This document shows positions 1 through 64,000 of a stretch of DNA of 64,000 nucleotides, in pieces (position 1 is the first letter of the stretch; every line of letters begins with the position of its first letter). Position numbers and translations under genes: made by a program. The notes under the pieces are model-generated. The model saw nothing but the letters and a program-made list of their open reading frames with translations, had not been told where the DNA came from and did not search any database. This DNA comes from Nitrososphaeria archaeon (GTDB lineage: Archaea > Thermoproteota > Nitrososphaeria > Nitrososphaerales > JAAOZN01). The stretch lies in NCBI GenBank assembly GCA_029775855.1, contig JARVJZ010000001.1:186001-250000 (forward strand), in the 5' to 3' direction.

Positions 1-2
1 TT

Positions 3-596
3 ACAAAGGGTCAGGCTTCCCCCACTCTGAAGCTTGGTGTTAAAACCAAGGCTATACCTGAGCCTAATATCAATGATGCTGTTAACCCGATCTTCTTAGC
101 CCTAGCTGCTGGCGTCACATTCATAGCTAGAGGATATGCCTATGATATCAAGCATCTTAAAGATCTGTTGGTGAAGGCGATTAGACATAAGGGCTTCGCC
201 TTTATAGATGTGCTTCAACCTTGCCCAACCTATAACGATGTCAACACAAAGGCCTTCTACTCTGGTGAAGATAGATTAGACCCGCTAACCAAGAAGCCGA
301 GGCCTAGAGTGTATAGGCTTGAAGACTTGGGGTATGATCCCGTTGTTAGAGCCGATATGACTAAGGAGCAGGTTATGGCAAAGATCTATAAGGTAATCGA
401 GCTCTCGTTAGAATGGGGTGACCATATACCTATAGGCGTCTTCTACCAAAATGAGACTATGCCAACATATGAACAGAGGTTAGAGCAGAGGCTCCGCGCA
501 TACCTATCTAATCCACCGGCTAACCAGAGGCTAAACACACCAGAGGGATTTTCAGCAACGGACATATCTGAGATCTTGCAAGAGCTGAGTGTCTAG
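3..596 (+). CDS. 2-oxoacid:ferredoxin oxidoreductase, beta subunit (3' part)
   Basis: C-terminal part of the thiamine-diphosphate-binding beta subunit of a pyruvate/2-oxoglutarate-type ferredoxin oxidoreductase, which decarboxylates 2-oxoacids to acyl-CoA and reduces ferredoxin in the cytoplasm. The frame is open from base 3 and its start lies before the window. The first visible residues [10 protein letters not shown] are the family's post-TPP-motif segment. They are followed by [26 protein letters not shown] and [13 protein letters not shown], all characteristic of the beta chain of two-subunit archaeal enzymes. The alpha/gamma subunit is presumably just upstream. The exact substrate (pyruvate or 2-oxoglutarate) cannot be told from this part. 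An internal TTG at 168 is not the real start. Confidence 0.9.
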
Positions 597-620
597 CAAG
601 CTCAGCTGCACACCTAACAT

Positions 621-1526
621 TTATCCTATCACCTCTTTAACCCAGCTTATAGTCTTCTTTAACCCCTCTTCAAATGAAACCATTGGTTCGTAGCCGAGTT
701 TCTTTTTAATCTTAGAAACATCTGGGTAGCTTCTCATAGGCTCACGCTCAGCATCACTCCTAGGAGGTAGAATCAAAAGTTTTGAATCGGAATTAGTTAA
801 CCTCTTCACCTCCTCAGCTACTTGCCTAATGGAGCGTTCTGCACCCGTGCCTACATTGAACACCTCCCCTATAGCTTGAGGGTTAAGTAGACATAGTTCA
901 ACCGCTTTGGCGTAGTTTTCAACATAATAGGGGTCAGTAGTGTCAGCTCCACCATTATAGAGTGGTATATCCACTCCTTGTAGGCAGCATCTTATAAAGT
1001 TAGGTATAGCAGCTGTAAGCCTCTCATACTCCCCAAAGATCTTCCAAGAGCGAAGCACCGTAGCCTTTAACCCTTTATGCATCACATAACTTCTAACAAG
1101 GTACTCACCAATAACCTTAGAGAAGTCATATGGCGTTCTTGGGTTGAAAGAAGTTTCTTCTTTGACTGGCAGTTCAAGAGGCAGCCCATAAACATTAGCT
1201 GAACTTGCATATATAAACCTCTCAACACCTTTTGACGCCGCAGCATCTAAGATGTTTAGTGTACCAAAGTCATTCACAAGATATGTTCCATACGGGTCTT
1301 GGAGGCTCAGCTTGATGTCAGTTATTGCAGCAAGATGAACCACAGCGTCAAAATCAAGCTTACCAAGCACTTGAAGCACAAACTCTCTGTTAGACAGATC
1401 ACCATTCACATCAGCTCCTCTAAGGTCTGTAGTATAGACGTTAAAGCCTCTTTTAGAGAGGTATGATGTAATATGTCGCCCGATGAATCCTGATGCCCCA
1501 GTAACAAGTACATTCAGATTAGGCAT
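621..1526 (-). CDS. NAD-dependent epimerase/dehydratase (UDP-glucose 4-epimerase-like)
   Basis: Extended short-chain dehydrogenase of 301 residues, the usual length of archaeal GalE-like enzymes. The N-terminal Rossmann motif GASGFIGRHI (residues 10-19) binds NAD. The catalytic Ser lies in SSANVYG (about 109-114), and Tyr133 and Lys137 form the YxxxK pair in YDFSKVIGEYL. Such enzymes interconvert or modify nucleotide sugars for glycan synthesis. Substrate cannot be decided from sequence; UDP-glucose/galactose epimerase is the likeliest reading. The gene ends 25 bases from the convergent oxidoreductase gene. The neighbouring glucan phosphorylase on the same strand fits a carbohydrate context, but a 61-base gap containing an A/T-rich stretch suggests it has its own promoter. 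Confidence 0.85.
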   Translation of the reverse strand: MPNLNVLVTGASGFIGRHITSYLSKRGFNVYTTDLRGADVNGDLSNREFVLQVLGKLDFDAVVHLAAITDIKLSLQDPYGTYLVNDFGTLNILDAAASKGVERFIYASSANVYGLPLELPVKEETSFNPRTPYDFSKVIGEYLVRSYVMHKGLKATVLRSWKIFGEYERLTAAIPNFIRCCLQGVDIPLYNGGADTTDPYYVENYAKAVELCLLNPQAIGEVFNVGTGAERSIRQVAEEVKRLTNSDSKLLILPPRSDAEREPMRSYPDVSKIKKKLGYEPMVSFEEGLKKTISWVKEVIG

Positions 1527-1587
1527 ACTTTTGCTGAAAATAATCTGTATATTTAAAAAGTTATCTAACTAACCAACTCCCAACTAT

Positions 1588-3327
1588 TTACTGCAGGTAT
1601 GCTGAGACAACATACTTATGAAGCATAAAGTTGGTGTTGAATCTTGGCGCTAAGATCTTTATAGAATTCTTCATCATATTGATCCATTCACCTCTTGCTT
1701 TGTAATATTTAGGTAGTATTATGTATTCCAGTTTCGCATAGAGGTCTTCAAGTTCCTTCATATACCTTTCCTCCGCAGAAATCTGAGCATCTGGATGCGG
1801 CCCTATAGCCCACCCGGTAACGTTTTCAACCCAGCCTTCAAGCCACCACCCATCCAGCACACTAAAATTCAGCACACCGTTGTGCGCTGCTTTCATTCCG
1901 CTCGTTCCACAAGCTTCATAAGGCGGTAGTGGTGTGTTGAGCCAGACGTCGCACCCTGCGACCATTTTCGCCGCTATGGAAATGTTGTAGTTTTCTAGGT
2001 ATGCTGTCTTTATGCAGCCGCTTAGCTCCTTCATGTGGCGGTGGACCGCTTCTATCATCTCTTTTCCGTAGATGTCGTTTAGATGCGCTTTCCCAGACAT
2101 TATTATCTGAAGTTTATTCACTTTTCCTATTTTCTTCAATCTTCTTAAATCTGAGAAGACCAATGTGTGCCTCTTATATCCAGTCGCCCTTCTAGCGAAG
2201 CCTATTGTTAAAGCGTCATAGGTTAGGTTGTTTGAGGTCTTCTGATTTACAAAATCTATCAGCTCCTTCTTGGCCTCCATATGTGCTTCCCAGAGCTCGT
2301 CGCTGGGTATAATATCTACTCTGCTTAAAAGCTCTGGTTCTTTACTCCACCCGGGTAAGTATTTGTCGTATAGTGCTCTTAGGCTTCTGCAGACCCAAGT
2401 GTATGAATGCACACCATTGGTTATAGCTTTTATGTCATGGTTTGGGAAGAGCTGTTTAGAAACCTCAGCGTGCTTTTTACTAACCCCGTTTACGAAACCG
2501 CTTAAATTTAATCCGAGTAGTGTCATATTGAGGGCGTCGTGCCCGCCATATCTTCTTAGGTGTTCTTCAGGCAATATATCCCCTAAGATGCTCTTTACCA
2601 AGTCATAGTGGAAGATGTCGTGGGCAGAGTTTGTGGGGGTGTGTGTTGTGAAGACACATCTCCTTCTAACCGCTTCTGCATCCATCTCATATCTTCTGAG
2701 CAGCTCTAATGCAACGAAGCTCGTATGCCCCTCATTCATATGATACTTCTTTACAGAGTAGCCCAATGTATCAAGCATCCTTACCCCACCTATGCCTAAA
2801 ATCGCTTCTTGCTTCAACCTATAGGCTCGGTCATCTCCATATAACAAAGACGTAATCTCCCTATCGATGGCTGTATTTGCATCAAGATTTGTGTCTAAAA
2901 ATATGAGAGGAACACGAGAACCATCGACACCTTTTACTTCTAACTTCCAAGCGCCAACCTTAACGCTTCTACCTTCCAACCCAACGGTGACTTCTGTAGG
3001 AAGCTTCGTCAGATACTTAGATGGATCCCATTCATCTAACTCCTCTATCTGCTTTCCCTCTGGTGTTAGGCTCTGCTTGTAGTAGCCTCGCCTATTAAGT
3101 AAAGTTACTCCAACAAATGGTATGCCTAGGTCTGCGGCAGCTCTTAGGGTGTCTGCTGCAAGTATCCCTAACCCACCGCTGTAAATAGGTATTTCACTCG
3201 ATAAACCAACTTCCATTGTAAAGTATGCTATTATATTGCCGTTGGGTGTTTGCATGAATGTTCGCCGGAGTTGGTTTCCATCCCTAACTATAATAGTTAA
3301 ATCTTTTGGTCTACTTTTTTTAGCCAT
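1588..3327 (-). CDS. glgP: alpha-glucan (glycogen) phosphorylase, GT35
   Basis: Phosphorolysis of glycogen or maltodextrin to glucose 1-phosphate; cytoplasmic and PLP-dependent. At 579 residues it belongs to the shorter archaeal/thermophile branch of GT35 rather than the ~800-residue bacterial and eukaryotic type. Diagnostic segments are AYFTMEVGLSSEIPIYSGGLG near residue 34, HMNEGHTSF, the GYKRHTLVF and MSGKAHLND phosphate-site regions, and EACGTSGMKAAHNG, whose Lys (about residue 478) is the PLP Schiff-base lysine. The ATG start is preceded by an A/T-rich divergent region shared with the homocysteine operon. The family assignment is strong; whether glycogen or maltodextrin is the main substrate is not visible. 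Confidence 0.95.
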   Translation of the reverse strand: MAKKSRPKDLTIIVRDGNQLRRTFMQTPNGNIIAYFTMEVGLSSEIPIYSGGLGILAADTLRAAADLGIPFVGVTLLNRRGYYKQSLTPEGKQIEELDEWDPSKYLTKLPTEVTVGLEGRSVKVGAWKLEVKGVDGSRVPLIFLDTNLDANTAIDREITSLLYGDDRAYRLKQEAILGIGGVRMLDTLGYSVKKYHMNEGHTSFVALELLRRYEMDAEAVRRRCVFTTHTPTNSAHDIFHYDLVKSILGDILPEEHLRRYGGHDALNMTLLGLNLSGFVNGVSKKHAEVSKQLFPNHDIKAITNGVHSYTWVCRSLRALYDKYLPGWSKEPELLSRVDIIPSDELWEAHMEAKKELIDFVNQKTSNNLTYDALTIGFARRATGYKRHTLVFSDLRRLKKIGKVNKLQIIMSGKAHLNDIYGKEMIEAVHRHMKELSGCIKTAYLENYNISIAAKMVAGCDVWLNTPLPPYEACGTSGMKAAHNGVLNFSVLDGWWLEGWVENVTGWAIGPHPDAQISAEERYMKELEDLYAKLEYIILPKYYKARGEWINMMKNSIKILAPRFNTNFMLHKYVVSAYLQ

Positions 3328-3468
3328 TTATTTTTCGGTCTTTGAATCATTTAGTTTCTTTCTAATTTCTATATGTATAGTATAATTTAAATTTAAGTTT
3401 TACTAAAAAAGAACATAGTAATATTGTTAAACACTATTTGTGCGCGTATATGGCGTGGAATCTTGATT

Positions 3469-4995
3469 ATGGAAAGAGGCAGAGAGGAACTCCGAGGATA
3501 TGAGCAGATAAATGAGAAGATTAAGCGTGGCGACGCTATCGTAATGACCGCTGAAGAATTCATCGAATTAGTCGAGCAGAGCGGCTTAGAGAAGGCTGCT
3601 AAAGAGGTAGATATAGTCACTACTGGCACATTTGGCGCAATGTGTAGTTCAGGCGCTTTCATGAACTTCGGGCACTCTGAACCACCTATAAAGATGATAA
3701 GATGTTGGCTCAACGATGTCCCAGCATACAAGGGTCTTGCTGCTGTAGATGCATATTTAGGTGCAGCAGCTATGAGTGAAACCAGACCGTTTGAATATGG
3801 CGGTGGTCATGTTATAGAGGATCTTGTGTCGGGTAAGGAAATTGAGCTGAGGGCTGAATCATACGGCACAGACTGCTACCCTAGACGTAGCCTAGAGACC
3901 ACTATCGTATTAGAGGATCTTAATCAAGCCTACCTATATAACCCTCGTAATGCTTACCAAAGGTATAACTCAGCCACTAACAGCTCAGACCGCATCCTCT
4001 ACACATACATGGGCACTCTTCTACCGAGATACGGCAACATAACATTCTCTGGTTCTGGGCAGCTAAGCCCGCTCTACAAAGATCTAGGCTTAGAAACCAT
4101 AGGTTTCGGAACACGAATATTCCTAGGAGGAGGAGTAGGTTATGTTGTAGGCGAGGGCACACAACATAAACCTCAAAGCGGATTTGCAACACTGGCTGTT
4201 AAAGGAGACTTAAAAGGTATGAGCCCAGAGTACCTTAAGGGCGCAGTCTTCCAAAACTATGGGACGACACTTTATGTTGGCATAGGCATACCCATACCCC
4301 TCATAAACATGCGTGTGGCGTCAACTGCGGCGCTAAAAGATGAAGACATCCCTGTGGATATACTCGATTACAGCATCCCATCTCGAGATAGACCTATAGT
4401 TAAGAAGAGCAACTATGCTGAGCTTAAGTCTGGAAGAGTACTAATAGGAGACAAAGAGGTGCCTTCATCACCTCTATCAAGCGTTAAAGTTGCCAGAAAG
4501 ATAGCTGAGGTGTTGAAGAAGCAAATCGAAAATAAAGAGTTCTTTCTTCAGCGACCTATAGAGTTGCTACCGAGCTACAGAGAGTTTAAACCTCTCAAGA
4601 TTAAGAAACGTGAAGTGACTGTCAGAGACCTAATGATGCCCCTCCAAGAGCTCATCTTAGCAAGCCCCGAGGACGAAGTAAAGAAGGTTGCCAGACTCAT
4701 CGTTGAAAAGAACATAGATCACATACCTATTATAAGTGAAGACGGTGTGTTGATAGGCATTGTAACGACTTGGGACCTAACTAAAGCTCTTGCTGAAGAC
4801 AAGCACAAACTAAAAGAAATAATGACAAGAACAGTTATAACAGCAAAAGAAGATGAAAGGGTTGACGAAGTTGCAAAGCGGATGGCTCAATACCACATCT
4901 CTGGGTTGCCAGTAGTCGATGATGTTATGCATGTAAAAGGGTTGATAACCTCAGATGATATTTCAAGAAAACTTGTAGGGAGGCGAGCTGCTTGA
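3469..4995 (+). CDS. homocysteine biosynthesis protein (COG1900/DUF39) with C-terminal CBS pair
   Basis: COG1900 (HcyBio) protein followed by two CBS domains. In Methanosarcina the homologue (MA1821) is needed with a NIL-ferredoxin partner to convert aspartate semialdehyde and sulfide to homocysteine. Seen here: the family core with GAMCSSGAF (Cys59 from the chosen ATG), the TDCYPR motif (Cys136), NFGHSEPPIK, and glycine-rich FLGGGVGYVVGEGTQH. The CBS pair, which usually senses adenine nucleotides, occupies about residues 385-505 (VRDLMMP and LKEIMTR). An upstream in-frame TTG at 3424 would add 15 residues, but family members begin near the ATG. The stop overlaps the next gene's TTG start (TTGA), so the two are translationally coupled. 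Confidence 0.9.
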   Translation: MERGREELRGYEQINEKIKRGDAIVMTAEEFIELVEQSGLEKAAKEVDIVTTGTFGAMCSSGAFMNFGHSEPPIKMIRCWLNDVPAYKGLAAVDAYLGAAAMSETRPFEYGGGHVIEDLVSGKEIELRAESYGTDCYPRRSLETTIVLEDLNQAYLYNPRNAYQRYNSATNSSDRILYTYMGTLLPRYGNITFSGSGQLSPLYKDLGLETIGFGTRIFLGGGVGYVVGEGTQHKPQSGFATLAVKGDLKGMSPEYLKGAVFQNYGTTLYVGIGIPIPLINMRVASTAALKDEDIPVDILDYSIPSRDRPIVKKSNYAELKSGRVLIGDKEVPSSPLSSVKVARKIAEVLKKQIENKEFFLQRPIELLPSYREFKPLKIKKREVTVRDLMMPLQELILASPEDEVKKVARLIVEKNIDHIPIISEDGVLIGIVTTWDLTKALAEDKHKLKEIMTRTVITAKEDERVDEVAKRMAQYHISGLPVVDDVMHVKGLITSDDISRKLVGRRAA

Positions 4996-5381
4996 AGGTA
5001 AAACTACGCTACTCGCATGAAGTAGCCTCAAAACCCATTTTGGCTGAGATCATCTTGAAGACAGGATTGCTCATCAACATACTTGAAGCCAAACTCACAC
5101 CTAAAGAAGGTGAAATGGTTATAGATATAGCTACACAAGGCTCAGCTCTAAAGAATGCGCTACAACAACTTCGGTCATCCGGACTAGAGGTTATCGAGCT
5201 TAGAAGCTTAGTAGAAGTGGATAAAGGATTATGCATATCTTGCGGCGCATGCATCTCACCATGCCCCTCTAAAGCCATCAGCTTCGACGAAAATCTTGAC
5301 ATAGAGATAGATGCTAAAAGGTGTATAGGTTGTGGCATATGTGTAAAAGCTTGCCCACGAAGAGCTATCCAACTGATCTAA
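4992..5381 (+). CDS. NIL domain plus 2[4Fe-4S] ferredoxin, homocysteine synthesis partner
   Basis: 129 residues: an N-terminal NIL domain (about 1-75, the ferredoxin-like fold also found in methionine ABC transporters) and a C-terminal two-cluster ferredoxin. Cluster ligands are Cys81/84/87/91 and Cys111/114/117/121 (CISCGACISPC and CIGCGICVKAC). Homologue of methanogen MA1822, which acts with the COG1900 protein in assembling homocysteine from sulfide and an aspartate-derived aldehyde, probably supplying electrons to reduce a persulfide. The TTG start overlaps the upstream stop in a TTGA junction. The following UPF0280 gene overlaps it in another frame, giving a compact three-gene operon. 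Confidence 0.9.
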   Translation: MKVKLRYSHEVASKPILAEIILKTGLLINILEAKLTPKEGEMVIDIATQGSALKNALQQLRSSGLEVIELRSLVEVDKGLCISCGACISPCPSKAISFDENLDIEIDAKRCIGCGICVKACPRRAIQLI

Positions 5382-6190
5382 ATGGAGAAATAGCCCCGCC
5401 GAGGATATACCAAATATATCAAAGAGGACTGTATCGAGCAAAGGCAAGAATCAAAGAATCGAACCTAAATGTAATATCAGATAAAGAAGAAGCTATAAAC
5501 ATAGCCATACAAACTATCTACAACCAGAGAATACTACTTGAAGACTACATAAGAAAAGACCTAAGATTCAGATACGCGCTCAAACCAATAAGCCCAATAG
5601 AAGACGCGCCAGAAGCGGCGAAATTAGCTTGCAGGGCAGCAGAAGAAGCAGAAGTAGGGCCTATGGCTGCTTTACCCGGTGCTTTAGCCGATTTGGCGGT
5701 TAAAAGCATGGCTAAGATTGGATGCAGAGTGAAAGTTGTAGAGAATGGTGGTGAAGTATCAGCTGCTACGGATAGGGAGATTTGTGTGGCTTTGTATGCG
5801 GGCAACTCTCCTATTAGTTCTAAGATAGGCTTTGTGCTTGAAGCTAGCTGTTTAATGGCTGGGTTGGCTACCAGCTCAGCGACTATCAGTCATGCGATTA
5901 GTTTTGGCGAAGCTGACGCGGCTGTTGTTTACGCTGAAGGCGCTGCTTTAGCTGATGCTGCTGCTACAAGGATATGTAATGTGGTTAGAGGTGATGACGA
6001 AGCTGCGGTGCAGAAGGGGCTTGAGGAAGCAGATAAAATAGACCACATTTACGGCGTGTTTATCGTAAAAGGTAGATATGTTGGCAGAAAGGGCAGGCTT
6101 CCAAAAATAGTCAAGATACGAAACCTAGATATAAATAGACAAATACACCTTCAGTTCCATACTGCAGTCTCGCTCGAAAGATATTTTTAG
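5339..6190 (+). CDS. UPF0280 family protein (COG2122, ApbE-like fold)
   Basis: Recognised by RIYQIYQRGLYRAKARIKES, the LEDYIRKDLRF segment, and the alanine/glycine-rich core around EVGPMAALPGALADLAV and VENGGEVSA. The family resembles ApbE/thiamine-biosynthesis lipoproteins in fold. In Methanosarcina the UPF0280 protein MA1715 was implicated with MA1821/MA1822 in sulfide assimilation into homocysteine, which fits its place in this operon. Length (about 280) is normal. The start is awkward: no ATG, GTG or TTG lies in frame between the ferredoxin stop and the conserved N-terminus, so the usable starts (ATG 5321 or 5339) sit inside the ferredoxin gene in another frame. A non-standard start (CTG or ATA) is possible. 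Confidence 0.82.
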   Translation: MCKSLPTKSYPTDLNGEIAPPRIYQIYQRGLYRAKARIKESNLNVISDKEEAINIAIQTIYNQRILLEDYIRKDLRFRYALKPISPIEDAPEAAKLACRAAEEAEVGPMAALPGALADLAVKSMAKIGCRVKVVENGGEVSAATDREICVALYAGNSPISSKIGFVLEASCLMAGLATSSATISHAISFGEADAAVVYAEGAALADAAATRICNVVRGDDEAAVQKGLEEADKIDHIYGVFIVKGRYVGRKGRLPKIVKIRNLDINRQIHLQFHTAVSLERYF

Positions 6191-6216
6191 CGGCTAAATC
6201 AATTAAAAGAGGTAAA

Positions 6217-6834
6217 ATGGAGAACTTGATAGATGCAGACACCTTAAGTAGAATAGAATCTAGGCTTAAAGAGATAGAGGAGCGACGGGAAAAGATCTTG
6301 AGAGATATGCGCTCAATAACACTTAACGCATCTAAAGCCATCATAAATGTGCACGCTGGAAGGAAGAAGGATGCTGAACAACTACTAAAAGAATCAAAAA
6401 AAGTTCTACTCAAAACCTCTAAGATTGCTGGTAATGATCTCCAAAAATACTTAACCCAACCAGCAGCAGAATATGTCGAAGCATCGATAACCGTAGCAGT
6501 ATCAAAGAAGAAGCAGGCGCCAACACAAGAAGAGCTGGGCGTAGAAGATATCCCCTATCTACTGGGCATCTTAGATGCGGTTGGAGAAATCAAAAGAATG
6601 GTCTATGACCGCTTAAGGGAGGGTAAGGTAAAAGAAGCCATAAGGCTCTTCAGAGCGATGGAGAACGTCTACGCTTCACTAACACCCTTCGCGGCATACG
6701 ACCACATCGTCCAAGGAATCAGAAGAAAGATAGACATCGCCAGAGTGCTTATCGAAGACACAAGAGCCATTGTGACAGAGGAATTAAGACGCAGTGCGCT
6801 CATAAAAGACTTGCAGAAAACACTTCGAGTGTGA
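6217..6834 (+). CDS. translin-family RNA/ssDNA-binding protein
   Basis: 205 residues, nearly all alpha-helical by inspection, opening with a charged helix (RIESRLKEIEERREKILRDM) and containing PYLLGILDAVGEIKRMVYDRL and NVYASLTPFAAYDH, typical of archaeal translin-like proteins. Translins form ring oligomers that bind RNA or single-stranded DNA and in some cases cleave RNA. It overlaps the endonuclease V start by four bases, so the two are co-transcribed; a shared role in handling nucleic acids is inference. Archaeal members are often loosely annotated as haloacid dehalogenases, which this sequence does not support. Confidence 0.8.
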   Translation: MENLIDADTLSRIESRLKEIEERREKILRDMRSITLNASKAIINVHAGRKKDAEQLLKESKKVLLKTSKIAGNDLQKYLTQPAAEYVEASITVAVSKKKQAPTQEELGVEDIPYLLGILDAVGEIKRMVYDRLREGKVKEAIRLFRAMENVYASLTPFAAYDHIVQGIRRKIDIARVLIEDTRAIVTEELRRSALIKDLQKTLRV

Positions 6835-7463
6835 GGATGATCTTAGAACCTACACCAGATCAAATAATCTTCTACCAGATAATACAAACCGCTCTCGCGA
6901 AGCTTTATAGAGCGGGTAAAGAACCAAACATAAAAAAGGTCTGTGGACTCGACGTAGCATACCGAAACGAAACAGCAACGGCAGCAGCAGTCATCTTACA
7001 AATTGGCAAAGGGGTAGTTGAAAAAAGCATAGTCAAAGGTCGTTCTCAATTTCCATACATACCTACACTACTTTACGCTAGAGAAGCCCCCCTCTTACTA
7101 GCTGCATACAAAAATCTAAAAACAACACCCGACCTAATTGTCGTGGACGGCCACGGTATAGCGCATCCACGAAAAGCGGGTTTAGCAACGATAATAGGGA
7201 TCTTACTAGATAAGCCAACAATAGGTGTAGCCAAAAGGCTGTTGGTTGGTGAAGTTAAAGAGAGTAATAAAGTATTAGCAAGAATATTTTACAAGAGTAG
7301 ATGTGTAGGCTATCGCGTCAAACCAGAAGGAAGTAAAGCCTTCTATATTAGCCCAGGGTATAAAATAGGATTAAATGGTGTAAAAAGAATAATTCAACTA
7401 CTAGGCTTACGATACCCTGTTGTGTTGAAAGAGGCGGATAGGATTGCACGGTGCTGGAGTTAA
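6831..7463 (+). CDS. nfi: endonuclease V
   Basis: Cleaves DNA (or RNA) at the second phosphodiester 3' of deoxyinosine or inosine. Catalytic residues are visible: Asp41 in CGLDVAY, the wedge motif PYIPTLLYARE (75-85, with Glu85), Asp106 in VVDGHG, and His112 in IAHPR. The family usually has a Gly after the second Pro of the PYIP motif; here it is Thr. The IGVAKRLL segment is also typical. Length 210 matches the family. GTG 6831 overlaps the translin stop; an internal ATG two codons on (6837) could also serve. The end overlaps the riboflavin kinase gene by 20 bases. Repair of deaminated adenine is a common need of thermophiles, but temperature preference cannot be read here. Confidence 0.93.
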   Translation: MRMILEPTPDQIIFYQIIQTALAKLYRAGKEPNIKKVCGLDVAYRNETATAAAVILQIGKGVVEKSIVKGRSQFPYIPTLLYAREAPLLLAAYKNLKTTPDLIVVDGHGIAHPRKAGLATIIGILLDKPTIGVAKRLLVGEVKESNKVLARIFYKSRCVGYRVKPEGSKAFYISPGYKIGLNGVKRIIQLLGLRYPVVLKEADRIARCWS

Positions 7464-8163
7464 ACAGTCAAAGATTAAACCAGCCCTCATACCAGCGCTA
7501 ATAGAGCTACTCATGCTGGGCGCAAAGGATGAACCTGTCAAAATCTCAACGACCGAAATAGCCAAGAGAATAGGGCGTTCACAGCAGTCGGCATCAAATC
7601 ATCTGCTTGAATTAGAAAGAGAAGGATATGTGGAGCGAATAAGGGTTAAAGGAGGCTACGGAATACGGTTAAGCGAAAAAGGTGTTCAAGCCCTAGCCGA
7701 AATCTACCATAAGTTGAAGCAAGCATTAGAAACGCTACCAGAATCAATAACCTTGAAAGGTAGAGTCTTTACAGGAATCGGAGAGGGAGCCTACTATGTC
7801 TCATTAAAAGGCTATCGAAAACAGTTCCTAGCAAAACTAGGCTTCGACCCCTACCCAGGCACACTAAACATCAGGCTTTCAACCACTTTGGATAGGCGTT
7901 TAAGAAGGGAGTTAGAGCATTACCGAGGTATACGAATTCACGAATTTGAAGATGGGCAAAGGACGTTTGGAGGCGCTAGATGTTTTCGTGCTGTGCTAAA
8001 CGATGTGGTAGAAGGAGCGGTGTTAGCTATAGACCGCACACATTACGATGATACTGTAGTTGAGTTTATAGCGCCTGTGAATGTGAGAGAGAGGCTTGGG
8101 TTAAAGGACGGTGCTGAAGTAAGTCTTAACATCCGTTTGACTGAAGATGATTCAAACCACTAG
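7444..8163 (+). CDS. ribK: CTP-dependent riboflavin kinase with N-terminal winged-helix domain
   Basis: Phosphorylates riboflavin to FMN using CTP, the archaeal route. The C-terminal half (about 100-235) is the DUF120/RFK fold with RVFTGIGEGAYYVSLKGY, DPYPGTLNIRL and GGARCFRAVL. The N-terminal half is a MarR/ArsR-like winged helix (about 10-85) with TTEIAKRIGRSQQSASNHL as recognition-helix region, so the protein may repress its own or other flavin genes while sensing its substrate or product. The start lies inside the endonuclease V gene. Its stop shares the tetranucleotide CTAG with the stop of the converging ribL gene, so both steps from riboflavin to FAD are encoded end to end. Confidence 0.93.
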   Translation: MHGAGVKQSKIKPALIPALIELLMLGAKDEPVKISTTEIAKRIGRSQQSASNHLLELEREGYVERIRVKGGYGIRLSEKGVQALAEIYHKLKQALETLPESITLKGRVFTGIGEGAYYVSLKGYRKQFLAKLGFDPYPGTLNIRLSTTLDRRLRRELEHYRGIRIHEFEDGQRTFGGARCFRAVLNDVVEGAVLAIDRTHYDDTVVEFIAPVNVRERLGLKDGAEVSLNIRLTEDDSNH

Positions 8164-8786
8164 AAGTCCTCTAACACATCTCTACTCCTTAGTATTGTAG
8201 ATGTCTTTATAGTGGGTTTGGGTGAATCTAGTCTAACTACCTCTAATTTTATACCACGCTTCACACTTTCACGCAGCAAATCCTCTTCTTTATGCTTCTG
8301 ATCATAACCTATAGCTATAACATCTGGTCGTATAGACTCAACGACCTCAAAGATATTTGACTCACTGCCAAGAAGCGCTAGGTCAACATACCTAATCGAC
8401 GAAACGAGTTCCAGTCTTTCAGATTCACTATTTAGAGGCATATGCCCTTTATTCGCTAAAACCGTCTTATCTCTTGCCACAGAAACTATGAGCACATCCC
8501 CCAAGGCCTTAGATGACTTAAGTGTATAGATATGTCCAGGGTGTATAACATCGAATACACCGCCGGCTAAGATAACCTTCAGCCTACCTCTACCTCTTTC
8601 GGTCAAAGAATATGTGTCGCCGCCTTTCTTAACCAATCCACGTTTAACAGCTTCTTTAAGCACGCTCCTTAATGTAGCCGTGTTAAATGGTAGTGTAGAT
8701 AGCAGATCTTCAAATCTAACCATCCCATGCTTCACTTGCAGTATGAAGGTCTTCGCTAAAACCTCCTTCATCTGCCTACTTACCAA
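8160..8786 (-). CDS. ribL: FAD synthase (FMN adenylyltransferase) with N-terminal winged helix
   Basis: Adenylates FMN to FAD. Residues 70-205 form a nucleotidyltransferase of the cytidylyltransferase superfamily: GGVFDVIHPGH with the HxGH site at 82-85, SVARDKTV, and TIKTSTILR near the C-terminus as the counterpart of the ISSTxIR motif. Archaeal RibL is normally about 150 residues; here an extra N-terminal winged-helix-like segment (about 1-68, MKEVLAKTFILQV to YSLTERGRGRL) makes 208. It converges on ribK and overlaps the end of the dph5 fusion gene by 7 bases on the same strand. Having a DNA-binding-like domain on both flavin enzymes is unusual. A glycerol-phosphate cytidylyltransferase is the alternative reading. 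Confidence 0.85.
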   Translation of the reverse strand: MVSRQMKEVLAKTFILQVKHGMVRFEDLLSTLPFNTATLRSVLKEAVKRGLVKKGGDTYSLTERGRGRLKVILAGGVFDVIHPGHIYTLKSSKALGDVLIVSVARDKTVLANKGHMPLNSESERLELVSSIRYVDLALLGSESNIFEVVESIRPDVIAIGYDQKHKEEDLLRESVKRGIKLEVVRLDSPKPTIKTSTILRSRDVLEDF

Positions 8787-9853
8787 GGCACATCCACCAA
8801 ACCTAGGAAGCGAAGTGAATCTAGAAGCCCCTCTGCGTACCCTATGCTCAATATGGCAAGCTCAGACTTCCCCTCATTTAAAAACCTCAGTGCATCGCTA
8901 CTGTAGCAGTCAACATTCTCCAGCAGATCAAGCATATTAATCTGCCCTCTTCTCTCATCCAACATTCTCCTAACCTTAGCTAACGTCGCACGAGTCTTCT
9001 CTACATACTTAGGTACTAAAAGGTTAGCCTTGCTCTTTACATATAGCGTGTTATTAACCTTACTGCACTCACTACACTTAAATAGCGTCTCCAAGGCTTC
9101 AACTTCAGTAAAATGTAGATCAGCGGGGATAACTATGCTAAACGGCGGTTCACCATAATCCTCATCAAGCACCTCTCTAAGCAGAGCCAATTTTACAAGT
9201 TGATTTCTTTGGCTAAGCCTCGCAACCACGATGACAAAAAGGTTTTCGTTAAACACACCTAACCTCAAATCTTCATCCGCCTCCTTTAACATCTTTAAAG
9301 CGCTGTTTGGTGTTAAGGCATGCTTTGGCGTCCACTCCAGGAGCAGAAGGGTATGCAGCCCTCTAAGTAGGTTCCAGTAGACCGTGTCGAGCACCGTGTT
9401 GAGAGCCGGCTTAGAAGTGGTTACCGTTACCATCTTTCCAAATTTGTATTGATGAAGACCGAGCTCTCCAGATATACAGCCTACTATAGATACCCCGTGG
9501 ATTATGCGGGTCTCTAAACCCTCTTTTACAGCTCTTACACGAAGCTCTTGATGTGTAGTAGCAACCATAGGATCTCCGGAGCATGTTAATGCAACATCCC
9601 CATCTCTAGCTTCACTAAGAATCCTCCTACCATCCTCCACAACCTCCCTTGACACCTCGACAACATCCCGACCGAGAAAATCGCCTAACTCCTTAGAGGA
9701 CGGTGCAGATGGGTTTGTGTAGCGCTCAAGATACACAACCCTACAACTCTTAAGAACCCTATAACCCTCTAGCGAAAGCCCGTCAACCCCGCTTAAACCC
9801 AAGCCAACAAAGTAAAGCGTCAAAACACTCTCTCCAACACGAATATCATACAA
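8780..9853 (-). CDS. dph5: diphthine synthase Dph5 fused to DUF357
   Basis: Residues from about 10 to 265 are diphthine synthase, the SAM-dependent methylase that trimethylates the modified histidine of elongation factor 2: LYFVGLGLSGVDGLSLEGYR, TCSGDPMVATTHQELR, HGVSIVGCISGELGLHQYKFG and PFSIVIPADLHFTEVEAL. The remaining ~90 residues are a separate helical DUF357 domain (VRRMLDERRGQINMLDLLENV, FLNEGKSELAILSIGYAEGLLDSLRFLG). DUF357 often occurs as a separate gene in archaea. The most likely start is TTG at 9823, which puts LYFVGLG next to the initiator as in other Dph5 proteins; the longer ATG form adds 10 residues. It overlaps ribL by 7 bases. Confidence 0.9.
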   Translation of the reverse strand: MYDIRVGESVLTLYFVGLGLSGVDGLSLEGYRVLKSCRVVYLERYTNPSAPSSKELGDFLGRDVVEVSREVVEDGRRILSEARDGDVALTCSGDPMVATTHQELRVRAVKEGLETRIIHGVSIVGCISGELGLHQYKFGKMVTVTTSKPALNTVLDTVYWNLLRGLHTLLLLEWTPKHALTPNSALKMLKEADEDLRLGVFNENLFVIVVARLSQRNQLVKLALLREVLDEDYGEPPFSIVIPADLHFTEVEALETLFKCSECSKVNNTLYVKSKANLLVPKYVEKTRATLAKVRRMLDERRGQINMLDLLENVDCYSSDALRFLNEGKSELAILSIGYAEGLLDSLRFLGLVDVPW

Positions 9854-9905
9854 CCATATAATAACATTAAGAGCGATAGGATGAGTATAAACGAAAACAA
9901 ATCAA

Positions 9906-9913
9906 TTTAAATA
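9906..9913 (+). promoter_or_regulatory. TATA box for tRNA-Lys
   Basis: TTTAAATA centred about 31 bases before the first base of tRNA-Lys, the normal archaeal TATA-to-gene spacing for a transcript starting a few bases upstream. Confidence 0.5.
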
Positions 9914-9940
9914 GGAAACCTAAAGCACCAGATGATAGAA

Positions 9941-10047
9941 GGGCCTGTGGCTCAGCCAGGTAGAGCGGCTGGCTCTTACGGACGACGTATCCTGCCTTGA
10001 ACGGGGAAACCAGTAGGTCGTGGGTTCAAATCCCACCAGGCCCGCCA
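9941..10047 (+). tRNA. tRNA-Lys (anticodon CUU) with 30-base intron, CCA encoded
   Basis: Folds by eye as a tRNA. Acceptor GGGCCTG pairs with CAGGCCC, followed by discriminator G and encoded CCA. The D-stem is GCTC/GAGC, the anticodon stem GCTGG/CCAGT, and the T-arm GTGGG-TTCAAAT-CCCAC. The anticodon loop reads C-T-CTT-A and is interrupted after position 37 by about 30 bases (roughly 9979-10008), the canonical archaeal 37/38 intron site removed by the splicing endonuclease. The exact splice boundaries are inferred from the cloverleaf; I did not find a textbook bulge-helix-bulge. Anticodon CUU decodes AAG (Lys), and the body sequence matches archaeal tRNA-Lys. Confidence 0.93.
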
Positions 10048-10109
10048 AATAGTGTCTTAACAAGGGTGAATGTTAAAACTTCAGCTCCTATGTTAGTTCT
10101 AACATAAGG

Positions 10110-10694
10110 CTATATAACCCACTTGTAAGATATTTTGGTAGGGCTGTGCTTTTGGGCTTGTGCTACTATCGAAGGGTCTACTCCTTCTAGGTTTACAGTT
10201 TCTTCCACAATCTCTAAATTGTTTACAGTGTAGCCTTTGGCTTCTGCTAGCCTTTTAAGCTCATCCATAACCATTCGCAGCTCTCTTCCGCTTCTCGGTC
10301 TAAAGCCGTTTTTTAATATTGACCCTAGGTAAATCTTAACTTCAATACCCTCTTTAACCTTCTTAATTTCATGGTCTGTTGCTGCATATCTATGAATTAA
10401 CTCCTCTATAAACGGTAGCTTTTCATCTTTGGCTGAAGGGTGTGTGAATACGCACTTTATGGCTGTGACCCTTTCGGAGCAGCTGAAGAAACCTAAATGT
10501 ATGAGTAGGGCTCCTTCTAGCATCATGCCGATTTTAACCGCACCAACAATCCTTACAGGTTGATCTTCTGAAATGAGCATTCTTCGCGTTAACTCTGGAG
10601 GCACCGTTATCACTAAGCTGTTACCGCTTCTCCTCACTGTAGCGTCAAAGTAAATTGGATCATATACCCAGCTCGTCTGCTCTGCCATGCGCAT
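10110..10694 (-). CDS. AbrB/SpoVT-like N-terminal domain protein, function unknown
   Basis: 194 residues. The N-terminal ~50 residues, especially FDATVRRSGNSLVITVPPEL (about 16-35), match the swapped-hairpin AbrB/SpoVT DNA-binding fold of archaeal transcriptional regulators and antitoxins. The remaining ~140 residues have no family I recognise; the segment NGFRPRSGRELRMVMDELKR suggests a helical effector part. ATG 10688 (third codon) may be the true start. The gene overlaps the upstream EVE-domain gene by about 30 bases, so they are co-transcribed. A regulator is likelier than an antitoxin, because no obvious toxin gene is adjacent. Confidence 0.6.
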   Translation of the reverse strand: MRMAEQTSWVYDPIYFDATVRRSGNSLVITVPPELTRRMLISEDQPVRIVGAVKIGMMLEGALLIHLGFFSCSERVTAIKCVFTHPSAKDEKLPFIEELIHRYAATDHEIKKVKEGIEVKIYLGSILKNGFRPRSGRELRMVMDELKRLAEAKGYTVNNLEIVEETVNLEGVDPSIVAQAQKHSPTKISYKWVI

Positions 10695-11181
10695 TTAAGG
10701 TATCATTAGAAGACATAAATAATTTTGCTGTATTACATACCTTAAGATAGTCTTCTTCGCCTATCTTCACTATGCCGCCTTGAAGGTACACAAATGGCTT
10801 CTGACTATTTTTGATGAAGGTTAAGTTGCCGTGTATACTCTTAAAAGGTAAAGGTTTAGGCCAAACTTCAATATCCGCTAGGTCAACTATGTAGCTATAT
10901 TTATCTAACAATGCCAGACACAATCTCCTCTCAACATCAGACACAAGGTAGGGGTTTGAATCTATAACACCACATCCAGTAAATAATGCTGGTCGATTCT
11001 TCTTTTTACTGCTTACGTAGAAGATGACCTTATCCCCTTTACTCAACTTTCTTTTATGCGCTACATATCTAGTCAGCCCCCAAAGCCTCTTCTTCACCCT
11101 ATCTTCAAATATAGTAAAGGCGTCGATAACAGCCCCACCACAAATATGATCCTTCGCAACAAAGATGTAGTGGTTTACCAT
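10660..11181 (-). CDS. EVE (PUA-like) domain protein
   Basis: 173 residues starting from ATG 11181. The sequence NHYIFVAKDH near the start, WGLTRYVAHKRKLSKGDKVIFYVSSK and FTGCGVIDSNPY match the EVE/PUA-like fold, which in characterised members binds modified bases (methylcytosine, hydroxymethylcytosine) in DNA or modified RNA. The start ATG overlaps the stop of the upstream membrane-protein gene, giving a three-gene minus-strand run (membrane protein, EVE, AbrB-like) downstream of archaellin. No restriction endonuclease is visible, so its target could be RNA. Family assignment is by eye and moderately sure. Confidence 0.65.
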   Translation of the reverse strand: MVNHYIFVAKDHICGGAVIDAFTIFEDRVKKRLWGLTRYVAHKRKLSKGDKVIFYVSSKKKNRPALFTGCGVIDSNPYLVSDVERRLCLALLDKYSYIVDLADIEVWPKPLPFKSIHGNLTFIKNSQKPFVYLQGGIVKIGEEDYLKVCNTAKLFMSSNDTLNAHGRADELGI

Positions 11182-11528
11182 CAACTCTTAACAGAATCTT
11201 CTTCTAAATTAAGTTGACGGATAATACTCTTATCTAAAGCTAATTTTGCTAAACGCTCAAGAGGATTCTTAATCCACAAAAGCCCCGCCACAAAGACCCC
11301 GCTCGTAAAGAAATCCAACCAACCATAAATCCAAGTCAAATCAAAGATGTAAAGTATTATTAATATGCTTGGTCTGAGGGTTAGTAATAGGGAACCTACT
11401 AGAAAAAGGTTCAAGCCACGACTCAGAGCAGAGCCTCTAAAAAGTCTGTTAAAGAAAAAAAATGAGGTAAGGAGGAGTAGAGCGAGTACACCTGAAGCCG
11501 CTTGCACCAATATATCACTCAACTGCAA
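11181..11528 (-). CDS. small three-helix membrane protein, unknown
   Basis: 115 residues with three hydrophobic segments: about 8-27 (LVQAASGVLALLLLTSFFFF), 38-62 (LNLFLVGSLLL to ILIILYIF), and 66-86 (GWLDFFTSGVFVAGLLWI). A charged tail of about 28 residues follows. I recognise no family. It lies 24 bases downstream of the archaellin gene on the same strand and overlaps the EVE gene, so it may be read through from the archaellin promoter. A link to archaellum assembly is only positional. Confidence 0.6.
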   Translation of the reverse strand: MQLSDILVQAASGVLALLLLTSFFFFNRLFRGSALSRGLNLFLVGSLLLTLRPSILIILYIFDLTWIYGWLDFFTSGVFVAGLLWIKNPLERLAKLALDKSIIRQLNLEEDSVKS

Positions 11529-11552
11529 CTCTACATCCTCCTTTCTAAGTCT

Positions 11553-12140
11553 TCACCCGAGGAACATGACAGGCTCCAGAGCAGGCGGAAGTCGTCTAGA
11601 TAATGTAAGCACCGCACCTTTAGGAGGCTTAAGTTCTATCTTAAACTCAGCATTCGCTCGAAGTTCGTCGTCAACTCCATCATTCTTTAAATTAATGAAG
11701 ACCCTATACTTGTCTCCATATTTAAGGTACATGTCGGTATCAGATGTAAAGACCGGTGTTACAGTAGCTTTAGTTCCATCATAGATGTTGTCTTCATGCT
11801 TGTTTGCGCTTGTCCACGTTATTGCGAGCTTACCTTGAGTTAGATCTACTGGGGACTTGCCTGCTGAAAGTTTTATGATGAAGCTAACGTTATGTAGATA
11901 GGTGGTGTTGCTTTTAGCTATTACAGCTCCATCTATCTCCATAACTGATGATGCTTCTTCTATGCCTGCCGCTATGACTTCTTGGCTCTTTTGTGTTGAT
12001 TGAAATCCTATGTTCAGCACCGTAAAGGCAAATGCTGAGGCGACGATAACGAAGGCGATGAGGATTATTGCTGTCTCTAGACCAGTTAGCCCCTTACGTC
12101 TATGGTTGCATCCCTCTTTTTTAGAGCTTGCTCGCATCAT
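11553..12140 (-). CDS. arlB: archaellin (archaeal flagellin)
   Basis: Major filament subunit of the archaellum. It has the class III (type IV pilin-like) signal: a positively charged leader ending RRKGLTG at residues 14-20, then the hydrophobic helix beginning LETAIILIAFVIVAS, with predicted cleavage after Gly20 by the prepilin-like peptidase. The rest is a beta-rich ectodomain with one N-glycosylation-type sequon (Asn-Thr-Thr). Length 195 is normal for archaellins. It is transcribed divergently from the rest of the archaellum operon, from a promoter that mirrors the operon's. Two consecutive ATGs could serve as start. Only one archaellin gene is in the window. Confidence 0.9.
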   Translation of the reverse strand: MMRASSKKEGCNHRRKGLTGLETAIILIAFVIVASAFAFTVLNIGFQSTQKSQEVIAAGIEEASSVMEIDGAVIAKSNTTYLHNVSFIIKLSAGKSPVDLTQGKLAITWTSANKHEDNIYDGTKATVTPVFTSDTDMYLKYGDKYRVFINLKNDGVDDELRANAEFKIELKPPKGAVLTLSRRLPPALEPVMFLG

Positions 12141-12164
12141 ATCGGTCGGTTGTAGTATAGATAT

Positions 12165-12204
12165 ACCATATAAATAAGTTTTATGTCGTATTTAAAACTT
12201 ATAT
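12165..12204. promoter_or_regulatory. divergent archaellin / archaellum-operon promoter with inverted repeat
   Basis: A perfect 10-base inverted repeat, ATAAGTTTTA at 12174-12183 and TAAAACTTAT at 12193-12202, is separated by 9 bases. Each arm runs outward into a TATA-like stretch: on the minus strand TTTATAT about 30 bases before archaellin, and on the plus strand CTTATATA about 35-40 bases before ATG 12238. The arms therefore look like matched promoter elements or an operator that would set filament and motor genes together. Confidence 0.5.
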
Positions 12205-12237
12205 ATGTGTGATATAGATAATGATGATGGGGTAGAA

Positions 12238-12717
12238 ATGCTTGGGCAAATAGCTATGTTAGTAGATAAAGAAAGTTTTATGCAGCGGTCTATACAAGAA
12301 GTTGATTCAAACTATTCAAACAGTAAATTTATTGACACACTACAGACAGTAATACCAAATCTATTAGGACCTATTGGTGCTGCAGTACTTTTTTATCATA
12401 TAGGTGCAAAGTTGGTTGACAACATGTTTGAAGAATGTGCCGGAGACCTACATGAGCTAAAACGCTCAATAATTGTTCTCTTCGCTAAAAATAGTTTCGG
12501 TGTAATAGAGATAGAAGATAACAAATGCCTGAGTCGACTTAACATTTGCACCAAGCCTCTACCATTGGCTGGAAGTAGTTCAATAGGTTGCTACTTTGTT
12601 AGGGGTATCTTCCAAAGGTATCTAAAGCTTGTTAAAGGATTTGATGTAGAAGTTGAGGAAAGTCGTTGCGTATCTAAAGGTAGCCGCTTCTGTGAATTTA
12701 GGGTAAAAGAGGTTTGA
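12238..12717 (+). CDS. V4R-domain protein at the head of the archaellum operon
   Basis: 159 residues from ATG 12238, chosen because the TATA-like element ends near 12204, making the upstream TTG at 12205 too close. The C-terminal half matches V4R (4-vinyl-reductase) domains: LLGPIGAAVLFYHIGAKLVD, then a strand-rich part ending VEESRCVSKGSRFCEFRV, with the CxxGxxxCEF signature of the family. V4R domains bind small hydrophobic ligands or act as sensors in archaeal regulators. There is no DNA-binding domain, so it likely signals through a partner, perhaps the Roadblock-like protein encoded 6 bases downstream. Confidence 0.75.
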   Translation: MLGQIAMLVDKESFMQRSIQEVDSNYSNSKFIDTLQTVIPNLLGPIGAAVLFYHIGAKLVDNMFEECAGDLHELKRSIIVLFAKNSFGVIEIEDNKCLSRLNICTKPLPLAGSSSIGCYFVRGIFQRYLKLVKGFDVEVEESRCVSKGSRFCEFRVKEV

Positions 12718-12723
12718 ACAACT

Positions 12724-13134
12724 TTGAAACAACAAGCTTTAGTTGATGAGATAAAAAGCATTTTAGCTAATCTCAAGGCTGAAGTTGGTGCTGAAATATG
12801 TGCATTATATGACAAGAAAGGACTACTCTTTGGAATCGGCTACCGGGCTGAGGCTGCAATTTTATCAAAAGTCACACAGATAGTCATATCAGCAAATAAT
12901 ATTTTTGAAAGTAGCAGAGTAGGTTGCTTAGAGTCCGCACTTGTTGCAACAGAGCAAGCAGGTATAATTATTAGTAGGGTATTTAATTCACCAACTACAT
13001 ATCTATGCCTAATTCTTCCAAGCAGTGATGTTCTTGGTCTTGCATCACTTGGGGTAAATGCTGCCAGAGTAGAAATTACTTCGTTGTTAAGTAGACTTCT
13101 AGATAAAAAGAGTGAGGGTGAGCATTTACTATGA
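12724..13134 (+). CDS. Roadblock/LC7-like protein
   Basis: 136 residues with the alternating helix-strand pattern of Roadblock/LC7 domains: an N-terminal helix (VDEIKSILANLKAEVGAEIC), then CALYDKKGLLFGIGY, a central helix, and TYLCLILPSSDVLGLASLGVNAARVEITSLLSRLL. In prokaryotes these domains pair with small GTPases or sensory proteins as scaffolds. It lies between the V4R gene and the arlD/E gene, overlapping the latter's start by 4 bases, so it is within the archaellum transcript. The assignment is by fold pattern and moderate. A role linking an environmental signal to archaellum function is inference. Confidence 0.6.
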   Translation: MKQQALVDEIKSILANLKAEVGAEICALYDKKGLLFGIGYRAEAAILSKVTQIVISANNIFESSRVGCLESALVATEQAGIIISRVFNSPTTYLCLILPSSDVLGLASLGVNAARVEITSLLSRLLDKKSEGEHLL

Positions 13135-13769
13135 GCAGCGAAGTTTCCGAGCTAGAGAGGCGAATAAAATCTATTGAAAAAGAGATACAAGAGATCAGAG
13201 AGCCTCTCTATACAACACTCACCGATTTACGCAGCACAATCGCCGAGCTCGAAAACCCATTTAACTATATATCCAAAATGATCGATAGTATCGATCTTAA
13301 AGAGAAAAAAAAGGAAGGCAAAGAAGCTATAGGCAGTATTAAGGTAGGTGAAGCTAAAGACAATAATAAAGATGGTGGTTTAGATGTATCTGCGAAAGAA
13401 TCGTCCTCATCCACCAATTTACACACAGGATTTAAGATGGATTCTGAGCAATGGTATTACCAGTTCAACGTACTTGTTGTCTCAAACCTACTTCTTGAAA
13501 TCTTCGAAAAGGATGAACTTAAGAAGGTTCTTGCAGAGTATGTCAAAGACGGTTGGGTAAGTAGAGAGCTAGCAAAAACTATTGAAGAAGCTGTCGATAA
13601 ACTAACGGTTAATAGAAAAGTCTCACAAATAGACAACGAAGTGTTAGAGTCGCATCTTTTTGCACTATATATCCTCTATAAGCTCTCCAATCAACCTAAT
13701 GATCCAGTTTTGCCTTTTCTACTAATCTTGTTGAATCGCCTAAGACGCGCTAATAATGCTATTAAATAA
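13131..13769 (+). CDS. arlD: archaellum accessory protein ArlD/E-like
   Basis: 212 residues: an N-terminal coiled coil (ELERRIKSIEKEIQEIREPL), the AELENPFNYI motif characteristic of ArlC/D/E proteins, a poorly conserved polar linker (about 60-105), and a conserved helical C-terminal domain (EQWYYQFNVLVVSNLLLEIF to LLILLNRLRRA). In euryarchaea ArlC/D/E link the motor to the chemotaxis adaptor and form the cytosolic switch complex. Its presence here, instead of the crenarchaeal ArlX ring protein, suggests a euryarchaeal/thaumarchaeal-type motor. No chemotaxis genes are in the window. Confidence 0.8.
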   Translation: MSSEVSELERRIKSIEKEIQEIREPLYTTLTDLRSTIAELENPFNYISKMIDSIDLKEKKKEGKEAIGSIKVGEAKDNNKDGGLDVSAKESSSSTNLHTGFKMDSEQWYYQFNVLVVSNLLLEIFEKDELKKVLAEYVKDGWVSRELAKTIEEAVDKLTVNRKVSQIDNEVLESHLFALYILYKLSNQPNDPVLPFLLILLNRLRRANNAIK

Positions 13770-13787
13770 GGAGGTTTGCTAGAGAAG

Positions 13788-14279
13788 TTGGCTACAAGCA
13801 GCGTAATTTCCGAAGTTTACATAACATTAGCTGTAGTTATTGCGATTTCCATCTTCTCAGCTACAATCTTTGGGAGCCTACAGAGGGTGGCAGATGCGGA
13901 GAGGGAGAAAACAGTAGATTTGAAGAGAAAGCTGGGTACAAACGTGGAAGTGGTTTTTGCAGCGCAATATAATGCCACTGCAGTTAAAGTGTGGATTAAG
14001 AATACTGGTGTTGAATCAATAAGACCTTCACTTATCAGTTCTAACTCTGATCTCTTCTTCGGTCCACAAGGCTTGTTTACAAGGATAAGTTATAACTCAA
14101 CGTCTCCACCAACTTGGCTCTACATATTAGTAAATGATATGGACAACGACTCGGTATGGGACAGCTCTGAAACCATTGAAATAACTTTGAATAACGGTTC
14201 AATACTGCAGCATGGTGACTACTACATACGATACGTGACATACAATGGTGTTTACAGCGAATATACCTTTACCATCTAA
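13788..14279 (+). CDS. arlG: archaellum stator protein ArlG-like
   Basis: Membrane-anchored pseudoperiplasmic protein. TTG 13788 gives MATSSVISEVYITLAVVIAISIF, matching the MAS-type N-terminus and single hydrophobic helix of ArlG; TTG 13776 would add four residues but sits against the ribosome-binding site AAGGAGG (13768-13774). After the helix comes a beta-sandwich ectodomain of about 130 residues with DNDSVWDSSETIEITL. ArlF and ArlG form a stator complex that holds the motor to the S-layer. Assignment rests on N-terminal pattern, size and gene order. Confidence 0.75.
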   Translation: MATSSVISEVYITLAVVIAISIFSATIFGSLQRVADAEREKTVDLKRKLGTNVEVVFAAQYNATAVKVWIKNTGVESIRPSLISSNSDLFFGPQGLFTRISYNSTSPPTWLYILVNDMDNDSVWDSSETIEITLNNGSILQHGDYYIRYVTYNGVYSEYTFTI

Positions 14280-14292
14280 GGAAGGTGGTAAA

Positions 14293-14844
14293 GTGGCTGG
14301 CTTTGCTGGTTTAGCAGCGTTCGTCTTGGCGTCTTTTATTCTCCTATGGGTAAATCTCATAACATTAGAGGAAAGTTATGCGAACTATTCAATAGAAATG
14401 GAAAGTATTTTGAAGAGGATAAAGCTTGAAGCACAAACTGCAAAGGAAGCATATGCTCTCTCTGCAATCAACAAAAGTTTGTCAACAATCTCAGTTAATG
14501 TAACAAATGTTGGTGCAAAGTCGCTGCCAGTTAAGAGCTTCACTTACTGCGATGTTGTGGTCGCCTTCTTTGATCTTAATATAGGTAGCTATTCTTCATA
14601 CTGGCTACCATATGGTAAGCCATCTGATCGCGGATACTGGTATGTTGCAGCAATTTATACTGGCGCGGTTCTAGGAGAGAGCATCAATCCATTTAATTTA
14701 ACGAAATTAACTGGGCATCTTGATCCCGGTGAGACGATGCTTATTATCGCTGTGGTGCCACAAGGTAGTTTAGTTGATGTTGATAGTGCGGTATCTGTGC
14801 TCTTTGTATCGTCTTCTGGTGTTGAGGTGTTGGAGGTTGGGTAG
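14293..14844 (+). CDS. arlF: archaellum stator protein ArlF-like
   Basis: 183 residues from GTG 14293, chosen because a ribosome-binding site (GGAAGGTGG) lies just upstream and the arlG stop is at 14279; the longer form has no support. One N-terminal membrane helix (GFAGLAAFVLASFILLWVNL), a short charged coiled segment, then a beta-rich extracytoplasmic domain beginning SVNVTNVGAKSLPVKSF, as in ArlF, which binds the S-layer. The next gene overlaps its end in another frame. Which of this gene and its downstream neighbour is the true ArlF cannot be settled without alignment. Confidence 0.7.
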   Translation: MAGFAGLAAFVLASFILLWVNLITLEESYANYSIEMESILKRIKLEAQTAKEAYALSAINKSLSTISVNVTNVGAKSLPVKSFTYCDVVVAFFDLNIGSYSSYWLPYGKPSDRGYWYVAAIYTGAVLGESINPFNLTKLTGHLDPGETMLIIAVVPQGSLVDVDSAVSVLFVSSSGVEVLEVG

Positions 14845-15424
14845 TTTCTCTTCTCTTCTTGTTTTTGGTTTAGTATTCTTGCTAATAGTTAACGTAGTTC
14901 CATTAAGCTACTATTTGAATGAGGCTAGATTAGATAAAGGTAAGATACCTTCAGAAATTCTTTTGGTTAACAGCCGGTGCTTCTCGCGTCTCTATTTAAC
15001 AGGCTTCGCAGTAGAACATGGACACAATCTTACTGTCTCAAGAGTTTCTTTTAATGTGACATATTTTGGTGAAAGACCTGTTAGAGCGGCTGAGCTGTGG
15101 TATGCTAACTTGATCACAGCTTATGCACGGATTATTAGTGGTTCCAATGGGGAGCTTAAGATACAACCTACTGTAAAAAGGATACCTTATACAAAGATAC
15201 TATCTTCAGATACGGCGTGGACGATAGATGTTGTTTACGGTGATAATTTAGAACCGTTAAACAAGATGTTAGAGAGCGGAGCGTTAAATAGTGGAGAGAC
15301 CGCATCGATTAGAATCGAATTCGCCTCAGATGATTCACCCTGCTTTAACCCGCAGAGTGCAGGCTACTTCTATGTTCTATTAGACTTCTCTAATGGTGCG
15401 AAAGGGGTTATTTCGATTAAGTGA
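14837..15424 (+). CDS. additional ArlF/ArlG-like membrane-anchored protein
   Basis: About 195 residues from TTG 14837, which overlaps the upstream stop by 8 bases; earlier TTG/GTG codons are possible and the exact start is uncertain. A single N-terminal helix (SLLVFGLVFLLIVNVVPLSYYL) leads a beta-rich ectodomain with SFNVTYFGERPVRAAELWY and SGALNSGETASIRIEFASDD. The layout repeats that of ArlF and ArlG, but usual operons have only two such genes. It may be a third stator element or the true ArlF with the upstream gene lineage-specific. Spacing of 12 bases to arlH shows it is in the operon. Confidence 0.65.
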   Translation: MGSFSSLLVFGLVFLLIVNVVPLSYYLNEARLDKGKIPSEILLVNSRCFSRLYLTGFAVEHGHNLTVSRVSFNVTYFGERPVRAAELWYANLITAYARIISGSNGELKIQPTVKRIPYTKILSSDTAWTIDVVYGDNLEPLNKMLESGALNSGETASIRIEFASDDSPCFNPQSAGYFYVLLDFSNGAKGVISIK

Positions 15425-15436
15425 GGTGAAGCATCT

Positions 15437-16147
15437 GTGTCCCAACCTAAGCTCATCAGTTGGTACAATAATGAGCTTCAACAAAAGTTAGGTGAAATCC
15501 CTGTACCGACTTTAATGCTCATCGAAGGTTCTAATGATACTGGTAAGAGTGTGTTTGCTCAGCAGCTGACTTATGGTGCATTGCGCAGCGGTCTGAAGGT
15601 TTCATACATCACGACGGAGAATATGGTTAAAAGTCTTATCTCACAGATGCTAAGCCTTTCTTTTGATGTTCGACAATATTTTCTAAAAGGTGAGTTAAAG
15701 ATATTTCCATTACATGTTGAAAACATCGATTGGAGGGAAGAGATTGCTAATCTTTTCTTAGAAGTTATTTCAAGCTACCTTAACAATAGATGCGCCGCGA
15801 GTGTGGTTATAATAGATTCATTAACCTATATGATAACTTATGCTAATGAAGAAGGTGTCTTAACATTCTTTTCTAGCTTAAGAAACATATGTGATAAGCA
15901 GCGTAAAACAGTGATTCTCACTGTACATCCATATGCATTTTCCCAAGAGCTTCTGATCAGAGTGAGATCGATATGTGATGGGCATCTTATCTTAGAGATC
16001 AAGACTGTTGGTGACAAAATAGTTAGAATGCTTTTTGCCTCTAAGCTTAGAGGTGTTATCGGCGGTTCAGGTTCTGTAATAGTTGCATTTGAAGTCGATC
16101 CAGCTTTTGGAATAAAGGTGATTCCTTATTCGCAGGCTAGGGCGTAA
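15437..16147 (+). CDS. arlH: archaellum motor regulator ATPase ArlH
   Basis: KaiC-like RecA-fold protein, 236 residues. Walker A is GSNDTGKS (31-38), in the ArlH-specific form, and Walker B ends at Asp127 in SVVIIDSL. ArlH binds but barely hydrolyses ATP and docks on ArlI at the base of the archaellum motor. GTG start with an AGGTGA ribosome-binding site. It is followed 3 bases later by arlI, as in nearly all archaellum operons. Assignment is firm through motif and gene order. Confidence 0.93.
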   Translation: MSQPKLISWYNNELQQKLGEIPVPTLMLIEGSNDTGKSVFAQQLTYGALRSGLKVSYITTENMVKSLISQMLSLSFDVRQYFLKGELKIFPLHVENIDWREEIANLFLEVISSYLNNRCAASVVIIDSLTYMITYANEEGVLTFFSSLRNICDKQRKTVILTVHPYAFSQELLIRVRSICDGHLILEIKTVGDKIVRMLFASKLRGVIGGSGSVIVAFEVDPAFGIKVIPYSQARA

Positions 16148-16150
16148 AAT

Positions 16151-17869
16151 ATGAGTGCAAACAAGAATATCTTCTACGATTTGCTGCCAACAGACTTTAA
16201 TGAACTTATAAGAATAAAGCTTCACTTAAGACAGTATGTAAGTAAACTTGAAGAAGATCGCATCGACACTCCGTCTTGGTTTTTAACGCTTGACAAGAAG
16301 ATGAATAAAGAAAAAGTTAATCTGATCTATCCTGTCTCTGAAGATGTCTTTATTCACATCCTGCGGCAAGAAGGGATGGAGAGGGCAAGGTATACGATTA
16401 TCGAGCCTACCACGGGTCACGATTTAAGAAATATCGTAAATGTGTTAGAGAATATGTTTGCATTTAAGATGAATGAAGAGCATATATACAGGAATTTAGA
16501 AGAGAAGAAAAAGGTATTAAAGAATCTTATTGATAACACTTTAAAGGTTGATCCGTCGATAAACGAGCTCGCATCATTCCGTGTTGTAGGGAAAGGTAAG
16601 GATTCGATAGTTTTAGTTGGAGAAAAGACAAAAAATCTTCTTGAATATCTGCTCGTGAGAGATAAGATAGGTATAGGTCTACTTGAACCGTTGATAAAGG
16701 ATCCATACATCGAAGATATATCTTTTAACGGTGTTGGTCCTGTATTTGTTGAGCATAAAATCTTCAGCAGCTGCCTCAGCAGTTTAAGGTTTGACGACCC
16801 AGAACTATTAGATGAATATATCAAGAGGTTGGCTGAGCGAGTAGGTCGACCAATAAGCTATAGAAACCCTATCGTGGATGGCACTTTACCAGATGGCTCA
16901 AGAATAAATATCGTGTACGGTAGTGACATCAGCAAACACGGGACGAACTTTACTATTAGGAAGTTTTCTAAAGTGCCCATCAGCATACTTCAACTATGCC
17001 TATGGAACACTATAGGTTATCTTCCAGCGGCTTACCTCTGGATGCTTCTAGAATTCGGGATAAGCGTCTGGGTTTGCGGTGAAACCGCTTCAGGCAAGAC
17101 AACAACCTTAAACGCTCTATGTGCCTTCATAAACCCAACCGCCAAGATTGTTAGCGTCGAGGATACACCAGAGGTCACTGTGCCTCACGAAAACTGGATC
17201 AGAGAGGTTACTAAGGAGAGTGAGGATAGCGAAAGTAAAATCGATCTTTTTGCTTTGCTTAAATCAGCATTAAGGCAGAGGCCGAATTATATCATAGTAG
17301 GTGAGATACGAGGGCGTGAAGGAAATGTGGCTTTCCAAGCCATGCAAACAGGGCACCCCGTTATAGCTACATTCCACGCATCTACTGTGCAAAAACTAAT
17401 TCAACGCCTTACTGGCTCGCCTATTGAAGTTCCTAAAACCTACATAGACAACATAGGTGCTGTGATCATACAGAGTGCTGTAAAAGTTCCTAAGACTGGT
17501 AAGATTGAACGGCGCGTCTTAAGTGTGAATGAAATATTGGGATATGACTCTTTAGAAGACCGTTTCAACTATATCGAAATATTTAATTGGGATCCTCTTA
17601 CAGATACCTTCCTGTTTAGAGGCGAAGGTACAAGCTACCTTCTGGAGAATAAGCTTGCAGTCTTTTATGGCTACTCTAAGCGTGAGGTAAGAGCAATCTA
17701 CAATCATCTACATCTAAGGGCTGAGCTGTTAAAACTCCTTGCAGAGGCTGGTATCACAGATTATTTTGATCTATGGTACACTTTGAAGACGATAAAAGGG
17801 CTTGGAATCGAACGCGCCTTTGAATTGATGCGACAAGGGCGTCTACTGAAGGTGGTAAAGCGTATATGA
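16151..17869 (+). CDS. arlI: archaellum motor ATPase ArlI
   Basis: Secretion-type hexameric ATPase that drives both archaellin assembly and rotation. 572 residues: an N-terminal domain of about 200, then the type II/IV secretion ATPase core with VDGTLPDGSRINIVYG, Walker A GETASGKTT (about 310-318), SVEDTPEV, Walker B region YIIVGEIRGRE (about 376-386), and HPVIATFHAST. The last codons overlap the arlJ start (ATGA). Pilus or adhesion ATPases are related, but the ArlH-ArlI-ArlJ order and the adjacent archaellin settle the archaellum assignment. Confidence 0.95.
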   Translation: MSANKNIFYDLLPTDFNELIRIKLHLRQYVSKLEEDRIDTPSWFLTLDKKMNKEKVNLIYPVSEDVFIHILRQEGMERARYTIIEPTTGHDLRNIVNVLENMFAFKMNEEHIYRNLEEKKKVLKNLIDNTLKVDPSINELASFRVVGKGKDSIVLVGEKTKNLLEYLLVRDKIGIGLLEPLIKDPYIEDISFNGVGPVFVEHKIFSSCLSSLRFDDPELLDEYIKRLAERVGRPISYRNPIVDGTLPDGSRINIVYGSDISKHGTNFTIRKFSKVPISILQLCLWNTIGYLPAAYLWMLLEFGISVWVCGETASGKTTTLNALCAFINPTAKIVSVEDTPEVTVPHENWIREVTKESEDSESKIDLFALLKSALRQRPNYIIVGEIRGREGNVAFQAMQTGHPVIATFHASTVQKLIQRLTGSPIEVPKTYIDNIGAVIIQSAVKVPKTGKIERRVLSVNEILGYDSLEDRFNYIEIFNWDPLTDTFLFRGEGTSYLLENKLAVFYGYSKREVRAIYNHLHLRAELLKLLAEAGITDYFDLWYTLKTIKGLGIERAFELMRQGRLLKVVKRI

Positions 17870-19395
17870 CTCTTAATTTAATAAGCACCGTTGCCCTTAA
17901 AGCCAAGTCAGAAGGTAAAAGTGTAAGAGTTAAAAGTAGAGCCGACTTCCCCCTTCTAATACTACTTTTATATTTGGCTGCTTTCTCAAATCAAGGTTTG
18001 CACTATATTTTAGATGCCCTCAAGAAACCGATTACTCCGCTAAAAGGGTTCGCAACATTATTTATGAAACTCGACATCATGATCAATAAATGGAATTACA
18101 GGCAAGATTACGCGCTACAAATAGCCTCAAATATGAGTGACAACAGAAGCCTCTCACAGTTCTTGCTTAGGTTGTCCCAAGCAATTAATGTGGGCACATC
18201 CTTCAAAGACTTTATGAAGATAGAGTATACAAAGTTTATTATTATAAGTCAGAAGGAGCATCAGATACTAATAGATAAGCTGAGATGGCTTAGTGAAGCT
18301 TACTCCGCAATGATCACAGCTGGAACTGTGCTCTCAGTTTCTATGATTGCTGTTTCAACACTTTTAGGCACAGCTTCAGCTAACCAGAGTTTGCAGCTAA
18401 CTCTTGTTGGGGTTCCCACCGCAGCCTCAGCTTTAGTAGTTCTTATCGCGAGGGCTGGTCTAAAATATGAAACAATAACCGATTTAGACGCTAAACCATA
18501 TAAGTTAACCCTACTCTCAAGATCTGGGAAGATTCTCTTCTTTATCTTAGTCTTTCTCACACCAATCATCTTTTATGTATCTCATTTGTTTGGTAGCAGC
18601 TTTTGGGGTTGGCTTGGTATGGCTATCAGCGGCTTAGCCTTGCTATTATTCGGCAAAATCGCCCTTAGAGAAATAAAACGCATAAAAGGCTTAGAAAATC
18701 AGTTCATGCTCTTTATCAAGGTCTTAGGTGAAGCAGCATCGGCTACCGGCACGCTAAATCAAGGACTTATACTAGTCTCACATAGCGAATTCGGCAAGCT
18801 GTCAAACCACATAAAGAAGCTTGTTTCTAAGCTTACAATAGGGTTTGACAATGAAGTCTCGTGGCTGAATTTTGCAGCTGAAACCGGTAGCAAACTCATC
18901 TCTGATTTTACACAAATACTTCTATTCTCTGTCAAGATAGGCGGAAAGATAATTGAAACATGCCAAACTATATCTGACTGGATGAATGAGGAGCTAAGTA
19001 GAAGAAGTAGGCGTGAACAAGCTTCAAACTACCTAAAAGGTCTGGTCTTTCCTATTCAAGGCACACTCATAGCGATACTGACTATGACAAGTGTGTTAAT
19101 AGAGATCTTTAATAGATTCGCAGCATTCTCTACAAACATTCAAGTAAGGTTCGTGAACCCAATAGATCTTCAGCTACTACTATTCTTCAACTTTATACTT
19201 CTCTTCGCTTTAGCAATAATAAGTGCTTCTGCAATATACTTTACAGAAGGTGGTTCTCTATTTAACCTCTACTATAATTTGGGTCTTCTTCTACTAATCT
19301 CTGGTCTCGGTGTGATTCTTGTCCAAGCCTTTACCTTTAACATTCTAGGCTTGTTTTCAGAACTCGGCTCTAATTTAGGCACGGTGATACCTTGA
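17866..19395 (+). CDS. arlJ: archaellum platform membrane protein ArlJ
   Basis: Polytopic TadC/GspF-like platform protein on which the ArlI hexamer turns. 509 residues with several hydrophobic segments (for example LLILLLYLAAFSN near residue 26, ILFFILVFLTPIIFYVSHLF near 220, LLFFNFILLFALAIISASAIY near 442, LGLLLLISGLGVILVQAF near 470), separated by two cytoplasmic helical loops containing paired TadC-type segments. Overlaps arlI (ATGA) and the next gene (TTGA), so all are translationally coupled. Length fits the ~500-residue family. Confidence 0.92.
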   Translation: MTLNLISTVALKAKSEGKSVRVKSRADFPLLILLLYLAAFSNQGLHYILDALKKPITPLKGFATLFMKLDIMINKWNYRQDYALQIASNMSDNRSLSQFLLRLSQAINVGTSFKDFMKIEYTKFIIISQKEHQILIDKLRWLSEAYSAMITAGTVLSVSMIAVSTLLGTASANQSLQLTLVGVPTAASALVVLIARAGLKYETITDLDAKPYKLTLLSRSGKILFFILVFLTPIIFYVSHLFGSSFWGWLGMAISGLALLLFGKIALREIKRIKGLENQFMLFIKVLGEAASATGTLNQGLILVSHSEFGKLSNHIKKLVSKLTIGFDNEVSWLNFAAETGSKLISDFTQILLFSVKIGGKIIETCQTISDWMNEELSRRSRREQASNYLKGLVFPIQGTLIAILTMTSVLIEIFNRFAAFSTNIQVRFVNPIDLQLLLFFNFILLFALAIISASAIYFTEGGSLFNLYYNLGLLLLISGLGVILVQAFTFNILGLFSELGSNLGTVIP

Positions 19396-20006
19396 AGGCC
19401 ATCACTATAGCAGCCATCTTGACTTTGAGCACAGTCTTATCGTTAGGCTCAGCTCTGCTACTGGCGCTAAATGTGACAGGAATCTATACTCCAACATCAA
19501 CCATCTATATCTTACTGCCCTACATGTTAGCAGTTCCCCCCTCATACTTTGTGTTAAGAACATTTTTAGAAGCCCTAACTCCACAACCAAAGGTAGAAAG
19601 TAAAAAAGAAGTCCTAGAAGTTGAAAAACCAAAATCTATAGCGTCTGAAACTATAGAAGTGCCTAAGCCAGTGCCCCAAGCCGAAGGTGTAAAGATTGAT
19701 GAAAAGAAGTTAGAAGAAAAAGAAGTGGAGCAACCTAAGAAAGAGGCTCCTCCACAACCAATCCAAGATACTAACACCATCGTAGAAGAGCAACTTAAGA
19801 TAGAGCCGTCAACATCAAAACAAGAAGTCCCGTCCCCCACGCAAACATCTGAAGAGAATGCCTCTGTGTCGAACGAAGATAAAGTGATAATCTTAACCCC
19901 AATTCTCGAAGAACTTAAATTACTGCAAAATGAATTAAACGGTTTAAAAACGAGATTAAAAATTCCAAAACTAGAGAAAACAGTAAAAGAGAAGTCGGAA
20001 GAATAG
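19392..20006 (+). CDS. membrane protein with long polar tail and coiled coil, unknown (archaellum operon)
   Basis: 204 residues; no family recognised. Two hydrophobic segments at the N-terminus (ITIAAILTLSTVLSLGSALL at about 4-23 and IYILLPYMLAVPPSYFVLRTF at about 38-58) are followed by some 100 residues rich in Glu, Lys, Pro, Ser and Thr, and a C-terminal amphipathic coiled coil (LTPILEELKLLQNELNGLKTRL). Start TTG overlaps the arlJ stop. The layout suggests a membrane anchor tethering a cytoplasmic partner near the motor platform; this is inference from position. The low-complexity region is likely disordered. Confidence 0.6.
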   Translation: MKAITIAAILTLSTVLSLGSALLLALNVTGIYTPTSTIYILLPYMLAVPPSYFVLRTFLEALTPQPKVESKKEVLEVEKPKSIASETIEVPKPVPQAEGVKIDEKKLEEKEVEQPKKEAPPQPIQDTNTIVEEQLKIEPSTSKQEVPSPTQTSEENASVSNEDKVIILTPILEELKLLQNELNGLKTRLKIPKLEKTVKEKSEE

Positions 20007-20033
20007 AGTTCCTAGGCGTGTGAACACCTTACG

Positions 20034-20177
20034 CTACTTGATGTATCTAGCAGGGTTTTTGTCAAAAGCGTCCTTACAAGGTTTACAGCAGAAATAATAT
20101 GTCACACCTTTATACATAGACTTAAACTCAGCCTTCTTCTCATTTACCTCCATCCCGCACACAGGGTCTCTAGCCAA
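20034..20177 (-). CDS. 47-residue YHS-domain protein
   Basis: A very short gene reading MARDPVCGMEVNEKKAEF at its start, then a strand, YYFCCKPCKDAFDKNPARYI and a TAG stop. It is a complete YHS domain with the DPVCGM motif and CCxxC ligands, a metal-binding fold found on copper ATPases and mercury or copper resistance proteins. TTG start with an AAGG-type ribosome-binding site. It lies 25 bases downstream of the copper ATPase gene on the same strand and is clearly related to that protein's own N-terminal YHS segment. A role as a small metal carrier or donor for the pump is inference. Confidence 0.8.
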   Translation of the reverse strand: MARDPVCGMEVNEKKAEFKSMYKGVTYYFCCKPCKDAFDKNPARYIK

Positions 20178-20202
20178 CCTTGTTCAATTTATTATTATTA
20201 GC

Positions 20203-22263
20203 TTACTCTCTTTTTAAGGTTAATGAGTTAGCAACCACACTAACCGAGCTCATAGCCATCGCTACCGCTGCAAAGATTGGGTTAAGTAGGCCGGAAGCTG
20301 CGATTGGTATAAATGCTGTGTTGTAGGCGAAGGCCCAAAATAGGTTCTGCCTTATCTTCTTCATAGTCTTTCTACTGAGTTTTATCGCTTCAGCTACATC
20401 TCTCGGGTCGTCTTTTATCAGCACTACCCCTCCAGCTTCTACAGCTACATCTGTGCCGCTTCCTATCGCTATACCCACATCTGCCTGAGCTAAAGCAGGT
20501 GCATCATTAACACCATCGCCAACCATAGCTACACATTTACCTTCTTCCTGCATCTTCTTGATGACAGACGCCTTATCAGCTGGTAAAACCTCAGCCAAAA
20601 CCTCTTCTACACCAATTTCCCTCGCCACTGCTTCCGCAGTCACCTTATGGTCACCAGTTAGTATAATCACCTTTAATCCTAGCCTCTTTAACTCCTCTAC
20701 TGCACTCTTTGCACCCTCCTTTAACACATCTGCAACAGCTATTATCCCAATTAATCTACCGGATAAAGCAGCATACAATACCGTCTTACCCTCATTTGTT
20801 AGATGCTCTACAGTTTCTTCAACCCCATTTAGGGGAACGCTGCCCTCAATCATCAACCGACGGTTACCTACAAGTACCTCACCATCGTTAAGTTGAGCCT
20901 TCACACCCAAGCCAGATAGCGCCTCGAATCTTCTTGGCTCTTCTAAGATTATACCCATCTCTTCTGCCTTTTTTATAATCGCTTCAGCTATTGGATGCTC
21001 TGAATTCTTCTCCGCAGCTGCTGCTATACGCAAAACATCCTTCAAATCCATACCATATGCTACAACATCTGTTACTGTGAGTATACCTTTGGTAAGGGTG
21101 CCTGTTTTGTCGAATATTACAGTATCCAGATTATTTGCTCTTTCAAGATACTCACCACCTTTTATAAGTATGCCTTTTTCAGCACCTCGCCCAGTTCCTA
21201 CAACTATCGCCGCTGGTGTAGCTAACCCAAGTGCACAGGGGCAAGCTATTATCAAAACCGCCACAAGAGCTGTGAATGCTTGACTAAAGTTTGATGCAAG
21301 GAGCAGCCAAACAGCAAAGGACGCTACAGCTATTGAGACAACCGTCGGAACAAAATAGCTAGAAACCCTATCTGCCAAACGCTCTATGGGCGCCTTCGCA
21401 GCTGAAGCCTCTTCAACAAGCTTAACTATCTGAGAGAGTGTTGTGTCGGCGCCAACTCGAGTCGCTCTAATCTTAAGTACACCGCTCTTATTGATAGTTG
21501 AACCTATCACCTCATCACCAACCTTCTTCTCAACAGGTATACTCTCACCAGTAATCATCTTCTCATCAACACTTGAGTAGCCTTCCTCAACAACACCGTC
21601 GGTTGGAACACTTTCGCCTGGTTTAACCAGCAGAAGGTCACCAACCTTAATCTCTTCGACTGGAACCACCATTAACTCAGCGCCCTTGATTACAGTAGCA
21701 GTCTTAGGCTGCAGAGCCATTAATTTGCGTATAGCGTCTGACGCTCTTCTTCTCATCTTATGCTCCAAGAGCCTACCAAGAAGTATGAATCCAATTATCA
21801 GAGTTGAGGTTTCGAAGTAGACGCTTCTAGCTTCTAATGGCACAGATTGAGGGAAGAATGTGACAAGTGTGCTATAGCCCCAAGCCGCTGTAGTGCCGAT
21901 TGCGATGAGAGTATCCATGTTTGCTGCTTTAGCTTTTAAAGCATGCAGAAAACCACTGTAGAACCTTCGTCCAGCGATAAGTTGAACTGGTGTAGCAAGT
22001 ACAAAGAGGATAAGGTTTAGATATCTCTCTTCCAAGAATGTTGGTAAGCCCATTAGCCCACCCATGCTGAAGACGAAGATAGGTATACCCAAAGAGAAGC
22101 TGAAGATCGTCATAAGCCTAATGCTTTTGAGCTCTACTTCGGGCTTAAGGAATGTACTTAGGCATCCTTCAGAGCAGAAGTAGTAGGTGCTCCCCCTAAC
22201 CTCAGCCTTAAGAGAATTAGGCCCCTCTTCAACAAACATTCCGCAGACAGGGTCTTTAGCCAT
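20203..22263 (-). CDS. copA: copper-type P1B ATPase with N-terminal YHS domain
   Basis: Heavy-metal exporting P-type ATPase. In order: YHS domain (MAKDPVCGMFV to YYFCSEGC, residues 1-35), membrane helices, actuator TGES (MITGESIPVEKK), the ion-binding CPC motif in IIACPCALGLATPAA, the phosphorylated Asp in FDKTGTLTKG, the nucleotide-binding HP pair (SEHPIAEAI), and hinge MVGDGVNDAPAL. CPC indicates Cu(I) or a similar soft metal. The start is ATG 22263, because the sequence that would encode the longer N-terminus contains a perfect ribosome-binding site (GGAGGAGG at 22269-22276 on this strand). No classical CxxC heavy-metal-associated domain is present; the YHS replaces it. Confidence 0.93.
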   Translation of the reverse strand: MAKDPVCGMFVEEGPNSLKAEVRGSTYYFCSEGCLSTFLKPEVELKSIRLMTIFSFSLGIPIFVFSMGGLMGLPTFLEERYLNLILFVLATPVQLIAGRRFYSGFLHALKAKAANMDTLIAIGTTAAWGYSTLVTFFPQSVPLEARSVYFETSTLIIGFILLGRLLEHKMRRRASDAIRKLMALQPKTATVIKGAELMVVPVEEIKVGDLLLVKPGESVPTDGVVEEGYSSVDEKMITGESIPVEKKVGDEVIGSTINKSGVLKIRATRVGADTTLSQIVKLVEEASAAKAPIERLADRVSSYFVPTVVSIAVASFAVWLLLASNFSQAFTALVAVLIIACPCALGLATPAAIVVGTGRGAEKGILIKGGEYLERANNLDTVIFDKTGTLTKGILTVTDVVAYGMDLKDVLRIAAAAEKNSEHPIAEAIIKKAEEMGIILEEPRRFEALSGLGVKAQLNDGEVLVGNRRLMIEGSVPLNGVEETVEHLTNEGKTVLYAALSGRLIGIIAVADVLKEGAKSAVEELKRLGLKVIILTGDHKVTAEAVAREIGVEEVLAEVLPADKASVIKKMQEEGKCVAMVGDGVNDAPALAQADVGIAIGSGTDVAVEAGGVVLIKDDPRDVAEAIKLSRKTMKKIRQNLFWAFAYNTAFIPIAASGLLNPIFAAVAMAMSSVSVVANSLTLKRE

Positions 22264-22268
22264 TTTAT

Positions 22269-22276
22269 CCTCCTCC
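22269..22276 (-). promoter_or_regulatory. ribosome-binding site deciding the copA start
   Basis: GGAGGAGG on the minus strand, five bases before ATG 22263. It rules out the upstream in-frame TTG at 22278, which would place the motif inside the coding region. Confidence 0.75.
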
Positions 22277-22290
22277 AATTGTTAAGCTCC

Positions 22291-23316
22291 TTAGATCCAG
22301 CTTGGTGCGAGAAGGAAGTCCTCTAACTCTTTTCCCTCGAGCAGATTTAGTAAAGCGTAGGCTTGTGGTGTTGAGAGCACGGGTTTATTGAAGCCTAAAC
22401 CGTCTATGGAGATCCTTGGGCAGGCTGTCTGTATAAATGCATCAAACCATGTGAAGGTGTTCACACGCTCAGGAGTTATCTCCCTCATAGCTATCAATGT
22501 GCTGTATTTACCGTGTTTTGCTAACCCCTCTCTTATACGCTTTACATGGTGTAATCTCATCTGCCCTTCTCTTAACCCAATTATGACGCCGAACCTCTCA
22601 GCCTCACGAGCCTTATAGACTGCGAGTAGACTTCGCCTCCGCGCCTCTTCAGCCAAAGGTGTGGCATCAACAACCTCATTCAAATAGGGGTCTAACATGT
22701 AAGTAGGCTTACCTGTGGAGAGAGCTAGTGCTGTAGCGTGGAATCTACTCTGCCCCAAAAAGACAAATGCTTCTACATCATCTTTCACAGAATAGGCGGG
22801 TTGAAATTCGCATCCAAGTATCTGTCCGTAGCTGAGTTTCTCTCCACCCTCGATTTCAACCTTTAAGCCTAATTCTTCAAAGAGCCTTTTTGCCTCAGGT
22901 AGTTTATGCAGGTGCTGAGTTATTGTGTAGAGACCTACCTTCCTATACTTTCTCAGGTTTTCTGAAGCTTTAGATATTACTTCTCCAAACTCTATATCAT
23001 CTTCTGCCGCTATAAGAATCGTTCTTCGACCTACTCTATTCGTGCGTAAGGTGTGCCCTATATGTATTATCAGATCAGCCTTAACAGCCTCGGATACATA
23101 CTCTTTAAGATCGCATGAGCCATAGCAAGCTTCACCAGAGATAATAGCCTCGATGCCTTTCGCTTCTAGAATATCCACTAAATTTTGAGCCTCTTTAAGT
23201 AAGCCGTCTGGGGCGACGACCAACACAGAGCTAGGTTTATTTCTATCAACCTCTTCGAGAGCTTTAGAATAGTCAACTCTAATCAATGCACAAGATATTA
23301 TATGAGGAGGATACAC
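22291..23316 (-). CDS. dph2: diphthamide synthesis protein Dph2
   Basis: Transfers the 3-amino-3-carboxypropyl group of SAM to the target histidine of elongation factor 2, using an atypical radical-SAM [4Fe-4S] cluster; first step of diphthamide synthesis. 341 residues, the normal archaeal length. The three cluster cysteines are in GEACYGSCD (Cys64/Cys68 region), ILGCEFQPAY (about 169), and QTACPRISIDG (about 293). VLVVAPDGLL is the N-terminal signature. GTG start abuts the stop of the L10e gene. Dph5 for the later methylation is also in this window, 13 kb away. Confidence 0.92.
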   Translation of the reverse strand: MYPPHIISCALIRVDYSKALEEVDRNKPSSVLVVAPDGLLKEAQNLVDILEAKGIEAIISGEACYGSCDLKEYVSEAVKADLIIHIGHTLRTNRVGRRTILIAAEDDIEFGEVISKASENLRKYRKVGLYTITQHLHKLPEAKRLFEELGLKVEIEGGEKLSYGQILGCEFQPAYSVKDDVEAFVFLGQSRFHATALALSTGKPTYMLDPYLNEVVDATPLAEEARRRSLLAVYKAREAERFGVIIGLREGQMRLHHVKRIREGLAKHGKYSTLIAMREITPERVNTFTWFDAFIQTACPRISIDGLGFNKPVLSTPQAYALLNLLEGKELEDFLLAPSWI

Positions 23317-23838
23317 TTAGGTCTTTGCTCGCTGCGCAGCCTCAGCCTTAAGGGGAATTATGTTCACAGATGTCTTAACTGGTAGTTTGCTGGCCGCACC
23401 TTTAATTGCCTCCTTTGCTGCCTCAAGATCGTTAGCATAAACTGAAACTTCCATAAGCGTGGTTCCGTCGTCTACTCGAGCCGCAAGCCCGATGGGTTTG
23501 CCATAAGCCTTTCTCATACCTTCTTGAAGCCTATCGGCCCCAGCTGTGGCTATCATCTTATTCTCCCTCAGTATCACATGCGGATAGACTTTAACTTGGA
23601 GAAAATATCTATCTTCACCTATCTTACCTAGCTTCTTGTTAGCAGCAACTCTAGCAGCCTCTAAAGCATTATGCCTTATCTGGCATCGAGCTTTAGCTAT
23701 GAGTTGAAGCTTGTAATCATAATTATTACTTGCATTACCTACTGAGAACTTTGCTATCTTTGGGTTAGGTGCGCCCGGCGCATATTCTTTTCTAGCCAAA
23801 GGCATACCGCTTGGGATTCGGTAATTTCTTCCATGCAT
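23317..23838 (-). CDS. rpl10e: ribosomal protein L10e (uL16)
   Basis: Large-subunit protein near the peptidyl transferase centre and tRNA sites. From ATG 23838 it has 173 residues and begins MHGRNYRIPSGMPLARKEY, matching the archaeal L10e start; a further upstream start would add 14 lysine/arginine-rich residues that the family lacks. Conserved stretches include ARCQIRHNALEAARVAANKKL, FLQVKVYPHVILRENKM, and GADRLQEGMRKAYGKPIGLAARV. Lies between trpS and dph2 on one strand with short gaps. Confidence 0.93.
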   Translation of the reverse strand: MHGRNYRIPSGMPLARKEYAPGAPNPKIAKFSVGNASNNYDYKLQLIAKARCQIRHNALEAARVAANKKLGKIGEDRYFLQVKVYPHVILRENKMIATAGADRLQEGMRKAYGKPIGLAARVDDGTTLMEVSVYANDLEAAKEAIKGAASKLPVKTSVNIIPLKAEAAQRAKT

Positions 23839-23897
23839 ATTCTTTAACCTCTTAAGGCGCCTACGCTCTACCCCATTCAACTAAATAAGTCTGTTGG

Positions 23898-25022
23898 TCA
23901 GTCTCTTAAGATATAGTCTTGAAGATGATCTCGCGCCTTCTCCCGCTTCTTCTGATGTTCAACTAAGAATGATGTAACCTTCCTAGTCAGATTCGCTTTA
24001 CACTCTCCACAAAGTAGGTTACCAGACTTACAGGAGACATAGATCTCACGAAGTTTCGTGTCTTCAGCTTCAAAGAGCATGTGATAGTAGTAGTAGACTG
24101 GGCAGATATCCGGCTGCCCTCCGAGTTTGCGCTGCTCTTCTACAGTAGCCCTTCCACCGGTATAAGCATTCATAATCTTCTTGGCAGCTTCTTCAGGAGG
24201 GTCAACAGTAAATATTGCCGTATCTGGTTCGCTCGCGCTCATCTTCCCACCTTTTCCAAGTCCTGGTAGAAACTTAGAGTGAAGTTGAGCAGGCTTATAG
24301 AAGCCTAGTTTAGGAGCAACTTCTCGTGCAACCCCTCTCCAATAGCTGTCTTGATCTATTGCGGCTGGTATCAAGACTGGTATGTTTTTCCCTTTAAGAA
24401 TAGAGGGTAGGAAGCATGGGACAGCTTGAATGGATGGGAAGAAGATCATCCCTATGTTGGTGCTTTCGGTGAAGCCGAAGACAGCTCTAACTGTAGAGAA
24501 GGTTATGTGCTTAGCAACCTGCACAGCCATTTTATATAGGGTCTTAGCGTAGTGTATGTCCGAAAAGATAAATGTCTTACCCTTCTCGAAGCCGCAAGCT
24601 ATAACATCAAGAGCATTCTCATAAGTGAAGCCTACGCTCTTATCCAATGTTAACTGAGGGTCGTGAAGAAACTTTTCGTCATCTGTCATCTGAAAATACA
24701 GTTCTGCACCAAACTTCTCCTGCAGATGTTGAGTAAGAATCCAAGGAACAAGATGACCTAAATGAGTATGCCCAGATGGGCCTCTACCAGTATATAGAGC
24801 AAATCTCTCTCCAGCCTCATATTTATCAAGTATCCAGTCGAAGTCTCTGTGGCTGAAGAAGACCTTTCTTCTAAACAGTAGGTGTAGGGTCCCTGTGTGC
24901 TTCTCTACTCTTCTAAGTATTGTTTCGTCGAGAGGTTGCGTGCCAAATTCTCTTATGAGTTTATCATAGTCTACCTCGCCTCTTACTTCCCACGGTGTTA
25001 CTATGAAGTCTTTTTCACTCAA
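23898..25022 (-). CDS. trpS: tryptophanyl-tRNA synthetase
   Basis: Class I synthetase charging tRNA-Trp. HIGH-type motif is GHTHLGHL at about residues 82-89 and KMSKS-type motif GKGGKMSASEPD near 265. The archaeal/eukaryotic subgroup is indicated by TGRGPSGHTHLGHLVPW and by AIDQDSYWRG. 374 residues is normal. The start overlaps the stop of coaD by 8 bases. Tyrosyl enzymes share motifs, but DEKFLHD and the KMSAS form favour Trp. Confidence 0.92.
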   Translation of the reverse strand: MSEKDFIVTPWEVRGEVDYDKLIREFGTQPLDETILRRVEKHTGTLHLLFRRKVFFSHRDFDWILDKYEAGERFALYTGRGPSGHTHLGHLVPWILTQHLQEKFGAELYFQMTDDEKFLHDPQLTLDKSVGFTYENALDVIACGFEKGKTFIFSDIHYAKTLYKMAVQVAKHITFSTVRAVFGFTESTNIGMIFFPSIQAVPCFLPSILKGKNIPVLIPAAIDQDSYWRGVAREVAPKLGFYKPAQLHSKFLPGLGKGGKMSASEPDTAIFTVDPPEEAAKKIMNAYTGGRATVEEQRKLGGQPDICPVYYYYHMLFEAEDTKLREIYVSCKSGNLLCGECKANLTRKVTSFLVEHQKKREKARDHLQDYILRD

Positions 25023-25488
25023 CTTTCTTCTTCACACGCCCCTCTGTATCTATACTTCCGCTTCTTATGCGTGATGATGATATAGGTTTACCGTCTTCAG
25101 CAAGCACCATATTAACTTTTATAACCTTTAGTGGCTTTAACCCCATCTCAACCCTTTTCTTATTTGCTAATTCAACTCTGCTTGCGGTTTCAACGCTTGC
25201 GACAAGCGCCTCAACTTCTTCGCGGTATATGCCTGAGCCGAAGTAGTCGTCTAATGGATGGATCTCAAATCTTTCAATAGAATACTGGGATAAGAGGTAT
25301 TCTTTGAGCTTCCTTACTCTATCCTCATATCTGTTGTGTGTGCTCTTACCCAGTTTTAGAACAAAATTATCCGTTGTAACCCCAATTATAACTTTCTCAC
25401 CACATTCGAATGCCTTCGCAAGTAGCTCCCGATGCCCTTTATGAATATAGTCAAATGTGCCTCCAACAGCCACAACCCTAAACTTCAA
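25015..25488 (-). CDS. coaD: phosphopantetheine adenylyltransferase, archaeal type
   Basis: Fourth step of coenzyme A synthesis from pantetheine: adenylates 4'-phosphopantetheine to dephospho-CoA. 157 residues with GGTFDYIHKGHRELL (9-23, HxGH active site), GVTTDNFV, RYEDRVRKLKEYL, and ISSSRIRSG as the C-terminal signature motif of the superfamily. Overlaps trpS on the same strand. Distinguished from other cytidylyltransferase-like proteins in the window (RibL) by the DDYFGSGIY segment typical of archaeal CoaD. Confidence 0.9.
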   Translation of the reverse strand: MKFRVVAVGGTFDYIHKGHRELLAKAFECGEKVIIGVTTDNFVLKLGKSTHNRYEDRVRKLKEYLLSQYSIERFEIHPLDDYFGSGIYREEVEALVASVETASRVELANKKRVEMGLKPLKVIKVNMVLAEDGKPISSSRIRSGSIDTEGRVKKKVE

Positions 25489-25525
25489 ACTCTAACCCCT
25501 CTTCCCATTATTTTTTTTAGCCTTC

Positions 25526-26821
25526 TCACTCCTCCACTGGTTTACTTTTAATAGATTTAACTATCAACTCAACAGCCGCCAAAACAAACCCAACAACCGT
25601 GAGCATCAACCCTACTATCATAGCCTTAAAACTTATAGTCGGTATTATCAATAAAGTGCTAATAAGAGCAAGAAGAGGAATAAAAATCTGCGACAGCCTT
25701 CTGTGCCCATTGCTCCGACGCTTTATTAAAATGCCAGCTGGATTTATTATGATTAAACCCAGCAGATAAGCTAAATCTGAAATATACACTATCAACTCTA
25801 TATCAAAGAGAAATACGATTAACAGTGCTAAGGCGAAGGTAAAGAGTAGTGAAAAGTAAGGGGTTCTGAACGACGCATGTATATTCTCAAAGATCTTTGG
25901 AATATGTCTATCTCTGCTCAAAGAGTAAAGCGTTCTTGATGCTGCTATCAAAGATGCGTTAAGCGATGCAAGCGAAGCTATCACAGCAGCGACAGCCATT
26001 AAGAACCCTAAGGTGCTGAATAGCTGGAATGCTGACTTAATAAGGGGCGTTTCTGAAGATATGATCTCACTGTAGTCTAATGTGCCTATCAACACTGCGA
26101 TAATAGATGGAAAGATCAAGAGTGCAATTATTATCGTTAATATTATGGCTTTAGGGACTACTTTGCGCGCCCTCTTAACCTCCTCAGACACATTTGTAAT
26201 CAACTCAAACCCTATGTAAATTGAGAAGACATATCCTAGCGATGAGAAGACGGGGTAAAGCACAAACGGAGTAAGCAACTCATACCTAGATACATCAATC
26301 TTGAAAACACCAAATAATATGAAGAGCAGCAGGATTCCAAAAACAAAACTCGTTAACATGACTTGAAGGCTACCTGCCTTTTTGACACCAACCAAGTTGA
26401 CTACTAAGAACAATGCTAGAATTAGAGCAGCGATTTCAGATGTAGAGATAGGCAGCAGCTGAGAAAGCATAATTGCAGCGGTATATGCGCTTAGAGCAGC
26501 ATACGCAACATTACCTATATGCATAAACCAACCTGACAAGAACGCTGGAACACCTCCAAGCGCATAGCTGACGAACGAATATCCGCCTCCAGCCTTTGCG
26601 ATGCGTGAACTCATGTCAGCATAGTTCAGTGCGATGAAAAGCGAAAACACTCCAGCAAGAATAAAGGTGAAGATCGCAGCCGAGCCCGCCATCTCAACAG
26701 CAAGTCTTGGTACAACAAAGATGGTAGGACCTATCGTAGGACCAAGGCCTATCATCACTGCCTCCAGTAGACTTAGGTTGCGTAATAGCTTGATACTGCC
26801 CAAGTAAGGGGTCTGCGGCAA
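25526..26821 (-). CDS. APC-superfamily amino acid permease
   Basis: 431 residues with about 12 hydrophobic segments. The N-terminal LLEAVMIGLGPTIGPTIFVVP corresponds to the substrate-binding unwound helix 1 of APC transporters, and SRIAKAGGGYSFVSYALGG to helix 2-3. FSIYIGFELITNVSEEVKRARKVVPKAI is the family's helix 6 region. Substrate is unknown; amino acids or polyamines are usual. It is transcribed away from a double universal-stress protein gene that starts only tens of bases away, an arrangement common for archaeal APC transporters, where the Usp is thought to regulate transport. Confidence 0.88.
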   Translation of the reverse strand: MPQTPYLGSIKLLRNLSLLEAVMIGLGPTIGPTIFVVPRLAVEMAGSAAIFTFILAGVFSLFIALNYADMSSRIAKAGGGYSFVSYALGGVPAFLSGWFMHIGNVAYAALSAYTAAIMLSQLLPISTSEIAALILALFLVVNLVGVKKAGSLQVMLTSFVFGILLLFILFGVFKIDVSRYELLTPFVLYPVFSSLGYVFSIYIGFELITNVSEEVKRARKVVPKAIILTIIIALLIFPSIIAVLIGTLDYSEIISSETPLIKSAFQLFSTLGFLMAVAAVIASLASLNASLIAASRTLYSLSRDRHIPKIFENIHASFRTPYFSLLFTFALALLIVFLFDIELIVYISDLAYLLGLIIINPAGILIKRRSNGHRRLSQIFIPLLALISTLLIIPTISFKAMIVGLMLTVVGFVLAAVELIVKSIKSKPVEE

Positions 26822-26874
26822 AGAGATAGTACTTATTGTTAACGGTAAAGCAGTTAAGTATCTTTGTTAGAAAG

Positions 26875-27783
26875 GTGTATGCTGTGGTAAAGAAGTCTGC
26901 TGGAAAAGAGGGTGTGGAGTGGAGCTGGGATAATTCCCCTATCTTGCTTCCTCTAGCCTATGAGCCGCGCGAGGAGAATGCGTTGCTCGCTGCGTTTGCG
27001 ATAGCTGAATACTGCGGCTCGAAGGTGATAGTATATCATGTTAAGACTGAAGTTGATACAGAAGCGGCGAAAGACAAGACTCTTAGGAATCTTCGTGAAC
27101 TTGCTAAGGTGTTTAATGTTCCTTATGTGGTAAATGAAAGCGACTATATTGTTGACGCTGATGATGTGTCAAAGATCTCTAAGAGCATAGTTGATGTTGC
27201 CAAAAAAGAGGGTTGCCAAGCCATTATTATGTCTGCGCATAGGGAATCTTTTTTGCGTGAACTCTTGGGGCGAATTTCAGATAGAGTAGCCAGAATGGCT
27301 GACAGAACCGTAGTGTTGGTTGAAAGTGCATTTAAAGGAGCAAGGTTCACAAGGCAGCCTAGAAAGATTATGGTTATAGTTTTGGAGAACAAATTCTACA
27401 AAGATTCTTTGACGCTTGCTGCGATATTCACAAGCTCGCTCTCAACACCGAATTGTGAACTCCTTGCTGTAAATGTGTTGAAGATACCTGAGGCTACTCC
27501 GATTGATGCCACAGAAACTTCAAAGGTCTTTAGAAAAATGGAAAGAGAATTTGCGCAGAAGATAGCCCTAGCTATAACATCGCTAGGTAGGCTCTTTACT
27601 CCACGCATTCTACCTGTAAGAGATATAGGACGAGATTTGGCTGAGTTCGCTGCTGAAGAAGGTGTGGAGTTGATTATAATAGGTTGTGACAAGCCTGGTA
27701 GACTTGGTCCGGTGCTTACAAAGGATGAATATGCAATCGTTAAGAAGGCGGGTTGTGTAGTTTTAGTTGTTATTCCACCTTAA
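26875..27783 (+). CDS. tandem universal stress protein (UspA x2)
   Basis: Two Usp domains in one chain: the first begins SPILLPLAYEPREENALLAAFAIAEYCG and ends VARMADRTVVLVES; the second begins PRKIMVIVLENKFYKDSLTLAAIF and ends with GCDKPGRLGPVLTKDEYAIVKKAGCVVLVV, a recognisable but incomplete version of the ATP-binding glycine motif. A longer start (TTG 26836) is possible but would leave only 14 bases to the divergent permease gene; GTG 26875 or 26884 is more likely. Paired with the permease, a regulatory role in transport is probable. The second domain likely binds nucleotide; the first shows no clear ATP motif. Confidence 0.75.
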   Translation: MYAVVKKSAGKEGVEWSWDNSPILLPLAYEPREENALLAAFAIAEYCGSKVIVYHVKTEVDTEAAKDKTLRNLRELAKVFNVPYVVNESDYIVDADDVSKISKSIVDVAKKEGCQAIIMSAHRESFLRELLGRISDRVARMADRTVVLVESAFKGARFTRQPRKIMVIVLENKFYKDSLTLAAIFTSSLSTPNCELLAVNVLKIPEATPIDATETSKVFRKMEREFAQKIALAITSLGRLFTPRILPVRDIGRDLAEFAAEEGVELIIIGCDKPGRLGPVLTKDEYAIVKKAGCVVLVVIPP

Positions 27784-27818
27784 CATTTAACTTTAGGCCT
27801 AATTATTGGTTGGTTAAG

Positions 27819-28712
27819 TTGTCTATAGCTGAAGAATATTTTAAGGCTGGAAAAATCGCTTCAGAAGTTAAAGAAAAGATTAAGGGAAGCATTAGCGTCG
27901 GCTCAAGGCTTGTTGATATAGCTGAGATGGTGGAACAATCTATCATAGGTAGAGGTGCTCACCCAGCCTTTCCTTGCAACATCTGCCTAAACAGCGTAGC
28001 AGCACATTACACACCGAGACCAGAAGATGATCTGAAGATAAGGGAGGGCGATGTTGTTAAAATAGACTTTGGCGTGCATATAGACGGCTACGTAGTCGAC
28101 ACAGCAATCACTCTATCGTTCAACGTTGGATATGACGCTATGGTTAGAGCGGTTGAGGTTATGCTCCAAGAAGCATTAAAAGTAGTTAAAGTTGGTGTCA
28201 AAGCTGGTGAAGTAGGTAGAGCTATCCAAGCGGCAGCACAACGCTTAGGCTTCAAACCCATAGTAAACCTCTCAGGCCACGCAATCGCACCTTACACGGT
28301 TCACGCTGGATTATCTATACCCAACACCTATACTGCTGGCACACCAAGTCTCAAGCTAGGTCAAGTTTATGCCATCGAACCATTCGCTACAACCCAGAAA
28401 GGTGCAGGCGTTGTAGTCAACGGCCCCTTAATAAACATCTTTAGTCTAGTCGCTCGAAAACCATTAGGCGACCCTTCTTTAGACGCTTTTGTTGAAGAAC
28501 TCTGGGCTAGGTTTCGAACACTACCTTTCACTTATAGGCAGATTAGAGATCTTGGGGATGCTGCTTGGTTGGAGCGTATTGTTAAAACCTTGATGCAGAA
28601 GCGTGTTTTAAGAGGTTATCCGATGCTTGTTGAAGCTCGAAACGAGATTGTGGCTCAAGCTGAACACACCGTTACGCCGGTTGAGAATGGAGTGGTAATC
28701 CTTACTGAGTAG
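27819..28712 (+). CDS. map: methionine aminopeptidase, type II
   Basis: Removes initiator methionine from new proteins. TTG 27819 gives a start next to the conserved SIAEEYFKAGKIASEV helix; the ~22 upstream residues are not family-like. Metal ligands: Asp in KIDFGVHIDGY and Asp in VVDTAIT, His in NLSGHAIAPYTVHAG, Glu in AIEPFAT, and Glu in QAEHTV near the end. The archaeal insertion (type IIa) is visible between the His and first Glu. Its end overlaps the converging zinc-ribbon gene by 11 bases. Confidence 0.93.
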   Translation: MSIAEEYFKAGKIASEVKEKIKGSISVGSRLVDIAEMVEQSIIGRGAHPAFPCNICLNSVAAHYTPRPEDDLKIREGDVVKIDFGVHIDGYVVDTAITLSFNVGYDAMVRAVEVMLQEALKVVKVGVKAGEVGRAIQAAAQRLGFKPIVNLSGHAIAPYTVHAGLSIPNTYTAGTPSLKLGQVYAIEPFATTQKGAGVVVNGPLINIFSLVARKPLGDPSLDAFVEELWARFRTLPFTYRQIRDLGDAAWLERIVKTLMQKRVLRGYPMLVEARNEIVAQAEHTVTPVENGVVILTE

Positions 28713-28908
28713 GTTTTATAGGCTCGGCGTAGATCATCGTTATCAAGATGTTCCCACTGCACTTTTTGCACTGACCATTCTGTTTGAAGACATAATCTCC
28801 TACTGTAAAGGTTCGTTTATTCTTTTCCCCGCAGCCTAGACATTCCTCTATGGTGTAGACGATCTGTTTCCCTCTTTTTTCACCTATTGACGGTATCATC
28901 GTTGCCAT
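28702..28908 (-). CDS. small zinc-ribbon protein, unknown
   Basis: 68 residues with two CxxC pairs (ECLGCG at about 23-26 and CKKCSG at about 47-50) around a short beta-rich stretch (RTFTVGDYVFKQNG), the pattern of a rubredoxin-like zinc ribbon. I recognise no named family. One base separates it from the upstream DUF1512 gene on the same strand, so they form an operon. It may bind RNA, DNA or a partner protein; no function can be assigned. Confidence 0.65.
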   Translation of the reverse strand: MATMIPSIGEKRGKQIVYTIEECLGCGEKNKRTFTVGDYVFKQNGQCKKCSGNILITMIYAEPIKPTQ

Positions 28909-28909
28909 T

Positions 28910-30022
28910 TTATTGCGCCACCCCTAAGGTGTTGCCTACACCAACTATCAGCACGTTATCATTGGGTTGTGTCTTTTCCTCTACAAGCCTATATACGATC
29001 TTGGTCACTTTCTCAGCAGCTTCAGCTATCTCCTTTCTCATAACTGATATAGCATCTATAAGAGACTGCTTTATGACTACTGCATAGAGAGGTATGTTCA
29101 TCTTCGTCGCAACCTCCTCTATCTTAAAGCGGTCTACACCTATACCTCCAATAGCAGCACCCACCCCCTCAGCCACCTCACCAGTCTTTTCACCCTCTAG
29201 CTTTAGAGCTGCATCTATCATAATTATACTGTTAATCTTCACACCTAGCTCGCTAATTAATCTCTCAACGGCGGTGCCAGGTTCTCCTACATTACCACCG
29301 GGCCCAACAGCTTTTATCAAATAGAGATTTCTATCCTTATATTCTGACTTTACCATAACAGTATCTTTGGATATATCCATCTTCTCGTGGTTAAGCATCA
29401 TCCTCCCCACAACCATAGGCCCTATGCCGTCGCCAATAGGTTGAGACAGTTTAAATGCTTCTAACGCGTTCACTAAAGCGTCCGCCTCTTGCAGTATCAT
29501 AGGCATAATCATTTGAAGCTGCACAAGTATGTAGATGTTTGAGGTTCTCTTGCCCAGCAGGTAGAAGTGTCTAACGAGTTTGTAGATGTAGTTGATAGAT
29601 GATGCAGCTTCAAGTATGTTTTCAGCAGTGCTCACCTTAACTAAATCCGTCTCAGGCGCTAACCTTCTAATCTCAGAGCGTATCCTATCATTCCTAACAG
29701 TCACAACATGCTCAATCTTCCTAACTATACCAGAAGGATCCAAATCCACAGGCATAATTGTGAAGTATTCAAGCAGCTGATCTACTTGCTCCTGTGGATC
29801 AGATTTGGGCTTAAGATGATTAACTAAATAGTCTATAACCTCCTTTCTAGACTTCTCACGCATAATCTTAAGCTTACCAAGCGCCCTAGAAACCTCACCA
29901 AGTATCATAAACGCTTGAATCCTCTGACCGTAAAAAAGAAAGAGCAAGAAAGGTAAATAAAAGAGCAAGAGATACAGTGTATTATCACCAAACTGCCCAG
30001 GACCCAACTGCAAAGGAAGCAA
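28910..30022 (-). CDS. DUF1512-family membrane-anchored protein
   Basis: 370 residues. One hydrophobic segment near the N-terminus (LYLLLFYLPFLLFLFYGQRI, about 16-35) is followed by a large soluble part conserved in TACK archaea, with GDGIGPMVVGRMML, KAVGPGGNVGEPGTAVERLI and EGVGAAIGGIGVDRFKIEEVA, and a C-terminal glycine-containing VLIVGVGNTLGVAQ. I recognise the family as DUF1512; its function is unknown. The glycine-rich segments resemble nucleotide or metabolite-binding loops, but this is not established. Encoded next to the 5S rRNA gene on the same strand. Confidence 0.7.
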   Translation of the reverse strand: MLPLQLGPGQFGDNTLYLLLFYLPFLLFLFYGQRIQAFMILGEVSRALGKLKIMREKSRKEVIDYLVNHLKPKSDPQEQVDQLLEYFTIMPVDLDPSGIVRKIEHVVTVRNDRIRSEIRRLAPETDLVKVSTAENILEAASSINYIYKLVRHFYLLGKRTSNIYILVQLQMIMPMILQEADALVNALEAFKLSQPIGDGIGPMVVGRMMLNHEKMDISKDTVMVKSEYKDRNLYLIKAVGPGGNVGEPGTAVERLISELGVKINSIIMIDAALKLEGEKTGEVAEGVGAAIGGIGVDRFKIEEVATKMNIPLYAVVIKQSLIDAISVMRKEIAEAAEKVTKIVYRLVEEKTQPNDNVLIVGVGNTLGVAQ

Positions 30023-30093
30023 TCTAACTACCCTTACTCTAAGTTAGCTGTGAAGACACTACTCTTTAAGCATTTTCCTTAGCAACATGTAAA

Positions 30094-30213
30094 GGCGCCG
30101 GCACCGCCGATTCGCGAAGCCTTGCGGACTTCACTAAAGCGGCGGCGACACACGGTTTGACTTCTGGGTTCGGAATGAGACCAGGTCGGACCCGTGTGCT
30201 ATGGCCGGCTGGC
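30094..30213 (-). rRNA. rrf: 5S ribosomal RNA
   Basis: On the minus strand a ~120-base segment contains the 5S core CATTCCGAACCCAGAAGTCA (helix III/loop region), CACACGGGTCCGACC, and GCGAATCGGCGGTGCCGGC. The ends pair as helix I: GCCGGC at 30204-30209 with GCCGGC at 30097-30102. The gene stands alone; no 16S, 23S or tRNA gene flanks it, as in many crenarchaea and thaumarchaea where 5S is unlinked. Exact ends are estimated within a few bases. Confidence 0.88.
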
Positions 30214-30235
30214 TTATGCTTGTTAATTGGTGGTA

Positions 30236-30246
30236 GATTAATTTAT
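30236..30246 (-). promoter_or_regulatory. TATA-like box for the 5S rRNA gene
   Basis: ATAAATTAATC on the minus strand, about 28 bases before the 5S 5' end. On the plus strand the same A/T stretch lies about 30-35 bases before the start codon at 30275, so it may serve both directions. Confidence 0.45.
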
Positions 30247-30274
30247 CGATGATGTTAGGGGGAAAGGCTAATTT

Positions 30275-30850
30275 ATGGCTTGTATGTATATTAGGTCTGG
30301 TTTGTCTGAAGATCTTGTTTGTGATGAGTTTGGTCGATGGAGGCGGGTTATAAAGAATAGGCCTAAATTGATTTATGAGTTTGTTTCTAAGAGTGGAGAA
30401 AGGGCTGAAGTTGATGTAGCTTCTGAGCAGTTGTATGGCGGTGAAGAAGTGTTATGGTGGTATAGTGTTGAACGTGGAGTCTTTAGAAAGAGGCTAGAGC
30501 GCTATTGGTTCATAACTAACCTTAGAGTATGTAAATTCGATTACGAAGAAGGTAATGTTGAGGCGACCCCTCTAAAGGATTTAGACGTGGTTGTAACTGA
30601 AAAGGAGCACACAACTTCCTCGCAAAGAATAGGCATGTATACTGGTAAACTAGAGAATATAGTAGGTATTGTAGGCGTAGGTACCTCGCGCACCAAGAGC
30701 CGAACAATCGGTAATCTACTTTTTATACGTGAAGGGCGTGTTCTAGTGAAGTTTACAAAGATTAGTGACCCTGATGGTGTTAAGAAACTTGTTGAAGTCT
30801 TAAAGAGAAATTTGAGAGATGTAGAAGTTCGACCCTTAAGCCTAGCTTAA
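30275..30850 (+). CDS. hypothetical protein with PH-like domain
   Basis: 191 residues, soluble. The segment GEEVLWWYSVERGVFRKRLERYWFITNLRVCKFDYE followed by PLKDLDVVV and a C-terminal helix (DGVKKLVEVLKRNL) resembles the prokaryotic PH-like (bPH) fold, where a short strand set ending in a membrane-to-sheet switch signature is common. No catalytic motif is visible. It sits alone between 5S rRNA and the prenyltransferase gene, in the same direction as the latter (42-base gap). Function unknown. Confidence 0.5.
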   Translation: MACMYIRSGLSEDLVCDEFGRWRRVIKNRPKLIYEFVSKSGERAEVDVASEQLYGGEEVLWWYSVERGVFRKRLERYWFITNLRVCKFDYEEGNVEATPLKDLDVVVTEKEHTTSSQRIGMYTGKLENIVGIVGVGTSRTKSRTIGNLLFIREGRVLVKFTKISDPDGVKKLVEVLKRNLRDVEVRPLSLA

Positions 30851-30892
30851 CATTCTGGTAAGAGATAGGTATTAAAGCCTAGGTCTGGTAGG

Positions 30893-31933
30893 TTGTTTGA
30901 TAGACGATTGAACATAGAGGATATAGTTCGCACCTATAGGCAAGAAGTCTACACCTACATAGATGCAAAGCTCCCAAGGTCTCATGCTCATTCTGATATT
31001 GTAACATTTTACGAGATGCTGAGGGATTACCCTTCAAGACCAAGCAAAGGGTTGAGAGCTGCTTTATGTATGCTCACATGCGAAGCGTTTGGCGGTCAAA
31101 GAGATCTATGTATACCAACCGCAGCAGCTATAGAGATCTTTCAGAGCTGGGTTCTGATACACGATGATATCGAGGATGATTCTGAAATGAGGAGAGGGCA
31201 GCCTGTGCTGCATAAAAAATTTGGTATACCTATGGCGATCAATGCGGGCGATGCATTGCATGGGAAGATGTGGGAGGTTCTGCTTGAAAATAAGAGAATA
31301 TTAGGTGAAAGTAAGACTTTATCTATTCTTGAAGAGTTCTGCAAGATGGTAAACGAGACGACAGAAGGGCAGCACTTAGAGTTGACTTGGGTTTGTAAGA
31401 GAAGATGGGATCTTGTAGATGAAGACTACTTCTTTATGTGCGGTAAGAAAACATCTTGGTACACAGCTATAACCCCTTTCCGATTAGGTGCAATTATAGC
31501 TGATGCTGATAAGCACACACTCGAGCAGATGGTTCATTTAGGCTACAAATTAGGATTAGCCTTTCAAATAAGAGATGACGCGCTTAATCTTATGGCTGAG
31601 GAGAAATACGGCAAAGAAGCGGCTGGAGACATCTACGAAAGCAAGAGGACGCTCATATTAATTGATGCGCTTAAAAGATGTAGCGCTGAAGAGCGGGAAA
31701 AGGCAAAACAAATCTTAGATAAACCTAGACCCTCAAAGAATCCTGAAGAAGTTAAGTGGATCCTAGATCTAATCAACAAGACGAATAGTCTCCAATATGC
31801 TCTTGGTGTTGCAGAGAAGTTGGCGCAGGAAGCAAAACAATACTTCGAGGAAGTCTTTAAGGAAGCTCAATGTGCTGAAGCTAAAGATGCTATTAGAAGC
31901 TTCATAGAGTATATGGTAAGTAGAAGATGGTAA
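30893..31933 (+). CDS. polyprenyl (geranylgeranyl-type) diphosphate synthase
   Basis: Trans-isoprenyl chain elongation for archaeal lipids or quinones. First aspartate-rich motif IHDDIEDDSEMRRGQPVLH (residues 89-107; DDxxDD, Asp91 and following), then GKKTSWYTAITPFRLGAI, and the second motif FQIRDDALNL (about 224-233), where the usual DDxxD is reduced to DD-A-L-N. The residues before the first motif (EIFQSWVLI) set product length; large residues near the motif favour a C20 product, but this was not modelled. TTG start. 23 bases upstream of gltX. Length 346 is normal. Confidence 0.88.
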   Translation: MFDRRLNIEDIVRTYRQEVYTYIDAKLPRSHAHSDIVTFYEMLRDYPSRPSKGLRAALCMLTCEAFGGQRDLCIPTAAAIEIFQSWVLIHDDIEDDSEMRRGQPVLHKKFGIPMAINAGDALHGKMWEVLLENKRILGESKTLSILEEFCKMVNETTEGQHLELTWVCKRRWDLVDEDYFFMCGKKTSWYTAITPFRLGAIIADADKHTLEQMVHLGYKLGLAFQIRDDALNLMAEEKYGKEAAGDIYESKRTLILIDALKRCSAEEREKAKQILDKPRPSKNPEEVKWILDLINKTNSLQYALGVAEKLAQEAKQYFEEVFKEAQCAEAKDAIRSFIEYMVSRRW

Positions 31934-31956
31934 TCTAATCTCTAGAGGGGGGAGGA

Positions 31957-33660
31957 ATGAGTGTATCCGACTCTTTAACTGAGAAGATAAGGCAGTATGC
32001 TCTCCTAAACGCTACAAAGCATGGTGGTAAGGCTGAAGTAGGTGCGGTAGTAAGTAAAATCTTAGGTGCTCATCCAGAGTTAAGGTTGCAAGCTAAACTA
32101 ATCGTTGAAGTGGTTAAGCAAGTCGTTGAAGAGATAAATGCTCTCAAACCAGAAGAGCAACTAGCTGAATTAGAAAATTATCCCACAATATCTACAGAAA
32201 CCAAAACCGAGGAGAAGAAGCTACCCCCTCTACCCAACGCAGTAAAAGGAGCGGTTGTCGTTCGCCTACCTCCAGAGCCCTCTGGTTATATGCACATAGG
32301 CCACGCGATGGCCGGCTTAATAAACTCTGAATATGCAAAGATGTATGATGGAAAGATCTGGCTTAGATTTGAAGATACAAACCCAAGAAAGGTTAAGCTA
32401 GAATATTATGATAGCTTCAGATCCGGCTACAGTTGGCTTGGAATAAAATGGGATTACGAGAAAAATGTCTCAGACGACTTAGATCTAATCTACGGATTCG
32501 GAAGGCAGCTTGTTGAGAAGGGTTTAGCATACGCCTGCACCTGTGAGGAGTCAAGAATAAAGGCTGCCCGCTTCGCAGGTAAGGGATGCGAGTGCAGAGA
32601 AAGAAGTGTAGAAGAGAATCTTGAAGCTTGGGATAAGATGCTCTCAGGAGCTTATAGAGAAGGCGAGATCGTAATAAGATACAAAGGCGACTTATCAAGC
32701 CAAGACTACTCTCTACGAGACCCCAACCTCTTCCGAATAGTAGACCACCCACATCCTATACAAGGTTCAAAATATAGGTTATGGCCAGTATATGATTTTG
32801 CTGTAGTGGTAGAAGATTATCTGTGCAAAGTAACCCACATACTCAGAAGCTTAGAGTTTCACGTATCTTTACAAGATAGGCTTAGAGCTGACCTCGGTCT
32901 CCCAAAGGTTCACATAACACAGTTCTCACGCTTTAGGTTTAAGGGTACACCAGTCTCAAAGAGGATGCTCAGACCCCTATTGGAGCAAGGACTTGTCTCA
33001 GGCTGGGACGACCCGCGTATGCCTACAATCATGGGGTTAAAGAGACGCGGCATCGACCCTGAAGCCATAAAGAACTTTACCTTAGAGGTTGGTTACACTT
33101 TAGCGGAGCATGAGTTTGAATGGAGTCTTCTCTTTGCAGCGAACCGAAAGGTTTTAGATCCTAAGGTCAGACGCTACATGTTCGTCCCAGACCCCATTCG
33201 TCTTAAGGTTAAAGGAGCGCCGGAGAAAAGTGTAAACCTCCGATTCCACCCAGATAAAGACCTCGGTTTCAGAGCTATACAAACAAAAGGTATCTTCTAC
33301 ATAGCGAGGAGCGATGCCTCAAATCTACACACGGGCGACGAGTTTAGGCTCATAGAGCTATATAATGTGGTGGTTGAAGAAGTTAGTGAAGATGAGATTA
33401 AATCGGTCTACATCGGCTCAGAGCTAAAAGAAGGCATACCCAAGTTTCAATGGGTTACCGAAGATAACACAGCGCTCAAAGTTCTGATACCCGATGTGCT
33501 GTTCAAAGATGATGAATTTAACCGTGAAAGCTTGAATGAGGTAAGAGGCTTTGCCGAGCCCTCAGTAGCCAAACTAAAGGTTGGTGAAGTGGTTCAATTC
33601 ATCCGATTCGGATTCTGCAGAATAGACAGTGAAGGTGTAGCAATCTTTGCCCACAAGTGA
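31957..33660 (+). CDS. gltX: glutamyl-tRNA synthetase, archaeal type
   Basis: Class I synthetase of the GlxRS archaeal/eukaryotic branch, 567 residues. HIGH motif in PPEPSGYMHIGHAM (about 106-119), and the KMSKS counterpart is GTPVSKRML (about 329-337). RFEDTNPRKVKLEYYD and VSLQDRLRADLG are family features. The C-terminal beta-barrel anticodon-binding part follows. Strong ribosome-binding site GGGGGGAGG just before ATG. In archaea this enzyme commonly makes Glu-tRNA-Gln, later amidated by GatDE; those genes are not here. Confidence 0.94.
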   Translation: MSVSDSLTEKIRQYALLNATKHGGKAEVGAVVSKILGAHPELRLQAKLIVEVVKQVVEEINALKPEEQLAELENYPTISTETKTEEKKLPPLPNAVKGAVVVRLPPEPSGYMHIGHAMAGLINSEYAKMYDGKIWLRFEDTNPRKVKLEYYDSFRSGYSWLGIKWDYEKNVSDDLDLIYGFGRQLVEKGLAYACTCEESRIKAARFAGKGCECRERSVEENLEAWDKMLSGAYREGEIVIRYKGDLSSQDYSLRDPNLFRIVDHPHPIQGSKYRLWPVYDFAVVVEDYLCKVTHILRSLEFHVSLQDRLRADLGLPKVHITQFSRFRFKGTPVSKRMLRPLLEQGLVSGWDDPRMPTIMGLKRRGIDPEAIKNFTLEVGYTLAEHEFEWSLLFAANRKVLDPKVRRYMFVPDPIRLKVKGAPEKSVNLRFHPDKDLGFRAIQTKGIFYIARSDASNLHTGDEFRLIELYNVVVEEVSEDEIKSVYIGSELKEGIPKFQWVTEDNTALKVLIPDVLFKDDEFNRESLNEVRGFAEPSVAKLKVGEVVQFIRFGFCRIDSEGVAIFAHK

Positions 33661-34915
33661 GTCCGAGGCTCTTCTTCAGAAATTGGTTGATAATCGTCTA
33701 AACGAATGGATGCTCAAACCAGACTATAATCAATACGGGTTATCAAACTTAGCAGCAAGCATAATGAAGTTCTTCGGAGATAAGCATCTAAAACACAAAC
33801 CTATAGCTGACCCAAGGTTAGACGAAGTCTTAGATGGTGTAGAGAACATCATTCTTCTACTCGTAGATGGGTTATCTTACTATCAAATATCTGGTGAAGT
33901 TGAGAAGTATCTACATGCTTCACTTAACCCAACAACAATACCCATAACCTCAACCTTCCCATCTACTACAACAACCGCTTTGACGACGCTTAACACAGGC
34001 TTGACACCACAAGAGCACGCCATAATAGGATACACAACATATCTAAAAGAGATTGGAGTAGTTCTAAGTTTAACAAACTTCGCTCCTTCAGCTGCGCCTG
34101 AAAGTATTTCTTTAATACAAGCCGGTCTAGACCCCTCTAGCATCCTTGGTGTTGAGACAATCCATTCACAACTCAGAAAAAGCGGCGTTAAATCAATCAT
34201 AATGACCAGAAGAATGTACAGAGAAAGCCCCCTTACAACTATGCTCGGTCTAGGAGCGGATATAGAAACCTATGTAGGTGTATCTGACATCTTCGTGCGT
34301 ATGCGTAAGCTGCTAGAGAACTCCAGAACACCAACACTTCTCTTTCCATATTGGGATGGTTTAGACATAGCGGCACATATATATGGTCATCAAAGTGAAG
34401 AAGCAGTTAGCGAGCTTAAAAACTTCTTAGCTTCAATGAAGGTCAATCTAATGGAAAAGATAAACTCTAACACTGCGAAGAAGAGTGCCTTGCTAATCAC
34501 AGGAGACCACGGACAAGTCACATTCTCCCCGCAAGAAGTGTTAGCGGTAGAAAAGCATCCAAACCTACTGAATGCTCTACATATACCACCAACAGGAGAC
34601 TCAAGAGCAGCTTGCCTTTACCCAAAACCAGAAATGAAAGAAAAAATAATAGAATATGTGGAAACCCACCTTTCTCAATCCTTCTCTATATATGAAACTC
34701 AACACCTTCTCAGAGAAGGCGTCTTTGGTTTAGGTGAGGCGAAGCAGAATCTACTAGATAGAACAGGTGAACTCATACTCTTACCTAAAAGAAATGGGGC
34801 TATAGCCTACAGCTATAAACCAAAGTATAAAGAATTCGATCTTAAAGGTGGGCACGGCGGTCTAACCCCAACAGAATTGATAGTCCCGCTAATATGCAAA
34901 AACTTGATTAGATGA
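33647..34915 (+). CDS. alkaline-phosphatase-superfamily phosphodiesterase
   Basis: Type I phosphodiesterase/nucleotide pyrophosphatase fold, 422 residues. First metal-site Asp in NIILLLVDGLSYYQI, nucleophile Thr region TSTFPSTTTTALTTLNTG (about 101-118), PYWDGLDIAAHIYG supplying Asp/His ligands, and LLITGDHGQV with the second metal site Asp-His. Substrate cannot be predicted; the family hydrolyses phosphodiesters and pyrophosphates. TTG start overlaps the gltX end by 14 bases. No signal peptide, so it is cytoplasmic. Confidence 0.85.
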   Translation: MPTSESEALLQKLVDNRLNEWMLKPDYNQYGLSNLAASIMKFFGDKHLKHKPIADPRLDEVLDGVENIILLLVDGLSYYQISGEVEKYLHASLNPTTIPITSTFPSTTTTALTTLNTGLTPQEHAIIGYTTYLKEIGVVLSLTNFAPSAAPESISLIQAGLDPSSILGVETIHSQLRKSGVKSIIMTRRMYRESPLTTMLGLGADIETYVGVSDIFVRMRKLLENSRTPTLLFPYWDGLDIAAHIYGHQSEEAVSELKNFLASMKVNLMEKINSNTAKKSALLITGDHGQVTFSPQEVLAVEKHPNLLNALHIPPTGDSRAACLYPKPEMKEKIIEYVETHLSQSFSIYETQHLLREGVFGLGEAKQNLLDRTGELILLPKRNGAIAYSYKPKYKEFDLKGGHGGLTPTELIVPLICKNLIR

Positions 34916-34996
34916 TGAAATATTCAAAGAGCTGGAATGGTAAGCAAGTGACATGTTTATTAGACAGCGGATAAAAGCGGGTATGGGGGAAGTTAG

Positions 34997-35051
34997 ATGA
35001 ACCCAAAGAAAGCATCAAAAGGCTGATGCAGCGAAGGTGCATATGAGTTGA
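34997..35051 (+). promoter_or_regulatory. chain of overlapping mini-ORFs leading into rpl7ae
   Basis: In the 132-base gap before L7Ae, an ATG at 34997 with a ribosome-binding site (GGGGGA) encodes MNPKKASKG and stops at 35024-35026. That stop overlaps an ATG (35026) encoding MQRRCI with stop 35044-35046, which overlaps another ATG (35043) encoding MS with stop 35049-35051, which overlaps the L7Ae TTG start (35048). Such re-initiation chains can couple translation of a leader to a ribosomal protein gene. May be chance. Confidence 0.35.
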
Positions 35052-35422
35052 CAGGTAAACCATACTATGTTAAATTTGATGTTCCAAAGGAGCTTGCTGA
35101 CGCAGCATACGAAGCCGTTCGTCAAGCCAAGCAGACAGGTAAGGTAAAGAAAGGCACAAACGAAACTACAAAGGCGGTAGAGCGAGGATTGGCTAAACTA
35201 GTGGTGCTGGCTGAAGATGTAGAACCTCCAGAGGTGGTAGCGCACCTACCACTCCTATGTGAAGAAAGGAATATACCATTTATATTTGTCCCAAGCAAAG
35301 CACAACTGGGTTCAGCACTAGGATTAGATGTAGCTGCAGCATCAGCAGCAATAGTTGAACCGAATGAAGCACAAGCGTTAGTTGAGCAGATTATAAACGA
35401 AATAGCTAAGATAAAGAAGTAG
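35048..35422 (+). CDS. rpl7ae: ribosomal protein L7Ae
   Basis: Kink-turn RNA-binding protein of the large subunit, also part of box C/D and H/ACA RNPs and RNase P. 124 residues; conserved signature [34 protein letters not shown] (about 39-72) and [20 protein letters not shown] start immediately preceded by an unusual string of tiny reading frames. First gene of the conserved L7Ae-S28e-L24e-Ndk-IF2 block. Archaeal L7Ae is known to repress its own translation through a leader kink-turn; I could not assign one here with confidence. Confidence 0.96.
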
Positions 35423-35437
35423 TTCGGTGAGTTAAAT

Positions 35438-35653
35438 ATGAGTAAGGCTGCTGAAGAGAAACTTACACCCGCTGAAGTCATACAGATAGTCGGTAGAACA
35501 GGTGTAGCCGGTGAAATAACCCAAGTGCGTGTTCGCATACTTGAAGGTAAAGATAAAGGACGCATACTTACTCGAAATGTTAAGGGTCCGGTGAGACTGC
35601 AAGATATTCTTATGCTTAGAGAAACAGAAAGGGAAGCTAGAAAGATAAAGTGA
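35438..35653 (+). CDS. rps28e: ribosomal protein S28e
   Basis: Small OB-fold ribosomal protein of 71 residues. The stretch [48 protein letters not shown] is diagnostic, and the C-terminus [10 protein letters not shown] matches the family's RREA tail. Sits 15 bases after L7Ae and 4 bases before L24e, the standard archaeal order. Confidence 0.96.
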
Positions 35654-35657
35654 TCGT

Positions 35658-35849
35658 GTGATGCTCACAGGCAAAAGATGCAGCTTTTGTAGCAGAGAGC
35701 TAAAGCAAGGCTATGGTATAATGCTGGTTCGCATAGATGGTTCAATTGAATATTACTGCTCATCAAAGTGTAGAAAAAACGCGTTGCATCTTAAAAGAGA
35801 CCCGCGGAAACTTAAATGGGTTACCAAACGTAAGGGGAGCAAACCTTGA
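35658..35849 (+). CDS. rpl24e: ribosomal protein L24e
   Basis: 63-residue zinc-finger ribosomal protein. [18 protein letters not shown] at the start and [24 protein letters not shown] supply the four-cysteine TRASH-type zinc site (CxxC and CxxxC). GTG or ATG start; the ORF opens with two methionine codons (GTG-ATG). Overlaps the ndk start by 4 bases. Confidence 0.96.
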
Positions 35850-36247
35850 CTCAACGCACATTAATCGTCATAAAACCAGACGCTGTTCGCCGCGGGCTGA
35901 TAGGTAAAATAATCACGAGGTTCGAAGAGAAAGGTTTCAAGATACTCGACTTAAAGATGCTTACCTTCACAAGGCAGCAAGCGGAAAAGTTTTACGAGCC
36001 ACACCTTGGTAAGCCTTTCTTTCAAGACCTTGTAAACTTCATAACCTCTGGACCAGTCGTAGCAGCTATACTTGAAGCACCTAACGCTGTTAGTGTTGTA
36101 AGGCTGATGATAGGCTCAACTAGATCCTTTGAAGCCTCTCCTGGAACTATACGTGGAGACTTCGGCTTAGGTATAACAGAGAATGTAATACATGCTTCGG
36201 ATTCAGAGGAAAGCTTCAAGAGAGAGTCTGCGATAGTTTTCAGCTAA
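35846..36247 (+). CDS. ndk: nucleoside diphosphate kinase
   Basis: Equilibrates nucleoside triphosphates through a phosphohistidine. 133 residues; [19 protein letters not shown] at the start and the active-site His116 in ENVIHASDS, with RGDFG upstream. TTG start overlapping L24e. Position between L24e and IF2 is conserved in archaea and may reflect GTP supply to translation. Slightly short C-terminus (ends AIVFS) but complete. Confidence 0.95.
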
Positions 36248-36318
36248 TCTAAGCTCTGCTTAAATTCTAGTCTGCAGTATAGTCTTCTGGATGGCTAATC
36301 GAGAAGAGGGATGCATAT

Positions 36319-38106
36319 TTGACTTCACAGTGGGTAAGGCAGCCCGTTGTCGTAGTGCTTGGGCACGTGGACTCTGGAAAGACTTCCCTACTGGATAAGA
36401 TAAGGGGCACAGCCGTTCAAGCACATGAAGCGGGTGGTATGACTCAGCATATAGGTGCGAGCTTCTTTCCCACAGATACACTCATACACATCTGCGGTCC
36501 TCTGCTTAAGAAGGTTGGTGGTGCTGTTAAGGTTCCTGGGCTTCTAGTTATAGACACTCCGGGGCATGAGGCTTTTAGCAACCTTAGGAGTAGGGGTGGT
36601 TCTGCTGCAGATATCGCTATATTGGTTGTTGATGTGACTAGGGGGTTTGAAGCACAGACTTATGAAAGTGTTGAGATACTTTCGCGAAGGAAGGTCCCCT
36701 TTGTCGTTGCATTAAATAAGATTGATAGGCTTAGTGGATGGAGACCTTCTTCAACCCCTTTTTTGACCGAGTCGCTAAAAAAGCAGGATAAGTTTGTGCT
36801 GGATGAACTTGACACTAAGATCTATGAGGTTGTAGGTAGCCTATCGCGTTTAGGGTTTAAAAGTGAAGCATACTATAGGGTAAAAGACTTCTCAAAAGAA
36901 GTAGCTATAGTCCCCATTAGCGCTAGAACTGGAGAGGGCATACCAGAGCTCATTATGGTGCTCATTGGCTTAACACAACATTATCTGACAAAGAGATTAA
37001 CCACCTCGGAAACTCAGACAAGAGGTATAGTGCTTGAGCTAAAGGAGGAGGTTGGGTTAGGTCTTACAGCGAACCTAATTCTGCTGGATGGTTCACTAAA
37101 GGCTGGGGATACTGTTGCCTTGGTTAAGCGGGAAGGTGCCTTTAAAACGAAGGTAAAAGGGCTGTTTTTACCCAAACCTCTGGATGAGATGAGGGACCCT
37201 AGAGATCGGTTTATCCCCGTAGATGAAGTTAGGGCAGCGGCTGGTGTGAAGATCGTCGCCTCAGATCTTGAAGGAGTTCTAGCAGGTTCACCTCTGGTTG
37301 GTGTGCATTCAGAGGAAAGATGGGACGAGGTTAAGAAGGCTATAGAGAGTGAGGTTTCAAAGGTTTTTATAAAGACCGATAGTTTAGGTGTAATCGTTAA
37401 GGCAGACACACTAGGTTCACTTGAAGCTATAACTGATATGCTGAAGCGGCAAGGTGTCCCCTTAAGAATTGCCGATGTAGGTGCGGTGACGAGGCGTGAA
37501 GTGATAGAGGCTGCTATGGTGGCTAAAGAAGACCCATATTTAGGTGTGATCTTAGGTTTTAACGTAAAGATTCTGCCGGATGCGCAGGAAGCAATCACTT
37601 CTGAAAAGGTAAAGGTGTTTAACGAATCAATCATATATAATCTAATAGAGGGATACACAAGGTGGGTTCAAGAGGAGAAAGAGAAGGCTGCCAGCAGAGA
37701 ATATAGTAGTCTAACACCGCCTTGCAAGTTTAAGGTGCTTGAAGGCTACATCTTTAGAAGAAGTAATCCAGCGATCTTTGGGGTAGAAATTATAACTGGG
37801 CGGTTAAAGCAGAAAGTGCAGGTTATGAATAGTGAAGGCAAAGTTGTAGGTGTCGTGCATCAAATACAGGATAAAGGTAAACCTATAGAGGAAGCGGCTC
37901 AAGGTTCCCAAGTAGCAATCTCGATGTTAGAGCCGATAGTTGGTAGACACATAGTTGAGAAAGAGGTGTTGTATTCGCTACCTAAGGAAGCTGAGGTGCG
38001 GACCTTAAAAGAGAAGTATCTGAATAGGCTTACCCCAGAAGAGCAGCAGCTGCTTGAAGAGATTATTTTAGTTAGAAAGAAGGTGCTCTCAACCTACCCC
38101 TATTGA
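36319..38106 (+). CDS. infB: translation initiation factor aIF5B (IF2-like)
   Basis: GTPase that promotes subunit joining in initiation. 595 residues. G1 is GHVDSGKTS (about 15-23), G2 region MTQHIGASFF, G3 DTPGHEAF, G4 NKID, G5 ISARTGEG. Domain II begins GIVLELKEEVGLGLTANLIL, and the C-terminal domain contains PAIFGVEIITGRLK. TTG start. Last gene of the ribosomal block; 72 bases separate it from ndk. No intein is visible, although archaeal aIF5B genes sometimes carry one. Confidence 0.96.
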   Translation: MTSQWVRQPVVVVLGHVDSGKTSLLDKIRGTAVQAHEAGGMTQHIGASFFPTDTLIHICGPLLKKVGGAVKVPGLLVIDTPGHEAFSNLRSRGGSAADIAILVVDVTRGFEAQTYESVEILSRRKVPFVVALNKIDRLSGWRPSSTPFLTESLKKQDKFVLDELDTKIYEVVGSLSRLGFKSEAYYRVKDFSKEVAIVPISARTGEGIPELIMVLIGLTQHYLTKRLTTSETQTRGIVLELKEEVGLGLTANLILLDGSLKAGDTVALVKREGAFKTKVKGLFLPKPLDEMRDPRDRFIPVDEVRAAAGVKIVASDLEGVLAGSPLVGVHSEERWDEVKKAIESEVSKVFIKTDSLGVIVKADTLGSLEAITDMLKRQGVPLRIADVGAVTRREVIEAAMVAKEDPYLGVILGFNVKILPDAQEAITSEKVKVFNESIIYNLIEGYTRWVQEEKEKAASREYSSLTPPCKFKVLEGYIFRRSNPAIFGVEIITGRLKQKVQVMNSEGKVVGVVHQIQDKGKPIEEAAQGSQVAISMLEPIVGRHIVEKEVLYSLPKEAEVRTLKEKYLNRLTPEEQQLLEEIILVRKKVLSTYPY

Positions 38107-38120
38107 GGAAACTAAACACT

Positions 38121-38130
38121 TTTTAAATAA
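38121..38130 (+). promoter_or_regulatory. TATA-like box for the ubiquitin-like gene
   Basis: TTTTAAATAA about 35-40 bases before TTG 38163, giving a predicted transcript start near 38152 and a very short leader. Confidence 0.45.
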
Positions 38131-38162
38131 CTGCAAACCCTAACCTTACACGGATATGTAAA

Positions 38163-38468
38163 TTGGTCAAGGTAACAGTAATAGCAATGGGTAGTGTAAG
38201 AGAGGCATTAGGCGGCTGGGGCACAAGAACGGTAGAGGTGACTGGAAGCGTAAAAGACCTACTACTGACACTTAAGACTAAAGAAGGAAAGACCCTCTAT
38301 GAACTTATGGTTGACCCAGACGGCACAAAAGATCGATACTTGATACGCTGGGTTAGAGGAGATCTAAGACCATCCAACCTAATCTACCAAAAAGACCTTG
38401 AGATGCAACTAGAAGACGGAGACCGCATCTGGCTCCTGGATAACCCACCCGTTATAATAGGCGGCTAG
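38163..38468 (+). CDS. ubiquitin-like beta-grasp protein (MoaD/ThiS/SAMP type) ending in Gly-Gly
   Basis: 101 residues beginning VKVTVIAMGSVREALG and ending LEDGDRIWLLDNPPVIIGG. The beta-grasp signature and the terminal Gly-Gly are those of MoaD, ThiS and archaeal small modifier proteins, which are adenylated by an E1-like enzyme and then used for sulfur transfer or protein conjugation. A central insertion (DPDGTKDRYLIRWVRGDLRPSNLIYQKD) makes it longer than MoaD. No E1-like or molybdopterin gene is adjacent, so function is undecided. Own TATA-like promoter. Confidence 0.85.
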   Translation: MVKVTVIAMGSVREALGGWGTRTVEVTGSVKDLLLTLKTKEGKTLYELMVDPDGTKDRYLIRWVRGDLRPSNLIYQKDLEMQLEDGDRIWLLDNPPVIIGG

Positions 38469-38517
38469 TCTGTCAAAAAACGACAAATCAGATAGCGGTG
38501 CTGCCATTTATAGACAA

Positions 38518-38527
38518 GTTTATAAAC
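38518..38527 (+). promoter_or_regulatory. TATA-like box for the V4R/KaiC/GH3 operon
   Basis: GTTTATAAAC, a palindromic A/T box about 45 bases before ATG 38569. It is the only clear promoter before the four-gene operon, whose genes are otherwise 10 bases or less apart or overlap. Confidence 0.5.
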
Positions 38528-38568
38528 ACCCTAAGATATACTCATTAAGACAAGTTGGTTTGCTGAAA

Positions 38569-39237
38569 ATGTTGAATAAATCGGGATTTGAAGTAGATGA
38601 TATCGACTTAAAGATCATTCAAGTCTTAGTAAAAAATGCAAGGGCAGACTTCAAAGATATCGCAGAAATTGTTGGTGTTTCAGACCGAACTGTTGCAAGA
38701 AGAATAGAGCGCTTGGAAAAGAATAAAGTAATCAGAGGGTATCACGTCGATTTAGATCAAGAAGCGTTAATGCAACAAGGCATTAACCTTCCAGAATGTG
38801 ATGAATACGTGAAGTTGAGCCGCCTAGAGTGGGAGGAGCTCTGGAATGCGCTTGGAAAGATAATGGGAAGCGGGCTTGGCATCTTGCTTTTCCACGCGGG
38901 GAAGGCTGTAGGCTCAGAAATAGGCTCAAAGCTGCTTAAACGATACATAGAGCCATCAACTGCGTTAAATATGCTGCCAACGATGCTCGTTGGACGAGGA
39001 TGTAAAGAATGTAGGCTAATCGACTTAAATCAAGATAAAGGTTTGGGCAAGCTTGAAGTAGTAAAGCAGGGTATAACCATCCAGAAAAACACTGGCATTT
39101 TCTTAGAGTGGCTAAGAGGTCTAATTTCAGGAGCCCTAGAGACAATATTAGGTAAGAAGATTGATGTTGTCGAAGATTCATCGGTAGCTGACCGCATAAC
39201 TTACAGATTCAGCCAAGGTGGTGATATAAAAACTTGA
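38569..39237 (+). CDS. AsnC/Lrp-type HTH fused to V4R sensor domain
   Basis: 222 residues from ATG 38569 (TTG 38560 would add three). The N-terminal winged helix (about 10-60) is Lrp/AsnC-like: VDDIDLKIIQVLVKNARADFKDIAEIVGVSDRTVARRIERLEKNKVI, with VSDRTVARRIERL as recognition helix. In place of the usual RAM effector domain there is a V4R-type ligand-binding domain (about 75-155; GLGILLFHAGKAVGSEIGSKLLKRYI, GRGCKECRLI) and a C-terminal part reaching GGDIKT. Probable transcription factor responding to a small hydrophobic ligand. Overlaps the KaiC-like gene by 4 bases. Confidence 0.8.
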   Translation: MLNKSGFEVDDIDLKIIQVLVKNARADFKDIAEIVGVSDRTVARRIERLEKNKVIRGYHVDLDQEALMQQGINLPECDEYVKLSRLEWEELWNALGKIMGSGLGILLFHAGKAVGSEIGSKLLKRYIEPSTALNMLPTMLVGRGCKECRLIDLNQDKGLGKLEVVKQGITIQKNTGIFLEWLRGLISGALETILGKKIDVVEDSSVADRITYRFSQGGDIKT

Positions 39238-39926
39238 ACAGCCAGAGGGTAAAGACTGGTGTAGATAGACTCGACTACATACTTAAGGGCGGAATACCAA
39301 GAGGTTCAGTGGTGCTCTTAGCTGGCGGACCTGGCACAGGCAAGACCATATTATCTGCACGCTTCCTCTACAGCGGTATAGTTGATTATAATGAAGGCGG
39401 GATGTATGTGAGCTTCACAGAGACACGGGAAGCATTCAAAAACTATATGTTAAACTTTGGCTGGAACTTTGACGAGCTCGAGAAGAAAGGACTCTTCACT
39501 TTTCTAGACCTCTTCTCCACATCTGAAGAAGGCTTAGATCACGTCATCAAAACCATTTTAGAACCGATCTCTATACGGAAGATAAAACGGTTAGTGATCG
39601 ACTCTGTCACAGCACTCTCAATAAGCCTAGGTGAGAGATACAAGGTTAGGAACATTGTATATCTTCTGAAGCAGCTCCTCAAGCAGACTGACTGCACCTC
39701 AATATTCGTAGCCGAAGTGCCCTTCGGCTACCCTATGATGGGTGTAGGGATTGAAGAGTTCGTTGTTGATGGTGTCATAGTTTTAGAGCTGCAGCGTGAA
39801 GGCTATGAGTTTAGAAGGAGGATTGCCGTTCTTAAGATGCGTGGAACAGAGCACGACCTAAAATACTATAGATTCGACATCCAGCATACAATCGGACTCA
39901 AGATAATGCCTATACTCGCGGAGTAG
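39234..39926 (+). CDS. single-domain KaiC-like RecA ATPase
   Basis: 230 residues. Walker A GGPGTGKT (31-38), catalytic-Glu region YVSFTETREAFKNYMLNFGW, and Walker B ending at Asp123 in RLVIDSVTALS. The layout matches archaeal single-KaiC-domain proteins (RadA-like family), many of which act as signal-transduction ATPases rather than recombinases. No DNA-binding loop typical of RadA is obvious. TTG start overlaps the AsnC-V4R stop; GH3-like gene starts 10 bases later. A role as a nucleotide-dependent switch reading the neighbouring V4R or membrane sensor is inference. Confidence 0.88.
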   Translation: MNSQRVKTGVDRLDYILKGGIPRGSVVLLAGGPGTGKTILSARFLYSGIVDYNEGGMYVSFTETREAFKNYMLNFGWNFDELEKKGLFTFLDLFSTSEEGLDHVIKTILEPISIRKIKRLVIDSVTALSISLGERYKVRNIVYLLKQLLKQTDCTSIFVAEVPFGYPMMGVGIEEFVVDGVIVLELQREGYEFRRRIAVLKMRGTEHDLKYYRFDIQHTIGLKIMPILAE

Positions 39927-39935
39927 GATCTAAGT

Positions 39936-41543
39936 TTGGATGAAAAAACTTTATACGAACAAACCTGCAGCTTCTTTGAAAAAAGTTTCTCCCGTCAACT
40001 CGAATTCAACCAAACGCAGCTTCAAGAGCATCTTAAACGATGGCAGCAAACGATAACCTCAAAGCGGATAGCTGCAAGCACAGAGCGTAGAGAGCAGGTG
40101 CCTCTCACAGAATATTACGATTATCAAGAGATGATTGAATTCGGGAATGCTCTTCAAAAGCTTGTAGAACAAAACGTAAGGGGAAAAGATGAGCTACTAG
40201 CTGATTATTACTGCCGGTTAGCAGGAAAGATCAAATATATTGTAGAAGGCGCTCTCCCTTACGAGTTAGCATTTGTAGTGAAGACTACTGGTTCAACTGG
40301 TAATAGCAAATGGCTGGTGCACGGTGACCTCTTCTGGGAAAACTTTCGACTCGACTCGATAGCTACTGGCATCCTTGCTTGTAGCGAAACATGGGGCAAG
40401 ACGAAATATCAAATAGGTGATAAAGGTCTCAATGTAGTCGCTCCAGTACCTTACTTAAGTGGTTGGTCAATAAAGTCTGTCATACCCTACTTTCAACCAG
40501 TCCCACCATTAGAAGTTACAGACAATATCCCGGACACTAGAAGAAAGTTCTACCTTGCTCTCAAGGTGATGGAGAAGGGTGAAAAAATTGTTGTTGGCGG
40601 AGCAAACGCAGCAACCTTCTACATGCTTTTCAGATACTTCACAGACCAAACAGCCTTCTTCAAAGACCTTTACAAGTCTGTAAATGTTAGTCTAATAAAA
40701 TTCTACTTCTTATACAGAATGATTCAAAGCTTATTCAAATCAAGAAACATCGTACCCATCTTAGATGTCTTCCCTCTTAAAGGAGCCATGGTTGGAGGAG
40801 CCGACACAAAGGTCTACTGTGAATTCTTTAAGAACACCTTTGGCTTTGTTCCATTAAACATATATGGTTCTTCTGAAGCCGGTATAGCTTTCTTAGGTAC
40901 ACCTGATGATAGACTTAATCTTATTCCAAATCTCCGCTCGGGATATTATGAATTTGTTAATGATCTTGGAGAAATATTGGCGTTAAATGAGGTTAAGAAA
41001 GATGAGGTGTATGAATTGGTGGTGTCTCCTTTTGGCTCAGGTTTGGTTAGATACAGAAGTGGAGACCTCTTCAAAGTGGTAAAGATAAGAGATGACGGTT
41101 TACCAATCTTCTCCTGCGAGGGTAGGAAGATTAACGTCATCGACATATACGGCTACTTTAGGCTCACAGAAGGGCTTATTGCCGAAGCACTTGCTCAAGC
41201 CGGGTTAAAAAACTCCGACAAATGGGCTGTCATAAAACAATCTACACCAGAAGAACACATACACTTCCTAATGGAGAAGGAATGGGAGTATTCAGAAGAG
41301 GAAGCTGAAAAACAAATATTTCGCGCACTCATAAACGTCTCAGATGAATTTGCGCAATATATAAGGGTGTTTAGAATAAAGAAGCCTTCGCAGATAATCA
41401 AAGTTGAATATCTAAAACAAGGTGCATTCACTAGATACATAATTCGAGCAACTAAACTTGGATTACCTTTGGGCCAACTTAAAGTTCCAAAGATAATACC
41501 AATGGATAGAGCTGACATATTTGACCTTATAAAGAGTGTATAA
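39936..41543 (+). CDS. GH3-family adenylate-forming enzyme
   Basis: 535 residues. GH3 enzymes activate a carboxylic acid with ATP and join it to an amino acid; the plant members act on jasmonate and auxin. Seen here: P-loop-like TTGSTGNSK (117-125), IYGSSEAG (about 309-316), YYEFVNDLGEILALNEV then YELVVSP, and GLVRYRSGDLFKVV (about 368-381) followed by GRKINV. These match the GH3 core, including the FEF and RYRxGD motifs, better than phenylacetate-CoA ligase. No amino acid or CoA site can be assigned by eye. TTG start. It lies inside a sensor/regulator operon, so it may make or inactivate a signal molecule. Confidence 0.75.
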   Translation: MDEKTLYEQTCSFFEKSFSRQLEFNQTQLQEHLKRWQQTITSKRIAASTERREQVPLTEYYDYQEMIEFGNALQKLVEQNVRGKDELLADYYCRLAGKIKYIVEGALPYELAFVVKTTGSTGNSKWLVHGDLFWENFRLDSIATGILACSETWGKTKYQIGDKGLNVVAPVPYLSGWSIKSVIPYFQPVPPLEVTDNIPDTRRKFYLALKVMEKGEKIVVGGANAATFYMLFRYFTDQTAFFKDLYKSVNVSLIKFYFLYRMIQSLFKSRNIVPILDVFPLKGAMVGGADTKVYCEFFKNTFGFVPLNIYGSSEAGIAFLGTPDDRLNLIPNLRSGYYEFVNDLGEILALNEVKKDEVYELVVSPFGSGLVRYRSGDLFKVVKIRDDGLPIFSCEGRKINVIDIYGYFRLTEGLIAEALAQAGLKNSDKWAVIKQSTPEEHIHFLMEKEWEYSEEEAEKQIFRALINVSDEFAQYIRVFRIKKPSQIIKVEYLKQGAFTRYIIRATKLGLPLGQLKVPKIIPMDRADIFDLIKSV

Positions 41544-41544
41544 G

Positions 41545-43626
41545 ATGAGTACAGCACTGCTATGGTCAAGCCAGTATATTGCTGCCGTAATAATAGGGTT
41601 AGCGCTCGCTCTACGTATCTTACAAAAAGAACCTAGGGTGCTGGTGAACTATCTTTTGCTAATTTATTCGCTACTAGTGTCAATTTGGTCTTGCTCTGTC
41701 TTTATACATAGAACTACTCCATATCTTGATCTATCGATGCTTGCATTTAGAATAGGTGCGATCTCACTCTTCTTAGCTCAGGGAACATATTTATCTATGG
41801 CATTTTCCATCCGTTCACTTAAAAAACGATACTTGTTTATGATTTTACCGGCATTGGTAGTCTCAATAATCTATCTTGGCTTCGGCGACTTCACATTTAC
41901 CTACACAAGCTTTGGTTGGTCATATCGCTTGGCTGGTGATTTATTTTCACAGAGTATACGTGGGTTGACTAACGAAGCCTATAACTTTGCTATTCTCTTA
42001 ACACTTTACTCGTTATATAAAGGAGCAGCTAGTCCTGTGTTAAAACGTAAATTAAAGTTCCTATTACTTCCTTACTTGACCTTTCAGTTTATTGGCTTTT
42101 CGGCAACAAACCTTATATTAATAGTGAGTGAGGACGTGCCGCCCTTTGGAGGAATGCTGCATATAGGGACGTTTATAACTATGAGCTATGCGCTAACTCT
42201 CTCACCTAAACCTTTGATAGCCTACGCATCAGCTTCAGATACGTCTGGGAGATATACCCGCTTTCTAAACCAACTACTTGATAAGTTGCCCGGAGAAGCA
42301 TTAGGCCAAAAGTATGTCCTCTTTTCCCAGTTCCTAAAGCAAACTAACATAGATAAATGTGTATCATATATAGGTGACCGACCGTTTTTCAAGGCAAGAA
42401 TCCAATTAGACTTGGTATTAAGTATTGAGAAGACGCTCGACTATTTATGTGAAATCAAATCAATTTCCCTTTTGGATAGCTATCTACCTGTCATAAATGC
42501 TGCCTATACGAGTCTATCTGCTTCGGAAAGGCAGAAGTTAGATGAGGTGATCTTGAAGCATGCGAAGTTTCTGATGGAATGTGATGTATTTTATGGTGTA
42601 GATGGAGGAAGACTCCTGCAGAAGGTTGAGGTAGACAGTAGCTTAAATAGTATCCAAGATACAGAAGCCGCTTTAAGAATATACAAGAGGATACTGCTTG
42701 CAACCTTTACGGAGTTTAACAGCGTTTTAGGTAGCGAGTTCCTCAACCGCCTCCTTCTCTACGATGTTTTGAAGGATATAGAATTGGAGGCTGACGGTTA
42801 CATTTCGATAACAAACTGCTTAGAGAAGCATAAGAATGACCCGCCTGTAAAGATTATAACATTGTTCAACAGTTTCCTCTCTCAAGCTATATCTCAAGTC
42901 GAAGACACAGCGCCAAGGACCGCTAGCGTAATATTAGGCAAGATAAATAGAGTCCTGGAGTTAAACTGGCGCCGCGCGTCAAAATTAGGTATCGTATCCG
43001 CTCTGAGAATTGCCCTCGGTGATTTGGTTTCTGAGCCAATAACCATACCTTTGCTAAATGAACCTATAACCACAGACACCTTTAGAGCTTCGTCAATCAT
43101 ACTAGGCAAATCTATAGAAGAGGTTGCAGGGAAGGTTATCCTCTTAGAGTTCACAACACCAATACCTCTACAGCTCGCTGCAAGAAGGTTAGCAGTAGAA
43201 GCGCTGGCAAAAGGATATGATGTGGTAGTCTTCACTAGAAAGGGTAGTGTGGTCGAAGAATCCCTCACACCATTAGACGTGAAATATATTTACCTCACAC
43301 TAATACCTCACACAGAAAAGGAAGGAGGCAAATCCTATGTCCAGCTCAGAGATCCAACCGAAGTGTTAACCGCACTTAGCGAGCTAAGCCCATCTGAGGC
43401 ATCACTCATACTCTTTGACAACCTCACCGACCTAATCCTAACAACCGGCTTCGACAAAACATACACCCTTCTGCGACACGTGGTTGAACTAGCGGCGGAG
43501 ACGAAAGCGGTCATATTACTCGGACTCAACAAAGACGCACACGAAAAGCAGCAAGTAGCCGCCTTAGAAGCCCTAGTAAACCTAACTATAAACCTAGAAA
43601 AGGCAGCTAAACTGTTAGAGCGTTAA
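41545..43626 (+). CDS. seven-helix membrane sensor with KaiC/DUF835-like C-terminal domain
   Basis: About 693 residues from ATG 41545 (MSTALLWSSQYIAAVI; an earlier start at 41536 is also open). Residues 1-225 hold about seven hydrophobic helices in the spacing of 7TM sensor regions found on bacterial histidine kinases. The middle 300 residues are helical with no known domain. The C-terminal ~150 residues (GKVILLEFTTPIPLQLAARRL, VVVFTRKG, SEASLILFDNLTDLIL and KAVILLGLNK) follow the RecA/KaiC beta-alpha order but lack Walker A, as in DUF835-type degenerate domains. It starts one base or overlaps the GH3 stop (TAA 41541-41543), so it is operonic. Probable signal receiver. Confidence 0.7.
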   Translation: MSTALLWSSQYIAAVIIGLALALRILQKEPRVLVNYLLLIYSLLVSIWSCSVFIHRTTPYLDLSMLAFRIGAISLFLAQGTYLSMAFSIRSLKKRYLFMILPALVVSIIYLGFGDFTFTYTSFGWSYRLAGDLFSQSIRGLTNEAYNFAILLTLYSLYKGAASPVLKRKLKFLLLPYLTFQFIGFSATNLILIVSEDVPPFGGMLHIGTFITMSYALTLSPKPLIAYASASDTSGRYTRFLNQLLDKLPGEALGQKYVLFSQFLKQTNIDKCVSYIGDRPFFKARIQLDLVLSIEKTLDYLCEIKSISLLDSYLPVINAAYTSLSASERQKLDEVILKHAKFLMECDVFYGVDGGRLLQKVEVDSSLNSIQDTEAALRIYKRILLATFTEFNSVLGSEFLNRLLLYDVLKDIELEADGYISITNCLEKHKNDPPVKIITLFNSFLSQAISQVEDTAPRTASVILGKINRVLELNWRRASKLGIVSALRIALGDLVSEPITIPLLNEPITTDTFRASSIILGKSIEEVAGKVILLEFTTPIPLQLAARRLAVEALAKGYDVVVFTRKGSVVEESLTPLDVKYIYLTLIPHTEKEGGKSYVQLRDPTEVLTALSELSPSEASLILFDNLTDLILTTGFDKTYTLLRHVVELAAETKAVILLGLNKDAHEKQQVAALEALVNLTINLEKAAKLLER

Positions 43627-43632
43627 CCAAAA

Positions 43633-43731
43633 TGGTGGACCGGGGGGGATTCGAACCCCCGACCTCCCGCGTGCGAGGCGGGCGTCTGCACCAGCCACAG
43701 CAGACTGCTCATACCACTGAACTACCGGCCC
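43633..43731 (-). tRNA. tRNA-Ala (anticodon CGC) with non-canonical intron near position 25/26, CCA encoded
   Basis: On the minus strand: acceptor GGGCCGG/CCGGTCC, discriminator A and CCA; D-stem GTTC/GAGC; T-arm GGGGG-TTCGAAT-CCCCC; and anticodon arm CCCGC-CTCGCAC-GCGGG with anticodon CGC (decodes GCG, Ala). Between the D-stem and the anticodon stem lie about 23 extra bases (roughly 43684-43706) that can fold with GTCTGC pairing GCAGAC. Removing them gives a 76-base tRNA with one base at position 26. This is an archaeal non-canonical intron site. Boundaries are uncertain by a base or two. Confidence 0.9.
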
Positions 43732-43742
43732 ACTTAAACAAG

Positions 43743-43825
43743 GCCTCGGGACTAGAGCGCAACCCAACATATATTCTTCATCCCAGAGGCGTGGTCAGAT
43801 CGCCCGTCGTAACGTTGGGCTGCGC
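43743..43825 (-). ncRNA. predicted pseudoknotted RNA upstream of tRNA-Ala
   Basis: Two long interleaved helices: 12 pairs between GCGCAGCCCAAC (43825-43814) and GTTGGGTTGCGC (43768-43757), and 9 pairs with one bulge between GCCTCTGGGA (43790-43781) and TCCCGAGGC (43751-43743). The order is 1-2-1'-2', so it is a pseudoknot. Helix 1 pairs fully only in the minus-strand RNA, where one position is G-U; the plus-strand copy has A-C. A TATA-like box (43845-43853) lies about 25 bases upstream, and tRNA-Ala starts 12 bases downstream. I do not recognise a known family. Confidence 0.45.
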
Positions 43826-43843
43826 ATCTCCCCCTTTTACCCC

Positions 43844-43853
43844 ATTACTATAA
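43844..43853 (-). promoter_or_regulatory. TATA-like box upstream of the pseudoknotted RNA and tRNA-Ala
   Basis: ATTATAGTAA on the minus strand, centred about 25 bases from the first paired base of the structured RNA. No closer TATA-like element precedes tRNA-Ala, which suggests a joint transcript. Confidence 0.4.
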
Positions 43854-43934
43854 TCAGTTCAAGCATATTACAGTTACCAAACCCATTCTTCCATCCACCA
43901 CACAAGCACTACTCTATTATAACCATCATAAAAG

Positions 43935-43943
43935 TTTAATATA
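43935..43943 (+). promoter_or_regulatory. TATA box for the aIF1A-Top6 operon
   Basis: TTTAATATA, predicting a transcript start near 43965, just where the leader hairpin begins. Confidence 0.5.
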
Positions 43944-43966
43944 TTCGCTTAACATACCTACATAAG

Positions 43967-44006
43967 CTTACACCCAAATTTCACACTTGTGTAAAAAGGG
44001 TGTGAG
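43967..44006 (+). promoter_or_regulatory. leader hairpin of the aIF1A operon
   Basis: CTTACACCC (43967-43975) pairs over nine positions, one of them T-G, with GGGTGTGAG (43998-44006); within the loop, ACAC and GTGT can also pair. The hairpin occupies most of the ~55-base leader and ends just before the ribosome-binding site AGGTGA. A translation or RNA-stability control is possible. Confidence 0.4.
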
Positions 44007-44021
44007 CCTAGGTGAAATAAA

Positions 44022-44333
44022 ATGGGAAAGAGGAAGGTAATCAGCGAAGAAGAGTTAAAAGAAATGGTCTACCCAGGACCAGGAGAAGTACTGGGTAGAG
44101 TAGTTAAAAGACTTGGAAGCGACCTTATGGTAGTAAAATGCGCTGACGGTAAAACCAGAATTGGTAGAATAAGAGGGAAATTGAAGCGCAGAATCTGGGT
44201 AAGAGATAACGACGTAGTTCTCGTCGCACCATGGGACTTTAAAAGTGATGAAAGAGGAGATATAATCTGGCGCTACACCATAGCACAAATAGATATTCTA
44301 AAGTCACAAGGATACCTACCACTCGACCTCTGA
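44022..44333 (+). CDS. eif1a: translation initiation factor aIF1A
   Basis: OB-fold initiation factor that binds the small-subunit A site, 103 residues. Typical features are VLGRVVKRLGSDLMVVKCADGKTRIGRIRGKLKRRIWVRDNDVVLVAPWDF, a match to eIF1A, and the C-terminal QGYLPLDL. First gene of an operon with RIO1, a KH protein and topoisomerase VI. ATG with ribosome-binding site AGGTGA. Confidence 0.95.
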   Translation: MGKRKVISEEELKEMVYPGPGEVLGRVVKRLGSDLMVVKCADGKTRIGRIRGKLKRRIWVRDNDVVLVAPWDFKSDERGDIIWRYTIAQIDILKSQGYLPLDL

Positions 44334-44344
44334 GGCTGAACCCT

Positions 44345-45130
44345 ATGTGGAGCGGAGGCGACGACCTCCCAGAAGAGGTCAAAGAAAGTCTACTTGAGTA
44401 TGAAAAAAAGAGCAGATACCTAATAAAACGCTCAGAAGACCAGCAGGTAATCGAAGACGTCTTTGACAAAGCAACAAAGATGGCCTTATACAAACTCATA
44501 AACAAAGGTGCACTTCAAACACTCATCGGCGTAGTCAAAACAGGGAAAGAATCAAGGGTCTACTGGGGGAAAAAAGCAGACAACACAGACGTAGCAGTAA
44601 AGATTTACCTAACAGTAGCAGCTGACTTTAGAAGAAGACTACCATACATCCAAGGCGACCCAAGATTCACAAATGTCGGTAAAGGAATAAGAAACATAGT
44701 TGAAGTCTGGGCTAAAAAAGAATACCGCAACCTAAGCGAAGCCTACAAAGCGGGCGTCAAAGTGCCGCAACCATTCAACCTAAACAAAAACATACTCGTT
44801 ATGCAGTTCATAGGTGAAGAAGGCAAACCAGCACCCACCCTAAAAGAAGTAGATAAACTGACACAAAAAGACTACCGCAACGTAATAGAGCAGATAACCT
44901 TACTCTACCAGAAGGCTGAGCTCGTGCACGCAGACTTATCCGAATACAACATCTTTAAATGGAGAGATGAAGTAATCCTATTTGACTTCGGCTCAGCAGT
45001 ATCCAGAGAACATCCAAATGCAGACGATTTCCTACAAAGAGATATAGAAAACCTAAACCGCTTCTTCAGCAAAAAAGGAGTTAGAACGCAGCAAACACAA
45101 ACCTTACTCAAAAAAGTGAAAGGCGAATGA
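44345..45130 (+). CDS. rio1: RIO1-type serine protein kinase
   Basis: Atypical kinase in small-subunit maturation. 261 residues with KTGKESRVYWG (flexible P-loop), AVKIYLTVAADFRRRLPYIQGDPRF (catalytic Lys and RIO1-specific loop), HADLSEYNIF (catalytic Asp/Asn) and LFDFGSAVS (metal-binding Asp). ATG start 11 bases after aIF1A. Overlaps the KH gene (ATGA). Its neighbour encodes a Pno1-like protein, which works with RIO kinases in ribosome maturation in eukaryotes. Confidence 0.95.
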   Translation: MWSGGDDLPEEVKESLLEYEKKSRYLIKRSEDQQVIEDVFDKATKMALYKLINKGALQTLIGVVKTGKESRVYWGKKADNTDVAVKIYLTVAADFRRRLPYIQGDPRFTNVGKGIRNIVEVWAKKEYRNLSEAYKAGVKVPQPFNLNKNILVMQFIGEEGKPAPTLKEVDKLTQKDYRNVIEQITLLYQKAELVHADLSEYNIFKWRDEVILFDFGSAVSREHPNADDFLQRDIENLNRFFSKKGVRTQQTQTLLKKVKGE

Positions 45131-45687
45131 CCTTTGAACAAACACTCAAGATCCCCATAGATCGTATAGGCGCACTGCTAGGAAAGCAAGGCTCAACCAA
45201 AGCAGAAATAGAAAAGCTGTGCAACGTATCCATCAACGTAGACAGCAACACAGGTGAAGTAACTGTAAAGATCAAAGGAGCAGTTGAAGAAGCAGAACCA
45301 TTTAAAGCCCTAGCCATAATCAACGCAATAAGCAGAGGTTTCTCACCTCAAAGAGCATTCAAACTTACAAAAGACAACACAACACTAGAAACCATAGATC
45401 TAAGAGAATACGCAGGCAGATCTAAAGACGCATTAACTAGAATAAAGGGCAGAATAATCGGGCAAAACGGCAAAGCAAGGAGAGTGATAGAAGAACTCAC
45501 GAGAACAGAAGTATCAGTATATGGACACACAGTATCCATAATAGGTGAACCAGAAGGCGTTAAGCTTGCCGCGGAGGCTGTAAAGACACTCGCATCAGGA
45601 AGCCAACACAGCACAGTATATCGAATGCTTCAAAGAGCAAGGCAAAAAGCAAAACTTGAGCGCCTAAAACTATGGGAGGAAGAGTGA
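45127..45687 (+). CDS. KH-domain ribosome-maturation protein (Pno1/Dim2-like)
   Basis: 186 residues with two KH domains: KIPIDRIGALLGKQGSTKAEIEKLCNVSINVD near the start and RIKGRIIGQNGKARRVIEELTRTEVSVYGHTVSIIG in the second half (GxxG loops GKQG and GQNG). This is the archaeal Dim2/Pno1 homologue that binds 16S rRNA 3' region. Overlaps rio1 upstream by 4 bases and abuts top6B directly. Confidence 0.92.
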   Translation: MTFEQTLKIPIDRIGALLGKQGSTKAEIEKLCNVSINVDSNTGEVTVKIKGAVEEAEPFKALAIINAISRGFSPQRAFKLTKDNTTLETIDLREYAGRSKDALTRIKGRIIGQNGKARRVIEELTRTEVSVYGHTVSIIGEPEGVKLAAEAVKTLASGSQHSTVYRMLQRARQKAKLERLKLWEEE

Positions 45688-47310
45688 ATGTCAAAAAGGC
45701 AGACAATCTTCAAAGAAATCTCGCCAAGCGAATTCTTCTACCGAAACCGAGACCTAGCTGGATTCAGCAACCCAAGCAGAGCCCTCTACGCAGCTACCAG
45801 AGAATTGGTCGAAAACGCATTGGATGCTTGTGAAACAGCATGTATACTACCAGACATATTCGTAAGAATAACATCAGCAACCATAGATGGAACATTAGCT
45901 GACCCCAAACCGTATACGCTTAAAGTTCAAGACAACGGTCCTGGCGTAGAGCCAAAATATGTGCCAGACGCATTCGCCCGCATCTTCTACGGAAGCAAGT
46001 TCCAACTTAAGCAGTCAAGAGGCATGTTTGGCATGGGTGCAACGATGGCAATTCTCTATGGGCAAGTCACAACAAACAAACCCGTGTTAGTAACAACCTC
46101 AGTCGATGGTGAGAAAGCATATACATTTGAGATGATGGTCAATATACACGACAATACACCCCTTGTACTGAACAGAACGGTCAAACCAGCTAACGGTAAG
46201 ACAGGCCTATCTGTACAGCTAACATTAGAAGGCGACTACAGCAGATCAGGGTCAAAGATTCAAGAATACTTTAAGCAGACCGCCCTAGTAACACCATACG
46301 CCAACATACTATTCATAGATCCAAATGGCAGACTCTTCTTCTATAGCCGAGCCACCGATAAGATGCCAAAACCAGCAAAAGAGACACTGCCACATCCACT
46401 AGGCATAGACATAGAAGCGCTAAGAAGACTGCTTAAGGAATCTAAAGAGCCCACACTCAAAAAGTTTCTCTCAAAGAACTTCCACAGAGTTGGAGACAAC
46501 ATCGCAGAAGACTTCTTAAAGTTCGCAGGTTTAGACGCAGAAGCAGACCCAAAAAGGTTATCAAACGACGAGATAACCAGATTCGTAAGCGCATTACACT
46601 CATACAAAAACTTTCTACCCCCGGACGCAAGATGCCTATCACCTTTAGGTGAAGAACTCCTTGCAGCTGGCATAGAGAAGGAACTGCAGCCTGAGTTTTT
46701 AGCAGTTATACAAAGACCTCCTTCAGCCTACTCCGGCTTCCCCTTTATAGTTGAAGTTGGTTTAGCGTACGGTGGAAAGGGTGTTGAGCAAGGGTTAAAA
46801 CTGCTAAGGTTCGCAAACAGGATACCCCTTTTATACGACGAAGCGAACGACATATCTTGGAAGGTAGTTAACGAGGAGATAGATTGGAAGAGATATAACA
46901 TACCTCAAGATGCACCACTTACCATCATAACACACGTCTGCTCAACGAAGGTACCATACAAAACAGTAGGAAAAGAATACCTTGCAGACAGACCAGAACT
47001 CGAAAGGGAGCTTAAAAACGGAGTGAGAGAGGTTCTTCGAAGGCTCGGCACATACCTCTCACGCAAAAACACGCTTGCATTCGCTAAAAAGAAAATGAAT
47101 ATCTACGAAAAATACCTACCGCTTATAGCAAGATTCTCAGCCGACCTAATAGGTGCAACAAAGCTTCCAAACTATAAGAAACTACTTAAGAAAAGCGTAG
47201 AAGAAACCGCTGAAAATTTTGAAGAACCTATAGTAGAAGTGGAGAATAAGCCCATTGAAAATAAGGTGGTGAAACTTGAGCAGAGGAGACTCGAAGACTT
47301 TAGCCAGTAG
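45688..47310 (+). CDS. top6B: DNA topoisomerase VI, subunit B
   Basis: ATP-binding GHKL subunit of the type IIB topoisomerase, 540 residues. ATPase motifs: ELVENALDAC (residue about 36-45), VQDNGPGVEPKYV, GMFGMGATMAILY, and the transducer part with AYGGKGVEQGLKLLRFANRIPLLY. A C-terminal tail of about 40 residues, EEPIVEVENKPIENKVVKLEQRRLEDF, is charged and probably flexible. Overlaps top6A by 35 bases, as expected for a stoichiometric pair. Confidence 0.95.
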   Translation: MSKRQTIFKEISPSEFFYRNRDLAGFSNPSRALYAATRELVENALDACETACILPDIFVRITSATIDGTLADPKPYTLKVQDNGPGVEPKYVPDAFARIFYGSKFQLKQSRGMFGMGATMAILYGQVTTNKPVLVTTSVDGEKAYTFEMMVNIHDNTPLVLNRTVKPANGKTGLSVQLTLEGDYSRSGSKIQEYFKQTALVTPYANILFIDPNGRLFFYSRATDKMPKPAKETLPHPLGIDIEALRRLLKESKEPTLKKFLSKNFHRVGDNIAEDFLKFAGLDAEADPKRLSNDEITRFVSALHSYKNFLPPDARCLSPLGEELLAAGIEKELQPEFLAVIQRPPSAYSGFPFIVEVGLAYGGKGVEQGLKLLRFANRIPLLYDEANDISWKVVNEEIDWKRYNIPQDAPLTIITHVCSTKVPYKTVGKEYLADRPELERELKNGVREVLRRLGTYLSRKNTLAFAKKKMNIYEKYLPLIARFSADLIGATKLPNYKKLLKKSVEETAENFEEPIVEVENKPIENKVVKLEQRRLEDFSQ

Positions 47311-48373
47311 AAGAAAAGCTGAGGTAAAGAAACTGCTACGCCAATTAGGGCAGAAAGTATACGAAGACTTAGAAAAAGAAACCTTTCCAGAAGTAACGTT
47401 AGCAAGCAGATCTGTAAGCAACATAGTGTATGATGAACGGCTTAAACAATATGTTCTCGGACCGAGTAAAACAAGAAGATCAGCCCATAATATCAAGCAC
47501 ATACGTTCATTTACTCAGCTGATCTGGCTTGCCTCATTTGTGAATAAGCTTGTTGAGACATCTAAGACCTCCACACTTAGAGACGTCTTCTATTCCTCTC
47601 AAGCGTATGGTGTAGACTTTAGCGATCAATCTGAATCTGATGAGATCATAACTGATCTAGAGGTTTTACTATCAAAGGCGCGTGAAGACTTCAACGTATA
47701 CCCAGAGGAGCGCTCCGCAATATTCGGGGACTTAACGATAGAATATACTGTGCCTGGATATGAGGGGCGGCGCCTAAATCTAGCATCTCACCCAGATGGA
47801 TACCTTATAGGACCTAGTCTGAGCACTGCAGAGTTTGTGGATACTTCAGCTGAAATGGTTATAGCGGTCGAGAAGGGTGGTCTGTTCACTAGGTTTGTTG
47901 AAGAGAATGTGCATAAGAGGTATAAGGCGTTAATTGTAGATACAGCAGGCCAACCTCCTAGGTCAACACGATACATGCTGAAGCGGTTGAATACAGAGCT
48001 AAAGCTTCCAGTCTACATTCTTGCTGATGGCGATGTTTATGGTGAACACATAGCTATGGTTATAGTTTCAGGCTCTGTGGGCGCTGCTCACCTCCACGAT
48101 CTAACCGTTCCGGACGCTAAGTGGATAGGTGTATGGGGAACCGATATAGTGAAATATCGTCTGCCAAGCGACCCTCTAAGCGAAATCGACATAAAGAGGA
48201 TATATGAATTAAAGAAGGATCCTAGGTATGCAAAAGGCATCTGGCAGCGTGAACTTGACATGTTTCTTAAGATAAAGAGGAAGAGTGAACTAGAGGCGTT
48301 TGCAAAATATGGCTTAACCACAATAGTAGATAAGTATCTCCCTGAGAAGCTGCAGGAGGCAAAGAGCCTTTAA
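47276..48373 (+). CDS. top6A: DNA topoisomerase VI, subunit A (Spo11-like)
   Basis: DNA-cleaving subunit, 365 residues. The catalytic Tyr is Tyr106 in STLRDVFYSSQAYG, preceded by Phe as in eukaryotic Spo11. Toprim metal ligands are the Glu of EKGGLF (about 200) and the DxD of YILADGDVYGEH (about 250). ATG or TTG start inside top6B; the two subunits are transcribed together. The stop codon shares TTAA with the stop of the convergent next gene. It relaxes positive and negative supercoils and decatenates, cutting with 2-base overhangs. Confidence 0.95.
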   Translation: MSRGDSKTLASRRKAEVKKLLRQLGQKVYEDLEKETFPEVTLASRSVSNIVYDERLKQYVLGPSKTRRSAHNIKHIRSFTQLIWLASFVNKLVETSKTSTLRDVFYSSQAYGVDFSDQSESDEIITDLEVLLSKAREDFNVYPEERSAIFGDLTIEYTVPGYEGRRLNLASHPDGYLIGPSLSTAEFVDTSAEMVIAVEKGGLFTRFVEENVHKRYKALIVDTAGQPPRSTRYMLKRLNTELKLPVYILADGDVYGEHIAMVIVSGSVGAAHLHDLTVPDAKWIGVWGTDIVKYRLPSDPLSEIDIKRIYELKKDPRYAKGIWQRELDMFLKIKRKSELEAFAKYGLTTIVDKYLPEKLQEAKSL

Positions 48374-48966
48374 CCTCTACTTCTTGGCTTGACCACAATC
48401 TCTCTAACATAGAGCTCAAAGAAGTTATTTGAATGGGCTGGTTTAAGCACAACCGCTGTATCAGCGCCCCCACCACTACCAGCTACTGCAACACAATCTC
48501 TCTCCACAGAGATAAGACCAGCATCAGCAGCCATAACAGCTATCTCTATGCAAACCTTCAAACCATTACCCAGCAGCTTAAGCCCCTCCGCTAAGATCTC
48601 TACTGGTCCGTAGGTGTTCAACTTTCTTCTGATAGAGCGCTCTACTCCAGATAGAGCGTGTGTCGCTGTAAGCAGCTTTGCACCACTCCTCAGTATCTCA
48701 GACTCTAACTCAGGCCTCATCTGCTGAACATCAGGCTGCTCAAAGCCGGTATGATGCCTAACTATAATTAGATTGAAGCCTTTGAATATCTTGCAAGCCT
48801 TTACCCCCGTCGCTCCAGATGTGGAGGCGACGACTATATCTCTAATCTTTAAGGTTTCAGCACGCTCTTTAGCAGCGTGTAAGGTTAGTTCTGTATCTGC
48901 TTCTTCAGGTGAATCGAAGTAGATTATCTTTTCTACCCTCAATCTTAATTCACCGTGTCTATGCAT
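48370..48966 (-). CDS. pyruvate-kinase C-terminal-domain-like protein
   Basis: 198 residues. RDIVVASTSGATGVKACKIF and NLIIVRHHTGF match the alpha/beta C-terminal domain of pyruvate kinase, but no TIM-barrel catalytic domain is present, so it cannot have kinase activity. Stand-alone versions are common in archaea and presumably bind small phosphate-containing ligands. The C-terminal region (CVAVAGSGGGADTAVVLKPA) is glycine-rich. It converges on top6A with overlapping stops (TTAA). Function unknown. Confidence 0.75.
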   Translation of the reverse strand: MHRHGELRLRVEKIIYFDSPEEADTELTLHAAKERAETLKIRDIVVASTSGATGVKACKIFKGFNLIIVRHHTGFEQPDVQQMRPELESEILRSGAKLLTATHALSGVERSIRRKLNTYGPVEILAEGLKLLGNGLKVCIEIAVMAADAGLISVERDCVAVAGSGGGADTAVVLKPAHSNNFFELYVREIVVKPRSRG

Positions 48967-49118
48967 CTTAGATACACATATAGAAAGGTTGTGAATTATT
49001 TTAGCTTCTCTAACTACAGGTTGGCGATGAAGGTGGATTTTACTGTGAAGGGTTTAAAACAGCTCTGCTGCTAATAGGTAGACAAGCATATTTACGCAAG
49101 AAGCGTAGGAGGGTTACC

Positions 49119-49946
49119 TTGAGCTCTGCTAAAGAAACCCCAAACAAGCAGCAACTACCACCAAGTTTAGACTTGAAGAACTGGCTACCCTTTGTTAAGA
49201 AGTGGAGTATAATCACCGAAACCCTCTGGCTCATACCTAAGAGAGATAACAGTGGGTCGATGAAGGAGCTTCACCACGGTGAGTTCATCCCTCAGATACC
49301 TAGACAAGCCATACTAAGATTCACGAAACCCTATGAGTTGGTCATAGACCCCTTCGTCGGCTACGGCACTACACTCGTAGAATGCCAAAGGCTCGGTAGA
49401 AATGGTATAGGTGTTGAATTAGAGCGCCACATCGCAGAAGTCGCTAACCGAAGAATCAAAGAGGAACAAAACCCCTATAATGTAAAAGTTGAAGTCATAG
49501 AGGGAGACAGTAGTGACTTCGATTTTAATGAAATCCTTCACGAGAGAAACTTTGCTGAGGCATCGTTAATAATCGCACATCCCCCATATCACGATATTAT
49601 CAAATATGGTCAAGATCCTAGAAACCTTGCGAATGCCCGCACATTAGAAGATTTCCTTCAAGCATACGGCAAGGTTCTTGATAATGTGTTGAGAGTTTTA
49701 GCCAGAAGCGGATATTATGTGCTTGTTATTGGGGATAAGTATACGAAAGGGGAGTGGATTCCACTCGGATTTCATACGATGAACGAGACTCTCAAGCGAG
49801 GATTGAAGCTTAAAGCAATCTGCGTTAAAAACTTTGAAGAAACCATGGCTAAGCGTAGGCAGATTAACCTTTGGAAGTATAGAACATTAAAATTGGGGAC
49901 CTACTTCTTTAAGCATGAATATGTTATGTTCTTTCGAAAGGAGTAG
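49119..49946 (+). CDS. orphan DNA methyltransferase (N4/N6-type)
   Basis: 275 residues. SAM-binding motif I is VIDPFVGYGTTLVEC (about 72-86); the catalytic motif IV is LIIAHPPYHDII (about 146-157), where the usual SPPY or DPPY is HPPY. ELHHGEFIPQIPR resembles other amino-methyltransferases at the N-terminus. No restriction endonuclease is near. TTG start with a strong ribosome-binding site (AGGAGGG at 49105-49111). It may methylate DNA for regulation or, less likely, an RNA or protein substrate. Confidence 0.8.
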   Translation: MSSAKETPNKQQLPPSLDLKNWLPFVKKWSIITETLWLIPKRDNSGSMKELHHGEFIPQIPRQAILRFTKPYELVIDPFVGYGTTLVECQRLGRNGIGVELERHIAEVANRRIKEEQNPYNVKVEVIEGDSSDFDFNEILHERNFAEASLIIAHPPYHDIIKYGQDPRNLANARTLEDFLQAYGKVLDNVLRVLARSGYYVLVIGDKYTKGEWIPLGFHTMNETLKRGLKLKAICVKNFEETMAKRRQINLWKYRTLKLGTYFFKHEYVMFFRKE

Positions 49947-50020
49947 AGAATATGCGACTCATAGCAGATGCTTTGATTAGTTTTTATAAGGTTGGTTTGC
50001 GTATATAATGGTGTTCGAAA

Positions 50021-50587
50021 TTGTATGCTTCGAAGCCTAAGTTTACCTTCATCTTTATTCTTTTTATACTAGCATTCTTCATTTACCAGAACATCTCAGA
50101 TGCTTGGATTAACTTAGCCTTCTTTCCAGCCTTTGCTTTTACAGAGCCTTGGACGTTTATAACATCCGTCTTTCTACACGCGGATTTTATACATCTATTC
50201 TTTAACATCTTCGCACTCTTCTTTTTCGGCATATATCTAGAGAGAATAATAGGTAACGGAGCCTTCGCAGCCCTCTTCTTCGTTTCAGGCGTAGTAGGGA
50301 ACTTGGGGTATTTGATTACCTCATCTAACCCTTACATACCAGCCATAGGGGCTTCAGGAGCAATATATGGTGTAATCGGCACGCTAGCTGTACTAGCTCC
50401 ATCACTTCTAGTCTATATCTACGGCTTTATACCTGTGCCTATGGCTTTAGCAGCAGTCATCTGGGCTCTAATAGATCTAGGCGGTCTATTTGTGCCCTCT
50501 GGAATTGCGCATGGCGCGCATCTAGGAGGTATGCTTGTAGGTCTACTTTACGGCGCGTATCTAAGAATTCGGGTTAGACGGGGTTAA
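50021..50587 (+). CDS. rhomboid-family intramembrane serine protease
   Basis: 188 residues with about six hydrophobic segments. Catalytic Ser112 lies in AIGASGAIYG and catalytic His167 in GIAHGAHLGG, with HADFIHLFFNIFALFFFG as the conserved second-helix HxxxN region. Cleaves membrane proteins within their helices. TTG start; the preceding ~70 bases contain no other convincing start. Converges on trxB with a 14-base overlap. Targets unknown; archaellum and transport proteins here are not known targets. Confidence 0.9.
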   Translation: MYASKPKFTFIFILFILAFFIYQNISDAWINLAFFPAFAFTEPWTFITSVFLHADFIHLFFNIFALFFFGIYLERIIGNGAFAALFFVSGVVGNLGYLITSSNPYIPAIGASGAIYGVIGTLAVLAPSLLVYIYGFIPVPMALAAVIWALIDLGGLFVPSGIAHGAHLGGMLVGLLYGAYLRIRVRRG

Positions 50588-51581
50588 GTTCGAGTGAAAT
50601 TTGTGTAGTTTTAGCTGCTGGCAGATTCTTCCAATCACCTTTGATAGCCGGCTTTCCCCTTAACCTCTGTATGTAGTTATAAGCGGAGAGAGCTGCTATT
50701 GCACCTTGGGCTGCTGAGATCACAACCTGCTTATATGGAGAATCGGTCACATCACCAGCTGCAAATACCCCTGGATGTGAAGTTGAACCGTCTTTAGCGG
50801 TTACGATTTCGTTCTTAGCGTTAAGCTGCACTAAATGTTTAACCAAGTCTGTCTTTGCAACATAACCCATCTCTACAAACACACCTTGCACTGGTATATC
50901 CCTCATTACACTCCCTTTCTCTTTAATTGTGACCGACTCAACAGTGTTGTTGCCATTAATTCTTACAACCTCTGATTCCGGCATAAACAACACATTACTC
51001 TTGCCTCGCAGAGCCTCAACTAGCTCATCTGCTGCAAGGAGTTTAGCCAACTTATATATTAAATGCACTTTGGAAGCGATGTTACTTAGCAGCAAGGCTG
51101 CTTCTGCAGCTGGTTCGGAAGAGCCTACTACAGCAACATCTTTTCCTCTGAACAGTGGGCCGTCACAAATAGCGCAGTAAGAAACACCTTTAGACTTTAA
51201 CCGCTCTTCGCCTTCTACGCCCAAGTCTCTTGGCGTCTTTCCGAATGCTAGAATTAAGGCGCAAGCATCATACTCTCCACCTGTGGTTCTGACTGTGAAG
51301 CAGACTCCGTCTTTATCCTTGATCTCCTTGACCTCTTCGAACATTATCTTTACACCATAGAGCATCGCCTGCTCCTGAAACTTCTTCATCAACTCTAAGC
51401 CACTTATGTTTATGAAGCCTGGATAATTCTGTATGGAGTCTGTTAGAAGCGCTTGCCCACCTATATCTTTGGTTACGAGAAGAGTCTTCAAACCTTGTCT
51501 TCCTGCATAGAGCGCTGCTGTTAGACCCGCTGAAGCCCCCCCGATTATTATCAAGTCGTATAGACGATCGTTACTATTCAA
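50574..51581 (-). CDS. trxB: thioredoxin reductase
   Basis: FAD and NAD(P)H-dependent reductase, 335 residues. FAD motif is GGASAG (about 14-19, Ser and Ala replacing the common GGGPAG), the redox-active pair is Cys136-Ala-Ile-Cys139, the NADPH motif is VVGSSEPAAEAALLL (a degenerate GxGxxA), and the C-terminal FAD motif is VFAAGDV. The last ~35 residues extend beyond usual TrxB. Absence of a classical GGGxxA in the NADPH motif may mean altered cofactor preference. Transcribed divergently from the sodium-decarboxylase genes. Confidence 0.88.
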   Translation of the reverse strand: MNSNDRLYDLIIIGGASAGLTAALYAGRQGLKTLLVTKDIGGQALLTDSIQNYPGFINISGLELMKKFQEQAMLYGVKIMFEEVKEIKDKDGVCFTVRTTGGEYDACALILAFGKTPRDLGVEGEERLKSKGVSYCAICDGPLFRGKDVAVVGSSEPAAEAALLLSNIASKVHLIYKLAKLLAADELVEALRGKSNVLFMPESEVVRINGNNTVESVTIKEKGSVMRDIPVQGVFVEMGYVAKTDLVKHLVQLNAKNEIVTAKDGSTSHPGVFAAGDVTDSPYKQVVISAAQGAIAALSAYNYIQRLRGKPAIKGDWKNLPAAKTTQISLELNPV

Positions 51582-51630
51582 CTAAATTCACCCAATCTAA
51601 CATGTGTAAAAGGGTAATCCTTTAAAAGGG

Positions 51631-51918
51631 TTGAGCTATGAGCATCTATCGTTGAGCTACATAGACTTCGGTTTAGCATTAGCAGGCGCTTGGTTCGCTA
51701 CCTTGACTGGAGCAGTAGCGTTGATTATAGTGGTTATAGAGTTCTTCAAAAAGTTTGGTGTTAGAAGTGAGGAATCAACTCAGAGTGCTGAAACCAAGAT
51801 TCAAGCCTCAGAAGAAAAAATAGAGCAGCTTAGCGAAGAAGAAGCCACAACCGTAGTGGCCCTAGCAGCGATCCAAGCCTATCTCAGCGAAGAGCAAAAG
51901 GAGGCGACAGAATCTTGA
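51631..51918 (+). CDS. small membrane subunit, decarboxylase gamma-like
   Basis: 95 residues with one hydrophobic segment (FGLALAGAWFATLTGAVALIIVVIEFF, about 13-39), then a charged tail with EEKIEQLSEEEATTVVALAAIQAYL, the layout of OadG-type gamma subunits that anchor the biotin-dependent sodium-pumping decarboxylases. Overlaps the biotin-carrier gene by 4 bases and is followed by OadB. Start could be TTG 51631 or TTG 51652. Assignment is by layout and gene order. Confidence 0.7.
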   Translation: MSYEHLSLSYIDFGLALAGAWFATLTGAVALIIVVIEFFKKFGVRSEESTQSAETKIQASEEKIEQLSEEEATTVVALAAIQAYLSEEQKEATES

Positions 51919-52394
51919 AGCGCCGATTCAAGATTACCGTAGGTGGAAAGACCTATGAAGTCGAAGTCGAAGAAACTACACCTGCTGAACCAGAACCAGC
52001 ACCTCCACCATACATAGGGCCACCTAGGATACTTACAGAGCCTCCGAAGCGCACACCTACACCGCGACCAGCTTTATCACCTCCTCCAAAGAAAATTGAG
52101 GCATCAAGAGCAGCGGTGGCACCAACCCCACAACTTCAGCAGATCCAGCCTTCTCCTCCGGAGACGGCTGCAGCTGTAACTGGTGAGACCATAAAAGCAC
52201 CCTTACCTGGCGTTGTTGTCTCGATTAAAGTAAAAGAAGGAGATCAGGTCAAGCAAGGTGATACGTTGCTCATTTTGGAGAGTATGAAGATGGAGAATTC
52301 TTTAGCCGCGCCTCGAAGTGGTGTTGTTAAGCGTATTTTAGTTCAGCATAGAGCTTCGGTTCAGCACGGTGACCCGCTTATTGTATTAGAATAG
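51915..52394 (+). CDS. biotin carboxyl carrier protein of a sodium-translocating decarboxylase
   Basis: 159 residues. N-terminal ~25 residues (RRFKITVGGKTYEVEVEE) are the decarboxylase-alpha/BCCP-type start, then a proline-rich linker (about 26-90), and a biotinyl domain with the ESMKMEN motif whose Lys125 is biotinylated. It carries CO2 between the carboxyltransferase and the membrane beta subunit. TTG start overlapping the gamma-like gene. The carboxyltransferase (alpha) gene is not present here. Confidence 0.9.
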   Translation: MKRRFKITVGGKTYEVEVEETTPAEPEPAPPPYIGPPRILTEPPKRTPTPRPALSPPPKKIEASRAAVAPTPQLQQIQPSPPETAAAVTGETIKAPLPGVVVSIKVKEGDQVKQGDTLLILESMKMENSLAAPRSGVVKRILVQHRASVQHGDPLIVLE

Positions 52395-52404
52395 GCTGAG
52401 CTGC

Positions 52405-53517
52405 TTGTCTGCTCTTCTACCCTTTCCTTTCAGTAATATTGTTATGATAGGTGTGGGTGTGCTTCTTGTGTACGTTGCTGTGTGGAAGCGGTATGAGCCT
52501 TTACTTCTTGTTCCTATAGGCTTCGGAGCGATTTTAGTCAACCTACCTTTCAGTGGACTTAACGAGCCGGGGGGGTTTCTGAGGATACTTTATGACGTCG
52601 GTATTGCTACTGAGCTCTTCCCGATTTTGATATTTATCGGCTTAGGTGCTATGATAGACTTTAGCGCTCTTTTCGAGAGACCTTGGGTTATGGTCTTCTC
52701 TATCCCCGCGCAGCTCGGGATACTAGCAGCTTTACTCTTATCTTTGGCTCTTGGCTTTAATCCGGCAGAAGCTATAAGTATTGGGATAATTGGTGCGATG
52801 GATGGGCCTACAGCCATCTACGTGACATCTACTTACGCACCTAGTCTCCTACCAGCGGTGACGGTCTGCGCTTATTCGTATATGTCACTCATACCACTCT
52901 TACAGATCCCCCTTTCTAAGCTTATTGTTTCAAAGAGGGAGAGAGCCATAAGGATGGATTATAAACCAAGCAGATATCCTAAAGTAATGAAGATCGTCTT
53001 TCCAATCCTTGTGACTGTGATTGTAGGAAGCTTAGCGCCAAAAGGCATACCCCTTATAGGCTCACTTATGTTCGGAAACTTTCTAAGAGAGAGCGGTGTA
53101 GTAGATAGACTTGCTAAGTCTGCTCAAAATGAATTAGCAAACATAACTACCATACTACTTGGCATCGCGATAGGCGGTACAATGGTTGCAGACCAATTCC
53201 TACGCCTGCAAACCATTTTAATCTTTGCACTCGGATTAGTGGCCTTCATAGTAGGCTTAAGCTGCGGGTTACTCTCAGCAAAACTACTTAACATAATAAC
53301 AAAAGGCAAGGTGAATCCACTTTTAGGAGCAACTGGGGTATCAGCCTTCCCTATGGCTGGAAGGACAGCTCACTTAATCGCCAGAGAAGAGGATCAAGGT
53401 AATTGGCTTCTAATGCACGCTATGGCTGCTAATGTAGGTGGGCAGATAGCATCGGTAATAGCTGGTGCAGCCCTCTTAACTTACGGAGAGATGCTCGGTG
53501 CGCTCCCGGCCGTCTGA
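52405..53517 (+). CDS. oadB: sodium ion-translocating decarboxylase, beta subunit
   Basis: 370 residues and about ten membrane segments; the family decarboxylates carboxybiotin and exports Na+. GAMDGPTAIYVTSTYAP is the family's ion-site motif and GATGVSAFPMAGR near the C-terminus is the second conserved region. LFPILIFIGLGAMIDFS is also typical. TTG start. Whether it belongs to an oxaloacetate, methylmalonyl-CoA or glutaconyl-CoA enzyme depends on the missing alpha subunit. This is uncommon outside bacteria and some euryarchaea. Confidence 0.9.
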   Translation: MSALLPFPFSNIVMIGVGVLLVYVAVWKRYEPLLLVPIGFGAILVNLPFSGLNEPGGFLRILYDVGIATELFPILIFIGLGAMIDFSALFERPWVMVFSIPAQLGILAALLLSLALGFNPAEAISIGIIGAMDGPTAIYVTSTYAPSLLPAVTVCAYSYMSLIPLLQIPLSKLIVSKRERAIRMDYKPSRYPKVMKIVFPILVTVIVGSLAPKGIPLIGSLMFGNFLRESGVVDRLAKSAQNELANITTILLGIAIGGTMVADQFLRLQTILIFALGLVAFIVGLSCGLLSAKLLNIITKGKVNPLLGATGVSAFPMAGRTAHLIAREEDQGNWLLMHAMAANVGGQIASVIAGAALLTYGEMLGALPAV

Positions 53518-53518
53518 T

Positions 53519-55279
53519 CTACTTTACTGTAACTGACTTGGCTAAGTTTCTAGGGTAGTCTGGGTTCTGGCCGCGCTCTAATGCTGAGTAGTATGCGAAC
53601 ATCTGAAGTGGTATGACCTCCACTATCGGATAAAAGATGCTTTCGACTGAAGGAATCTCCACATAATAGTCGTAAAGAGGGTTTGCAACGTCTGATACAC
53701 CTATCACCTTAGCCCCCCTCGCCTTAAGCTCAGCAACATTACTTAACGTATCGTGGTAAGTCTTATCATTGGGGTTAAGCGCCACAACAGGCACACCTTC
53801 GGATATGAGCGCCAGCGTGCCGTGTTTAAGTTCACCTGCTGCAAACCCTTCAGCGTGGATGTAAGATAACTCTTTAAGTTTCAAAGCGCCTTCGAGCGCT
53901 ATAGGGTAATTTAGACCTCTGCCTATGAAGTAGCAGTCTTTAGCTGTTAAAAACACTTGAGCAAGATATGCGAGCTGGCGTTCAACATCAAACACTCTGT
54001 TAACAGCTTTACTGAGACGCTGTAGGTCAGCGGCTGTGTTAGAAAGTCTAAAAGCGATGCTGTAGATGACCGCTAATTGGGCTGTAAAAGACTTTGTAGC
54101 AGCAACACCAACTTCAGGGCCGCATTTTAAGTAGAGTGTATAGTCACTCTCTCTTGCTAATGATGAAGTCGGTGTATTTACTATCGAAAGTACAGAGGCG
54201 CCCTTCCTCTTACCGACGTTAATCGCTGATAACACATCGGCAGTTTCTCCGCTCTGGGAGATGGCAAGCAGAAGCGTATCTTCATCCACAAGTGGTATAT
54301 AATCTTCAAACTCGCTCGCTAAGATCACTTCCGCGGGAAGCTTAGCCATCTTAATGAATAGATGCTTAGCTATTAGCGCCGCATGGTAGCTCGTTCCAGC
54401 TCCTATGATATATACCCTGTTTACTCCTTGTAGTGATAGGCAGAAGCGGTCAACCTCGTTTATATCTTGGTTAAAGGCTTTGAATATGGATTCACGCTGC
54501 TCATGAATCTCTTTTAACGTATAGTGCGTGAACTCCTTCTTTTGAAAGCTTGTAGCTTCCCACGCTAAGGTTGATATTGTATGCAGAACTTCTTCGCCGT
54601 TAAAGTTCCATATTGTATAGCTATTTCTTCTAACCTCAGCTACCTCAAAGTTATCCAAGAATATAGCTTCTTTTGTATGCTTAAGGAATGAGAGTACATC
54701 ACTCGCTACAAAATTTTTATTTCCACCTAGACCTATTATAAGTGGTGCATCCTTCCTCACACCGTACAACCTATCGTTTAGATCTCTAAATAGGACAAGG
54801 AAGGCATATGAACCCTTTAACTTGTTTACCGCAGCCAACAAAGCGTCCCTTTGATTTCTACCGGTCTTCAGCTCTTCTTCTATTAAATGCGGAATTATCT
54901 CTGTGTCTGTTGTGCTTCTGAAGATATGCCCTTTTAATTCTAATTCGTTTTTAAGTAGCTGATAGTTTTCGATGATGCCGTTATGAACAACTGCGATGCT
55001 TCTATCGCACGATAGGTGAGGATGGGCGTTCTCTGGTGTGACCCCTCCGTGTGTTGCCCAACGAGTATGCGCCAAACCTATCTTTCCACATGTACTCTTT
55101 AGGTCTGGGTTTTTGGCTAATTCGGCTACTCGACCTACAACTTTAATAACTTTGATGGTTTTCCCGTCGTGCACACCTACACCAACAGAATCATATCCCC
55201 TATACTCCATATTTGTTAAACCGTCAAGCAGTATCTCTAACACATCAGAATCGCTAACACAACCTATGATGCCACACAT
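53519..55279 (-). CDS. glmS: glutamine-fructose-6-phosphate aminotransferase
   Basis: Makes glucosamine 6-phosphate, precursor of amino sugars and N-glycans. 586 residues: N-terminal glutaminase with Cys2 (MCGIIGCVSDSD) and HTRWATHGGVTPENAHPH; then two SIS domains with GAGTSYHAALIAKH and ISQSGETADVLSAINVGKRKG in the first and GRGLNYPIALEGALKLKELSYIHAEGFAAGELKHGTLAL in the second, ending PRNLAKSVTV. The stop lies one base from the converging oadB stop. ATG start. Confidence 0.96.
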   Translation of the reverse strand: MCGIIGCVSDSDVLEILLDGLTNMEYRGYDSVGVGVHDGKTIKVIKVVGRVAELAKNPDLKSTCGKIGLAHTRWATHGGVTPENAHPHLSCDRSIAVVHNGIIENYQLLKNELELKGHIFRSTTDTEIIPHLIEEELKTGRNQRDALLAAVNKLKGSYAFLVLFRDLNDRLYGVRKDAPLIIGLGGNKNFVASDVLSFLKHTKEAIFLDNFEVAEVRRNSYTIWNFNGEEVLHTISTLAWEATSFQKKEFTHYTLKEIHEQRESIFKAFNQDINEVDRFCLSLQGVNRVYIIGAGTSYHAALIAKHLFIKMAKLPAEVILASEFEDYIPLVDEDTLLLAISQSGETADVLSAINVGKRKGASVLSIVNTPTSSLARESDYTLYLKCGPEVGVAATKSFTAQLAVIYSIAFRLSNTAADLQRLSKAVNRVFDVERQLAYLAQVFLTAKDCYFIGRGLNYPIALEGALKLKELSYIHAEGFAAGELKHGTLALISEGVPVVALNPNDKTYHDTLSNVAELKARGAKVIGVSDVANPLYDYYVEIPSVESIFYPIVEVIPLQMFAYYSALERGQNPDYPRNLAKSVTVK

Positions 55280-55332
55280 TAAACAATCTAAGCAAGTTAT
55301 TTAGATAAATATCTTACGAAAACGTATTCTGT

Positions 55333-55734
55333 CTAAGCCCTCCTCCCTCTTCTACCGCCTTTCTTCCTTGTTGTATCGTGTGGAATGGGGGTGACATCTT
55401 CTATTCTGCCTATTTTGAAGCCAGCTCTAGCTAGAGCTCTTATGGCTGCTTGCGCACCTGGTCCTGGTGTTCTAGGTCCTGTTCCTCCTACAGCTCTAAC
55501 TTTGATGTGTATGTTGGTTATGCCCTTTGCTTTGGCGGTTTCGGCTGCTGCGGTTGCTGACTTCATGGCTGCATATGGTGATGATTCGAATCTGTCTGCT
55601 TTGACGTGTCTTCCTCCTGAGCTGAATGCTATGGTTTCTGCGCCGCTTAGGTCTGTTATGTGAACTATTGTGTTGTTGTAGCTGCTGTAGATGTGTGCAA
55701 CGCCCCATTTAGTTGGTTCTTCTTTTTGCGCCAA
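55333..55734 (-). CDS. rps11: ribosomal protein S11 (uS11)
   Basis: 133 residues; [33 protein letters not shown] and [40 protein letters not shown] are diagnostic. C-terminal tail [10 protein letters not shown] is basic. Last gene in the S13-S4-S11 order. TTG start. Confidence 0.97.
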
Positions 55735-55737
55735 TCT

Positions 55738-56271
55738 TTATGCCTCCTCAGTGGTTGGTGTTGTTAGGGTTGCTGGGGCTATTCTACCTTTATAAACGCT
55801 ATCTGCTCTAAAGCCTACTTTGGGCTCTTCTTCTGCGGATACAATGTAGCTTGGTTTTGTAATGACTCTATCTCCTATTGCGATGTGTCTATGTGTTATG
55901 AGTTGACGGGCTTGGTAGGGTGTTTGAGCTAAACCTTTTCTCCACACTATGGTTTGAAGTCTTCTCGCCAAAATGTTTTCTACCGTAAGGCTTAGTATGT
56001 CATCTAGAGTAGCGTCTTTTGATACTATGCCTCTCTTTGCTAGTGAGTTTAAGAGAGTAGCTTCTCTTTTCGCTCTGATCTCTGGTGGTGCGGCTAGAAG
56101 TGTCCTTGCCTGTTTGCGTATATTAGAGAGAATTGTCTGCGCCTTCCACAGTTCCCTTTTATTTCTTAACCCATAGGTGCCAAGCAGATATAGTTCTTGA
56201 GAAAGCAGGTCTGCTCTCCAAGGTGTCCTAGGTCTGCTGAATGTTTTTCTAGGTTTTTTAGGGTCTCCCAT
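55738..56271 (-). CDS. rps4: ribosomal protein S4 (uS4)
   Basis: 177 residues. MGDPKKPRKTFSRPRTPW at the start is the archaeal/eukaryal S4/S9 N-terminus, and the S4 RNA-binding domain covers RRLQTIVWRKGLAQTPYQARQLITHRHIAIGDRVITKPSYIV. Lies between S13 and S11, a conserved archaeal arrangement that often precedes RNA polymerase subunit D; that gene is not visible here, because glmS follows. Confidence 0.97.
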   Translation of the reverse strand: MGDPKKPRKTFSRPRTPWRADLLSQELYLLGTYGLRNKRELWKAQTILSNIRKQARTLLAAPPEIRAKREATLLNSLAKRGIVSKDATLDDILSLTVENILARRLQTIVWRKGLAQTPYQARQLITHRHIAIGDRVITKPSYIVSAEEEPKVGFRADSVYKGRIAPATLTTPTTEEA

Positions 56272-56278
56272 ATGCTGA

Positions 56279-56725
56279 TCACGACGCCGACTTTCTTACA
56301 CCTACGGTTCTACCTTTTCTACCTGTTGTGCGTGTTCTTTGTCCTCTGACCTTTAATCCTAGTGAGTGGCGTATTCCTCTCCAGCTACCGACCATCTTCT
56401 CACGCTCTATATCATTCTTTACTGCTAGCTCAAGATCTGCGCCTATAAGATGGTAGTTTAACCCTGTGTCAAGGCTCTTTCTTCGGTTAAGCTTCCAGCT
56501 CGGTATTCCTATTCTGCTTGGATCGCTCAAGCCTTTCTCTATCTCATTTATTTCGATATCTGAAAGAGCGCCCAGTCTCATTTTTGGGTCAAGCCTTAAA
56601 GCGTTAACTATGGCGTAAGCTAGGTTTAAGCCTACGCCTTTGAGGTCGGCTAGCGCTGCTATCAACTTTTTTGACCCGTCGAGGTCTTTACCTTTTATTC
56701 TCACGATATGCTTGAATTCACTCAA
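56279..56725 (-). CDS. rps13: ribosomal protein S13 (uS13)
   Basis: 148 residues. FKHIVRIKGKDLDGSKKLIAALADLKGVGLNLAYAIVNAL is the conserved N-terminal half and GSWRGIRHSLGLKVRGQRTRTTGRKGRTVGV the C-terminal tail that contacts tRNA. First gene of the S13-S4-S11 cluster on the minus strand. Confidence 0.97.
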   Translation of the reverse strand: MSEFKHIVRIKGKDLDGSKKLIAALADLKGVGLNLAYAIVNALRLDPKMRLGALSDIEINEIEKGLSDPSRIGIPSWKLNRRKSLDTGLNYHLIGADLELAVKNDIEREKMVGSWRGIRHSLGLKVRGQRTRTTGRKGRTVGVRKSAS

Positions 56726-56828
56726 TCTTCAGACTCACTTTGACTCCTTTAGTAAGATGGCTCAACCTAACCCTTTAAAGACTTTTCGCGTATCAACTTA
56801 AAAACATCTATGTCTATCTCTTTCTGAT

Positions 56829-57794
56829 ATGGGTAGTTGGAGAAGCGTCTACGGAGATGTGTTAGAGAATCTTCTTGATGAGCATAAAGAGTCAGCCGTT
56901 GGTGTTGTTGGCTGCTGGGCTAAAGATATTAGCCACCCCGTCTGTGAACTCGACTTACTTGTTGTCTCGTCTCGTCAACCATTCTTTGAAAGGAGGGTAG
57001 AGAATCAACTTATTATAGATATCATATTTGTGGATGAACAGCAGTTATCTAGGCAGAGTGAGGGGCTTCTTGCTTCAACTTTAAGTGAATGCTTAATCTT
57101 GCAAGATCCAAAGCTGCTTTTAGCCTCAATAATATCTTCAGCAAAAACTCGTGCTTTAAATGAATGTAGGCCTCTCGCCGCTTCGGCTCTTACAAACACT
57201 GTAGGCTACCTTGGCTTGGCTAAGCGTGCACTTAAAGATGGTTGTAGTATGAGTGGAGGCTTTTGGCTTCTTTCAGCTGGCTATAGTCTACTTGAAGTTT
57301 TACTTTGGGCTGCTGGTGATAAACCTCGTCCTTCACACTTGCTTAGTCAGTTTAGGTCGTATAGCGGTTCTCACTCAGATGTTCTTGGCGCCGCGTTAGG
57401 TCTTGTAGACGCTACATCAACGAGTGTTAAAAGGCGGCTTAATTTTCTATCTATGGTTTATGATGCAGAGGCTTTAGGGCTTTTAGATGGTTGTAAGTTA
57501 GAGGTACTCCTCCCTACTCTCGCTTCGAAGAAGGCTCTGTATCTGCTGGAGTCTAATAGAGTGGTTGATGCCTACATCTACCTAGGGTATCTTATCGTAG
57601 AAGTGCTTAGGCGTATCTACCGAAGTTGTGTGGAACTACTACCAAAAGCTAGACTCCACAGATTTATTGAAGACTTAGATAGCAAAGGTACTCTTGGTAA
57701 GGGCGCTGTAAGAGCGGCTTCTTTCCCACCTATTGACACAACGCTAATACAAGGATTAGAACAGACAACTTTTAAGCTTGCTCAAAAGATATAG
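56829..57794 (+). CDS. nucleotidyltransferase-like hypothetical protein
   Basis: 321 residues. The N-terminal part (AVGVVGCWAKDISHPVCELDLLVVSSRQP) has the shape of a minimal nucleotidyltransferase: a strand ending in a G and an acidic DxD-like step (ELDLLVV), with a later Asp in IIDIIFVDEQQL. The helical C-terminal 200 residues, including TNTVGYLGLAKRALKDGCSMSGGFWLLSAGYSLLEVLLW, resemble a HEPN-like bundle but lack a clear RxxxxH. Stand-alone NTase plus helical regions occur in archaeal toxin-like and regulatory genes. Function unknown. Upstream bases contain an A/T stretch, TTAAAAACAT, about 35 bases before the start. Confidence 0.5.
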   Translation: MGSWRSVYGDVLENLLDEHKESAVGVVGCWAKDISHPVCELDLLVVSSRQPFFERRVENQLIIDIIFVDEQQLSRQSEGLLASTLSECLILQDPKLLLASIISSAKTRALNECRPLAASALTNTVGYLGLAKRALKDGCSMSGGFWLLSAGYSLLEVLLWAAGDKPRPSHLLSQFRSYSGSHSDVLGAALGLVDATSTSVKRRLNFLSMVYDAEALGLLDGCKLEVLLPTLASKKALYLLESNRVVDAYIYLGYLIVEVLRRIYRSCVELLPKARLHRFIEDLDSKGTLGKGAVRAASFPPIDTTLIQGLEQTTFKLAQKI

Positions 57795-57835
57795 ATGTTA
57801 AGCTTAAATGACACATCGTAGCATATTACTTTAGA

Positions 57836-58900
57836 ATGTCATCCCCAAAGACTACATTCAAGGATTTCTACCACATAGTTGTTGACAGCGGTCAATGCTG
57901 CGGCTGCGGTTCCTGTGTTGCTGTATGCCCCCTCTCGGCTTTAAGCTATCTTTACGATGAGACACTACCTGTGCTGGTTGGTAAATGCACAGACTGTGGT
58001 GTCTGCTTCAAAGCTTGCCCACGCTACAACTTTAATGTGGAGGAGGTGGAGAAGATGCTCTTTAATCGAACAAGAAGCGAAAGCGAAGTCTTCGGCGTGC
58101 ATCACAATATACTTGCAGCCAGGAGTCGCATCCCTGATGTGCTTAAGGTGTGTCAAGATGGGGGGTTAGTGTCCTCTCTACTCATATGGGCTCTTGAAAA
58201 TAAGGTTGTTGACGCAGCTGTTGTTGCAAGCTTTAACCCAGAAACTTGGGACGCTAAGCCAAGATTTGTTAGAACAAGAGAAGAGGTTCTCTCATCAGCC
58301 GGTACACGCTACACCTATAGCCCTAATAATCTGTTGCTGCGTGAAGCTGGGGCTAACAATATTAAAGTAGCCTTCGTTGGAACGGGGTGTGAAGTTGAAG
58401 CGGTTAGAAAGATGCAGTATCATAAGCTGAGGAAGAGTGTGGGCACAGTTGTCTTCACAATAGGTTTGATGTGCCACGAAAGCTACACGATGAATGGGCT
58501 AATAGACAAGAAGATACGCGGAGAACTGGGAATAGAGCCTAATCAAATAGCTAAAATGAACATCAAGGGTAAGATAATAATTGAGACAAAAGATGGTAAA
58601 GTTGCAGAAATAGGGCTAAAGGACGCTAGACAATATGTAAGGAAAGGATGCTTCTACTGCGGAGACTTCTCAGCGGAGCTAGCAGATATATCGGCTGGAG
58701 GCGCTGGTGCACAAGGCTGGACGATATGTGTAGTAAGGACAGATCAAGGTAAAAACATTCTTGAGTCTGCTGAGAAAGCTGGCTACTTGGAAATAGAGCC
58801 GATAGAGAAGCATAAATCATCATATGATACCGTAGTCAAGCTATCCAACATCCAGAGAAACAGAAGGGCAAAGGCTCTAAGCGGCGCCTTAAACATCTAA
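57836..58900 (+). CDS. F420-dependent hydrogenase/dehydrogenase beta-subunit-like (FrhB) protein
   Basis: 354 residues: two [4Fe-4S] ferredoxin motifs at the N-terminus (CCGCGSCVAVC, 21-31, and CTDCGVCFKAC, 51-61), then FrhB_N (CQDGGLVSSLLIWALENKVVDAAVV) and FrhB_C (VAFVGTGCEVEAVRKMQ, GRKGCFYCGDFSAELADIS). Such proteins move electrons between ferredoxin or another donor and coenzyme F420, using FAD. The partner enzyme is not evident. Overlaps the converging FNR-like gene by 12 bases. Together with the F420:NADP reductase-like gene it indicates F420 chemistry. Confidence 0.85.
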   Translation: MSSPKTTFKDFYHIVVDSGQCCGCGSCVAVCPLSALSYLYDETLPVLVGKCTDCGVCFKACPRYNFNVEEVEKMLFNRTRSESEVFGVHHNILAARSRIPDVLKVCQDGGLVSSLLIWALENKVVDAAVVASFNPETWDAKPRFVRTREEVLSSAGTRYTYSPNNLLLREAGANNIKVAFVGTGCEVEAVRKMQYHKLRKSVGTVVFTIGLMCHESYTMNGLIDKKIRGELGIEPNQIAKMNIKGKIIIETKDGKVAEIGLKDARQYVRKGCFYCGDFSAELADISAGGAGAQGWTICVVRTDQGKNILESAEKAGYLEIEPIEKHKSSYDTVVKLSNIQRNRRAKALSGALNI

Positions 58901-59902
58901 ACCTATTTTGAGCCTCCGCTCAGCGATCTCTGTGCTATGTTCATATGAAGGCGCACTAGGCTCTATAAACTTCTTAGCAGAGTTAACCGCAATAGCAACA
59001 TCGGCAAACCCTACCACAAGCAGATTAAGCTTTACAGATTCAGGTTTATAGGCTACATCCCCAGCTGCATAAACACCTGGCAGAGATGTCTCCATTCTGC
59101 TGTTAACTTTTATTTGCCTACCGTGTATTTCCATCCCCCAGTTCTTTATCGGTCCGAGGTCTGCTTTAAAGCCTATGAACACAAGTATGGCGTCAACGGG
59201 TATTGTGTCTTCTTCCCCCGTTTTATTGTTGTAGATTGTTGCTTGCTCAATATGGCTTTCTCCTTGTGCCTCTTTGATTTCATGTGAGAGGCGTATATCT
59301 ATACCTAGCTCTTTAACCTTCTTAACCGTATATTCATGTGCTCTAAACACATCCCTCCTATTAATTAATGTGATGTGCTTAGCATAAGTTGCCAGCTCAT
59401 AAGCCCAATCAAGCGCTGAGTCTCCTCCACCTATTATTAGAAGCCGCTTACCTCTGAACTCCTCTTTACTCTTAACAGAATAATATACTCCTCTACCCTC
59501 AAATCTATCGATAGCTTGATTACCAAGCTTATTAGGTTGAATAGCCCCAACACCAGCAGTTATCAAAACAGTCTTGGTGAAATGCTCACCTCTATCAGTC
59601 CTAAGAATGTAAACCCCATCTTTACGCTCTAAATCTATAGCAGTCTCATTAAATCGGAAGACCGCACCCATCGAAAGCGCTTGCTCATAAAGGTTCTTAG
59701 CAAGAGCTTTTGCCTGAATCTTCAAGAAGCCAGGCACATCTATTATATACTTCTCAGGGTAAAGTGTGATGAGCTGCCCACCAGCCTGAGGCAGAGTTTC
59801 TAAAACTTTGCAAGTCATCTCTCTTAATCCAGCGTAGAAGGCGCCGAATAGTCCAGAAGGGCCTGACCCTATTACTGTTATGTCGAAGATATCCATTAAC
59901 AT
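58889..59902 (-). CDS. ferredoxin-NADP reductase-like (TrxR-type) flavoprotein
   Basis: 337 residues: FAD motif GSGPSGLFGAFYAGLR (about 12-27), NAD(P) motif IIGGGDSALDWAYELA, and C-terminal AGDVAYKPESVKLNLLVVGFADVA. It has the thioredoxin-reductase fold but no redox CxxC, so it belongs with ferredoxin-NAD(P)H reductases of the YumC/TrxR-like group. Start choices are MLMDIFDI or the later ATG; both are plausible. Converges on the FrhB-like gene. Electrons may pass from ferredoxin to NADP(H). Confidence 0.8.
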   Translation of the reverse strand: MLMDIFDITVIGSGPSGLFGAFYAGLREMTCKVLETLPQAGGQLITLYPEKYIIDVPGFLKIQAKALAKNLYEQALSMGAVFRFNETAIDLERKDGVYILRTDRGEHFTKTVLITAGVGAIQPNKLGNQAIDRFEGRGVYYSVKSKEEFRGKRLLIIGGGDSALDWAYELATYAKHITLINRRDVFRAHEYTVKKVKELGIDIRLSHEIKEAQGESHIEQATIYNNKTGEEDTIPVDAILVFIGFKADLGPIKNWGMEIHGRQIKVNSRMETSLPGVYAAGDVAYKPESVKLNLLVVGFADVAIAVNSAKKFIEPSAPSYEHSTEIAERRLKIGLDV

Positions 59903-59957
59903 ACCTATCAGATTTTGCTACATATATTGTTTATATTCATCTTCGCCTTACCATTAA

Positions 59958-60989
59958 TTGTTGAAGATAGGTAGGCGGAAGCTAATCACTTTATCCGCTT
60001 TAGGGGTTGTTGGAGCTTTGGCTACAGCATACTTTACTGTAATGTCAATTAGGAAGATGAAAGTTAATACTGAAGTTGTGAAGCCCGCTGAAGTATATTT
60101 GGTTAAGACTAATGATAGAGTTAACGGTGTGAAAAGACTCTTAGCTAAATCTGATTTAGCAGAGTATAAGGGTAAACGGGTCTTCTTGAAAGCTAACTTT
60201 AACAGTTCTGACCCCTACCCCGCTTCAACCCACCCAGACACACTCAGAACGATAGTTAATAGCCTAAGAAGCGTAGAAGTAAAAGAAGTGGTTCTAGGAG
60301 AGCGCAGTGGAATGGGTAACACAAGAGATGTCCTCAATAAAGTAGGCGTATTCAATATATCCGCTGAATCTGGATTAAAGATAGAAGTGCTTAACGAGAA
60401 CCCCCTCGATAAATGGGTTAAGATTGAACCAAACGGCACACATTGGTTAAACGGCTTCTATTTACCTAAAACCCTACTAGAATCAGATAAAGTTATCCAA
60501 ACATGCTGCTTAAAGACACATAGATTTGGTGGGCACTTTACCATGTCTTTAAAGAACTCGGTTGGTCTCGTCGCAAAAAGTGTGCCAGGAGAACTTTACG
60601 ATTATATGGTTGAATTGCATACTTCTCCTTATCAGCGGCTTATGATAGCTGAAATCAACGCATTTTATAATACAGATTTTATAATCTTGGATGCGTTATC
60701 TGGTTTCGCTACAGGCGGCCCAGAGAGCGGTAAACTCATTAACCCTAACTTGATTATCGCTGGTAAAGATAGAGTTGCGGTAGATGCGGTTGGTGTGGCT
60801 GTGCTGAGAAGATTCGGCTCCACATCTGAAGTTATGAGAGGTAGAATATTTGAGCTTGAGCAGATCAAGAGAGCTGCTGAAATAGGCGTTGGTGTTAACG
60901 CGGCTAAAGATATAAAACTTAGACCTTTAGATGAAGAAAGCAGAGAGGATGCTGAGCAGATAGAGGAAATACTACAACAACAGGGATAA
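59958..60989 (+). CDS. DUF362 protein with twin-arginine-like N-terminus
   Basis: 343 residues. The N-terminus KIGRRKLITLSALGVVGALATAYF has paired arginines (6-7 region) before a hydrophobic stretch, suggesting a Tat-type signal or anchor. The rest matches DUF362: VFLKANFNSSDPYPASTHPDTL, QTCCLKTHRFGGHFTMSLKNSVGL, and DRVAVDAVGVAVLRR. DUF362 members often carry or bind Fe-S clusters, but I see no four-cysteine motif here. Function unknown. No clear partner gene; DUF488 follows convergently after 5 bases. Confidence 0.8.
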   Translation: MLKIGRRKLITLSALGVVGALATAYFTVMSIRKMKVNTEVVKPAEVYLVKTNDRVNGVKRLLAKSDLAEYKGKRVFLKANFNSSDPYPASTHPDTLRTIVNSLRSVEVKEVVLGERSGMGNTRDVLNKVGVFNISAESGLKIEVLNENPLDKWVKIEPNGTHWLNGFYLPKTLLESDKVIQTCCLKTHRFGGHFTMSLKNSVGLVAKSVPGELYDYMVELHTSPYQRLMIAEINAFYNTDFIILDALSGFATGGPESGKLINPNLIIAGKDRVAVDAVGVAVLRRFGSTSEVMRGRIFELEQIKRAAEIGVGVNAAKDIKLRPLDEESREDAEQIEEILQQQG

Positions 60990-60994
60990 CAAAC

Positions 60995-61414
60995 CTATTC
61001 TTCTCTAACAACCTTACTGCTCGAAATTATGTGCCTAACCTCCACAGATAATTCACTTAGATATTTCGATATATACCTTCTATGACAACCAGTTGGGCTA
61101 ACTTCTAAACACATGATGCATACCGTATTTTCTGCAATCTCTTTAAGAAGAAGTTCAACTCCTCTTTGGAACTCGGCACTTTCCATGTATTTGTCGAAGC
61201 CACCTTTACGGTAGCCGCCTAACTCATCACCAAGCCAGAGATATTTGATAGCAGCCTCTCCAAGCCACTTCTCCATTATAACCTTTTTGAAATCTTCGAA
61301 CTTTGAGTTAGGATACCTTCTAACATCCACAAGAACCTTTACCTTATGTTTTCTTAGAAGCTCAAGAAAAGATGACCTACTTCTCCCGCCGTAGCCTATA
61401 GTGTAGACGATCAT
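60995..61414 (-). CDS. DUF488 family protein
   Basis: 139 residues; VYTIGYGGRSRSSFLELLRKHKVKVLVDVRRYPNSKF and VCIMCLEVSPTGCHRRYIS are diagnostic of DUF488. The CLExxPxxCHR motif suggests a catalytic or metal-binding cysteine pair. Function is not known; association with nucleic-acid repair has been suggested for relatives. Overlaps the start of the isocitrate-dehydrogenase-family gene's 3' end (61411-61414), so both are on one transcript. Confidence 0.88.
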   Translation of the reverse strand: MIVYTIGYGGRSRSSFLELLRKHKVKVLVDVRRYPNSKFEDFKKVIMEKWLGEAAIKYLWLGDELGGYRKGGFDKYMESAEFQRGVELLLKEIAENTVCIMCLEVSPTGCHRRYISKYLSELSVEVRHIISSSKVVREE

Positions 61415-62439
61415 CTAAGTTTCTTCGCCGCAAGCCTAGCTATCTCATCAGCCATTTCAGACGATTTAGCGTCGCCGCCTAGATCATATGTGACCACTCT
61501 CTTTTCAGATATGACTTCTTCTGTCGCTTCGAATATAGCGCGGCTTCGCTTTACATCGCCAAGATACTCAAGCATCCACGCGCCTGAGAGGATAGTGGCT
61601 GTTGGGTTAACTTTGTCTAAGCCCTTATACTTTGGTGAACTACCGTGGGCTGGCTCAAACATGGCGTAATTGTCTCCGAAGTTGCCTGAGTAGACCATAC
61701 CTATGCTACCGACTAGGGCTGAAGCCTCCTCTGAAATTATGTCCATAAAGAGGTTGGTGCTCAATATCACATGCCGATTGAAGCGTTGCGGATTCTTAAT
61801 GAGCTGCTGAGTAAAGTTATCTATATAATATTCCTCAACAGTAACATTTGGATATTCTCTACCAACCTCTTGAACAGAGTTAAAGAAGAGACTGTCCGTC
61901 TCTTTCAAAATATTTCTCTTAGTCACAACTATAAGGTTGCTCCACCCCCTTTTCAAAGCCTCCTCAAAAGCTCGTTTAGCAACCCTCACAGAAGCACCTC
62001 TTGTAATCTTTCTAATAGCAAAGGCAGCATCATCGCTGATTCGAAACTCTAAGCCGCTATACAAACCTTCAGTAGCTTCTCTAACGCAGACAAACTCAAC
62101 CGGACCTAACGGCCCCTCCGCACTCTTGAATGTCTTGATCGGTCTTATGTTTGCGTAGAGTTTGAACCTCTGCCTTATGCTTACAGCTACGCTTCTAGGC
62201 GTATTTGGGTCTGGAGGTGTTGTAGTAGGGCCTTTAAAGCAAGCATCTGAGCTTTCAAGTATAGCCCAAGTTTCTTTAGGTATGAATGAGTCTCCGCCGT
62301 GCTTCTGCCACCACTCAAGCCCAGCATCACAAACATTCATCTCAACTTTAGCCTCGACAGCTTTAAGCACCTTTATCATGCAGTCTACTAACTCTGGTCC
62401 AATTCCGTCTCCTCTGATTAAAGCGACCTTCTTAACCAT
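61411..62439 (-). CDS. isocitrate/isopropylmalate dehydrogenase family enzyme
   Basis: Oxidative decarboxylation of a 2-hydroxy acid with NAD(P). 342 residues with LIRGDGIGPELVD (N-terminal), FKGPTTTPPDPNTPRSVAVSIRQRFKLYANIRP (substrate-binding arginines and Ser), TKRNILKETDSLFF, MVYSGNFGDNYAMFEPAHGSSP, and NPTATILSGAWMLEYLG. The length and TPRSVAVSIRQ segment fit archaeal isocitrate dehydrogenase of the NAD type or homoisocitrate dehydrogenase; leuB is less likely. Cofactor choice was not tested. Downstream is DUF488. Confidence 0.85.
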   Translation of the reverse strand: MVKKVALIRGDGIGPELVDCMIKVLKAVEAKVEMNVCDAGLEWWQKHGGDSFIPKETWAILESSDACFKGPTTTPPDPNTPRSVAVSIRQRFKLYANIRPIKTFKSAEGPLGPVEFVCVREATEGLYSGLEFRISDDAAFAIRKITRGASVRVAKRAFEEALKRGWSNLIVVTKRNILKETDSLFFNSVQEVGREYPNVTVEEYYIDNFTQQLIKNPQRFNRHVILSTNLFMDIISEEASALVGSIGMVYSGNFGDNYAMFEPAHGSSPKYKGLDKVNPTATILSGAWMLEYLGDVKRSRAIFEATEEVISEKRVVTYDLGGDAKSSEMADEIARLAAKKLR

Positions 62440-62457
62440 CGACTCTCTTCTACCTTG

Positions 62458-62736
62458 CTAATATCTTATCGCAAACTCTTTAAACTCACCTTTATATTCT
62501 TCTCTATTGACTTCTACCGACTCTACTTCAGCCCCTATTGGTCCACGCTTACACCACTCTACAAATTTACTGAGATTCTCCTCTTCCCCCTCAACCACAG
62601 CCTCAACACGCCCATCGCTAAGATTTCTTACCCACCCCGTTAAGGAAAGAGACTCAGCGATTCTTTTCGCTGTAGACCTGTAGAAGACGCCTTGAACATA
62701 ACCCGAGATGTATATGTGAAGCCTACTTTTTGCCAA
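62458..62736 (-). CDS. acyP: acylphosphatase
   Basis: 92 residues hydrolysing acyl phosphates. Catalytic Arg20 in YVQGVFYRSTAKR and Asn38 in GWVRNLSDGRVEAVVEG are in the standard positions. Also seen are the SGYVQGVFYRSTA loop and FEEFAIRY-like end (FKEFAIRY). TTG start; the ATG-lacking N-terminus is short, as in this family. Small cytoplasmic enzyme, 19 bases upstream of the dehydrogenase gene on the same strand. Confidence 0.93.
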   Translation of the reverse strand: MAKSRLHIYISGYVQGVFYRSTAKRIAESLSLTGWVRNLSDGRVEAVVEGEEENLSKFVEWCKRGPIGAEVESVEVNREEYKGEFKEFAIRY

Positions 62737-62783
62737 ACTACTAGCCCTAAAACTGAGGGCAAATTTAAGCAGAGCTGCTTAAT

Positions 62784-62793
62784 CTATAAATAA
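62784..62793 (+). promoter_or_regulatory. TATA box for the DUF59 gene (leaderless start)
   Basis: CTATAAATAA centred 27 bases before ATG 62815, so the transcript should begin at or within a few bases of the start codon. Confidence 0.5.
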
Positions 62794-62814
62794 TTTGAAT
62801 GTGTCTAAAATAAT

Positions 62815-63120
62815 ATGGCTTACAATATGGGTGAACAAGTAAGCGTGGAAGATGTAGAAGACGCGCTGGCTACCATTGTTGACCCAGAGATTGGACTTCC
62901 TATCCTAGAGTTGAAGATGGTGGATAAAATATTGATAGAAGGGGGCGACGTTTCAATAGACTTTCATCTAACAGCACCCCTCTGCCCACCGTTCTTCGCC
63001 CTTAAGATAGCTACAGACATAAAAGAAGCTGTATCAAAGATAAAAGGTGTAAAATCGGTCAAGGTTAACCTCAAACAACACTACTTAGCTGACATGATAA
63101 ACAAAGAAGTCAACAAATAA
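62815..63120 (+). CDS. DUF59/MIP18 family Fe-S assembly protein
   Basis: 101 residues; VEDALATIVDPEIGLPILELKMVDKI, DFHLTAPLCPPFFALKIATDIKEAVSKIKGV, and VNL match the DUF59/MIP18/SufT family, whose conserved Cys in APLCP takes part in Fe-S delivery. It is probably leaderless. The F420-related gene follows 12 bases later. Many redox enzymes in this window need Fe-S clusters, so a housekeeping assembly role is likely. Confidence 0.9.
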   Translation: MAYNMGEQVSVEDVEDALATIVDPEIGLPILELKMVDKILIEGGDVSIDFHLTAPLCPPFFALKIATDIKEAVSKIKGVKSVKVNLKQHYLADMINKEVNK

Positions 63121-63150
63121 CAATAGGAAAAATTGAAATACGGTAATATT

Positions 63151-63885
63151 ATGTCTAGCACTGTGATTAAAGATATAAAGATAGCTGTAATCGGCGGCGC
63201 TGGGTTAGAAGGTAGAGCAATAGCATCAGAACTTGCAGCATCAGGATATGAAGTCTATATAGGCTCCAGAAACCTCTTTAGAGCACAAGAAGCAGCCCAA
63301 AAGATCGCAAAGACACGAGGTCTAAATGAGGAAAGAGTTATAGGAGCAACAAATGTAGAAGCCGCTAAAGCAGCCGATCTCGTGTTTCTAACAATACCAT
63401 ATGAAGCACTTAAAGACACGCTAGACCAACTTGCACAACATCTTATCGATAAACACATCGTCGATGTTATAGTTCCTTATAAACTCCGCTCACCCATGCT
63501 TCTTAATACAAGGCAGCTCGATAGGTATAGAAGCCACTTTGGCCCAGGGAAGAGCCCCTCAGTCACAGAAGAGATCTATCTATATCTACAAGAGGCTACT
63601 CAGCGTAGACCACACATTACAGCAGCACTTAAGACGCTCTCCTATAAGACGCTTGCTCTAAGCAAGAACATGAAGGAACCTATCCTAACTTGGGGTTACA
63701 ATTCAGAAGACATGCAGATTCTACTAAGCATCTTAAGGCAAGTCTTCCCAAACGCTGAATTAGTTGAAGTGCCTCAGATGTATTGGAGATCAGTAGAAGG
63801 GGTCTGTGAACTCATAAGATTCTTGACGCTGCAAGGCGTGAAGATAGAAGCATTAAACTTCTCGTATAGCCAAAGTAAGCAGTAA
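63151..63885 (+). CDS. npdG: F420H2:NADP oxidoreductase-like protein
   Basis: 244 residues from ATG 63151 (six fewer than the longer form, which starts TTG-AAA-TAC). N-terminal IAVIGGAGLEGRAIASELAASGYEVYIGSR is the NADP-binding Rossmann motif, and ADLVFLTIPYEALKDTLDQL and PYKLRSPM correspond to F420-dependent reductases (Fno/NpdG). Expected to exchange hydride between F420H2 and NADP+. Central part about 125-200 is unusual. Supports the presence of F420 in this organism. Confidence 0.75.
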   Translation: MSSTVIKDIKIAVIGGAGLEGRAIASELAASGYEVYIGSRNLFRAQEAAQKIAKTRGLNEERVIGATNVEAAKAADLVFLTIPYEALKDTLDQLAQHLIDKHIVDVIVPYKLRSPMLLNTRQLDRYRSHFGPGKSPSVTEEIYLYLQEATQRRPHITAALKTLSYKTLALSKNMKEPILTWGYNSEDMQILLSILRQVFPNAELVEVPQMYWRSVEGVCELIRFLTLQGVKIEALNFSYSQSKQ

Positions 63886-63890
63886 AATAC

Positions 63891-63897
63891 TTTATAA
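63891..63897 (+). promoter_or_regulatory. TATA box for the gene at the window end
   Basis: TTTATAA centred 29 bases before ATG 63923, another short-leader or leaderless arrangement. Confidence 0.5.
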
Positions 63898-63922
63898 CCC
63901 ACGCTTTAAGTTGTATCTGGGG

Positions 63923-64000
63923 ATGCATACAACTAAGAGCACACCATTCACTGGGCTGGTATTAATCATCCTTTCAATAATAACGTTAAAGCTGGATGCA
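63923..64000 (+). CDS. start of a membrane protein, cut by window end
   Basis: Open from ATG 63923 to the window end (26 codons). MHTTKSTPFTGLVLIILSII at the start shows a short polar N-terminus and the beginning of a hydrophobic segment, then TLKLDA. A TATA box 29 bases upstream supports a real start. Family cannot be named from this fragment. Confidence 0.55.
   Translation, partial: MHTTKSTPFTGLVLIILSIITLKLDA

Follow-up and report, generated by a model that had tools for sequence, protein, structure and literature searches.

A conserved minus-strand RNA ahead of tRNA-Ala in Nitrososphaerales: a probable permuted box C/D guide for 16S rRNA position C1402

Introduction

On the minus strand of the 64,000-nucleotide stretch of archaeal DNA analyzed here (the window), a short element that can fold back on itself stands directly ahead of a tRNA-Ala gene, which raises the question of what kind of RNA it encodes. 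An earlier note, written from the letters of the window, had proposed a compact pseudoknot of two interleaved helices, with a TATA-like box of its own and release at the tRNA side by RNase P, and had left the choice between a new small RNA, a leader regulating the tRNA, and a ribozyme. Based on comparison with relatives we favor a different reading, to which we assign a probability of about 0.8: the element would encode a permuted box C/D guide with one kink-turn for the 2'-O-methylation of C1402 (E. coli numbering) in 16S rRNA, and in the lineage of the window this guide would be excised from a tRNA-Ala precursor. Coordinates refer to the minus strand of the window unless stated otherwise.

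Results

Distribution of the small RNA

Positions 43757-43826 can be folded into a 12-bp closing helix. A DNA search of 100 relatives recovered the element in two congeners and its loop alone in one genome of another family, and many more copies were recovered when 400 genomes of the order were searched with a tolerant pattern. Some pattern matches were discarded: those at L044, L061, L065, L070, L079 and L080 are chance occurrences without stem or box C, and four bacterial matches to the DNA pattern (L008, L009, L011, L012) also look like chance, about one being expected in 257 Gb by our own estimate, and more if the DNA is rich in G+C. A covariance model (R1) derived from ten sequences of four other families, with the genus of the window left out, has the element as its sole match in the 64 kb (E = 1.2e-10, 43757-43826); the core of the RNA, from closing helix to closing helix, spans 43758-43824. 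Matches to R1 occur in 226 of 250 genomes of the order Nitrososphaerales, and in 187 of the 202 good ones; among the matches listed, all but two genomes have a single copy. With a second model (R2) the RNA was found in four further families of the class (E to 2e-13), and family f19 gave no match in the same search.

No Rfam covariance model reached its gathering score with the small RNA (best E 3.8, unrelated), and no previous description was found in the openly accessible literature searched. The Rfam comparison, like the covariance modeling of relatives, had been suggested in the earlier note, whose proposal of a new minus-strand small RNA just upstream of tRNA-Ala holds: this RNA is real, conserved, previously uncatalogued, and a neighbor of the tRNA-Ala gene.

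Closing helix and covariation

The first of the two helices originally drawn, GCGCAGCCCAAC/GTTGGGTTGCGC, is present in the window as a pairing of 43825-43814 with 43768-43757; the arms modeled across relatives are CGCAGCCCAAC on the 5' side (43814-43824) and GTTGGGTTGCG on the 3' side (43758-43768). In a sample of 44 aligned members, corresponding to 43 distinct rows, 97.9% of the cells of this helix are paired, and double (compensatory) changes are found at all 11 of the 11 modeled pairs, a result as high as which was obtained in 0 of 500 shuffles. For the modeled structure overall, 14 of 15 pairs have double changes, with 157 cells versus 41 in the shuffles, and the signal is seen at slide 0 only. 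The helix is therefore genuine, as had been proposed. Its cells include 40 G-U or U-G pairs, each of which would read as an A-C mismatch in a plus-strand RNA, versus 9 that are unpaired, so that the RNA can be placed on the minus strand, in agreement with the argument first made from one G-U pair in the window.

The second helix (GCCTC/TGGGA with TCCC/GAGGC) did not fare as well. It can be drawn in the window, and a pseudoknot or ribozyme would rest on it, but its pairing score, taken between the stretch of hairpin and box C on one side and the 3' flank on the other, is significant (p<0.05) in 5% of 99 homologs, which is the chance level; against shuffles, p is 0.055 in the window, and 0.75 and 0.63 in the two congeners. 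The pseudoknot is rejected because this helix is at chance across the homologs, and the RNA has no match to any Rfam ribozyme; we thus give this alternative almost no weight. The 5' arm of the rejected helix consists of what we describe below as the C-stem and box C, and its 3' arm shares bases with the outer helix of a bulge-helix-bulge motif.

A permuted box C/D core

The near-invariant part of the RNA is not the helix but the loop, which reads CGAYGGGCGAWCUGACC, a short hairpin, and GGRRUGANGA. Read from 5' to 3', the guide is followed by box D (CUGA), the hairpin of the C-stem, three bulged nucleotides, and box C (RUGANGA). In the alignment of the 44 members, box D falls at 43795-43798 of the window, and its C pairs with the G of box C in 43 of 43 distinct rows. 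The C-stem hairpin CCACGCCTCTGG (43783-43794; CC/GG) has a CG pair that covaries to UA or GC in relatives, and box C (AUGAAGA, 43775-43781) provides, with G43782, A43781 and U43780, the bulge of a kink-turn. The two boxes can in this way form a kink-turn with its invariant C-G pair, tandem GA pairs, 3-nt bulge, and covarying C-stem closed by a loop. An alternative description, in which the conserved CC/GG has no bulge, was rejected, since reading box C as RUGANGA gives the 3-nt bulge of the kink-turn.

Canonical C/D RNAs carry box C at the 5' end and box D at the 3' end. Here no terminal boxes were found near the RNA ends, which are formed by a plain closing helix (mostly 8-15 bp in the members); the RNA is therefore a permuted variant rather than a canonical member of the class. 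As read from the alignment, it is half a C/D RNA in permuted order, with its single kink-turn inside a long closing helix. The earlier note had seen no resemblance to box C/D RNAs by eye; both boxes are present, and were missed by the usual C...D reading because D precedes C. Box C deviates from RUGAUGA (it reads RUGANGA) and the second base of box D is variable, both of which count against a guide. At L123, L124, L126 and L128 (family f11 and part of f14) box D is longer by one base (as in CUGGA), but the first C of the box and the register of the guide to that C are kept. Family f2 (five genomes, L056-L060) keeps guide, box D, hairpin and box C without the closing helix; at these loci a TATA-like box lies directly upstream of the guide.

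Guide and predicted 16S target

The guide CGACGGGCGAT (43799-43809) includes nine bases, CGACGGGCG, that adjoin box D and form 9 bp with CGCCCGUCG of 16S rRNA, a stretch unchanged in the nine 16S genes read. The 9-mer has one match in the 16S locus, with 0.03 expected by chance, and the energies of the duplex are between -17 and -20 kcal/mol. Depending on the lineage, the nine pairs include at most one G-U or end mismatch: in families f3, f8 and f10 a guide C is changed to U and the pair is kept as G-U, while in family f4 and part of f14 the base at -3 of the guide is changed from G to A and one end pair is lost. Archaeal guide duplexes usually have 10-12 bp, and the shorter duplex seen here is a point against the guide reading. 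As another candidate target tRNA-Ala was considered by eye and rejected, because it offers only 6 contiguous pairs, in CGCCCG, versus 9 in 16S rRNA.

Counted from box D, the fifth base of the guide lies opposite C1402 in the decoding center, so that a guide 5' of box D is complementary to a stable RNA with the target nucleotide at D+5, the rule stated for C/D guides (PMC7994747). This nucleotide carries a 2'-O-methyl group in E. coli, human, yeast, plants and P. abyssi (where it is Cm1369), and its methylation is due to RsmI in bacteria and to U43 in plants (PMC11542601). In family f40 (two species, L208/L209) we found a canonical C/D guide, UGAUGA-UAGAUGGGCGGA-CUGA, which has the same C1402 register (stretch GAUGGGCGGA-CUGA) and therefore provides an independent line of evidence for the target. 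Altogether, the target of the guide is very probably 16S Cm1402, at which methylation is predicted. The genome of the window contains a match to fibrillarin (6e-89); it contains none to the RsmI model, which was found in 12 of 14 control genomes.

The 9-bp complementarity to the decoding center would also be expected of an antisense RNA that regulates translation or ribosome assembly with no methylation. We consider this improbable, as it leaves aside a kink-turn whose boxes D and C stand at the exact register of a guide, a register shared by canonical C/D guides elsewhere.

A bulge-helix-bulge motif around the RNA

The sequence around the closing helix, GGG-GGAG-[AUG]-CGCAG...UUGCG-CUCU-[AGU]-CCC, has the geometry of a bulge-helix-bulge motif. 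It comprises an outer helix (GGG, 43832-43834, paired with CCC, 43750-43748), a central 4-bp helix (5' arm GGAG, 43828-43831; 3' arm CUCU, 43754-43757), and two 3-nt bulges on opposite strands, AUG (43825-43827) and AGU (43751-43753), at which the 5' and 3' cuts, respectively, are predicted. Two 3-nt bulges separated by 4 bp and bordered by helices correspond to the hBHBh' substrate of the splicing endonuclease. Two matches to this enzyme were found in the genome of the window; a splicing endonuclease gene is located at G000:C1:250462-250695, 0.5 kb beyond the end of the window.

The motif was counted in 31 sequences, with families f8, f10 and f11 left out. In 23 of the 31 (11 families, the window included) all 4 bp of the central helix are formed and the 5' bulge is exactly 3 nt long, as compared with at most 4 for other sizes of the 5' bulge and 2.4 (maximum 7) for shuffled flanks. 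When an outer helix with 3 of 3 pairs is added, 13 of the 31 remain at a 3' bulge of 3 nt, versus no more than 4 when the 3' bulge has another size, and 0.13 in shuffles. The sequence of the central helix changes from family to family (GGAG/CUCU, UCUU/AAGA, GUCC/GGAU, ACCC/GGGU, GGCU/GGCU), which means that it is the pairing that is kept and not the sequence. Families f8, f10 (Nitrosopumilaceae-like) and f11 have no excess of the bulge-helix-bulge signal, and the predicted excision would thus be lineage-specific. The ends of C/D sRNAs usually form no such motifs (PMC7994747), and circular RNAs with such motifs on either side have been described (PMC7714728; PMC4731332).

In the lineage of the window, release of the 3' end of the RNA by RNase P, as originally envisaged, is unlikely to be the main route because the motif surrounds the RNA. 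The point bears on a broader alternative, in which the same kind of guide is made from its own promoter and trimmed, or is cut by RNase P at the tRNA side, and the flanking motif is a relic. Consistent with this are a TATA-like box 25 nt ahead of the closing helix and the persistence of the RNA in f8, f10 and f11, where the motif is absent. Nevertheless, the sequence of the central helix differs in nearly every family and yet 4 of 4 pairs and an exact 3-nt 5' bulge are retained in 11 families, which points to selection on the transcript; a non-excised guide is, in our judgment, unlikely, though it is the alternative we take most seriously.

Neighboring tRNA gene and promoters

The TATA-like box in question (43855-43843) and the 5' end of the tRNA (43731) are where they had been reported to be. 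A transcript from this box would start at the closing helix, past the 5' arm of the bulge-helix-bulge motif, which counts against excision. Farther upstream lies a second, conserved and promoter-like box, CTGTAATATGC (43863-43873), which is GTAACYGTAATATG-like in all three congeners and would, if it acts as a promoter, be the only one to leave the motif intact in the transcript.

Directly downstream of the small RNA is the gene of tRNA-Ala(CGC) (43633-43731), which is interrupted by an intron of 23 nt that separates the D arm from the anticodon stem; in its unspliced form this tRNA is misread by ARAGORN as an unknown tRNA. A second long tRNA, probably also with an intron, is located at 9941-10044 on the plus strand of the window, where it has an Rfam match and was missed by ARAGORN, and a 5S rRNA gene at 30093-30212 on the minus strand.

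A tRNA-Ala gene follows the small RNA directly in families f1, f16, f18, f22 and f23, and at a distance of 39-64 nt in f13. In f22 (L188, L193, L195, L196) the first tRNA bases take part in the outer helix of the motif, which therefore competes with the acceptor stem. Both observations would suit a structured 5' leader that controls the processing of tRNA-Ala. However, the core is equally conserved in families f4, f7, f8, f10, f11 and f20, in which no tRNA lies behind the small RNA, and the earlier suggestions of a regulatory leader or a ribozyme are thus unsupported; we regard the leader as very improbable, even more so than the antisense RNA.

Discussion

These results can be arranged in a model for the permuted guide. 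The closing helix would open into a loop whose 5' strand serves as the guide; L7Ae would bind the kink-turn, and Nop5 and fibrillarin would join it. The guide would pair with CGCCCGUCG of 16S rRNA, and fibrillarin would methylate C1402 in the decoding center. In the lineage of the window and in many relatives, the tRNA splicing endonuclease would excise an RNA of ~74 nt from a precursor with tRNA-Ala(CGC) at its end, and the freed guide would probably be a circle. It is tempting to see here a new C/D architecture, in which a permuted RNA with one kink-turn is circularized through the splicing endonuclease and one transcript yields both a tRNA and a guide for the decoding center; we put this forward as a tentative proposal, somewhat short of even odds.

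If the guide reading is true, it names the machinery of C1402 methylation in Nitrososphaerales, which include abundant ammonia-oxidizing archaea, for a modification common to bacteria (RsmI), eukaryotes (U43) and Pyrococcus. It would also imply that a plain helix can replace the second C/D motif of a C/D guide, a single permuted kink-turn being sufficient, and that a ribosomal guide can be obtained through the splicing of a tRNA leader. The small RNA would, in addition, serve as an RNA marker of the order, present in a single copy in nearly all of its members.

Among known systems, bacterial RsmI, the 2'-O-methyltransferase of 16S C1402, produces the modification predicted here; it is, however, a stand-alone protein, with no match in the genome of the window. 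The same target nucleotide is selected by the D+5 rule in the canonical archaeal C/D sRNA of f40 (L208/L209) and in eukaryotic U43 (human Cm1703). These RNAs have the order C, guide, D with a terminal C/D kink-turn, whereas the small RNA described here has only an internal D/C pair and a plain closing helix. Functional RNAs freed via bulge-helix-bulge motifs are represented by the circular SRP RNA of Thermoproteus and by circular tRNA introns (PMC7994747; PMC4731332), which are not C/D guides; in our case circularization is a prediction. Also close are the C/D RNAs of archaeal pre-tRNA-Trp introns (sR50 and relatives), which are C/D guides too and reside in a part of a tRNA precursor bordered by a bulge-helix-bulge motif. 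Weak R2 matches outside the order (E 1e-3 to 0.08), which were left out of the member count, appear to include RNAs of this type: L187 and L197 lie inside intron-bearing tRNA genes according to Rfam, with a tRNA-Trp reading by eye, and L200, L201 and L203 are probably of the same type. The core CUGACC..GGGAUGANGA, or a sequence very similar to it, is found in all five, and this common D-C core supports our reading of the boxes. The sR50-type RNAs nonetheless differ from the small RNA in both place and target, as they reside inside the tRNA and guide positions of tRNA-Trp, while the small RNA precedes tRNA-Ala and has its complement in 16S rRNA.
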